Source: Clostridiaceae bacterium
GTDB lineage: Bacteria > Bacillota > Clostridia > DSM-8532
NCBI GenBank assembly: GCA_012520615.1
Contig: JAAYNX010000025.1
Coordinates: 1-35,583 of the forward strand
Direction of reading: 5' to 3'
Length of the DNA: 35,583 bases
Part shown: positions 1 through 35,583 of the stretch, piece by piece
How the letters are laid out: every line of letters starts with the position of its first letter
Numbering within the stretch: position 1 is the stretch's first letter
Made by a program: the position numbers and the translations under genes
Notes under the pieces: model-generated
Databases searched by the model: none
What the model saw: the letters and a program-made list of their open reading frames with translations, nothing else
What the model was told of the DNA's origin: nothing

Positions 1-3
1 ATA

Positions 4-1203
4 ATGGGAAAAGCTTTGATAATTGGTGCAGGCGGGGTTGCCAGTGTAGTTGTACACAAATGTTGCCAGAATCCGGATATTTTTGAGGAAATAATGATTG
101 CCAGCAGAACCATCGAGAAGTGTGATGCTCTTAAACGCAAGCTTGATGGGGGTAAAACAAAAATTCAAACTGCTCAGGTTAATGCTGATGATACGAATCA
201 AGTTATTGAGCTAATAAATAAATTTAAACCCGATGTGGTTATAAATGTTGCTTTGCCTTATCAAGACCTAACAATTATGGATGCATGTCTAGCAACAAGT
301 GTTCATTATTTGGATACGGCAAACTATGAGCCGCCAGAAATTCCGAAGTTCGAGTATAAATGGCAATGGGCTTACAGAGAGAAGTTTAAAAAGGCAGGAA
401 TAACAGGTCTTTTAGGAAGCGGATTTGATCCCGGAGTGACTGGGGTTTTCTGTGCATATGCTCAAAAGCATTATTTTGATGAAATCCACACAATAGATAT
501 ATTGGATGCCAATGCCGGAGATCATGGCTATCCTTTTGCCACCAATTTCAATCCTGAAATAAACATCCGTGAGATAACGGCCAAAGGTAGATATTTTAAA
601 GAGGGAGAATGGATTGAAACCAATCCTCTGGAAATTAAAAGGACTTATGATTTCCCCGAAATAGGGTCTAAAAATATTTATCTACTATACCATGAAGAAT
701 TGGAATCCCTTGCAATTAACATTAAGGGTGTAAAGAAAATCAGGTTTTGGATGACCTTTTCCGATAATTACTTAAATCATCTTACTGTGCTGCAGAATGT
801 GGGTATGACATCGATAGAGCCAATTGAATTTGAAGGTAAAATGATTCAGCCAATACAATTTTTAAAGGCAGTTCTGCCCGATCCTGCTTCTTTGGGGCCG
901 AGAACCAAGGGCAAGACAAATATCGGGTGCATTATTCAGGGAACTAAGGACGGAAAACCAAAAACCTATTATGTTTACAATGTGTGTGATCACCAGGAAT
1001 GCTATAAAGAGGTGGGCTCACAGGCTATATCTTACACAACAGGTGTTCCCGCAATGATTGGTGCTATGATGATATTAAAGGGGCTTTGGAGAAAACCCGG
1101 AGTATATAATGTTGAAGAATTTGATCCCGATCCCTTTATGGATGCATTGAATAAATATGGTTTGCCATGGAAGGAAAGCTTTTCGCCGACACTTTTAGAT
1201 TGA
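4..1203 (+). CDS. Carboxynorspermidine/carboxyspermidine dehydrogenase (saccharopine dehydrogenase family)
   Basis: This 399-residue cytosolic oxidoreductase belongs to the saccharopine dehydrogenase/Lys1-like family. It would reductively condense aspartate semialdehyde with putrescine or diaminopropane, using NADPH, to give carboxy(nor)spermidine. The N-terminus runs straight into a Rossmann dinucleotide loop (IIGAGGVAS, about residues 6-14), and the C-terminal half has the family's catalytic/dimerisation domain. The assignment over a true lysine-pathway saccharopine dehydrogenase rests on the next gene, a carboxynorspermidine decarboxylase whose start lies 9 bases past this stop. The start codon is only 4 bases into the window, so the ribosome site is not visible, but the N-terminus looks complete. 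Whether the substrate is putrescine or diaminopropane cannot be read from sequence; the agmatinase at 32.2-33.05 kb favours putrescine. Confidence 0.88.
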   Translation: MGKALIIGAGGVASVVVHKCCQNPDIFEEIMIASRTIEKCDALKRKLDGGKTKIQTAQVNADDTNQVIELINKFKPDVVINVALPYQDLTIMDACLATSVHYLDTANYEPPEIPKFEYKWQWAYREKFKKAGITGLLGSGFDPGVTGVFCAYAQKHYFDEIHTIDILDANAGDHGYPFATNFNPEINIREITAKGRYFKEGEWIETNPLEIKRTYDFPEIGSKNIYLLYHEELESLAINIKGVKKIRFWMTFSDNYLNHLTVLQNVGMTSIEPIEFEGKMIQPIQFLKAVLPDPASLGPRTKGKTNIGCIIQGTKDGKPKTYYVYNVCDHQECYKEVGSQAISYTTGVPAMIGAMMILKGLWRKPGVYNVEEFDPDPFMDALNKYGLPWKESFSPTLLD

Positions 1204-1211
1204 GGTTTAAA

Positions 1212-2348
1212 ATGGATATAGATTTTAGTTCATGCCCCACACCATGCTATATTGTAGATGAAAGACTCCTTGAAAAGAATCTTCAGATACTGCACACTGT
1301 ACAGGAACGTACAGGATGCAGTATTCTTCTAGCTCTCAAGGGCTTTTCGATGTTTTCTGTATTTCCTCTGGTAGGTCGCTATCTAAAAGGCATAACTGCC
1401 AGTTCATTATTTGAGGCTAGACTTGGCTATGAGGAAATGGGACAGGAAGTGCACATCTATTCTCCTGCTTATATTGAGGAAGAATTCGATGAAATTCTAA
1501 AATATTGTGATCACATTGTATTTAATTCTTTTAGTCAATGGAGTAAGTATAAAAGCAGAGTAGTAGGAGCATCAAAGAATATTGAATGCGGAATTCGCAT
1601 AAATCCGGAATACTCTGAAATTGAAACCCCCATATATAATCCCTGTTATCAGAATTCAAGATTAGGTGTAACACTTTCAAACTTTAAGCCTAATGAACTT
1701 GAAGGTATACAGGGTATTCATTTCCATACTATGTGCGAGCAAAATTCGGATACTTTGGAACGTACGGTAAAGGTTGTAGATGAAAAGTTCGGGCAATATA
1801 TTAGCAGAGTGAAATGGATAAACATGGGCGGCGGCCATCATATAACCAGAGATGATTATGATATTGAAACCTTGATAAGGTCAATTTTGTTCTTTAAAAA
1901 TAAGTACGGAGTTGAGGTATATCTTGAGCCGGGAGAGGCTGTCGCTCTCAATACGGGGTATTTAGTTTCGAAGGTTCTGGACATTGTGAATAATGGAATG
2001 GATATTGCTATATTAGACACTTCAGCAGCATGCCATATGCCCGATGTTCTAGAGATGCCATACAGGCCAAATATAATTGGCGCAGGAATGCCAAATGAAT
2101 ATGAATACAACTATCGCCTTGGTGGGCCGACCTGCCTTGCGGGCGATGTAATTGGGGACTATTCGTTCAGGGAACCTTTGAAACCCGGTGATAAGCTGGT
2201 ATTCTGTGATATGGCTCATTACACCATGGTTAAGAATAATACGTTTAATGGTGTGAATCTGCCTTCTATAGCCACTTTTAATGAAAAAAGCGGAATAAGA
2301 ATAATAAGAGAATTCAGGTATGAGGACTACAAATCACGTTTATCGTAA
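1212..2348 (+). CDS. nspC: Carboxynorspermidine/carboxyspermidine decarboxylase
   Basis: PLP-dependent fold-III (alanine racemase-like) decarboxylase of 378 residues that removes CO2 from carboxy(nor)spermidine to give (nor)spermidine, the last step of the alternative polyamine route. Visible features are the probable PLP lysine in ALKGFS (K43), the glycine-rich phosphate loop GGGHH (about 206-210), EPGEA (about 239-243), the CHMPDVLEMPYRP segment (about 274-286) and GPTCLAGDVIG. I chose ATG 1212 because GAGG lies at 1202-1205, overlapping the stop of the dehydrogenase gene. An upstream in-frame ATG at 1167 would lie inside that gene with no ribosome site. Tight coupling implies one transcript with the dehydrogenase. 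Confidence 0.93.
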   Translation: MDIDFSSCPTPCYIVDERLLEKNLQILHTVQERTGCSILLALKGFSMFSVFPLVGRYLKGITASSLFEARLGYEEMGQEVHIYSPAYIEEEFDEILKYCDHIVFNSFSQWSKYKSRVVGASKNIECGIRINPEYSEIETPIYNPCYQNSRLGVTLSNFKPNELEGIQGIHFHTMCEQNSDTLERTVKVVDEKFGQYISRVKWINMGGGHHITRDDYDIETLIRSILFFKNKYGVEVYLEPGEAVALNTGYLVSKVLDIVNNGMDIAILDTSAACHMPDVLEMPYRPNIIGAGMPNEYEYNYRLGGPTCLAGDVIGDYSFREPLKPGDKLVFCDMAHYTMVKNNTFNGVNLPSIATFNEKSGIRIIREFRYEDYKSRLS

Positions 2349-2470
2349 CTAATAATCTGTAAAATATAAGTTGCTTATTATCAAAAAATCTTATAGCCAT
2401 GACATAATGGAACTACCGGACCTTTACTAGCATAACCTAAGTATAGACAGATGCTCAGGTGATGAATTAT

Positions 2471-3217
2471 ATGGGTCCTTTTTCTCGTAGAACAATCCTA
2501 CATACCGTCCAACCTAATGACAGCCTCTTTTGGATAGCCCAGCGTTATAATACTACTGTTGAGGCAATTATTTCCGCCAATCCCGGTGTTGATTTAAGTA
2601 CGATTTATATAGGCCAAGTGATAAATATTTGGCCTGGTTATAAAACTCCCGATAAAAATAGACCCGCAAATTGTATAACACAAGCTCAGCTTAATCTTAG
2701 CAATCATCTAAGACTGCTCTGGGAACAGCACATTACTTGGACTAGACTCACAATCATAAGTATGGTTTTTAATTTACCCGATGTTGACCTTGTTACCCAA
2801 AGGCTGTTAAGAAACCCAAAAGATTTTGAAGCTGCTCTTGCACCTCTGTACGGAGAGCAGGCGGCCTCAAGGTTTTCTGAACTTTTAAGGAATCATCTGA
2901 TTATAGCGGCCGATCTCGTTAACGCTGCAAAAGCAGGGGATAACAATGCAGTTGCGCAGACCGAAAGAATATGGTATGACAATGCAAGAAATATTGCAGC
3001 TTTTTTAGCCAGTATAAATCCTTATTGGTCTCGCCAGGAATGGGAAAATATGTTATTTAAACATCTTGCTCTAGTAAAAGACGAAGCGGTCTTTATGCTA
3101 ACCAACGAATTCCAAAAAGGAATCGACCTTTACGATGAAATGGAACGTCAGGCTATGATGATGGCCGATGTAATGACTAGCGGAATACTAAAGCAATTTC
3201 CGGAGCGCTTTAGGTAA
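2471..3217 (+). CDS. LysM-domain protein with C-terminal helical domain of unknown function
   Basis: About 248 residues. Residues ~10-54 form one LysM domain (HTVQPNDSLFWIAQRYNTT, then ANPGVD and IYIGQVINI), which binds N-acetylglucosamine-containing glycans such as peptidoglycan or spore cortex. The rest (~70-248) is an all-helical domain rich in Trp, His and acidic residues (LRLLWEQHITWTRL, NPYWSRQEWENML, FKHLALVKDEAV). I recall similar stand-alone clostridial domains mislabelled acetylglutamate kinase; no kinase motif is present. No signal peptide is seen, so export, if any, is by another route; an envelope or spore role is inference. ATG 2471 is preferred because AGGTGAT (2457-2463) sits 7 bases upstream; GTG 2459 and ATG 2462 would overlap that site. 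Confidence 0.75.
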   Translation: MGPFSRRTILHTVQPNDSLFWIAQRYNTTVEAIISANPGVDLSTIYIGQVINIWPGYKTPDKNRPANCITQAQLNLSNHLRLLWEQHITWTRLTIISMVFNLPDVDLVTQRLLRNPKDFEAALAPLYGEQAASRFSELLRNHLIIAADLVNAAKAGDNNAVAQTERIWYDNARNIAAFLASINPYWSRQEWENMLFKHLALVKDEAVFMLTNEFQKGIDLYDEMERQAMMMADVMTSGILKQFPERFR

Positions 3218-3304
3218 TGGATAAAATTTCTTTGTTTACTTTCGTGTCTGATACAAAAGCTATATATGCAAAAAAAAATTGCAGTAAAAATTTTGGAGGA
3301 AGAC

Positions 3305-3724
3305 ATGAAAGTAAAAGATATTATGACCAAAGATGTGGCTTGTATTAATCCTGAATCAAACGTAGTTGAAGCAGCTCAGCTAATGCAGAAGCATAATGTG
3401 GGTTCAATACCTGTTTGTGACCAGTCTGGAGTTTTAGGTATTGTAACTGATCGGGATATTATAGTCAGAAACATCGCACACGGTAAAAATCCCAGTGATA
3501 CACCAGTCAGGGATATCATGACAGGCCAGATTACTACGGCTACACCAGACATGGAAGTTGACGAGGTAACAAAAATGATGTCTGAAAAACAAATCAGAAG
3601 GGTACCAGTTGTGGAAAATAATACGATTGTTGGGATGCTTGCGCTAGGCGATGTAGCCACCGATAATCGGTTTACCATGGAAGCTTCGGAAGCTCTTTCG
3701 GAAATCTCTAAACAACGTGGTTAG
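3305..3724 (+). CDS. Two-CBS-domain protein
   Basis: A 139-residue protein made almost wholly of a tandem CBS pair (Bateman module): domain 1 from MKVKDIMTKDVACINPESNV through GIVTDRDIIVR, and domain 2 from VRDIMTGQITTATPDMEV through VGMLALGDVAT. Such modules bind adenine nucleotides and usually regulate a partner; no partner domain is attached here. ATG 3305 is chosen because GGAGGA lies at 3295-3300; the upstream in-frame ATG 3266 has no ribosome site. The last residues and stop (around 3712-3724) coincide with the point where a leucine-rich-repeat remnant on the other strand begins, so the natural C-terminus may have been shortened or rewritten by a few residues. Confidence 0.85.
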   Translation: MKVKDIMTKDVACINPESNVVEAAQLMQKHNVGSIPVCDQSGVLGIVTDRDIIVRNIAHGKNPSDTPVRDIMTGQITTATPDMEVDEVTKMMSEKQIRRVPVVENNTIVGMLALGDVATDNRFTMEASEALSEISKQRG

Positions 3725-4199
3725 TTGATTATAACCACAGTCCAAATATCTCAGCCCTACCGGTAAATCAGACAGCGTGGTCAGTTGATTATTAGCGCAA
3801 TACAGGCTTTGCAGTGTAGAGGGTAAAGGCGGAAAACCCGTTAACTTATTATTTGAGCAAGTTAAATGTGTAATCCCTTCAAAATATTCCAGCCCTTTTA
3901 AGCTGGAGATGTTTCTATATGCTGCAGTTAGTCTGGTATTCCCATCCCTTATCCTGTTTTGAATATCCGAAAGACTGAAAGCGCCCGGTTCTCCGCTTTT
4001 TCCAAGCCATTCCCATACCGCTTGTTTGAAAATTGGGTCGGTAAATTCACCGGAGATATCTGCGTTAATTGGCTGAAGCGTTGGAGTATCCGGATCTAAT
4101 GTGGGGATGGAGGTGGGAATCTGTGGAGGTATGGGTGCCGCCTGGGCTTGAAAGGCCAGATACAGGGAACACCGCTCCCATACCTGCAGGAAAGACGTT
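3712..4199 (-). pseudogene. Leucine-rich-repeat surface protein remnant
   Basis: Reading the minus strand from about 4199 down gives one open frame: a piece like the end of a signal peptide (LYLAFQAQA), a proline-rich linker (PIPPQIPTSIPTLDPDTP), an LRR N-terminal cap (EFTDPIFKQAVWEWLG), then LRR units (LEYFEGITHLTCSNNKLTG, LQSLYCANNQLTTL, LRYLDCGYNQL). A TAA in the same frame precedes it near 4201, so the signal peptide and start are lost. At its 3' end the repeats run into the stop region of the CBS gene after about three units. Intact relatives are secreted proteins with many more repeats, so this is a fragment truncated at both ends. Confidence 0.75.
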
Positions 4200-4566
4200 T
4201 ACAGACTGTAGTAATCCGGAAGTATTAAAAGCATATGGACTAAAAATAACTTACGGGACAGGGGATGGGAAACAATTTGAGCCCAACGCCAAGCTATCAA
4301 GGCAGCAAATGGCTGCAATGATAGAAAGGACTCTGAAGGCATGTTATCCCAATATTGTAATTGATACTTTGGGCCAGCCGGATTTCAAGGACCAGAAAGA
4401 TTTTTTGGACTATGCAATAGTACCTGCCAAATTTATGGCGAAATACACCATAACCGTAGGAGACGGCCAAGGAAGCTTTAATCCTAACGGTGACTGCCTG
4501 CGCCAGCAGACCTTTATATTTCTGGTTAAAGCCTATAATTTCAGAGATATGTATATTTATGAGTAG
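4183..4566 (+). pseudogene. S-layer homology (SLH) domain remnant
   Basis: The plus strand encodes two SLH-type repeats: FTDCSNPEVLKAYGLKITYG followed by FEPNAKLSRQQMAAMIERTL, then DYAIVPAKFMAKYTITVGDG followed by FNPNGDCLRQQTFIFLVKAY. SLH domains anchor exported proteins to secondary cell-wall polymers. The frame is open back to an ATG at 4069, but residues encoded by 4069-4182 are the complement of the proline-rich LRR remnant on the other strand and show no SLH similarity. No signal peptide and no third SLH repeat are present, so this looks like the C-terminal end of a lost surface protein. Expression as a short protein cannot be excluded. Confidence 0.65.
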
Positions 4567-4574
4567 AATCTGTT

Positions 4575-4673
4575 ATGCTCACTTCATATGTGAATGTGGA
4601 CGCAATCCTGCTCCGCTCCACGCATGAAATCGACAGCGACCTTGGCACTACAAGGGACTACCTCATCAAATAG
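4575..4673 (+). other. Short unassigned ORF after the SLH remnant
   Basis: A 32-codon frame (MLTSYVNVDAILLRSTHEID and so on, ending TTRDYLIK, then TAG) starts 9 bases after the SLH remnant stop. It has no clear ribosome site and I do not recognise it. Because it lies in a patch of gene fragments, it is probably another piece of a broken gene rather than a functional small protein. Confidence 0.2.
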
Positions 4674-4692
4674 AGATAGCCCCTTGTTAAAA

Positions 4693-5331
4693 TTATTCTT
4701 GTTTCACCATTTCCTGTTTACCTGTAACTTTACTGGTTTGGTCCATTTTAAAGGTGGATTTTGCTTCCTCAGTAGTAAAATACACATTTCCTTCAACTGT
4801 GGTATCAACTAGCTGAAAATTCTTCGAAGAAATATACAGATCTCCCTTAAAGGTTCCGCTTTGAATTCTTGCTTCAGGGCTCTTAACAGTAAGCTTGGGC
4901 GCAGTCAAAGTATACCTAGCTGTTACTTTTCTGTTTTCATCCTGTTCATATAATGCTATTTTTCTTTGTATTACATCATTACCGGCAGTATCTTTCTTAC
5001 CGTTTGTAAATTCACCTTCAAGAACCAATTCTTTGTCAAAGGATAAATCTGTTAACAGACAAATTATCCAAGTGCCATCTTCACTTATGGCCTTTTCAAA
5101 TGCTTCTTTTGTGTTGACCATAGAAGCGGTAGTTTTTACATCCTGATTCGCTGTTGCGGTAGGGCTCCCCATAGGGCTTGGATTTGGGCTTTGGGTCATA
5201 CCGGCGGTAGCCGTGGGAGTGCCGGTGTTTTGTGGTGAAGGAGAAGGCGTGACCTTTCCGCATCCTACTATTAAAACCGACAATAAGATTAGCAATGTAA
5301 TTATTAGTTTTACGCTTAAAATTTTCTTCAT
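4693..5331 (-). CDS. Secreted lipoprotein with predicted beta-helix-like domain
   Basis: About 212 residues. The N-terminus MKKILSVKLIITLLILLSVL ends in a lipobox (LIVGC), so the mature protein should be lipid-anchored outside the membrane. Residues ~25-65 form a Pro/Ser/Thr-rich low-complexity linker (PSPSP, TPTAT). The rest holds short strand-like repeats such as LTVKSPEARIQSGTFKGDLY and VDTTVEGNVYF, suggesting a small right-handed beta-helix; that fold is inference. GGAGGT in the leader 8 bases before the ATG at 5331 fixes the start; an upstream in-frame ATG (5355) precedes that site. It is divergently arranged from the lipid kinase gene with a ~140-bp AT-rich spacer. Function unknown. Confidence 0.75.
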   Translation of the reverse strand: MKKILSVKLIITLLILLSVLIVGCGKVTPSPSPQNTGTPTATAGMTQSPNPSPMGSPTATANQDVKTTASMVNTKEAFEKAISEDGTWIICLLTDLSFDKELVLEGEFTNGKKDTAGNDVIQRKIALYEQDENRKVTARYTLTAPKLTVKSPEARIQSGTFKGDLYISSKNFQLVDTTVEGNVYFTTEEAKSTFKMDQTSKVTGKQEMVKQE

Positions 5332-5472
5332 TAAAATACCTCCAGTTTTTTTCATAATCTTAATACAGTATTTCCTCTTTACATAAATTCACTCATACTT
5401 TTGTTTATAATTTAGTTTTTAAGAAATAATATAAAAATATTTAATATAACAATACCTATTGGGAATATAAAT

Positions 5473-6429
5473 ATGAATACAATGCATACAAACAAACATC
5501 GTAAACAAATTAAGCTTATTTTCAATCCTGCGTCCGGAGCGGCAAAAAAAGCATCGCTGCAATTAATAGATATTATTAAAGAGTTGCAGGCATGGAGGTT
5601 TGTACCTGAACCGTTTTTGACCGAACCTGATACTGATTATGCCGGGGTAGTTGCTGATGCTATTGAGCAAGGTATTCGTATGTTGGTGGTCTGTGGAGGG
5701 GATGGCACTGTTTCAGCAGTTGCCAGGGCAATGCTGGGAACCAATACGGTACTTGGGATTATTCCTACGGGGACTCAGAACAATGTGGCACTAAGCCTAG
5801 GTATTCCATCCGATATTCGTTCATCCATAGCTTTACTAAGAACAGGAAAAAACGTTAAAATAGACATAGGAATGGTCACTTGCGGCGATAATACCATGCC
5901 TTTTTTAGAAGTCTGTTCAGTGGGGTTGTTTTCTGCTTTATTTCAATCAGGTGATGATATTCAGCATGGTGACATAACCAGAATCGGTGAATTCTTAACT
6001 ACCCTTACTACGTCTAATCCCTCAAAAATAAGTCTTTTGCTAGATAATAAGCATGAAATTCAAGATGTGGGACATGCGGTGTTAGTATCTAACATGCCAT
6101 ATATAGGCCGTCAATTCAGGGTTGGAGTAGATGGTGCTTACAACGATGGTTTTTTAGATGTGATGTTTTGTGCAGATGTCCCAAAGCTTGATTTGATGGT
6201 GGGTTACATGTTAAAAAAATTAAAAAACCCAACAACAGAGATTTCACGTATTAAACAATATAAGGTGCGAAATCTGGTTATTGAAACACACCCCCCGATG
6301 CCTGTCATGATTGATGGTTCGGCATGTAAAGAGGGTACGGTCAGAATCGGGATACGCCGGCGTGCTTTAGCGGTGATGACAGGTGAAATAGCGGTTGATA
6401 CCTCAGGAAAATCGGAGGGTAAAAATTGA
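5473..6429 (+). CDS. Diacylglycerol/lipid kinase family protein (DagK/YegS type)
   Basis: A 318-residue cytosolic or membrane-peripheral lipid kinase. The N-terminal catalytic domain shows the nucleotide-binding signature FNPASGAAKK (~17-26), the diagnostic GGDGT (75-79) and GIIPTGTQNN (~96-105); the C-terminal beta-sandwich follows with DIGMV and MIDGSACK. It would phosphorylate diacylglycerol or a related lipid from ATP. Its TGA overlaps the TTG start of the following PAP2 phosphatase, so the pair is translationally coupled and could run a phosphorylation/dephosphorylation cycle on the same lipid. Start ATG 5473 has only a weak GGGA upstream; ATG 5482 is an alternative. Confidence 0.9.
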   Translation: MNTMHTNKHRKQIKLIFNPASGAAKKASLQLIDIIKELQAWRFVPEPFLTEPDTDYAGVVADAIEQGIRMLVVCGGDGTVSAVARAMLGTNTVLGIIPTGTQNNVALSLGIPSDIRSSIALLRTGKNVKIDIGMVTCGDNTMPFLEVCSVGLFSALFQSGDDIQHGDITRIGEFLTTLTTSNPSKISLLLDNKHEIQDVGHAVLVSNMPYIGRQFRVGVDGAYNDGFLDVMFCADVPKLDLMVGYMLKKLKNPTTEISRIKQYKVRNLVIETHPPMPVMIDGSACKEGTVRIGIRRRALAVMTGEIAVDTSGKSEGKN

Positions 6430-7214
6430 AACATAAAGAAACTACAAAGACGGAAGAAGTCAAGCTACCTGCACTTCAAATTCACTGGATATGGAAAAAA
6501 CTCATTGAATGGGTAAGCCGAGTTGATTATATTTATTGGGTTATACTGATTATAATTTCATTAGCTACGGCGTTTGTGCTCATACCTGATAATATACTGA
6601 ATCGCTTTTGGCTGCAAATAAAAGCACAAAAAGTATTGGTTAGTCTTGTCCTAGTATTCAGCGCAGTAGCGCTATCACTTATTTGGAAAACGGGTCAGCG
6701 CATCGATGTATGGGCATTTATGTTTTTGAATACACGGGGAAACCGCCCCCGGTGGATTGACTGGACTATGCTTGGCGCAACGCAGATAGGACATGGTATC
6801 TTTGCTGTCATTATGGCAATTGTGTTTTACCTGAGGGTGGATCATTTATTGGCTTATGAAATTATACTGGGTACTCTGACTTTGTGGCTTGTTGTTGAAC
6901 TCATGAAAATGCTTATACGTCGCAGAAGACCTTATATAAATCTTAAGGATATACGTATAGTTGGCGAAAGAGCCGGAGGGCATTCTTTTCCAAGTGGGCA
7001 TACTAGTCAAGCCTTTTTTTTAGCAACCTTACTTTTCCAACACTTCAATGCAGGTCTTTTCGGAGGGCTTATTCTTTATTCTATTGCATTCTTAGTAGGT
7101 ATAACACGCATTTATGTAGGAATGCACTATCCCAGGGATGTTATTGCCGGGTCAGTATTAGGCACCGCCTGGGGACTCCTGGGCGCCATAGTAAATAGCT
7201 ATATCAGGCATTAA
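6426..7214 (+). CDS. PAP2-family membrane phosphatase
   Basis: Integral membrane phosphatase of 262 residues. All three PAP2 motifs are present: KMLIRRRRP (K161, R168, P169), PSGH (189-192) and TRIYVGMHYPRD (R228, H234, D238). Several hydrophobic segments precede and surround these, including ~37-53, 70-87, 122-137, 145-160 and 195-230. Likely substrates are phosphatidate, phosphatidylglycerol-phosphate or undecaprenyl pyrophosphate. Translation starts at TTG 6426 within a TTGA overlap with the kinase stop, with GGAGGG at 6414-6419 as ribosome site. Coupling to the lipid kinase suggests a joint role in lipid recycling. Confidence 0.9.
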   Translation: MKHKETTKTEEVKLPALQIHWIWKKLIEWVSRVDYIYWVILIIISLATAFVLIPDNILNRFWLQIKAQKVLVSLVLVFSAVALSLIWKTGQRIDVWAFMFLNTRGNRPRWIDWTMLGATQIGHGIFAVIMAIVFYLRVDHLLAYEIILGTLTLWLVVELMKMLIRRRRPYINLKDIRIVGERAGGHSFPSGHTSQAFFLATLLFQHFNAGLFGGLILYSIAFLVGITRIYVGMHYPRDVIAGSVLGTAWGLLGAIVNSYIRH

Positions 7215-7599
7215 TTATTTCAATCTTTGAATCGTATTCTAAGAATTATGCGAACTAAAATATGGTCAAATAGATAGCGGATGCAAAATCTCACTTCGAA
7301 CGCCTCTAAGCACCCAATTCTAATAGATCAATTTCCCCGGCAAGTGATATGGCTAAGTCTTTGCTCCGCCATATCCGGCAAAGTGGTCTTTTACTCACGG
7401 GCTGCTCAATCTTTCTAATAAAGTTTTTCTGCGGTGGTTTTTCCTCAGAAGCTACCGGTTTATCTCATTGAGAAACCTTACATCCGCCACACTCAGTTAA
7501 ACCGTGGAATGTGCAATATTTAACATTGATAGGAACTGCTGGCTATGTCAAGTGAGAAATGGCGCGGGATTGCGGGGCTGGAAGGCCGCTACACTGTTT
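7215..7599. other. Gene-free stretch at the left edge of a decayed island
   Basis: This stretch holds the left ~118-bp arm of an inverted repeat (7236-7354), an imperfect hairpin around 7459-7479 (GGTTTaTCTC/GAGAAACC), and a 20-codon frame at 7544-7606 resembling a NUMOD4 motif. I see no functional gene in it. Confidence 0.6.
7236..7354 (+). repeat. Left arm of ~118-bp imperfect inverted repeat
   Basis: The segment matches the reverse complement of 9181-9297 along nearly its whole length. Shared blocks include ATGCGAACT, ATCTCACTTCGAAC, CCTCTAAGCACC, TAATAGAT and AGTGAyATGGCT, in the same order with small gaps. The two arms enclose about 2.06 kb of decayed ABC transporter sequence. Confidence 0.75.
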
Positions 7600-7606
7600 T
7601 CTCTTA
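7544..7606 (+). pseudogene. Possible NUMOD4 (HNH endonuclease) motif remnant
   Basis: This frame reads MSSEKWRGIAGLEGRYTVFS and then stops. The spacing W-x2-I-x-G-x-E-G-x-Y-x-V matches the NUMOD4 motif at the N-terminus of many phage and intron HNH endonucleases. No HNH domain follows; the ABC ATPase remnant begins immediately in another frame. It is best read as a fragment of a former mobile endonuclease gene. The match is short, so chance or another origin is possible. Confidence 0.4.
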
Positions 7607-8274
7607 ACCTTACTTTACAACAAAATATAAAATATTTTCTGGAAATAAAAAAAACGTCATTTAAAAAAAAAGAAGAACTTGTAAACCATTACTTAGAATG
7701 TTTTTCGTTAGTTGAACAGAGAAATAAACTTGTCTCTTCTTTGTCAAAAGGTATGCAACAAAAAACTGCATTAATCATCGCACTAGCGCAGGAGAGTGAA
7801 TTCGTAGTATTAGATGAGCCGAACTTAGGACTTGATTTAGAAGCGTTAAGCATATTAAAAGATATACTTAGAAAAGAAGCAATAAAAAAGACAATCGTAT
7901 TGACTACGCAAGACGTTAAATTGATTGAAGACGTATCTGATTATTTATCTGTGTTAAACAGAGGAACATTAGTGTATTCTGGTACTATGGACAATTTTAA
8001 TTCATTATCAGAAAAAATAGTATGTTCATTTCACGTAGATAATGTACTAACCGAAGATATAAAATCAAAAATTAGTAGTATAAGTATCAATACAAAATAT
8101 AAAGAAAAAGTGATTCATGGAAATTTTAAAAAGGAAACTATTGATACGATACTTAATATGTTGAAAGACGAAAACTATAGGGTTATAGATATTAAAACAT
8201 ATGGGGGATTTGAAAATAATCTGGATACAGCATTAAATGATAGGAGAAATAAAATAAATGTTTCAGCTAGTTAA
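7600..8274 (+). pseudogene. 5'-truncated ABC transporter ATPase
   Basis: The conserved part begins near 7612 (TLQQNIKYFLEI) and includes an ABC signature variant (LSKGMQQK) and a Walker B box (FVVLDEP). The H-loop position reads LTTQD, so the usual histidine is absent. The whole first lobe, including Walker A and the Q-loop, is missing: 5' of 7612 the sequence is unrelated. Without Walker A it cannot be a working ATPase. The frame stays open up to ATG 7504, but that N-terminus is an artefact of the junction. The 3' end overlaps the permease start, as in an original export operon of the multidrug or bacteriocin type. Confidence 0.8.
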
Positions 8275-8888
8275 AATAAGTGTTTTAAAGCAAGTATGGG
8301 AAATAAAAAACAACAGATTTAGATTATTGTTAGCTATCATCTTTCTCGCAGGTAAGTAGCATAATTGTAAATGAAGCAAAAATAGGCACCATAGAACAAC
8401 TCATTGTTTCACCATATGGCATTAGAAGTATAATATTAGTTAGGCTTTTTTTGCAATCTGTAATTTCTCTTTTTTTTATTACTATAGTGTTACTAATTTC
8501 TAACAGTTTAACACAAAATATTCAGGTTTTTAGTATCACTACATTCATGGTGACTGTTATAGTTGGAATATTTAGTTTATATGGCATAGGTCTTATTTTA
8601 GCAAGCATATCGCTTTTGTCAAAGGAGATTAATTTGATAACAACTGTTAGTAAGATAGTCGTCCTGTATTTAATCATAAAGTTTGAGAGTAATCTGTTTA
8701 TTCCATTTTCATATGCTAAAAATATAATTGCTGAATTAATTGTTAACAATAAGCCTTTATCAGATTATTCACTTTATTATTTGTCTATGTTTTTATTAAA
8801 CTCAATTATTTTCTTCATAATTGGATTAACATGCTTTAACTTTCTTGAAAGGTTTGCTTTAAGAAAAGGTAAACTTGTTGGATACTAA
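8259..8888 (+). pseudogene. ABC-2 type permease, disrupted by internal deletion and frameshift
   Basis: The ATG at 8259, inside the end of the ATPase frame, opens MFQLVKISVLKQVWEIKNNR, typical for an ABC-2 permease N-terminus, but it stops at TAG 8356-8358 after 33 codons. From about 8361 another frame continues with IIVNEAKIGTIEQLIVSPYG, the conserved ABC-2 segment after the first helices, followed by several transmembrane helices to 8888. The first hydrophobic loop region appears deleted at the joint near 8350-8360. Together with the truncated ATPase this is a dead efflux system. Confidence 0.75.
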
Positions 8889-9006
8889 TTTAATACTGAG
8901 AGTTTTGATTGTGTTTCAAAAACGAATACGGAACCATATCGGCTAATTTGTATTAAAGAAAGATTGAGAGAAAATTTTACATAACTTTAAATATATACAA
9001 GTTTAG

Positions 9007-9106
9007 TGGCTGTAGTCTGCTACGATTTTAGCACTCTGGGACAACATCCTGTTTCTAGTCGCGGCGTAGTAGCTTGCTACCTATCAGATTTCGTCTACTT
9101 GGGCAA
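9007..9106 (+). repeat. Dispersed repeat copy A
   Basis: The copy is similar to 33191-33323 in the same orientation. Shared blocks are GGCTGTAG, TACGATTT, ACATCC, AAGTCGC/TAGTCGC, GTAGCTTGC, ATCAGA and TTCGTCTACTTGGGC/TTCGTCTTCTTGGGC. Copy B carries an extra ~30 bases after its first block. Confidence 0.65.
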
Positions 9107-9180
9107 GCCTTGCATGGATGCTACTACTGTTTCCTTAAGTCACTATGGCTCCTTGAAAACTGTGTAGCGATCTTTATCGG

Positions 9181-9297
9181 AGCCATGTCACTTATAGGTG
9201 AAATGAATCTATTAAAGCTAGGTGCTTAGAGGAGTTCGAAGTGAGATTCTTGCAGCCGCCCCCTGTTTTGTAAAAACAGTTCGCATTATTCTTAAAT
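9181..9297 (-). repeat. Right arm of ~118-bp imperfect inverted repeat
   Basis: This is the reverse-complement partner of 7236-7354 (see that entry). It ends 62 bases before the -35 box of the MerR gene. Confidence 0.75.
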
Positions 9298-9359
9298 GAA
9301 GAAATGACTAAGGCTCTTGATAATGCTAATAATATCTGACAAAATCGTATTATAGGGTG

Positions 9360-9390
9360 TTGACATTGACGTTACGTAAAGGTGTAACAT
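9360..9390 (+). promoter_or_regulatory. MerR-type promoter with 19-bp spacer and operator dyad
   Basis: TTGACA (9360-9365) and TAACAT (9385-9390) are separated by 19 bp, the elongated spacing that MerR-family activators correct by DNA distortion. Within the spacer a dyad GTTAC (9371-9375) N8 GTAAC (9384-9388) is a plausible operator. The site lies 24 bp before the start codon of the MerR/TipAS gene, implying autoregulation. Confidence 0.7.
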
Positions 9391-9414
9391 CATTTGTGTA
9401 AGGAGTTGACACAT

Positions 9415-10176
9415 ATGGAGTACACAGTGCAAAAATTGGGAAGACTTGCGGGAATCAGCACTAGAACCCTTCGGTACTACGACGAAATTGGAATTCTTAA
9501 GCCGGCAAGGATCAATTCATCGGGATATCGGATATACGGCCAACAGGAAGTTGATCGCTTACAGCAAATCCTTTTTTATAGGGAATTGGGAGTGAGTTTG
9601 GAGAATATTAAAAATATTGTCTTGTCACCTTCTTTTGACGGTGTCGAAGCACTGAAGCAACACCATATTAAACTTCTGGAGAAAAAAGTGCAGTTGGAAG
9701 CATTAATAGTAAATGTGGAAAAAACAATTGCTATGTCAGAAGGGAGAATTAAAATGTCGGATAAAGAGAAATTTGAAGGCTTTAAACAAAAGCTGATTGA
9801 TGAAAACGAAGAAAAATACGGCAAGGAGATAAGAGAAAAGTACGGCGAGGAGACAGTTGAAAAGTCAAATGCCTATTTCAAAAATATGAGCAGGGAGGAC
9901 TTTGAAAAACTCGAAAGTCTTTCGACACAGATTCAGGAAACTTTGGCAGAGGCCTTTAAAACCGGCGATCCGTCAGGTCCGCTAGGACAAAAGGCTGCAG
10001 AGCTTCATAAACAATGGATAAGCATGTGCTGGGGGCATTACAGCAAGGAAGCACATGCAGGCCTTGCGCAGATGTATGTGGATGATGAAAGATTCACAGC
10101 ATATTATGACAAGGAGCAACCCGGAACGGCTGTGTTTCTGAGGGATGCTATTCATATTTACACAGGAATGAAATAA
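9415..10176 (+). CDS. MerR-family regulator with TipAS effector domain (TipAL/Mta-like)
   Basis: A 253-residue transcriptional activator. The N-terminal MerR DNA-binding domain is clear (YTVQKLGRLAGISTRTLRYY, DEIGILKPARI, GYRIYGQQEVDRL). A helical linker (~75-110) leads to a C-terminal TipAS domain (~120-253), which in TipAL binds thiopeptides and related compounds. ATG 9415 follows AAGGAG at 9400-9405; an upstream TTG at 9394 lacks a site. The 19-bp-spacer promoter just upstream indicates autoregulation on ligand binding. It lies between a dead ABC exporter and a CPBP membrane protein, so its original target may have been an efflux or self-protection locus; that is inference. Confidence 0.9.
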   Translation: MEYTVQKLGRLAGISTRTLRYYDEIGILKPARINSSGYRIYGQQEVDRLQQILFYRELGVSLENIKNIVLSPSFDGVEALKQHHIKLLEKKVQLEALIVNVEKTIAMSEGRIKMSDKEKFEGFKQKLIDENEEKYGKEIREKYGEETVEKSNAYFKNMSREDFEKLESLSTQIQETLAEAFKTGDPSGPLGQKAAELHKQWISMCWGHYSKEAHAGLAQMYVDDERFTAYYDKEQPGTAVFLRDAIHIYTGMK

Positions 10177-10285
10177 GCAAGATTGCAGCAAAAATGCCAA
10201 GCTATGAATTAACTACTTGTAACACTTAATATATGCAAGCTTAGCGGATATACAATAATAGTTTTGCAGATGAGAGGAGAATTTT

Positions 10286-10966
10286 TTGAATAAAACTAAA
10301 GCTACCCGGATAGGAGTTTTAATAATCTTAATTATTTCCTGTATCATAATGTATTTCGTTGAAATGTCCGCTAGTGGATATTTAATAAAGTCCCTATGGA
10401 AAATAGGGGCTTTTGCTCTGATTCCTTTATTCTATTGTTGGTTTGATAAGCAAATATCAATAAAAGATTTTTTTAAAATTTGCTCAAAAAAACAAATTAT
10501 TATCTCGCTGGCATTGGGTATAGCAGTATATGCCTTAATCTTCTGTGCTTACCTGATGATGGCGGGATTTATTGATTTAAAAAACATTGCAAATTTGCTT
10601 TCCGAAAATGTAAATATTAACGAAGACAATTTTTTGTTTGTTGCTCTTTATATTTCTTTTATAAATTCCCTTCTAGAAGAATTCTTTTTCCGTGGATTTG
10701 GGTTTCTGTTATTAAAAAAAATCTTTCATCCTATTGCAGCTTATGTAATAAGTGCTCTGACATTTTCACTTTACCATGTGGCAATTTTGGCAAATTGGTT
10801 TAGCCCATGGATGTTTATTCTTATTATATCAGGACTTTTCATTGCAGGACTATTCTTTAATTGGCTAAACGAGAAGAGTAATAATATCTATAATTCCTGG
10901 CTGGTTCATATGTTTGCTAACTTTAGCATCAATACAGTGGGATTTATAATGTTCGGCATCATATAA
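10286..10966 (+). CDS. CPBP-family intramembrane glutamic protease
   Basis: A 226-residue multi-pass membrane protein of the CPBP/Abi family (CAAX prenyl protease-like). The family motifs are visible: EEFFFR (E131, E132, R136), FSLYHVA with its conserved histidine, and a later HMFANF. Hydrophobic segments lie at ~8-28, 38-52, 70-95, 115-130, 150-165 and 170-190. Bacterial members are linked to bacteriocin immunity or processing of membrane substrates; the substrate here is unknown. Translation starts at TTG 10286 with GAGGAGA just upstream. It may share a transcript with the MerR/TipAS gene, whose stop lies ~110 bp before. Confidence 0.85.
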   Translation: MNKTKATRIGVLIILIISCIIMYFVEMSASGYLIKSLWKIGAFALIPLFYCWFDKQISIKDFFKICSKKQIIISLALGIAVYALIFCAYLMMAGFIDLKNIANLLSENVNINEDNFLFVALYISFINSLLEEFFFRGFGFLLLKKIFHPIAAYVISALTFSLYHVAILANWFSPWMFILIISGLFIAGLFFNWLNEKSNNIYNSWLVHMFANFSINTVGFIMFGII

Positions 10967-11111
10967 AAATATTGCGTAAATAAATGAGTTTTAGCAAATA
11001 CTTATCAGTATAAAAAGAAGTCATGAATTTTTTTGTTATGTGCAACTATTTGTGTTATATTTGTATGATTGCTGCAAAAAACAGTGAAAATTAAAAAGAA
11101 AAGGATAAAAG

Positions 11112-12548
11112 ATGGAAGTAATAAATTTTAAAGATTTAAAGCTCTCAGATGAAGTAGAAAGAGCATTAGATGACATGGGATTTGAAGAAGCAACGCCGAT
11201 ACAGATACAATCAATTCCGTACATTCTTGAGAACAGAGATGTGTTAGGTCAGGCTCAAACCGGAACCGGGAAGACCTGTGCATTCGGAATACCGGCAATT
11301 GAAAAAATAAACTTAGATCAAGATGATATTCAAGTGTTGGTGCTGTGTCCGACCCGGGAATTAGCCATACAATCCGCAAAAGAGCTAAAAAATGTAGCCA
11401 AGTATAAAAAGGAGGTTCGAATCCTGCCTATTTACGGCGGCCAGCCTATTGAGAGACAAATAGTGTCACTTAAGAAGCATCCTCAGATTATTATCGGCAC
11501 TCCGGGCAGGGTTATGGACCACATAAGACGACATACAATAAAATTTACAAATCTCAAAATGATTATACTAGATGAAGCTGATGAAATGCTTAACATGGGC
11601 TTTCGAGAGGATATTGATACCATTTTAACAAAGGCACCTGAACAGATACAAACCATCTTGTTTTCAGCAACTATGTCCAGGGATATACTGGAGATAACCG
11701 GAAAATATCAGAAAGATCCTGTAAAAATCAAGATTACTCACAAGGTGCTAACTGTTCCGAGTGTTGAGCAGTATTCTTTAGAGGTGAATCCCAACAATAA
11801 GTTGGAGGTGCTTTCACGCCTTATTGATGTCAACAATATCAAACTAGGTTTGGTTTTTTGCAATACCAAAAGACAAGTAGACGAACTCGCATCAAGTTTG
11901 CAAGCAAGGGGATATTCAGCTGAAGCACTTCACGGAGATATGCGCCAGGAATCGCGCGATAAGGTGATGGCTCAATTTAGAAAAGGAAATATAGAAATTT
12001 TAATCGCGACCGATGTAGCGGCAAGAGGAATTGATGTTAATAATGTAGAGGCAGTGTTCAATTACGATTTACCTAACGATGAGGAATACTATGTGCATCG
12101 AATAGGAAGAACAGGACGTGCAGGTAAGACCGGTAAAGCATTCACCTTTGTTTCGGGCCGTGAAATCATTAAGTTGAAGGATATTCAAAGGTTCACGAAA
12201 TCCAGCATAACACCCATAAAGCCTCCCTCTGTCATTGATTTTAAAGAAAGAAGGATGAGGGCAATAATGGATTTAACAAAACAAACCATTCTTGCCGGAA
12301 AGCATGTTGGCTACACCCGTTATATCGAAAAGATGATAGAGGACTTTAATATAGAATCAGAGGATAACAGCTTTGCATCGACCATTGACATTGCTGCGGC
12401 TTTATTAAAAGAATATTTAGAAAAAATAAATTCGACAAGTTTAAACATGAACAACATATCTGAGAAGCCGAATATAACAAAAGGCGGCTTTAGAGGAAAA
12501 AGGACGGACGTAAAGAAGCGAAGTAGGAACTATTATAAAAAGCACTAA
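11112..12548 (+). CDS. DEAD-box ATP-dependent RNA helicase (CshA/DeaD-like)
   Basis: A 478-residue cytosolic RNA helicase with all core motifs in order: Q-motif (FKDLKLSDEVERAL...TPIQIQSIP), Walker A AQTGTGKT (48-55), PTRELA, TPGR, DEAD (~154-157), SAT, then helicase domain 2 with ATDVAARGID and HRIGRTGR (~329-336). The C-terminal tail ends in a basic Arg/Lys/Gly stretch (GGFRGKRTDVKKRSRNYYKK) suited to RNA binding. Such enzymes unwind RNA in ribosome assembly, mRNA decay and cold adaptation. AAAGGAT precedes the ATG. The gene stands alone, with a fragment of an unrelated carboxyltransferase gene directly after its stop. Confidence 0.92.
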   Translation: MEVINFKDLKLSDEVERALDDMGFEEATPIQIQSIPYILENRDVLGQAQTGTGKTCAFGIPAIEKINLDQDDIQVLVLCPTRELAIQSAKELKNVAKYKKEVRILPIYGGQPIERQIVSLKKHPQIIIGTPGRVMDHIRRHTIKFTNLKMIILDEADEMLNMGFREDIDTILTKAPEQIQTILFSATMSRDILEITGKYQKDPVKIKITHKVLTVPSVEQYSLEVNPNNKLEVLSRLIDVNNIKLGLVFCNTKRQVDELASSLQARGYSAEALHGDMRQESRDKVMAQFRKGNIEILIATDVAARGIDVNNVEAVFNYDLPNDEEYYVHRIGRTGRAGKTGKAFTFVSGREIIKLKDIQRFTKSSITPIKPPSVIDFKERRMRAIMDLTKQTILAGKHVGYTRYIEKMIEDFNIESEDNSFASTIDIAAALLKEYLEKINSTSLNMNNISEKPNITKGGFRGKRTDVKKRSRNYYKKH

Positions 12549-12551
12549 GTA

Positions 12552-12647
12552 ATGTTCCCACAGGTTGCAGCTAAGTTATTTGAGTCCCGCAGGTTAAAGG
12601 TACTAAAAACCAACGCTATAATCTGGTATAATATAATCATTGATTAA
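12552..12647 (+). pseudogene. C-terminal fragment of a pyruvate carboxyltransferase (OadA/PycB) gene
   Basis: Starting one codon after the helicase stop, in the same frame, the DNA encodes MFPQVAAKLFESRRLKVLK. This matches the C-terminal MFPQVAKKFFEYRKAQK of the intact pyruvate carboxyltransferase gene at 17881-19278, with about 10 of 14 identical residues over the best part. The nucleotide block TGTTCCCACAGGTTGC is also shared. Similarity stops after ~19 codons. It is too short to function and looks like the tail of a second, lost copy or a recombination scar. Confidence 0.6.
12624..12632 (+). promoter_or_regulatory. Extended -10 promoter for the FNR-like regulator
   Basis: TGG followed by TATAAT is a consensus extended -10 element. 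It lies about 60 bp before the regulator start codon. The -35 position is poor, as is common for extended -10 promoters. Confidence 0.5.
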
Positions 12648-12692
12648 TGAACATAAGATAATTTTTTTATTTGATATAAAAGGACGGATGAA

Positions 12693-13412
12693 TTGTCTAT
12701 GGATAACTCTCTTTACACATGTGATTCATGCCAGCACAAGCTTTGTGCCGGTCGAGTTTCAATTTTTACTTCATTGAACAGGGAAGAATTAACTAAAGTT
12801 GCGAAACTTATAGTACATAAAAAGTATAAAAAAGGCGAATTACTGCTTTATGAGGGTGAGGTCAGAAATGATCTTATTATAGTGAATAAAGGCCAGGTAA
12901 AAGCCTTTAAAAACTCTGCAGAAGGACGCGAGCAGATTCTCTATATTTTTTCTGAGGGAGATTTTTTCGGAGAAAAGAATTTATTGAGGGATCAGGCATC
13001 AAATTATGGAGTAGAAGCATTGGAAGAAACACATGTTTGTATTATACACAAGGATAAATTTCAAAAGTTGGTTCAAGAATACCCCTATATCGGGCTGAAA
13101 GTAATGGAGATTCTATGCCAAAGACTTGACCGCCTAGAAAATACTGTTGAAACAATGGGAACCCGCACTGTAGATGCGAGGGTAAGCTCCGTTTTGCTTG
13201 AATTTGCCGATAAATTCGGAAAACCAAGTACACAAGGTACAATAATAGACTTACCATTGAGCCGTGAAGGTATCGCAAATTATATAGGCCTTACTCGGGA
13301 AACCGTCAGCAGGAAGATGAGCTCAATGCAAGATGAGGGTATGATTGAAATGATAGGAAATAAAAAGATTCTGCTCCTAGATCGGCTTGCTCTGGAAAAA
13401 TCAATAGGATAA
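12693..13412 (+). CDS. FNR-like CRP-family regulator with probable [4Fe-4S]-ligating cysteines
   Basis: A 239-residue CRP/FNR transcription factor. The N-terminus has C10-x2-C13-x4-C18, close to the C-x2-C-x5-C of E. coli FNR, and C116 (ETHVCIIHKDKF) falls where FNR has Cys122. This four-cysteine pattern predicts an oxygen- or NO-sensitive Fe-S cluster. A cyclic-nucleotide-type beta-roll (~25-120), a dimer helix (~130-155) and a C-terminal HTH (LSREGIANYIGLTRETVSRK) follow. The recognition helix RETVSR has the Arg/Glu/Arg spacing that CRP uses to read TGTGA, and a TTGTGA-N6-TCACAG site lies downstream at 13605. TTG 12693 is chosen because of its spacing from AGGACGG (12681-12687); ATG 12699 is the alternative. 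Confidence 0.85.
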   Translation: MSMDNSLYTCDSCQHKLCAGRVSIFTSLNREELTKVAKLIVHKKYKKGELLLYEGEVRNDLIIVNKGQVKAFKNSAEGREQILYIFSEGDFFGEKNLLRDQASNYGVEALEETHVCIIHKDKFQKLVQEYPYIGLKVMEILCQRLDRLENTVETMGTRTVDARVSSVLLEFADKFGKPSTQGTIIDLPLSREGIANYIGLTRETVSRKMSSMQDEGMIEMIGNKKILLLDRLALEKSIG

Positions 13413-13738
13413 GCATACATATTTGTCATATTTAATTGTAATGGTCGCTATCAAATTACTCACATATTAGTCCAAAAACATAACCTATTTATGATCTCCC
13501 ACCTCTGGGGTACAATCTCAAACTGTAGACGTTGAATGGGACAGTTTTTATATCAAAGATAATGTTTGTATCAATTTTAGTGTATATAATAGAACCAATT
13601 TAAATTGTGAGTTTTGTCACAGATTCTGGATTCTTTTTACTGTACCTTATAATTAATACAATATTTATTGATTAAATATGCCAGAAAAAAGCCAAACTAG
13701 CTTTAGAAGCTGTCTGGTAATTGTAAAGGGTGATGTAT
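13413..13738. other. Regulatory intergenic region between the FNR-like gene and DUF1858 gene
   Basis: There is no gene here. It holds a weak hairpin AAACTGT (13520-13526)/ACAGTTT (13541-13547) followed by T-rich DNA, perhaps a terminator for the regulator gene. It also has two TATAAT boxes (13585-13590 and 13648-13653) and a CRP/FNR-type palindrome at 13605-13622. Confidence 0.5.
13605..13622 (+). promoter_or_regulatory. CRP/FNR-type operator palindrome
   Basis: TTGTGA-GTTTTG-TCACAG is a near-perfect TTGTGA-N6-TCACAA palindrome. A TATAAT (13648-13653) lies downstream and the best 17-bp-spaced -35 position (13625-13630) is poor and abuts the palindrome. That is the geometry of a class-II activated promoter driving the DUF1858/DUF438 genes. 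If the upstream TATAAT (13585-13590) is used instead, the site would act as a repressor operator. Confidence 0.65.
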
Positions 13739-13984
13739 GTGAATAAGGTCTTAGATATGCATAAATCAATATATGATTTGACAAAAGAATATCCGGAAAT
13801 AGTTGAAATAATGAGGAGCTTGGGGTTTGAAAAAATAACAGACCCATTAATGATAAGTACAGCAGGAAGGTATATGACAATACCAAAAGGAGCTTCTATG
13901 AAAAAAATCAATTTGGACAGCATTATTAAAGAATTTGAAGCAAGAGGTTTCATAATTAAATACGGAGGTAATGATCATGAGTGA
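13739..13984 (+). CDS. DUF1858-domain protein
   Basis: An 81-residue protein matching the DUF1858 pattern: SIYDLTKEYPEIVEIMRSLG followed by KITDPLMISTAGRYMTIPKG and a C-terminal helix ending FEARGFIIKYGG. DUF1858 is related to the ScdA N-terminal domain that precedes hemerythrin domains in RIC/YtfE/ScdA iron-centre repair proteins. GTG 13739 is preferred because AGGGTGAT (13727-13734) is suitably spaced; ATG 13733 in the same frame would lie on that site. Its end overlaps the start of the DUF438 gene by 8 bases, so the two are translationally coupled and probably act together. Confidence 0.8.
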   Translation: MNKVLDMHKSIYDLTKEYPEIVEIMRSLGFEKITDPLMISTAGRYMTIPKGASMKKINLDSIIKEFEARGFIIKYGGNDHE

Positions 13985-15206
13985 GATTATTAACAATCGA
14001 GAGCATCGCCAAAAGGTTTTAAAAGAGATTATTAAGGAGCTTCATAACGGAAAGACTGTAGATGATGTAAAATCACAATTTGCTGAATTGATTAAAGGAG
14101 TATCCACTACCGAAATAACCGAGATGGAAGGTGCGCTGATAGCCGAAGGAATGCCAGTGGAGGAGATTCAGCGGCTCTGTGATGTTCATGCGGCGGTATT
14201 CAAGGGCTCCATAGAAGAGATTCACAGGCCTCAAAAACCAGAAGAAATCCCTGGACACCCTGTTCATACTTTTATAAAGGAAAATAAAGCAATACAAGAG
14301 CTTATAGAGAATATCCAAACTGATATTGCGGCGTATAAAGCAGATGCATCAAAAAAGAATCTTAAGAAAATTTCAAACAACTTTGAGATGCTGTGGGAAA
14401 TAGATAAGCATTATTTGAGAAAAGAAAACCTCCTATTCCCCTATTTGGAGAAATACGGGATAACTGCTCCGCCGAAGGTTATGTGGGGTGTAGATGATGA
14501 GATCCGCGGAGAAATAAAGGAAGTTGTTAATGGTTTTAAGTCCTCTATAAATAATGATAAAGAACAGCTGATTAAAAAGGCCGAAGATGCTTTAAACCGT
14601 GTAAGTGAGATGATTTATAAAGAAGAAAATATTCTGTTTCCTATGTCTCTGGATACATTAACGGAAGACGAATGGGTCAGAATCCAAAAAGAAAGCAAGG
14701 AATTTGGCTATACACTTTATAAACCTAAGGATAAATGGAAGCCTGTTAAGGTGGATGTGGAAGGAAAGATACTGGATCAAGGGGAGGAGCCCTCAAATAA
14801 CGGCTATATTGAATTTGATGCCGGATTTTTGACCCCCGAAGAAATCAATGCAATATTGAACACAGTTCCTTTTGACATGACATTTGTCGATAAAGATGGA
14901 GCCGTCAAATATTTCACTATGGGCAAGGATAAAATTTTTGCTCGCCCCAAGTCGGTTATCGGCAGACAAGTTAGTAATTGTCACCCTCCTGCCAGTGTAC
15001 ATGTGGTGGAAAAAATTGTGGAAGACTTTATGTCTGGTAAAAAAGACCATGAAGATTTTTGGATTCGCATGGGTCCAAGATATGCGTTTATTAGATATTA
15101 TGCGGTAAGAAATGCTAAAGGGGAATACTTGGGCACTCTGGAAGTGACGCAGGATATCGCCCCTATACAAGACATTACAGGCGAAAAGAGACTAGCGACT
15201 GATTAA
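13977..15206 (+). CDS. DUF438 protein with hemerythrin-like and PAS domains
   Basis: A 409-residue protein with three parts: an N-terminal DUF438 domain (~5-90), a hemerythrin-like HHE domain (~92-240; GHPVHTFIKEN, EIDKHYLRKENLLFPYLE, MWGVDDEIR, YKEENILFP), and a PAS-type sensor domain (~290-400; LNTVPFDMTFVDKDGAVKYF, SNCHPPASVH, RNAKGEYLGTLEVTQDI). The His/Glu set could hold a di-iron centre; the conserved NCHPPASVH in the PAS part is a candidate cofactor contact. Function is unknown; redox, O2 or NO handling is inferred from domains and the neighbouring FNR-like regulator. ATG 13977 is chosen because GGAGGT (13964-13969) lies 7 bases upstream; ATG 13971 is too close to it. Confidence 0.88.
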   Translation: MSEIINNREHRQKVLKEIIKELHNGKTVDDVKSQFAELIKGVSTTEITEMEGALIAEGMPVEEIQRLCDVHAAVFKGSIEEIHRPQKPEEIPGHPVHTFIKENKAIQELIENIQTDIAAYKADASKKNLKKISNNFEMLWEIDKHYLRKENLLFPYLEKYGITAPPKVMWGVDDEIRGEIKEVVNGFKSSINNDKEQLIKKAEDALNRVSEMIYKEENILFPMSLDTLTEDEWVRIQKESKEFGYTLYKPKDKWKPVKVDVEGKILDQGEEPSNNGYIEFDAGFLTPEEINAILNTVPFDMTFVDKDGAVKYFTMGKDKIFARPKSVIGRQVSNCHPPASVHVVEKIVEDFMSGKKDHEDFWIRMGPRYAFIRYYAVRNAKGEYLGTLEVTQDIAPIQDITGEKRLATD

Positions 15207-15211
15207 AATAT

Positions 15212-15257
15212 TTAAAAAGGGCCTATGAGTTCATTAAAGTGATATTCATAAGGCCCT
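15212..15257 (-). terminator. Rho-independent terminator for the DUF1328 gene
   Basis: GGGCCT (15219-15224) pairs with AGGCCC (15251-15256), with further imperfect pairing inside. On the minus strand it is followed by a T-run (complement of AAAAA, 15214-15218). The plus side lacks a T-run, so it mainly serves the minus-strand gene, though it lies at the end of the DUF438 operon. Confidence 0.6.
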
Positions 15258-15290
15258 ATTGCTAAAAAGAGAGTTCTCTCGTATTGTTTA

Positions 15291-15464
15291 TCAGGTTCTG
15301 GATCTTGTCGTACGTCTACCGAAAATAAGGCTGACTACAAAGAGAGCAATAAATATATAGAAGAGAATTTTTGCAATGCCGAATGCCATATTTGCTATTA
15401 GACCGAAACCAAATAAGCCTGCTATAAGTGCTAGTACAAAAAAAGTTATTGCCCATTTGATCAT
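15291..15464 (-). CDS. DUF1328-family small membrane protein
   Basis: A 57-residue hydrophobic protein: [20 protein letters not shown], then [27 protein letters not shown] and a basic tail RRTTRSRT. Sequence and length fit the DUF1328 (YtjA-like) family with two membrane helices. GGAGGA on the minus strand (complement of 15471-15476) lies 7 bases before the ATG, and a terminator follows the stop. The function of the family is unknown; members are often linked to stress or stationary phase. It sits alone between two plus-strand operons. Confidence 0.85.
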
Positions 15465-15655
15465 ATAGAATCCTCCTAAAAAAATAAAAATATCTGTTTA
15501 GATTTTATGTATTTTCAAAGATTCTTATTCTGTTTTCGATAATAGGCATCATTTTTCAATTTTTTTTGAACATTATGTTTTTAATGTAACAATAATGGGT
15601 AAAGGTAAGCGGAGTATTTTGGATTATTTCTGATAACTTTGAAGACTAATTAATA

Positions 15656-15684
15656 TTGCACTGTTAATTCAATTATTATATAAT
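15656..15684 (+). promoter_or_regulatory. Sigma-A-type promoter of the carboxyltransferase operon
   Basis: TTGCAC (15656-15661), a 17-bp spacer and a perfect TATAAT (15679-15684) form a near-consensus vegetative promoter about 100 bp before the first start codon. Confidence 0.7.
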
Positions 15685-15716
15685 TATGACCATGTACTAA
15701 TATGACCATGTAATAA
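15685..15716 (+). repeat. Tandem 16-bp direct repeat at the predicted transcription start
   Basis: TATGACCATGTACTAA (15685-15700) is followed at once by TATGACCATGTAATAA (15701-15716), with 15 of 16 identical. It begins directly after the -10 box and spans the predicted start site, so it is a candidate operator for a repressor binding on one DNA face with ~1.5-turn spacing. Confidence 0.65.
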
Positions 15717-15784
15717 TTAATTAGTTAACCTTTTGACAATTAGTATATTGAACAAGAATTTTCAATCATCTACGAGGTGGAAAA

Positions 15785-17335
15785 ATGACAACTTTTGAAA
15801 AAGTGAATGATCTTCACATGAGAAAAGAACGCCTGAAACAAGGCGGAGGAGAAAAAAAGGTCGCAAAGCAACATGATGCGGGAAAGAACACCGCACGCGA
15901 GAGGCTGAACTTGCTATTTGATGCAGGCAGCTTTGTGGAAATCGATGCTTTTGTTGAAGCAAGGGGTATCGATTTTGATATGCAGAATAAAAAAATCGCT
16001 GGGGATGGCGTAGTTACAGGTTATGGTACTATAGGTGGACGGCTTGTATTTGTATCTTCACAAGACTTTACGGTAATTGGCGGCTCCCTTGGTGAAATGC
16101 ATGCAAAGAAAATAACAAAAGCTATGGATATGGCCATGAAAATGGGCGCACCTTTTGTTAGTATAAATGATTCAGGCGGGGCCCGAATTGAAGAAGGAAT
16201 CGATGCTTTAGGCGGCTTCGGCGATATCTTTTACAGAAATACACTTGCTTCAGGTGTAATTCCTCAAATCTCTGTAATAATGGGGCCATGTGCTGGCGGA
16301 GCGGTATATTCCCCGGCAATAACCGATTTTGTGTTCATGGTAGATAAAACAAGCCATATGTTCATTACCGGACCGCAGGTTATTAAAGCTGTAACCGGTG
16401 AAGATGTAACATTTGATACTCTTGGTGGCGCCAATACCCATAACGTAGTCAGCGGTGTTGCACATTTTGAATGTCAAGATGAAGAAAACTGCTTTGAGCA
16501 AATTAAAAAGCTTATTTCTTATCTTCCCGATAATAATTTAAGTGACCCAGATGAAATTCTGTCGCAGGACGATATAAACAGACTGGATGCAGATCTTAAC
16601 ACTATTATTCCTGACGATCCCAATAAACCATATAATATGTTGGATATAATTACAAAAGTAACAGATAATGCTGAGTTCTTTGAGATTCATAAAGGTTTTG
16701 CAAAGAATATTCTGGTAGGATTTTCGCATATCGCCGGAAAAGCAGTGGGAATTGTAGCTAATCAGCCAAATGTAGCCGCAGGAGCTTTGGATGTGGATGC
16801 TTCCGATAAAGCTGCCAGATTCATACGTTTCTGTGATTCCTTTAATATTCCTCTTGTTACCTTTACTGATGTTCCCGGATATCTTCCCGGTGTTAAGCAA
16901 GAGCACAACGGAATAATCCGTCATGGAGCTAAGTTGTTGTATGCTTTCTCAGAAGCTACTGTACCCAAAATTAATGTAATTGTACGAAAAGCATACGGCG
17001 GAGCTTATATAGCAATGAATAGCAAGCATTTAGGGGCTGATATGGTTATGGCTTGGCCTACGGCTGAAATAGCTGTTATGGGTCCTGACGGAGCAGCCAA
17101 TATTATATTCAAGAAGGAAATTGGGGAATCTCAGGATCCTATCGAGTTCAGAAAGCAGAAGATTCAGGAGTACCGTGAAAAGTTCTCAAATCCGTATATT
17201 GCTGCTTCCAGAGGATATATTGATGATGTTATTGAACCAGCCACTACCCGTCAGCGTATTGCAAGTGCTTTAGATATGCTGGCTTCAAAACGTGAAACCA
17301 GACCTTCAAAGAAACATGGTAATATACCGCTATAA
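15785..17335 (+). CDS. Acyl-CoA carboxyltransferase subunit (methylmalonyl-CoA decarboxylase alpha/transcarboxylase 12S type)
   Basis: A 516-residue biotin-dependent carboxyltransferase of the propionyl-CoA carboxylase beta/MmdA family. The N-terminal half shows [14 protein letters not shown], the oxyanion loop [11 protein letters not shown] and [16 protein letters not shown]; the C-terminal half has [36 protein letters not shown] and [19 protein letters not shown]. It transfers CO2 between carboxybiotin and an acyl-CoA, probably methylmalonyl-/propionyl-CoA or malonyl-/acetyl-CoA. GAGGTGG precedes the ATG. It heads an operon with a biotin carrier and a pyruvate-type carboxyltransferase, which with no biotin carboxylase gives the composition of transcarboxylase. 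The acyl-CoA specificity is not readable here. Confidence 0.9.
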
Positions 17336-17436
17336 AGAGTTTACAGATGTTCCACACCCTTCAGGTTGCGGGATTTCAGTAACAGGTAAGTCATTATAAT
17401 AAGATAATTCAGTTAAAGCGATGGAGGATTATGAAT

Positions 17437-17856
17437 ATGAGAAAGTTTGTTGTTAATGTTAATGGAAATAGTTATGAAGTTGAAGTAGAAGAAGTAGGCG
17501 GAGCACCTGCAAGTGCACCTTCTGCCGTAAGACCTGTCCAGACAGCTGCTGCACCTGTAGCTGCTGCAACACCCGCCCCTGCCGCACCCGCCGCCGCACC
17601 TGCGCCCGCCCCTGCAGCTCCAGTATCAACCGGAGCCGAAGGTGCAATTAAAATTACAGCTCCTATGCCTGGCACAATTCTTGATATTAAGGTAAAGCCT
17701 GGTGACAAAGTTAACAAAGGAACCTTAGTAATTATTTTGGAAGCCATGAAGATGGAAAACGAAATACTTGCCCCTCAAGATGCCACTGTTGCTTCAGTTA
17801 ATGTAACAAAAGGGCAACAGGTTAACAGCGGCGATGTTATGTTGACATTGAATTAA
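17437..17856 (+). CDS. Biotin carboxyl carrier protein (transcarboxylase 1.3S-like)
   Basis: A 139-residue carrier. Residues 1-20 form a short N-terminal segment (MRKFVVNVNGNSYEVEVEEV), followed by an Ala/Pro-rich flexible linker (~23-65), then the biotinyl domain with ITAPMPGTILDIKVKPGDKV and the biotinylation motif EAMKMEN, whose middle Lys carries biotin. It shuttles CO2 between the two neighbouring carboxyltransferases. ATG 17437 is 9 bases from GGAGG (17423-17427); ATG 17431 is only 3 bases away, so the second is preferred. The linker is GC-rich compared with its surroundings because of Ala/Pro codons. Confidence 0.92.
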   Translation: MRKFVVNVNGNSYEVEVEEVGGAPASAPSAVRPVQTAAAPVAAATPAPAAPAAAPAPAPAAPVSTGAEGAIKITAPMPGTILDIKVKPGDKVNKGTLVIILEAMKMENEILAPQDATVASVNVTKGQQVNSGDVMLTLN

Positions 17857-17880
17857 TTAAGATGGAGGGCTTTTTAAGCT

Positions 17881-19278
17881 ATGGGTATAAAGATTACAGA
17901 TACTAGCTTGAGAGACGCGCATCAGTCCCTCATAGCTACAAGAATGACAACTGATGATATACTCCCTATTGTAGAATTGATGGATAAGGTTGGTTATCAA
18001 TCTTTAGAATGCTGGGGAGGCGCTACATTTGATGCCAGCGTAAGATTTCTCAATGAGGACCCTTGGGAGAGACTCAGAAAAATCAGAGCTAAAGCAAAGA
18101 ATACCAAATTGCAAATGCTTTTAAGAGCGCAGAATTTGCTGGGATATAAACACTATGCAGATGATGTGGTTGATTATTTTGTTAAGAAGGCTATTGCCAA
18201 CGGTATGGATATTATCCGTATTTTTGATGCGTTAAATGATCCAAGAAACATGGAAAGAGCAATGAAGGCTTGTAAAAAAGAGGGCGGGCACGCACAAGCA
18301 GCGTTTTCATATACCGTCAGCCCCTTCCACAGTCTTGAACAGTTTGTAAAGGATGCAAAAACCTTCGTTGATATGGGTGCTGACTCAATTTGCATTAAGG
18401 ATATGGCAGGACTTTTAGTTCCTTACCAATCTTATGAGCTAGTGAAAGCACTAAAAGAGAATGTTAAGGTTCCTATTCAGCTGCATACCCACTATACCAG
18501 CGGCGTTGGCTCCATGACATATCTAAAGGCCATTGAAGCAGGTGTTGACGTAGTGGACTGCGCTATGTCTCCTTTAGCTATGGGAGCATCCCAGCCCCCT
18601 GAAGAGCCATTAGTTGCAACACTTCAGGGAACCCCCTATGACACGGGATATGACCTTAATCTCTTAAGTGAAATAGCTTCTTACTTTGAAGTGCTTCGTG
18701 AGAAATACCTCGCAAGTGGCCTTCTTAATACAAAGGTTATGGGCGTAGATGTTAATGCCCTTATATACCAGGTTCCCGGTGGAATGCTATCCAACCTTGT
18801 CTCACAGCTTAAGCAGGCAGGAAAAGAGGATCAACTCCTTGCGGTCCTGCAGGAAGTACCAAAGGTTAGAGAAGATTTAGGTTATCCTCCACTAGTTACA
18901 CCTACCAGCCAGATTGTTGGAACACAGGCTGTTATGAATGTAATAATGGGCGAACGCTATAAGATGATACCTAAGGAAACTAAAGGTGTAGTCAAGGGAG
19001 AATACGGGAAAACACCTGCTCCGATTAAAGAAGAGATGGTTAAAAAAATCATTGGTGATGAAGAGCGTATAACCTGCAGACCTGCTGATTTGATCCCTAA
19101 CGAACTGGATAAAATCAGAGAGGAAGCAGCAGAGTACATTGAACAGGATGAGGACGTTTTGACCTACGCCATGTTCCCACAGGTTGCCAAGAAATTCTTT
19201 GAATATCGTAAGGCGCAGAAGTATAAGATTGACCCAGATATGGTTGACTATGAAAACAGAGTCCACCCTCTTGGCTAA
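17881..19278 (+). CDS. Pyruvate/oxaloacetate carboxyltransferase (OadA/PycB/transcarboxylase 5S type)
   Basis: A 465-residue TIM-barrel carboxyltransferase that moves CO2 between oxaloacetate/pyruvate and biotin. Metal-site and catalytic motifs are present: TDTSLRDAHQSLIATRM (6-22), the probable carbamylated lysine in ICIKDMAGLL, and the metal-binding LHTHYTSG. It ends with MFPQVAKKFFEYRKAQK and has no C-terminal biotin domain; biotin is supplied by the separate carrier gene 24 bp upstream. GGAGG precedes the ATG. With the preceding two genes it could form a methylmalonyl-CoA:pyruvate transcarboxylase, or an oxaloacetate decarboxylase if a membrane beta subunit is encoded elsewhere. Confidence 0.92.
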   Translation: MGIKITDTSLRDAHQSLIATRMTTDDILPIVELMDKVGYQSLECWGGATFDASVRFLNEDPWERLRKIRAKAKNTKLQMLLRAQNLLGYKHYADDVVDYFVKKAIANGMDIIRIFDALNDPRNMERAMKACKKEGGHAQAAFSYTVSPFHSLEQFVKDAKTFVDMGADSICIKDMAGLLVPYQSYELVKALKENVKVPIQLHTHYTSGVGSMTYLKAIEAGVDVVDCAMSPLAMGASQPPEEPLVATLQGTPYDTGYDLNLLSEIASYFEVLREKYLASGLLNTKVMGVDVNALIYQVPGGMLSNLVSQLKQAGKEDQLLAVLQEVPKVREDLGYPPLVTPTSQIVGTQAVMNVIMGERYKMIPKETKGVVKGEYGKTPAPIKEEMVKKIIGDEERITCRPADLIPNELDKIREEAAEYIEQDEDVLTYAMFPQVAKKFFEYRKAQKYKIDPDMVDYENRVHPLG

Positions 19279-19321
19279 TAATACAAGACACAAGTGGACC
19301 ATTTATTAGACATTATAGAAT

Positions 19322-19348
19322 TGGACGGGAATTCCCCGTCCATTTTAT
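19322..19348 (+). terminator. Rho-independent terminator of the carboxyltransferase operon
   Basis: TGGACGGG (19322-19329) and CCCGTCCA (19335-19342) form a perfect 8-bp GC-rich stem with a 5-base loop, followed by TTTTATAT. Confidence 0.85.
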
Positions 19349-19422
19349 ATGGTAATATTTCATAACCAAGTTTAGATGCCTGAACCCTATCTATATCAAA
19401 CTGTAAACAGGAGTGAAAGAAT

Positions 19423-20385
19423 ATGAAGCCAATTAAACTGATACCCGTATTTAAAGATTATTTGTGGGGAGGAAACCTGCTAAAAACCAAATATAATAAA
19501 AAATCTGATAAAGAAATAATAGCCGAATCATGGGAGCTTTCCTGCCATGAAGATGGAAAATCTGTGATAGCTAATGGGGATTATGCAGGCAAAACTCTGG
19601 CAGAATTCATTAATATAGAAGGACAGGAAGTTTTGGGAAGCCGCGGTAAAAGGTTTAAAGGCTTTCCTATAATGATAAAACTAATAGACGCTAAAAATGA
19701 TCTTTCAATCCAAGTCCATCCTGATGATGCTTATGCCAAACAGTTTGAGGAGGGATTTGGGAAAACCGAGATGTGGTATGTACTTGAATGTGAAAAGGAT
19801 TCCTCTTTAATATATGGCTTTAAACGCCCTGTCAGCAAAGAAGAATTTACTTTGCGCATTAAGGACAACACTTTACTCGACGTTCTCAATAAAGTTCCGG
19901 TAAAAAAGGGGGACGTATTCTTTATCGAAGCGGGAACCTTGCATGCAATAGGTAAAGGCATTGTTCTTGCTGAAGTTCAGCAGAATTCAAATCTTACATA
20001 CCGGATATATGATTATGGCAGATTGGGTGCTGACAACAAGCCTCGCGAGTTGCACATAGATAAAGCAATAGAGGTAACAAATCTGAATCCTTCTGAAAGA
20101 CAGCCCGGAGCAATGGGACAGCCAGAGAATAAAGAAGGGTGTATAAAAACTTTACTTGCCGAATGTGATTATTTCCAAACCGAAATTATTGAGGTTCAAT
20201 CCAAGGCATTATTTAATGTAAATGAAGAATCTTTTGTTTCTATTATATGTCTAGAGGGTGAAACCGCTGTTGTTTCCGGAGATGAAACGGTGGTTGTTCA
20301 AAAAGGGGATAGTCTTTTTCTTCCAGCGGGAATGGGCGAATATTCAGTCATTAAACCGTGCAAACTTTTGGTCACAAGAATTTAA
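19423..20385 (+). CDS. manA: Mannose-6-phosphate isomerase, class I
   Basis: A 320-residue Zn-dependent cupin that interconverts mannose-6-phosphate and fructose-6-phosphate in the cytosol. Metal ligands are visible in QVHPDD (~104-109), TEMWYVLE (~119-126) and GTLHAIGKG (~173-181). Length matches the short Firmicutes class-I enzymes such as that of Bacillus subtilis (about 315). AGGAGTG lies just before the ATG. A strong terminator precedes it and pgi follows 230 bp later, so it is probably transcribed alone. Confidence 0.93.
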   Translation: MKPIKLIPVFKDYLWGGNLLKTKYNKKSDKEIIAESWELSCHEDGKSVIANGDYAGKTLAEFINIEGQEVLGSRGKRFKGFPIMIKLIDAKNDLSIQVHPDDAYAKQFEEGFGKTEMWYVLECEKDSSLIYGFKRPVSKEEFTLRIKDNTLLDVLNKVPVKKGDVFFIEAGTLHAIGKGIVLAEVQQNSNLTYRIYDYGRLGADNKPRELHIDKAIEVTNLNPSERQPGAMGQPENKEGCIKTLLAECDYFQTEIIEVQSKALFNVNEESFVSIICLEGETAVVSGDETVVVQKGDSLFLPAGMGEYSVIKPCKLLVTRI

Positions 20386-20517
20386 ACATTAGAGTTCTGT
20401 GAATAGTATTCTGAGCGAATAATCATTGATTTCTTTCTGGTAACTAAGCGATTTTACCGTTTTATCATAGACAAATAATGAGTCTTTACAAGAGGAGAAA
20501 TAGAAAATAGGAAAAGA

Positions 20518-20547
20518 TTTGCATAAAACATTAAAATTCTATGCAAA
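20518..20547 (+). promoter_or_regulatory. Perfect 8-bp dyad upstream of pgi, overlapping the promoter
   Basis: TTTGCATA (20518-20525) and TATGCAAA (20540-20547) are perfect inverted repeats with centres 22 bp apart, two helical turns. The right arm covers the -35 position for a TACAAT -10 box at 20564-20569. It is a candidate operator for a dimeric regulator of pgi. Confidence 0.5.
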
Positions 20548-20617
20548 ATCATTGGAAACATGATACAATAATGTAGAAAAAAACGTGGAGATATATAAGC
20601 GGTGAGGAGATGTAACC

Positions 20618-21961
20618 ATGGCAAAGATTACGTTTGATTACAAAAAGGCTTTAGGTTTTATAAATGAGAATGAAGTCAATTATTTAAAAGATCAGGTAGA
20701 AAGCGCCCATAAGATGATTCATGATAAATCCGGACCTGGAAATGATTTTTTGGGTTGGGTAGAACTTCCTAATGATTATGATAAGGATGAGTTCGCACGT
20801 ATTATTAAAGCTGCACAAAGAATAAGAGAAAACTCTGATGTACTGATAGTTATAGGTATTGGTGGTTCTTACTTAGGCGCTAGAGCGGCTATTGAATCAC
20901 TAAATCATTCTTTTTACAATATGCTTCCCAAGGATAAGCGAAATGGGCCTGAGATTTACTTTGCAGGTAACAATATTAGCCCAACATATCTTGCTGAGCT
21001 GATGGAACTGATTGAGGGAAAAGAAATATCTGTTAACGTAATTTCTAAGTCGGGAACTACCACCGAGCCTGCAATTGCCTTTAGAATCTTTAAGGATTAC
21101 ATGGAGAAAAAATACGGTAAAAATGATGCTAAGAACCGTATTTACGCTACTACTGACAAGGCTAGAGGAGCGCTTAAGACGCTGGCTGATAATGAAGGCT
21201 ATGAGTCATTTGTTATACCTGATAATGTTGGTGGACGTTATTCAGTTCTAACAGCAGTTGGTCTATTGCCTATTGCAGTAGCGGGAATTGATATTACAGA
21301 TATGATGAAGGGTGCGCAGGATGCATGCAATGAGTATAAAAAGCCTTATGATGAAAATGATTGCTATAAGTATGCTGCAGTAAGAAATGCCCTTTATAGA
21401 AAAGGCAAAACTACAGAGATACTAGTTAATTATGAGCCATCCCTGCACTATATAAATGAGTGGTGGAAGCAACTCTACGGCGAGAGCGAAGGAAAGGACC
21501 AGAAAGGCATATTCCCAGCCAGCGTGGATTTTTCAACGGATCTTCATTCAATGGGCCAATATATCCAAGATGGCTTACGGAATATATTTGAGACGGTAAT
21601 CAATGTAGAAAAGAGTAGAAAAAATATCCAAATGATTTCCGCAGAAGGAGATTTGGATAAACTCAATTATCTAGCCGGTAAAGAAATGGATTTTGTAAAT
21701 AAAATGGCTATGCAAGGAACCGTTTTAGCTCATAATGATGGCGGTGTTCCCAATCTTATAATAAATATACCTGAGATGAGTGCTTACTGGTTTGGCTATA
21801 TGGTTTATTTCTTTGAAAAAGCCTGCGGAATCAGCGGATACTTACTTGGGGTTAACCCCTTTGATCAACCGGGTGTTGAAGCATATAAAAAGAATATGTT
21901 TGCCCTACTTGGCAAACCCGGATTTGAAAAAGAAAGAGAAGAGCTTTTAAAGCGCATATAA
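20618..21961 (+). CDS. pgi: Glucose-6-phosphate isomerase
   Basis: A 447-residue glycolytic enzyme converting glucose-6-phosphate to fructose-6-phosphate. Family signatures are [14 protein letters not shown] (~84-97), [14 protein letters not shown] (~146-159), the [16 protein letters not shown] box and the C-terminal [18 protein letters not shown]. Length is that of Firmicutes Pgi. GAGGAG precedes the ATG. The 230-bp leader carries an inverted repeat and a TACAAT -10, suggesting its own regulation. Confidence 0.96.
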
Positions 21962-22028
21962 AACATCTTGATTAAAAACAAGCATTGTGCTACAATGATA
22001 AGCGCTGTATAAATGGAGGTTTTTTAAT

Positions 22029-22274
22029 ATGGGAATGAGTGTTTGGGCAATTATTGTTAATATTATTTATTTGCTTATCTGTTTAGTGATTATTGCAGTT
22101 GTGCTTTTGCAAGCTGGTCGTTCTGCCGGAATGAGCGGTTCTATCGCTGGTGGCGCAGAAACGTTTTTTGGTAAAAACAAAGGCCGTGCTTATGATCAAA
22201 TACTTAGCAAGTACACAGGTTGGATTGCAGTTTTATTTGTTATTGTATCTGTAGTTCTTGTATTCTTACTGTAA
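22029..22274 (+). CDS. secG: Preprotein translocase subunit SecG
   Basis: An 81-residue membrane protein with two hydrophobic helices (~5-27 and ~60-81) flanking the conserved loop LLQAGRSAGMSGSIAGGAET. It is the small accessory subunit of the SecYEG channel. GGAGGT (22015-22020) is 8 bases before the ATG. A strong terminator follows directly. In many Firmicutes secG precedes rnr and smpB; here it lies between pgi and uvrB. Confidence 0.95.
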   Translation: MGMSVWAIIVNIIYLLICLVIIAVVLLQAGRSAGMSGSIAGGAETFFGKNKGRAYDQILSKYTGWIAVLFVIVSVVLVFLL

Positions 22275-22295
22275 TATATGTAGAATAATAAACAT

Positions 22296-22331
22296 AAGGC
22301 TATACATGTGGACAAGCATGTATAGCCTTTT
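22296..22331 (+). terminator. Rho-independent terminator after secG
   Basis: AAGGCTATACATG (22296-22308) and CATGTATAGCCTT (22317-22329) make a perfect 13-bp stem with an 8-base loop. The stem runs into TTTTAGC. Confidence 0.9.
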
Positions 22332-22379
22332 AGCATCTTCATAAGGGTATCTAAGTTTTATATCATAGGGGAGAGGTAT

Positions 22380-24368
22380 ATGCCTGAATTTAGATTAAGA
22401 TCTGATTATAAACCAAAGGGAGATCAGCCTAAGGCCATTGAAGCCCTTGCAAAACTTATCAATGAAGGGAGCAAACACCAGACATTACTGGGTGTAACAG
22501 GCTCAGGAAAAACCTATACCATTGCAAATGTAATAGAGAAGGTTCAGAAGCCGACCCTTGTTATTGCTCACAATAAAACTTTGGCTGCCCAGCTTTGTAA
22601 CGAGTTTACCGAATTTTTCCCCGATAATGCTGTTGAATATTTCGTAAGCTATTATGATTACTTTCAGCCTGAGGCTTACATTCCTTCCACTGATACTTAC
22701 ATTGAAAAGGATTCATCCATCAATGAAGAAATAGATAAATTACGACATTCAGCTACTGCTTCCCTTTTTGAGAGAAGAGATGTAATCATTGTGGCCAGCG
22801 TATCCTGCATTTATGGACTAGGCGATCCGGAGGATTACACGGATTTAATGATTTCTTTGCGTCCCGGCATGATTAGAGACAGGGATGAGGTAATTCGAAA
22901 GCTAGTTGAAATTCAGTATACTCGGAATCAATTCGATTTTAAACGAGGTACTTTTCGTGTTATGGGTGATGTATTGGATATATTTCCACCATCATCCTCA
23001 AACACGGCTTTGAGAGTTGAGTTCTTTGGCGATGAGGTTGAAAGAATAACTGAGATTGATGTACTAACTGGTGAAATAAAAGGGATAAGGTCACATATTG
23101 CAGTTTTTCCGGCTTCTCACTATGCAACGGGGCGTGAAAAAATGAACAGGGCTATTAAAACTATAGAAGCAGAGCTCGAGGATCAGCTCCAATACTTCAA
23201 AGAAAAGGACAAGCTGTTGGAAGCCCAGAGAATTGAACAGCGGACAAGATACGATATAGAGATGATGCAAGAAATAGGTTTCTGCCAAGGCATAGAAAAC
23301 TATTCCCGCCATATCAGCGGACGGAAGCCGGGAAGCGCACCGTTTACTTTAATTGATTATTTCCCAAAAGATTTTCTTCTGGTAATAGATGAATCACATG
23401 TCACCGTGCCGCAAATCGGGGCTATGTACCACGGAGATCGCTCTAGAAAAGAGTCGCTTGTAGAATACGGTTTCAGATTACCATCAGCTTTCGATAATCG
23501 GCCATTGACTTTTGACGAGTTTAAACAAAGAGTGAATCAAGTAATATACGTTAGTGCAACTCCTGCGGATTATGAAAAAAACTTATCCACAAAGATTGTA
23601 GAACAGATTATAAGACCAACAGGGCTTGTTGATCCGGTAATTACAGTAAAACCCGTTAAGGGGCAAATTGACGATTTACTTTATGAAATTGGGGAAACAA
23701 CTAAAAAAGGTTTCAGGACTCTGGTTACCACATTAACTAAAAAGATGGCCGAGGATTTGACAAAGTATTTGGACGATATGGGAGTGAGGGTTAAGTATCT
23801 TCATTCAGATATTGAAACCCTTGAACGTATACAAATAATAAGGGATTTACGCTTAGGTGAATTTGATGTGCTAGTAGGAATAAATCTATTGCGAGAAGGG
23901 TTAGATTTGCCGGAAGTGGCTTTGATTGCTATATTGGATGCTGATAAACAAGGCTTTTTGAGATCTGAAACATCTTTGATACAAACTATTGGTAGAGCTG
24001 CTAGAAACGTAGAGGGCAGAGTAATTATGTATGCAGATAGCATTACAACTGCAATGGATAGCGCTATAAGAGAAACCAACCGTCGTCGCAAAATTCAGGA
24101 GGACTACAATTCAGAACATAATATTACACCCCAGACAATTCAAAAGGCTGTGCATAATCTAATTGAAGCTACAAAAACCGCTGAAGATACCGAGACGTAT
24201 AAGAAAGCCAGAAAGACAGGGGCTGAAAATCTAGATAAAAATACTATAAATGATTTAATTGACAGCCTTACAAAGGATATGAAAAAAGCTGCGAGGGAGC
24301 TTGAGTTTGAACATGCGGCTGTATTGAGAGACCAGATAGAGGATTTAAAACGGGCATTGAACTCGTAA
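22380..24368 (+). CDS. uvrB: Excinuclease ABC subunit B
   Basis: A 662-residue damage-verification helicase of nucleotide excision repair, working with UvrA and UvrC. Visible parts are Walker A GVTGSGKT (~38-45), the beta-hairpin region [20 protein letters not shown], the Walker B-like DESHVT, helicase motifs such as [15 protein letters not shown] and QTIGRAARN, and a C-terminal UVR motif ([20 protein letters not shown]) that contacts UvrC. GGGGAGAGG precedes the ATG. It may be co-transcribed with the uracil-DNA glycosylase-like gene 77 bp downstream. uvrA and uvrC are not in the window. Confidence 0.97.
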
Positions 24369-24388
24369 ACAATCGAAATTCAGCTATC

Positions 24389-24432
24389 TGTGCTTCGCTT
24401 AAATCGCAGCAGCTATGTCGCTTAGTTACGTT
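24389..24432 (+). repeat. Dispersed repeat copy D
   Basis: The segment TGCTTCGCTTAAATCGCAGC, AGCTATGTCGCTTAGTT matches 32131-32175 (TGCTTCGCTTTAAACCGTAG, CAGGCACGCCGCTTGTTTG) with scattered differences. Fourteen bases of it (TCGCAGCAGCTATG) recur exactly at the right edge of the window. It fills most of the uvrB-glycosylase gap and ends next to the ribosome site of the latter. Confidence 0.6.
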
Positions 24433-24445
24433 AAGGAGAAAAAAT

Positions 24446-25162
24446 ATGAGTCTATTGCCCGCCAATGTTCATCAGTCATGGAAGGATTTTTTATCATCTG
24501 ATATTTTAAATATGCTAGAGTATATAGAGAACCAATTAGTAGAAGACTTTTCACCAGATAGGCAAAAAGTGCTTCGCTTTCTTGAGACCGATCAAAGGTC
24601 ACTAAAAATAGTTATTCTGGGGCAAGATCCTTATCCGGAAAAAGGAAAAGCAACCGGCCGCGCTTTTGAAGTCGGCGGCTTAAACACATGGAATGAACCC
24701 TTCCGGCAGGTTTCTCTCAAAAATATTGTGAGATTGATTTACAAGGCTCAAAAAGGAATAGAAGTTTACGATGATATTCCGAAATTTTCATTTATTTTGG
24801 ACGAGATAAAAGAGGGTAAGTTTAAAATAGCAAATCCGCCAGAACTGTTTGAAAACTTGGAAAAACAGGGCGTACTATTTCTTAATACATATTTTACCGT
24901 TTACCCCGGTAAACCTTTAAGTCATACGGAAATTTGGCGTTCCTTTACTGAAAACCTGTTATTGTGGTTATCAAATCAAAATCCCCAGCTTATTTGGTTT
25001 CTTTGGGGCAAAAATGCTCAGGCGTTTAAATCAGCAATATCAAATGGTAAATTTTACGAATCACGTCACCCGATGATGTGTTCAAAAATGTATCAGCATG
25101 ACTTTTTAAAGAGTGATTGCATAATTGACACCCAAACAATTGTGAATTGGTTAGGCAGCTGA
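24446..25162 (+). CDS. Uracil-DNA glycosylase, divergent family-1 type
   Basis: A 238-residue protein with the family-1 water-activating loop in the form GQDPYP (59-64; usual GQDPYH) and LFLNTYFTV where the family has LLLNTVLTV. The C-terminal minor-groove loop, normally HPSPLS, reads RHPMM (~207-211): the catalytic histidine stays but the Ser-Pro-Leu part that penetrates DNA is gone. An insertion (~90-130) is present between the first two motifs. It would excise uracil from DNA, but altered loops suggest different substrate handling. Co-location with uvrB supports a repair role. AAGGAG precedes the ATG. Confidence 0.8.
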   Translation: MSLLPANVHQSWKDFLSSDILNMLEYIENQLVEDFSPDRQKVLRFLETDQRSLKIVILGQDPYPEKGKATGRAFEVGGLNTWNEPFRQVSLKNIVRLIYKAQKGIEVYDDIPKFSFILDEIKEGKFKIANPPELFENLEKQGVLFLNTYFTVYPGKPLSHTEIWRSFTENLLLWLSNQNPQLIWFLWGKNAQAFKSAISNGKFYESRHPMMCSKMYQHDFLKSDCIIDTQTIVNWLGS

Positions 25163-25272
25163 AATGCCTTTTTTATCCTGTGAATGACACAATAAGGATT
25201 TTTTATAAAGCATAAGAGTTTCATATGCAGGTTAACTTATGATTGTAACATTGCATGTGGAGCGTGATTTAT

Positions 25273-26559
25273 TTGTTTAAAAAAATTCTTAGACCAAAAT
25301 TTTTAATACTTATTTTAGTCCTTGTGGCTCTTGTTTCGTATACCATTACTCTATTTGTCCTCCCCGGTAGTATCACCCTTTTAGCAGGAGAGGATTATAA
25401 AATATCTTTTAAATCCCCCTTATTTTTACAGATTCATTCTGATAGTAAAATTCTGCGAGTCAGCGACAGTAAGGACACTTCTATATCTGCGTTTGAAAAG
25501 CCGTATAGCCTTTTAGCCACAGAGGAAGGCAAAGCCGAACTAAGGCTTAGTATGCTGGGTTTTATTCCTTTAAAGACAGTGGAAGTAAGGTCCATAGAGA
25601 GCCAAAGAGTTCTGGCAAGTGGTGCGCCAATAGGCATCAAGTTAAAAACCAACGGAGTTATTATTATAAATATTTCCGGTGTTATCTTGGATGACGGAAC
25701 GAAGGTTGATCCTGCCGAGACAGCAGGTTTACTTACTGGAGATGTACTTATTAAGGCCGGAAACAAGGACTTAAAAAGCATATCTGATTTGACCGGCGTT
25801 ATAAAGAGTTCCGATGGGAAACCCTTGGACATAGTCTATAAAAGAGAAGATACCGAGTATAAAACCACCATAACACCTGTTAAATCTAGTGAAGACGGTG
25901 AATATAGGGTAGGTGTATGGGTAAGAGATAGTTCAGCAGGTATAGGAACCCTCACCTTCATCAATCCTGTAAATAATGTGTATGGTGCTTTAGGGCATGG
26001 AATAAACGACATAGATACAGGTTCCCTTTTGCGGGTAGGATCAGGGACTTTGATGGAATCTAATATAAAAGGGATCAAAAAAGGAGTAAAAGGTGCCCCG
26101 GGAGAGCTTGAAGGCGACTTTTTCAACGGCTCTGATGTAGTTGGCGACATTAAATTAAACAGTGAGTTTGGCATCTTTGGAAAAATAAATAAGGAAACAA
26201 AAAAGAATAAGTTAGGTAGACTATATAATATTGGTTCCCATAGCGCTGTAAAGCTTGGAAAAGCAACCATTTTAACTTGTATAAATGGTAACCAGGTTGA
26301 GGAATATGAGATTGAGATACAGCGGATAGCAAAGAGTGATTTAAACAGTCCTAAAAATATGGTTGTTCGGATTACGGATCAAAGACTTTTAAGTAGTACC
26401 GGAGGCATTGTTCAAGGTATGAGCGGAAGCCCTATTATTCAGGACGGCCGCTTAATAGGTGCAGTTACTCATGTTTTCATAAATGAACCTACCCGCGGAT
26501 ATGGAGTTTTTATTGAATCAATGCTGGAAAAATCGAAAAGTGTTGACAAGAAAAATTAG
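25273..26559 (+). CDS. spoIVB: SpoIVB-type serine peptidase (S55), sporulation signalling
   Basis: About 428 residues. An N-terminal membrane anchor (~6-28) leads to an extracytoplasmic part with a PDZ domain (~100-190; GLLTGDVLIKAGNKDLKSIS) and the S55 peptidase domain with the probable catalytic His in GALGHGIND and Ser in GGIVQGMSGSPII. In spore formers SpoIVB is made in the forespore and cleaves SpoIVFA to release pro-sigma-K processing. The usual spo0A neighbour is absent, so this may be a SpoIVB paralogue. TTG 25273 sits 10 bases after GGAG (25259-25262); ATG 25255 in frame has no visible ribosome site but is the alternative start. Confidence 0.87.
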   Translation: MFKKILRPKFLILILVLVALVSYTITLFVLPGSITLLAGEDYKISFKSPLFLQIHSDSKILRVSDSKDTSISAFEKPYSLLATEEGKAELRLSMLGFIPLKTVEVRSIESQRVLASGAPIGIKLKTNGVIIINISGVILDDGTKVDPAETAGLLTGDVLIKAGNKDLKSISDLTGVIKSSDGKPLDIVYKREDTEYKTTITPVKSSEDGEYRVGVWVRDSSAGIGTLTFINPVNNVYGALGHGINDIDTGSLLRVGSGTLMESNIKGIKKGVKGAPGELEGDFFNGSDVVGDIKLNSEFGIFGKINKETKKNKLGRLYNIGSHSAVKLGKATILTCINGNQVEEYEIEIQRIAKSDLNSPKNMVVRITDQRLLSSTGGIVQGMSGSPIIQDGRLIGAVTHVFINEPTRGYGVFIESMLEKSKSVDKKN

Positions 26560-26600
26560 CATCAAGTGCGGTATAGTGGTGGATTATAAGATGTAAAAAT

Positions 26601-26628
26601 AATGAATAATGAATAATGAATAATGAAT
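26601..26628 (+). repeat. Heptanucleotide tandem repeat
   Basis: Four perfect head-to-tail copies of AATGAAT plus a partial copy lie between spoIVB and pgeF. The site lies ~65 bp before the GTG start and just upstream of the pgeF promoter, so copy-number change could alter spacing. Confidence 0.8.
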
Positions 26629-26652
26629 AAGATGGCAGCAATAATAAGCATC

Positions 26653-26661
26653 TGTTATAAT
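26653..26661 (+). promoter_or_regulatory. Extended -10 promoter for pgeF
   Basis: TG-T-TATAAT is a consensus extended -10 element about 33 bp before the GTG start; the -35 position is weak. Confidence 0.5.
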
Positions 26662-26693
26662 CAATATGTATATAGTATTTAAGGAGGGTCCTC

Positions 26694-27527
26694 GTGGGAT
26701 CAATGCTTGATGACAGATGTATTGAAACGGCAATATTAAGCAAAAAACCATTTGTGAGTATTCCTGCATTACAAGATTTCCCCGAATTAGTTCACGGGTT
26801 TACTACGCGTTTTGGGGGAGTCAGTGGCGGTGATTTTGCTACTTTAAATCTTAACTTCAACCGTCCTGATCCCGAAAGTAATGTTAAAGAGAATTATGAA
26901 ATTTTAAGCAATGAGTTGGGAGTGCCATTGAAAAATATGGTTCTCTCACATCAGGTACATGATAAAAAGATTCTTAAAGTTAGTGAAGAACATAAAGGGA
27001 TGGGAATTGTTAGAGATAGAAGTTATAAAGACATTGACGGTTTGGTGACACAAGAAACCGGTCTATTGCTTGTAACCTATTATGCAGATTGCGTACCTGT
27101 TTATTTTTATGATCCGATAAAAAAGGTTATAGGGCTTTCGCATTCCGGCTGGAGAGGTACCCTCATAAATATAGGAGCGGAGACATTAAGTGTTATGAAG
27201 GATTCCTATGGGTGCTCTCCGGAGGATATTTTTGTAGCATTTGGGCCGCACATCAAACCCTGCTGCTTTGAGGTTGACAGCGATGTGAAAGAGGCTTTCC
27301 TTACGGCCTATATTTGGGCAGGAGATTATTGCACACAAAGGGAAAACAAGTGGATAATAGATTTGGAGGGCATTATTACACAAAACTTAATAATACAGGG
27401 CGTTTCTAAAGAAAAAATATCAGGTTGCCAGGTTTGTACAAAATGTAATAGTAATGTTTTCTTTTCACATCGCGGCTCTCATAATCAAACAGGAACCGGT
27501 GCAGCCTTTCTAATGATAAGAGGTTAA
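26694..27527 (+). CDS. pgeF: PgeF/YlmD-type Cu-oxidase-4 (DUF152) protein
   Basis: A 277-residue member of the YfiH/YlmD family, described variously as a laccase domain, purine nucleoside phosphorylase/adenosine deaminase, and peptidoglycan editing factor. Metal-site motifs are present: SHQVH, YADCVP and SHSGWRG, plus the C-terminal CTKCNSNVFFSHRG. The GTG start at 26694 follows AAGGAGGG (26681-26688). The substrate-binding lipoprotein gene starts 3 bases after its stop, so they are likely one operon. The exact physiological role is unsettled in the family. Confidence 0.9.
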   Translation: MGSMLDDRCIETAILSKKPFVSIPALQDFPELVHGFTTRFGGVSGGDFATLNLNFNRPDPESNVKENYEILSNELGVPLKNMVLSHQVHDKKILKVSEEHKGMGIVRDRSYKDIDGLVTQETGLLLVTYYADCVPVYFYDPIKKVIGLSHSGWRGTLINIGAETLSVMKDSYGCSPEDIFVAFGPHIKPCCFEVDSDVKEAFLTAYIWAGDYCTQRENKWIIDLEGIITQNLIIQGVSKEKISGCQVCTKCNSNVFFSHRGSHNQTGTGAAFLMIRG

Positions 27528-27530
27528 AAA

Positions 27531-29072
27531 ATGAGAAAGATACATAGGTTTTACATAGTTTTTTTAATGCTTACACTAATTTTTGGAGGATGCGGTCAGC
27601 AACTTCAAAATGCTCAAAACAAACCAACTACAGGAATTAATGATGGAGCGGTTAAGGTTATATATGAAGATGAGGGACCTTCCCAAGGGGGAATTTTGAA
27701 CCTGTTTATGGTAAAACCTAAAACCCTTAATCCATTGACTACACAGGATTTATACGTAAGGCAGCTTTCATCATTCGTGTTCGATAGTCTGTTTTATGAA
27801 GACGAATCCGAATCAGTAAAGAAAGGTCTTGTGGATAGTTATAATTTTAGTCAGGATGGATTAATTCTTGATATAGAATTAAAAGATAATATTTTATTTC
27901 ATGACGGTAAAAAACTTTGCTCTGATGATGTGGCCTTTACCATAGAAACTATACAGAATGTTGATAAAAAATCCTCATATTATGATAATGTAGCCAATAT
28001 CCAAAGCATAAAATCTTTAACAAGATTAAGCTTCAGACTTATCCTAAATACCCCCGATACTGGTTTTATCAGAAGACTTACTTTTCCCATAGTACCAAAG
28101 CATATCTTTAAAGATTGGCCGATAGATGGTCACAAGGATTCTTTAAAGTTAATTGGTACTGGCCCGTTTAAATTTGATTCCTATAATGAGGATTCAATAA
28201 AACTTTTGCGAAATGACAATTGGTGGTTTTTACAGGATGAGGACGGCCTTTCGCACCCAATATGGCTTGACGGAATAACCTTTAAGCTCTATTCAGATCG
28301 ATCTGAAATGATGCAGGCTTTTCAACGGCAACAAATTGATATTGCCTGGTTGGATGATGGCGATTTGGGGAGCTATTCCAAGAGAGCCGATATATTTTTC
28401 AATAAATATGTCAGCAATACATTGGAGTTTTTAGTCATTTCTCCTGAGGGGACATCTGGTTCTCCGATGAAACATGAGAGTTTCAGAGCGGCCATAATAA
28501 GGTATTTAAGCTGGTATGAACATGAAAATCCTATAAACAGAGGGGAATCTGTGATTGATTTTAATGAAAACCAATATGAAGGCAAAATCAATCAAAATAC
28601 GACTATTAATGCCTTGATTGATTCAGGTTATTTCTATGATTACAATAAAGAATACCTCTATACATATAAAAATAATGTTAAAACTCCTGTACATCTTTCA
28701 TTAATATATAATGAACTGAATATGGATCGGGAGTATACCGGGCAATGGGTAACAGATGCATTAGCTGAAATAGGCATAAAGCTAGATGTGAAAACCGCTG
28801 AAACTAGAGAGCTACAAAAACAAATTGACAGCGGTAAATTTGATATGATGCTATTGGGCTGCAGGGTTCCCTATTATGCTGATAAAAATGAAATACTGGA
28901 ATATACAAAGAAAATCCTTAATATAAGCCATGCAAATGAAGTAATTCTTCCTCTATATAGGAAATATGGTGCTGTGCTTTATCACAATTACATAAGAGGT
29001 GAAAGAAATCCGCTCTGGAAGAATATTTATAACGGTTGGCAGAAATGGTACCTTGTGCATCCAAATCAGTAA
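27531..29072 (+). CDS. Peptide-type ABC transporter substrate-binding lipoprotein (SBP family 5)
   Basis: A 513-residue extracytoplasmic binding protein. The N-terminal signal MRKIHRFYIVFLMLTLIFGG ends in a lipobox (FGGC), so it is anchored by lipid on the outer membrane face. The family-5 (OppA/DppA) pattern is clear: GGILNLFMVKPKTLNPLTTQ, LKDNILFHDGKKLCSDDVAF, TGPFKFDSY, and a C-terminal lobe with YTGQWVTDALAEIGIKLDVK. Substrate is probably an oligopeptide or other small solute. No permease or ATPase genes accompany it; it lies between pgeF and a GNAT gene, so it is an orphan that must share a transporter or act as a sensor. Confidence 0.87.
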   Translation: MRKIHRFYIVFLMLTLIFGGCGQQLQNAQNKPTTGINDGAVKVIYEDEGPSQGGILNLFMVKPKTLNPLTTQDLYVRQLSSFVFDSLFYEDESESVKKGLVDSYNFSQDGLILDIELKDNILFHDGKKLCSDDVAFTIETIQNVDKKSSYYDNVANIQSIKSLTRLSFRLILNTPDTGFIRRLTFPIVPKHIFKDWPIDGHKDSLKLIGTGPFKFDSYNEDSIKLLRNDNWWFLQDEDGLSHPIWLDGITFKLYSDRSEMMQAFQRQQIDIAWLDDGDLGSYSKRADIFFNKYVSNTLEFLVISPEGTSGSPMKHESFRAAIIRYLSWYEHENPINRGESVIDFNENQYEGKINQNTTINALIDSGYFYDYNKEYLYTYKNNVKTPVHLSLIYNELNMDREYTGQWVTDALAEIGIKLDVKTAETRELQKQIDSGKFDMMLLGCRVPYYADKNEILEYTKKILNISHANEVILPLYRKYGAVLYHNYIRGERNPLWKNIYNGWQKWYLVHPNQ

Positions 29073-29151
29073 TACAGAAAAACAACACTTAATGTAAAGC
29101 CATTATATACCGATTGTTATATATAGATCATATTGGTATAAAGAGGATAAG

Positions 29152-29661
29152 ATGATTGTTAATGAAGGTCAAAACATAGTTTTTAAAGAACTTGAGAAGA
29201 AAGATATGGAGATTTTGGAAAGATGGTATGGCATGTCTGATTGCTTTGGTTATGCTACCGGCTTCAAGAATTTTTCGGATATTAGAAAAAAGCTAAAGCA
29301 ACCAATAATACCTTCTTCACTAAGTTTTATGATATATAACGGGTTGATTGAAAAGCCCATAGGTTTTATATATGGGTACATAAAAAATTTGGATATGACT
29401 GTTGTGTTATGGATTAACATTTTTATAATTGATCCGGCCTTTCAAAACAGAGGCTTTGGCACCAACGCAATCAATAAGTTGCTAGACATGGTACATGAAG
29501 AATATGGCGCCATTACATGCATTGTTTCAGTCTCACAAAGAAATGAGAAAGGTCTTTCGTTTTGGAGAAAAGTAGGCTTTTCACATGACCCGGATCTAGA
29601 ACAATCATTACATCAATTTGGAACATCTCAGGTAGCTATTATGAAAAGAATATTAAAATAG
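29152..29661 (+). CDS. GNAT-family N-acetyltransferase
   Basis: A 169-residue acetyltransferase of the Gcn5 fold. The acetyl-CoA loop lies in IIDPAFQNRGFGTNAINKLL (Q/R-x-x-G-x-G/A form), followed by VSVSQRNEKGLSFWRKVGF, the typical motif B with the FWRKVGF ending. The substrate, amine or protein N-terminus, cannot be predicted. AGAGGAT precedes the ATG; comEC begins 15 bp downstream and could be co-transcribed. Confidence 0.85.
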   Translation: MIVNEGQNIVFKELEKKDMEILERWYGMSDCFGYATGFKNFSDIRKKLKQPIIPSSLSFMIYNGLIEKPIGFIYGYIKNLDMTVVLWINIFIIDPAFQNRGFGTNAINKLLDMVHEEYGAITCIVSVSQRNEKGLSFWRKVGFSHDPDLEQSLHQFGTSQVAIMKRILK

Positions 29662-29676
29662 TAGTATGGTGTTTGT

Positions 29677-32040
29677 ATGAAAAGACCTTTGGTTGTATCA
29701 GCCATAGCTCTTATTTGGGGTATTATACTTGCTGATGTAAATAAATATAAAATATGGGGAATAATATCTCTTGTGCTAAGTCTGTTAACATTTTTTCTTA
29801 TATATCGTCCGCTGAAAGAAAAAACCTCGCAGTTTGTTTTGCTTGCAATACCGCTTCTTTTCACTGGTTTTGTTTTACACAACATAAACAAGAATTACTA
29901 TGATAATTCATGTAAGGAGTGGGAAGGTAAAAGCGTTTCTGTTGAAGGCACATTGTTCAACGAACCGGAATTTGACGATGGGAAAACTCGGTTCGTATTA
30001 ATTGTCAGTTCCATTGATGGTAAGCCTATTTCCAACAATAGAAATCTCAAGTTACAAGTAAGCATTTATGGGGATGACACAATTCCTGAGCTTAAATATG
30101 GTTCTATTGTAAAAATAATGGGTGAGATTAAAATTCCTCAAGGAAGGCGAAATTTCGGAGGGTTTAATACAAGAAAATTTTTAGGCGCACGAGGAGTTTC
30201 GGGAACAATGGGTGTACCTTTAAAAGCCCTGACTATTATGGAAGGTAACAAAGCTTCATGGCTGAAAAATATCGGCTACAGGTTCCGTCACAATATTATA
30301 AGTACTCTGGATAAATGCATGTCTGCTAAAGAGTCTTCGGTTTTAGCGGGAATGCTAATAGGATATACCGCAGAAATGCCTGAAGAGATGGAAGAGGATT
30401 TCAGAAGAGCAGGACTTTCACATGTTATGGCGGTATCGGGAGCAAACATAGCTTTTCTATTGGCTCCACTTCTTTGGCTGTTAAAAAAAGCAGGTTTTAA
30501 TCCCCGTTGGTCTTCGGCATTAGCGTTCCCAAGTATGTTACTTTATGTGTTTGCTACAGGAATGGAAGCATCAGTTATCAGGGCTGCTATTATGGCAGGA
30601 GTTACACTGACGGGTATGCTTCTGTGGCGTAAAGCTGATATTTATTGTTCGCTTGCAGTATCAGCAATAATTGTTTTAATAAATAACACCTTTATGCTGT
30701 ATGATCTAGGTTTTTTATTGTCATTTTCGGCCACTTTGTCACTAGTCATCTTTTATAAACCCATCTTTTGCAGGCTCTCAGTGAAAATACCAAAAATAAT
30801 AAGAGACACATTAGCCGGGACCATTGCCGCCCAATTAGGGGTTTTAGCCATAATTGCATATTGTTTTAACACATTCTCGGTTATTTCTGTATTTACAAAC
30901 CTGCTTATAGTGCCATTAACGGGAATTATTACTCTTTTGGGAGCGATTTTAGTCATTATAGGGAATATCATTCTTCCTATCGGTAAGTTACTTGGAGTAA
31001 TGGTTGTATTAGTGGTAGATATTATGCTCTTTGTCACAGAGAAAATGGCGGCAATACCATGGGCAGAGCTAAATATAGCAACCCCAAGCATCATTTTGGT
31101 AATGATATATTATTTGATTTTGTTTTATCTTAGGTACGGACATCCTAGGCTTGAGAAGGAAGTAGCTAAGCCTGTTTTTGCTACGATACTTGTTTTTTGC
31201 GGAGCCTTAATTCTTATTATCAGCATTCCGGCCAAATCTCTTCAAATACATTTTGCCGATGTTGGACAAGGCGACTGTACCATTATCAGAACGCCCTTGG
31301 GAAAGAATATCATTTTAGATGGTGGCGGAAGTATAAATGATGACGAAGGTTCATATGCCGGTGAACGCATTGTGGTACCGTTACTTTATAATCTTAACAT
31401 GATGGAAATTGATCTGATGATTGCATCCCATGGGCACATGGATCATATCGGAGGGTTGAAAACTGTTATTGATAAAATTAAAGTAAAAAAACTAGTTGTA
31501 GCTGACACATCTGATATTGAAATGAGAGAGCTTACCGACTATGCTGCTAAAAAGGGTATTCCTGTTACCCGTATGAAAGAGGATGATATTATATACGAAG
31601 AAAGCGGGTTAACCATTAAGGCAATATACCCGTTAAAGGAAGAACACCTTATGCCGAGTAATCCCACCACAAGCGCAAATGAGTTATCACTGGTTGCAAG
31701 GCTGGATTACGGAGATTTCAGTGCGCTTTTTACCGGAGATATAGGGTTTGAATCAGAAAAGAGGCTGCTTGATAATAGAGTAGATTTAAACTGTGATTTA
31801 CTGAAAGTAGCTCATCACGGCTCAAAGTATTCGTCTGATAAAAGCTTTATTAAGGAGGTTAGCCCCAATTTAGCAGTGATTTCTGTTGGAAAGAACAGGT
31901 ACGGACACCCGAGCCCAGATGCAATAAACCGCATTATCGAGCAGGGTTCCGAAATATATCAGACAATAATAAACGGTGGAATTTTAGTAGAAGTATGGGA
32001 AAAAGAAACCCGTATGAGGGTCACCACTGTTGTTCAATAG
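29677..32040 (+). CDS. comEC: DNA internalisation-related competence protein ComEC/Rec2
   Basis: A 787-residue polytopic membrane protein. An N-terminal DUF4131/OB-like domain (~20-180) precedes the competence domain (~215-500; SGANIAFLLAPLLWLLKKAG, MEASVIRAAIMAGVTLTG) with many helices, then a metallo-beta-lactamase domain (~520-787) bearing SHGHMDHIGG, LFTGDI and VAHHGSKYS. It forms the channel for single-stranded DNA uptake in transformation; the C-terminal domain is the presumed nuclease that degrades the non-transported strand. Metal ligands look intact. No comEA or pilus genes lie nearby. The ribosome site before ATG 29677 is weak. Confidence 0.94.
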   Translation: MKRPLVVSAIALIWGIILADVNKYKIWGIISLVLSLLTFFLIYRPLKEKTSQFVLLAIPLLFTGFVLHNINKNYYDNSCKEWEGKSVSVEGTLFNEPEFDDGKTRFVLIVSSIDGKPISNNRNLKLQVSIYGDDTIPELKYGSIVKIMGEIKIPQGRRNFGGFNTRKFLGARGVSGTMGVPLKALTIMEGNKASWLKNIGYRFRHNIISTLDKCMSAKESSVLAGMLIGYTAEMPEEMEEDFRRAGLSHVMAVSGANIAFLLAPLLWLLKKAGFNPRWSSALAFPSMLLYVFATGMEASVIRAAIMAGVTLTGMLLWRKADIYCSLAVSAIIVLINNTFMLYDLGFLLSFSATLSLVIFYKPIFCRLSVKIPKIIRDTLAGTIAAQLGVLAIIAYCFNTFSVISVFTNLLIVPLTGIITLLGAILVIIGNIILPIGKLLGVMVVLVVDIMLFVTEKMAAIPWAELNIATPSIILVMIYYLILFYLRYGHPRLEKEVAKPVFATILVFCGALILIISIPAKSLQIHFADVGQGDCTIIRTPLGKNIILDGGGSINDDEGSYAGERIVVPLLYNLNMMEIDLMIASHGHMDHIGGLKTVIDKIKVKKLVVADTSDIEMRELTDYAAKKGIPVTRMKEDDIIYEESGLTIKAIYPLKEEHLMPSNPTTSANELSLVARLDYGDFSALFTGDIGFESEKRLLDNRVDLNCDLLKVAHHGSKYSSDKSFIKEVSPNLAVISVGKNRYGHPSPDAINRIIEQGSEIYQTIINGGILVEVWEKETRMRVTTVVQ

Positions 32041-32054
32041 CTAAGGCTCCTTGG

Positions 32055-32134
32055 GCAAGCCTTGCATAGGACGAAACACTACTTCTTCACTCGTTTAACT
32101 CCCTCACAAGCAGTGTTGCGTCCGCAATCCTTGC
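32055..32134. repeat. Long imperfect palindrome between comEC and speB
   Basis: The left arm GCAAGCCTTGCATAGGACG, AAACACT (32055-32080) pairs with the right arm AGTGTTGCGTCCGCAATCC, TTGC (32112-32134), with about 20 of 23 bases complementary and a 3-base bulge. The transcript would fold as a long hairpin between the two convergent genes. It is also part of the dispersed repeat family. Confidence 0.65.
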
Positions 32135-32175
32135 TTCGCTTTAAACCGTAGCAGGCACGCCGCTTGTTTGCGTTT
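32131..32175 (+). repeat. Dispersed repeat copy C
   Basis: This copy is similar to 24389-24432 (see that entry) and adjoins the palindrome at 32055-32134. Confidence 0.55.
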
Positions 32176-32200
32176 ACATGGTAAAATACTAAGCCTTAGT

Positions 32201-33052
32201 TTATTCGACAAGTACCAATGCTAATTCTCGTAATAGCTTGCAGGCAGCGGCTGTGGAAATACCGCTTATATCATAATGAGGCGCCAGCTCAACCAAATCT
32301 GCACCAACAATATTTTTTCGCTTTAGCTTCAATATAAAGCTAAAAACATCCATAAAACTAACTCCACCATGTTCAGGAGTGCCCGTTCCGGGGAAAACTG
32401 ACGGATCAAGCACATCTAAATCTATGGTGAGATAAATTGGCCGCTCACCTATAATATCAAGGGCATTTTCTATTCCGTATAAATCAAAGTAAGTGAGGTT
32501 ATTGTGCTCATTTGCCCACTCAAATTCTTCTTTTTCTCCAGAGCGGATACCAAATTGCCAAATTCTTTTATCACCTGTTTTTTCCCAAATTCTTCGCATG
32601 ACTGTTGCATGGGATAGTGAAACCCCCATATAGGAATCTCGAACATCTGTATGGGCGTCCAAATGCAATATACAAAGATCAGAATGCTTGCTTAATACAG
32701 CTTCTACCGCCGGTAGTGTGACAAGATGTTCTCCACCCAGCATAATGGGAATCTTTTTGTCCTGAATTATTTTGAGAGTAAAACTTCTAATCATATCTAA
32801 GACAGCCTTTGTATCGCCAAAAGGAAGTGGAAGATCGCCAGCATCACAGCCTTTGATATCCAGAAGGTCGGCATTTTGATATGGGCTATATGTTTCAATC
32901 CCATAGGATTCATTCCGTATTGAAGAAGGCCCGAATCGAGAACCCGGTCTATAAGAAACGGTTCCATCAAAGGGAGCCCCAAAAACTACAAGTTTAGATT
33001 CTTCGTAAGTTGTTTCAAACCCCAGAATACTAATTTCAGGATTTAATCTCAT
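32201..33052 (-). CDS. speB: Agmatinase
   Basis: A 283-residue ureohydrolase that splits agmatine into putrescine and urea. The binuclear Mn site is intact: GGEH (~110-113), DAHTD (~133-137) and DLDVLDPS (~214-221). It could also be a formimidoglutamase or other ureohydrolase, but length and the YRPGSRFGPSSIRNES segment fit agmatinase. ATG at 33052 is chosen because AGGAG on the minus strand is 9 bases upstream; TTG at 33061 abuts that site. It is convergent with comEC. Its product feeds the carboxyspermidine genes at the left end of the window. Confidence 0.9.
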   Translation of the reverse strand: MRLNPEISILGFETTYEESKLVVFGAPFDGTVSYRPGSRFGPSSIRNESYGIETYSPYQNADLLDIKGCDAGDLPLPFGDTKAVLDMIRSFTLKIIQDKKIPIMLGGEHLVTLPAVEAVLSKHSDLCILHLDAHTDVRDSYMGVSLSHATVMRRIWEKTGDKRIWQFGIRSGEKEEFEWANEHNNLTYFDLYGIENALDIIGERPIYLTIDLDVLDPSVFPGTGTPEHGGVSFMDVFSFILKLKRKNIVGADLVELAPHYDISGISTAAACKLLRELALVLVE

Positions 33053-33143
33053 TGTATGCAACTCCTAATGCTATTAATTATTAACGATATTAATTCTAAT
33101 ATACCACATTATTTGCGAAGTTGCAGAAACCCCTCCCAGCACC

Positions 33144-33350
33144 GACAAACTGTGCGAAAACTTTCTTCAGCATTATATTTTTGCAGATATAGCGGCTGTA
33201 GCTGACATTTGTCATCCTGAGCGTCAGCAAAGGATCTTTACGATTTAGCGCTCCGTGAAAACATCCGGTTTTCAAGTCGCTACGCAGTAGCTTGCAACCA
33301 ATCAGACTTCGTCTTCTTGGGCATTTGAAAATAGTTTGCGCACAGTTTGC
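33144..33350. mobile_element. MITE-like element with terminal inverted repeats
   Basis: ACAAACTGTGCGAAAACT (33145-33162) and the reverse complement of AGTTTGCGCACAGTTTGC (33333-33350) match at 16 of 18 positions. The ~207-bp element has no ORF. Its interior carries TTGTCATCCTGAGCGTCAGC, AAAGGATCTTT, resembling the GTCATCCTGAGCG...AAGGATCT intergenic repeats seen in many bacterial genomes, and a stretch shared with 9007-9106. I saw no clear target-site duplication. Confidence 0.6.
33191..33323 (+). repeat. Dispersed repeat copy B (inside the MITE-like element)
   Basis: This is the partner of copy A at 9007-9106. Relative to A it has an extra ~30 bases (TGTCATCCTGAGCGTCAGCA region) after the first shared block. 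Confidence 0.6.
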
Positions 33351-33442
33351 CGGGTTGTAATTAGAAATCAGGTGGGGTATAGTATTTTTAGTGTCAAATG
33401 AATTGATTTTGTTTTTATTACATATAAGGGAGGGCTTTATAT

Positions 33443-34273
33443 ATGAGTTGTGCTGATATTGTATTTATAGATATGTGCAAGGATATTTTGAATAACGGTT
33501 TTTCTGATGAGGGTACAAATGTGAGACCTAGATGGGATGACGGAGCCCCTGCCCATACCCGGAAAAGGTTTTGTGTAGTGAACAGATATGATTTATCCGA
33601 AGAGTTTCCCATACTGACATTAAGACCAACTAATCTCAAAGCTGCTATTGATGAAATTCTATGGATATGGCAAAAAAAGTCTAACAATGTAAATGATTTA
33701 AACAGCCATATATGGGATGCATGGGCTGATGAAAACGGCTCTATAGGCAAGGCTTATGGTTATCAACTAGGAAAAAAGCATAAGTATAAGGAAGGCGAAT
33801 TTGATCAAGTTGACAGGGTCATCTTCGACCTTAAAAATAACCCTTTAAGCCGCAGAATCATGACTAATATTTATAATCATGAAGATTTACATGCTATGAA
33901 TCTCTATCCATGTGCTTATAGCATGACCTTTAACGTGACCGGAAACAGGCTAAATGGAATCCTTAACCAGAGATCACAGGATGTATTGGTGGCAAATAAC
34001 TGGAATGTGGTTCAATACTCTGTATTATTGCATATGATTGCTCAAACAACAGGCTTTGAAGCAGGGGAGTTGGTTCATGTTATTGCCGACGCTCATATTT
34101 ATGACCGCCATGAGTCTTTGGTAAGAGAGCTTATTAGCAGGGAACCGAAAAAGGCTCCTAAGCTTTTAATAAACAAGGATGTAAAAGATTTCTACGATTT
34201 TAAGGTGGAGGACTTTGTTCTTGAAGGCTATGAACCACACCCGCAAATCAAAAATATCCCCGTTGCTGTTTAG
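33443..34273 (+). CDS. thyA: Thymidylate synthase
   Basis: A 276-residue folate-dependent thymidylate synthase that methylates dUMP to dTMP using methylene-tetrahydrofolate. The catalytic Cys157 is in LYPCAYSMTF; other signatures are QRSQDVLVANNWNV and ADAHIYDRHESLV. The substrate-binding arginine sits in LSRRIMTNIYN. AGGGAGGG lies before the ATG. The dihydrofolate produced is recycled by folA, which follows 118 bp later and is likely co-transcribed. Confidence 0.94.
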   Translation: MSCADIVFIDMCKDILNNGFSDEGTNVRPRWDDGAPAHTRKRFCVVNRYDLSEEFPILTLRPTNLKAAIDEILWIWQKKSNNVNDLNSHIWDAWADENGSIGKAYGYQLGKKHKYKEGEFDQVDRVIFDLKNNPLSRRIMTNIYNHEDLHAMNLYPCAYSMTFNVTGNRLNGILNQRSQDVLVANNWNVVQYSVLLHMIAQTTGFEAGELVHVIADAHIYDRHESLVRELISREPKKAPKLLINKDVKDFYDFKVEDFVLEGYEPHPQIKNIPVAV

Positions 34274-34391
34274 TAAACAGATTAAGATGTATTCAACCAT
34301 TCAGGCAGCAGATTTATGTTTAATAATACAGCGTATTTAGTGCAACTGGGATTACGGGTAAAACCTATGAAAGGATTATAGGATAGAAACT

Positions 34392-34916
34392 ATGCGAAAC
34401 GATCTTATCCTCATTGCTTCAGCCGACAGAAATTGGGGTCTGGGCAAGGACAATAAGCTTTTAAAAAGAATACCTGAGGATTTAAAGCGCTTTTCCGAGC
34501 TTACAAGGGGTAATGCAATAATTGTAGGGAGAAAAACCTTGGAATCATTTAAGGATAAAAAGCCATTACCGGATCGCATCAACATTGTCCTTACAAAAGA
34601 TAAAAATTACTATTGTGAAGGTGCGGTAATCATAAATAGTATTGAAGAGCTCTTTAATGAAATTGAAAAAATTAATGAGAAAGTTTTTGTATGCGGTGGT
34701 GCGACAATTTACAAGCAACTTTTGCCCTATTGTGAATCTGCCCTTATAACTCAAATTGATGAAGAATACGAAGCAGATACCTATTTGGTTAATTTAGAGG
34801 AGAACAGTAACTGGACAAAAACTGATGTGGGAGATTGGCAAGAAAGCCGTGCAGAGGTGCGGTTCAGGTATGTAGAATATATAAATAATAGACAGACTAA
34901 ACAGGATTGTGAATAG
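34392..34916 (+). CDS. folA: Dihydrofolate reductase
   Basis: A 174-residue NADPH-dependent reductase. Signatures are LIASADRNWGLGKDNKLL, the catalytic-acid segment IPEDLKRF, IVGRKTLESF, RINIVLTK and VFVCGGATIYKQLLPYCE. The residue before the IPED segment, where many enzymes have Trp, is Lys/Arg here (LLKRIPED). It regenerates tetrahydrofolate for ThyA. AGGAT and nearby purines precede the ATG. A bidirectional terminator separates it from the convergent mgsA. Confidence 0.94.
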   Translation: MRNDLILIASADRNWGLGKDNKLLKRIPEDLKRFSELTRGNAIIVGRKTLESFKDKKPLPDRINIVLTKDKNYYCEGAVIINSIEELFNEIEKINEKVFVCGGATIYKQLLPYCESALITQIDEEYEADTYLVNLEENSNWTKTDVGDWQESRAEVRFRYVEYINNRQTKQDCE

Positions 34917-34930
34917 ATCCAATAACCAGA

Positions 34931-34980
34931 AAAACGGCTGACAAGGAATTAAGTGTTACCCTGTCAACCGTTTTATTTTT
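34931..34980. terminator. Bidirectional terminator between folA and mgsA
   Basis: AAAACGG-C-TGACA-AGG pairs with CCT-G-TCA-A-CCGTTTT across a short loop. The T-rich tract on the plus side (TTTTATTTTT) and the A-run on the other side serve both convergent genes. Confidence 0.8.
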
Positions 34981-35455
34981 CTTGGAATTCGCTAAGTCTT
35001 TCTTGAATCTTCTTGTTATAGTTGATAATTCTGCGGTTGTATTCGCCATCCATGAGTGTTGATGCCAGTATAAAGTCTGCAGTAGCACGGTTGTTAGCTA
35101 TTGGAATGTCATATACTGCTGCAATTCTTAATAGAGCTTTAACATCCGGGTCATGTGGCTGTGCTTCAAGAGGATCCCAGAAAAATATCACCATGTCTAT
35201 TGCACCTTCTACAATACGTGAACCTATTTGGAGATCTCCCCCTAATGGCCCGCTGTTATAAGCACGAACCGGGAGTTCAACTTCCTCAGCAATAAGCCTG
35301 GCTGTTGTGCCGGTGCCGCATAGAAAATGCTTACGTAAAACAGTGATATTATCTTTAATCCATTCCACCAAGTCCTGTTTCTTATTGTCGTGAGCAATAA
35401 GCGCAATCCGCTTCTGCCTTGGGATGGGAATATTGACATAATCGTTTATTAACAT
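34973..35455 (-). CDS. mgsA: Methylglyoxal synthase
   Basis: A 160-residue enzyme that converts dihydroxyacetone phosphate to methylglyoxal and phosphate, a bypass of lower glycolysis when phosphate is short. Catalytic and phosphate-binding motifs are IALIAHDNKK, GTGTTARLI, SGPLGGDLQIG with the catalytic Asp, and DPLEAQPHDPDVKALLR with His and Asp. The perfect AAGGAGGTGA on the minus strand (complement of ~35461-35470) fixes ATG 35455; an in-frame upstream ATG at 35521 is not preceded by a site. Slightly longer than the ~150-residue E. coli protein at both ends. Confidence 0.94.
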   Translation of the reverse strand: MLINDYVNIPIPRQKRIALIAHDNKKQDLVEWIKDNITVLRKHFLCGTGTTARLIAEEVELPVRAYNSGPLGGDLQIGSRIVEGAIDMVIFFWDPLEAQPHDPDVKALLRIAAVYDIPIANNRATADFILASTLMDGEYNRRIINYNKKIQERLSEFQEK

Positions 35456-35568
35456 GTTTTTCACCTCCTTCTCATCAATTAAGCTAAGTATTTCATGCTT
35501 AGCTTCAAAACATTCTACCACAAAGTAGAAAAATAGTAAATATAGACGTGGAGATGTATAGATGCAGG

Positions 35569-35583
35569 TCGCAGCAGCTATGC
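35569..35583 (+). repeat. Start of another dispersed repeat copy at the window edge
   Basis: TCGCAGCAGCTATG is identical to 14 bases within copy D (24404-24417). The element is cut by the end of the window. Confidence 0.45.

Follow-up and report, generated by a model that had tools for sequence, protein, structure and literature searches.

What does a CRP/FNR-family regulator with an FNR-like set of cysteines control in an anaerobic clostridium when it lies beside genes for a DUF1858 protein and a DUF438/hemerythrin/PAS protein, and what might it sense? In the window, by which we mean the whole 35.6-kb stretch of DNA that was analysed, the features that bear on this question are the following.

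12693..13412, + strand: CRP/FNR-family regulator, 239 aa, TTG start (ATG alternative at 12699)
12720..12746, + strand: codons for Cys10, Cys13 and Cys18 (Cx2Cx4C), predicted cluster ligands
13038..13040, + strand: codon for Cys116, aligned with FNR Cys122
13296..13313, + strand: recognition helix R202-E203-T-V-S-R207, of CRP-type specificity
13605..13622, + strand: operator TTGTGAGTTTTGTCACAG, centred 41.5 bp upstream of the predicted start point
13643..13648, + strand: predicted -10 element TACCTT, with TG directly before it (13641-13642) and a poor -35
13730..13984, + strand: DUF1858 protein, 84 aa, no cysteine, GTG start (ATG alternative at 13733); PF08984, 5.6e-19
13971..15206, + strand: DUF438-hemerythrin-PAS_10 protein, 411 aa; PF04282, PF01814, PF13596

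We consider it likely that the regulator is a class II activator of the CRP/FNR fold, probably based on a [4Fe-4S] cluster, that drives a regulon for Fe-S assembly and repair and for defence against O2 and NO. Comparison of sequences shows the operator, its geometry, the genes that share it and the conservation of the cysteines; we infer that the site is bound by this regulator and that a cluster is present in it, and likewise what signal it receives.

The operator and its promoter

Pfam places the regulator in the CRP/FNR superfamily (PF00027, 1.9e-22; HTH_Crp_2 PF13545, 1.3e-18; PF00325, 3e-11), and orthologues with 47-85% identity occur within the genus and beyond; among viral contigs we found no relative. 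An AlphaFold model gives a confident CRP fold with a disordered N-terminus (confidence below 50 for residues 1-9 and about 63 for residues 11-20), whose structural neighbours are generic CRP/cNMP proteins. In alignment the cAMP-pocket arginine of GlxR, which belongs to the phosphate-binding cassette, corresponds to Ser103, so that the regulator differs here from cAMP-binding CRP proteins. Its recognition helix, RETVSR, is of the CRP type, which the rule of Rodionov et al., in which R180 and E181 specify G3 and A6, pairs with TGTGA (PMC1274295), whereas FNR combines a helix of the VETISR type with TTGAT-N4-ATCAA; the earlier expectation that RETVSR would suit TGTGA and not TTGAT was thus borne out. 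More distant clostridial paralogues carry QETLSR or PETISR.

The palindrome TTGTGA-N6-TCACAG lies, as first described, at 13605-13622, within the 318-bp gap between the regulator gene and the DUF1858 gene. It is the sole match to all 10 core positions in the window. With a matrix from whose training set it was left out, it reaches a score of 26.6, while the next independent position on either strand of the 35.6 kb reaches 6.1. In the 2.67-Mb genome, the perfect core TGTGA-N6-TCACA occurs three times and a reversed-pattern control once. When one mismatch is allowed the count is 12 for both, from which it follows that the motif alone is weak and that its position matters; enrichment is seen only for perfect-core sites and for the class II pattern, where site and promoter elements combined give 69 matches with one mismatch in 14 genus genomes and 25 for the reverse.

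A TAnnnT element lies exactly 20 nt past the site in 26 of 34 homologous promoters, against 7 for the best other offset and 9 for the best of 2000 shuffles. The figure of 26 in 34 overstates the independent evidence, since most of these sites come from orthologous promoters within a single genus. The 20-nt spacing centres the site at -41.5, where FNR and CRP activators sit at class II promoters, and together with the weak -35 it is the arrangement of a class II CRP/FNR-activated promoter. All three perfect-core sites of the source genome have identical spacing, with TAnnnT beginning 20 nt past the 18-mer and another TA-rich hexamer 25 nt past it. The -10 element of the DUF1858 promoter is therefore more likely to be TACCTT (13643-13648) than the TATAAT that had been proposed; the poor -35 stands, and TATAAT is indeed present at 13648-13653, but only 7 of the 34 promoters keep an element there. 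Judged by its sequence and placement, the palindrome is an operator, and we propose that the regulator would bind TTGTGA-N6-TCACAN 41.5 bp upstream of the start point and activate transcription.

Genes that share the operator

In the source genome, perfect-core sites precede DUF1858-DUF438, a 64-aa CxxC-DUF1858 gene (C38, L137) and nifS-nifU (C206, L138), which would make up the regulon there; relatives would add scdA (encoding RIC), fprA, ferredoxin and zwf. A site matching at least 9 of the 10 core positions lies upstream of nifS in 10 of 10 genus genomes and in none of 18 outside the genus (Fisher 8e-8; only genus genomes with usable upstream sequence were counted, nine plus G005). Upstream of the CxxC-DUF1858 gene a site is found in 12 of 12 genus genomes, although the genomes outside the genus serve less well for comparison in this case because their proteins are only distant relatives; three of these genomes (G016, G022, G026) have a common 9/10 match at 206-208 bp. 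Sites in which the TCACAG half is conserved precede DUF1858-DUF438, or an fprA gene leading into DUF1858-DUF438, at L034, L035, L039, L046 and L052, the operator at L046 being upstream of fprA, and they precede DUF1858 at L066, L073, L081, L083, L085 and L091. Class II sites are also found before genuine scdA genes, whose products combine ScdA_N with Hemerythrin, in G009, G012 and G013, before both a single-cluster ferredoxin gene and zwf in G006 and G007, and before a gene for a protein of about 100 aa without a Pfam match in G005, G006 and G007. Tentative targets seen in a single genome each are bacteriohemerythrin (G008) and ribonucleotide reductase, a cupin and a lipoprotein (all G009).

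The survey of relatives proposed in the earlier note thus finds the regulator, the palindrome and the target genes conserved outside the source strain. Against our reading, G003 and G010 keep the regulator without an intact DUF1858-DUF438 pair alongside, no operator was found upstream of the regulator gene itself across the genus, which gives autoregulation no support, and L108 has the order regulator-scdA-DUF1858-DUF438 with no good site. At L085 the gene after the regulator encodes a rubrerythrin. The earlier note had overlooked the regulon, nifS-nifU included, to which the operator belongs, and the activator-type geometry of the promoter.

We regard it as improbable that the palindrome is bound by some other regulator, such as a CRP homologue, Rex or a missing IscR, with the adjacent FNR-like gene being incidental. 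Two genus MAGs, G005 and G011, do carry operators with no regulator detected, and a palindrome of related sequence that precedes fba, TTGTGAAAAAAATCACAG when read in the other orientation, looks like a Rex box. Yet in G011 the neighbouring gene lies 752 bp from the contig end, so that the locus runs off the contig, and in G005 the neighbouring gene is missing as well, and assembly gaps therefore explain why the regulator was not seen. Moreover, R-E-x3-R is missing from all three paralogues found in the source genome, positions 7 and 12 of the sites are not the A/T of TTGTGAA-N4-TTCACAA, and the nifS sites are absent from the 18 outside genomes. As regards IscR, the source genome has no Rrf2 match above the family cut-off, and an Rrf2 gene directly upstream of nifS was found only in G035, outside the genus. 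The idea that the regulator replaces IscR is weakened by the presence of Rrf2 genes elsewhere in most members of the genus.

The cysteines and the direction of the switch

The earlier description of Cys10-x2-Cys13-x4-Cys18 and Cys116 in a CRP-family reading frame is correct. In alignment with E. coli FNR, C20, C23 and C122 correspond to C10, C13 and C116; C29 finds no partner in the same register, since the third N-terminal cysteine follows after x5 in FNR but after x4 in the regulator, where C18 is the counterpart of C29 by position. Conservation of these residues in orthologues, on which the earlier note had made its reading depend, holds: all four are kept at 47% identity or more where the N-terminus is intact, with the single exception, at L052, of the second of two tandem regulator copies, which is without C13. 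The four cysteines most likely hold an O2- and NO-labile [4Fe-4S] cluster that reports Fe-S status, and such a cluster is our best guess for the sensed signal because of the cysteine set taken together with the target genes. It is unlikely, in our view, that the cysteines carry no cluster and that redox is sensed instead through a disulfide or persulfide, zinc or haem, like in other CRP/FNR proteins. Cluster binding is not readable from sequence, distant clostridial paralogues retain C18 and C116 with varied N-terminal spacings, and the x4 spacing departs from that of FNR, all of which speak for this alternative; against it, a cluster best accounts for exactly four conserved cysteines, the C122 equivalent included, and for a set of targets that centres on Fe-S assembly.

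In FNR, Asp154 makes dimerisation cluster-dependent, and a dimeric D154A variant keeps activity, with DNA binding considered to be retained without a cluster (PMC4214427). The corresponding residue is Leu148 in the regulator, and Leu, Met or Ile in orthologues of at least 47% identity, so that the charge barrier of FNR is not present. A permanent dimer is therefore predicted, and the direction in which FNR switches cannot be assumed. The regulator is probably dimeric with or without its cluster, and for this reason we think that the state of the cluster tunes activation by a constant dimer, and not a monomer-dimer exchange; such a dimer could be active when the cluster is intact or when it is damaged. 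Activity upon damage would make the most sense given the RIC and flavodiiron genes in the regulon, although the opposite may hold.

The conventional arrangement, in which an intact [4Fe-4S] cluster activates Fe-S biogenesis in anoxia, O2 or NO switches the regulator off and the targets are anaerobic housekeeping genes, has in our estimation not far short of an even chance. It is a sub-case of the explanation that we prefer, with the direction of switching specified. In its favour, the regulator and its promoters match FNR in cysteine set and class II geometry, an obligate anaerobe depends on Fe-S proteins in abundance, and the targets include ferredoxin. Less easily accommodated are the damage-response targets RIC, flavodiiron protein and, in single genomes, bacteriohemerythrin, and the Leu in place of the Asp154 required for cluster-dependent dimerisation. 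We note that the FNR rule, by which the intact cluster is the active form, would turn a repair regulon off upon damage, which is awkward. More tentatively still, the Leu148-bearing permanent dimer may activate Fe-S assembly and repair upon loss or damage of the cluster, with the DUF438 'hemerythrin' having a re-wired metal site. Were this reversed logic true, a CRP/FNR protein would be doing what IscR does with an Rrf2 protein, and the metal site of DUF438 would hold a new function to be found.

The DUF1858 and DUF438 proteins and comparison with known systems

Downstream of the operator lie the DUF1858 and DUF438/hemerythrin/PAS genes, as had been noted and as Pfam confirms, and the two overlap by 14 bp. 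It had been suggested that the two proteins form a split, sensor-bearing counterpart of RIC, a reading that we now find very doubtful. In its favour, the CxxC subfamily links DUF1858 distantly to ScdA_N, and the hemerythrin domain of the DUF438 protein does align with YtfE, if modestly (hhalign probability 68%, E 5e-5). The di-iron ligands of YtfE are H84, H129, E133, H160, H204 and E208 (PMC9268430, PMC9052748). In the profile alignment H129 and E208 are kept as H147 and E218, whereas E133, H160 and H204, three of the six ligands, are replaced by K151, D175 and M214, each invariant in 81 of 81 DUF438 homologues; H96 may replace H84, on a helix outside the confident alignment. The DUF1858 protein of the window is free of cysteine and matches ScdA_N with an hhalign probability of 4%, against 94% for the CxxC-DUF1858 protein, so that a free-standing ScdA_N-like partner, if there is any, would be the latter. 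Furthermore, a true RIC coexists with the pair: scdA adjoins DUF1858-DUF438 at L044, L108 and in G004, in clusters headed by the regulator (partial at L044, at a contig edge), and carries its own operator in G009, G012 and G013. On this comparison the DUF438 protein, regulated together with the others, is a PAS protein whose hemerythrin-like domain has an altered metal site, and not one half of a RIC cut in two. No window protein matched PF04405 (ScdA_N, the N-terminal RIC domain with its CC motif) and no ScdA_N gene was found in the source genome, where DUF1858-DUF438 may serve as a functional stand-in for RIC.

The shared operator and promoter geometry tie the DUF1858 and DUF438 families to nifS-nifU, to repair by genuine RIC and to flavodiiron defence, giving these poorly characterised families a testable function. 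In the literature searched, no paper names both DUF438 and DUF1858, and the solved structures that are clear sequence relatives of the operon proteins (2fi0 for DUF1858; 3cax, PF0695, and 2qkp, PAS_10, for the DUF438 protein) are titled uncharacterised or conserved proteins, names that point to no function. Compared with YtfE/ScdA, the DUF438 protein shares a hemerythrin-like domain and, as with scdA in relatives, a place in the regulon, and ScdA_N is related to the CxxC-DUF1858 subfamily; it differs in lacking equivalents of E133, H160 and H204 and in its added DUF438 and PAS domains.

IscR is a sensor of Fe-S status that controls the isc genes. The role we predict here is alike in its logic, although IscR has the Rrf2 fold and the regulator that of CRP/FNR, and our prediction is of a CRP/FNR protein acting in Fe-S homeostasis in anaerobic clostridia, in a genome without an Rrf2 (IscR-type) protein above cut-off. 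A precedent for a CRP/FNR regulator adjacent to a DUF1858 gene is found in Bradyrhizobium, where NnrR activates bsl7085 (PMC6710368), with a different operator (TTGCGCTCCAACAA) and a denitrification regulon. The ric gene of Pseudomonas stutzeri is activated by DnrD (PMC9268430), and a review of RIC lists control of ric by NsrR, DnrD, NorR and SrrAB, an FNR-type activator in clostridia not being among them. HcpR proteins, the CRP/FNR regulators of anaerobes whose predicted regulons often include ferredoxin- and hemerythrin-like genes, recognize wTGTGAnnnnnnTCACAw in Desulfovibrio and, as HcpR2, GTAACnnnnGTTAC in clostridia, and have hcp and frdX as main targets (Rodionov 2005, PMC1274295); they are without the FNR cysteine motif, which the regulator bears, and it is not an HcpR by this measure. 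The closest likeness is to FNR, with which the regulator shares the fold, three N-terminal cysteines plus the Cys122 equivalent and the class II position at -41.5, and from which it differs in its Cx2Cx4C spacing (Cx2Cx5C in FNR), CRP-type helix, TGTGA operator, Leu for Asp154 and targets in Fe-S assembly and repair. By this comparison of sequences, its switch would be a variant of the FNR kind, one that very probably turns on dispersed genes for building and repairing Fe-S proteins through a single DNA signal.

Metabolic genes beside the operator

The oxidative pentose-phosphate genes zwf and gnd occur together with DUF1858/DUF438 and the operator at four loci, and this co-occurrence suggests a tie to NADPH supply:

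L085, 2266-5299: oxidative pentose-phosphate genes
L137, 7137-8630: same
L210, 264-1781: same
L211, 2523-4013: same

In genomes of the genus, a perfect-core palindrome (10/10 TGTGA-N6-TCACA), mostly TGTGATTTTTTTCACA, lies 18-38 bp upstream of the start codon of a putative fructose-bisphosphate aldolase gene, so labelled from by-eye resemblance (L181, L186, L190, L193, L194, L197, L205 and contig C20 of genome G011). Because these palindromes lack class II geometry (centre at -41.5), they may perhaps serve repression, or a different regulator such as Rex.

Regulator copies and paralogues

Locus L052 carries two regulator copies in tandem (3995-5511), the first without C13, and an additional perfect-core site (7337-7354) 3' of DUF438. 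In genomes G003 and G010 the regulator still adjoins the carboxyltransferase gene and DUF1858-DUF438 is missing at that locus (L144, L145, L142); the sole DUF438 trace in G003 is a short remnant elsewhere.

A distinct group of CRP/FNR paralogues in clostridia (L018-L026, L088, L095) has N-termini rich in Cys, in part spaced as Cx2Cx5C, and a QETLSR or PETISR helix; its DNA specificity is likely different.

Conserved residues and a ScdA-like helix

Across 81 homologues of the window's DUF438-hemerythrin-PAS protein (13971-15206), CHPP (C337-H338-P339-P340) is invariant in the PAS domain, as are W172-G-V-D-D176 and M214 in the hemerythrin domain; these residues may make up an unusual site for metal or haem.

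Three genomes conserve, downstream of a class II site, a protein of ~100 aa containing RVHGDxHPEFHEV:

L276, 2553-2864: ~100-aa protein
L277, 222-533: same
L278, 2621-2923: same

It had no Pfam matches in these genomes, and its motif resembles one helix of the repair protein ScdA.
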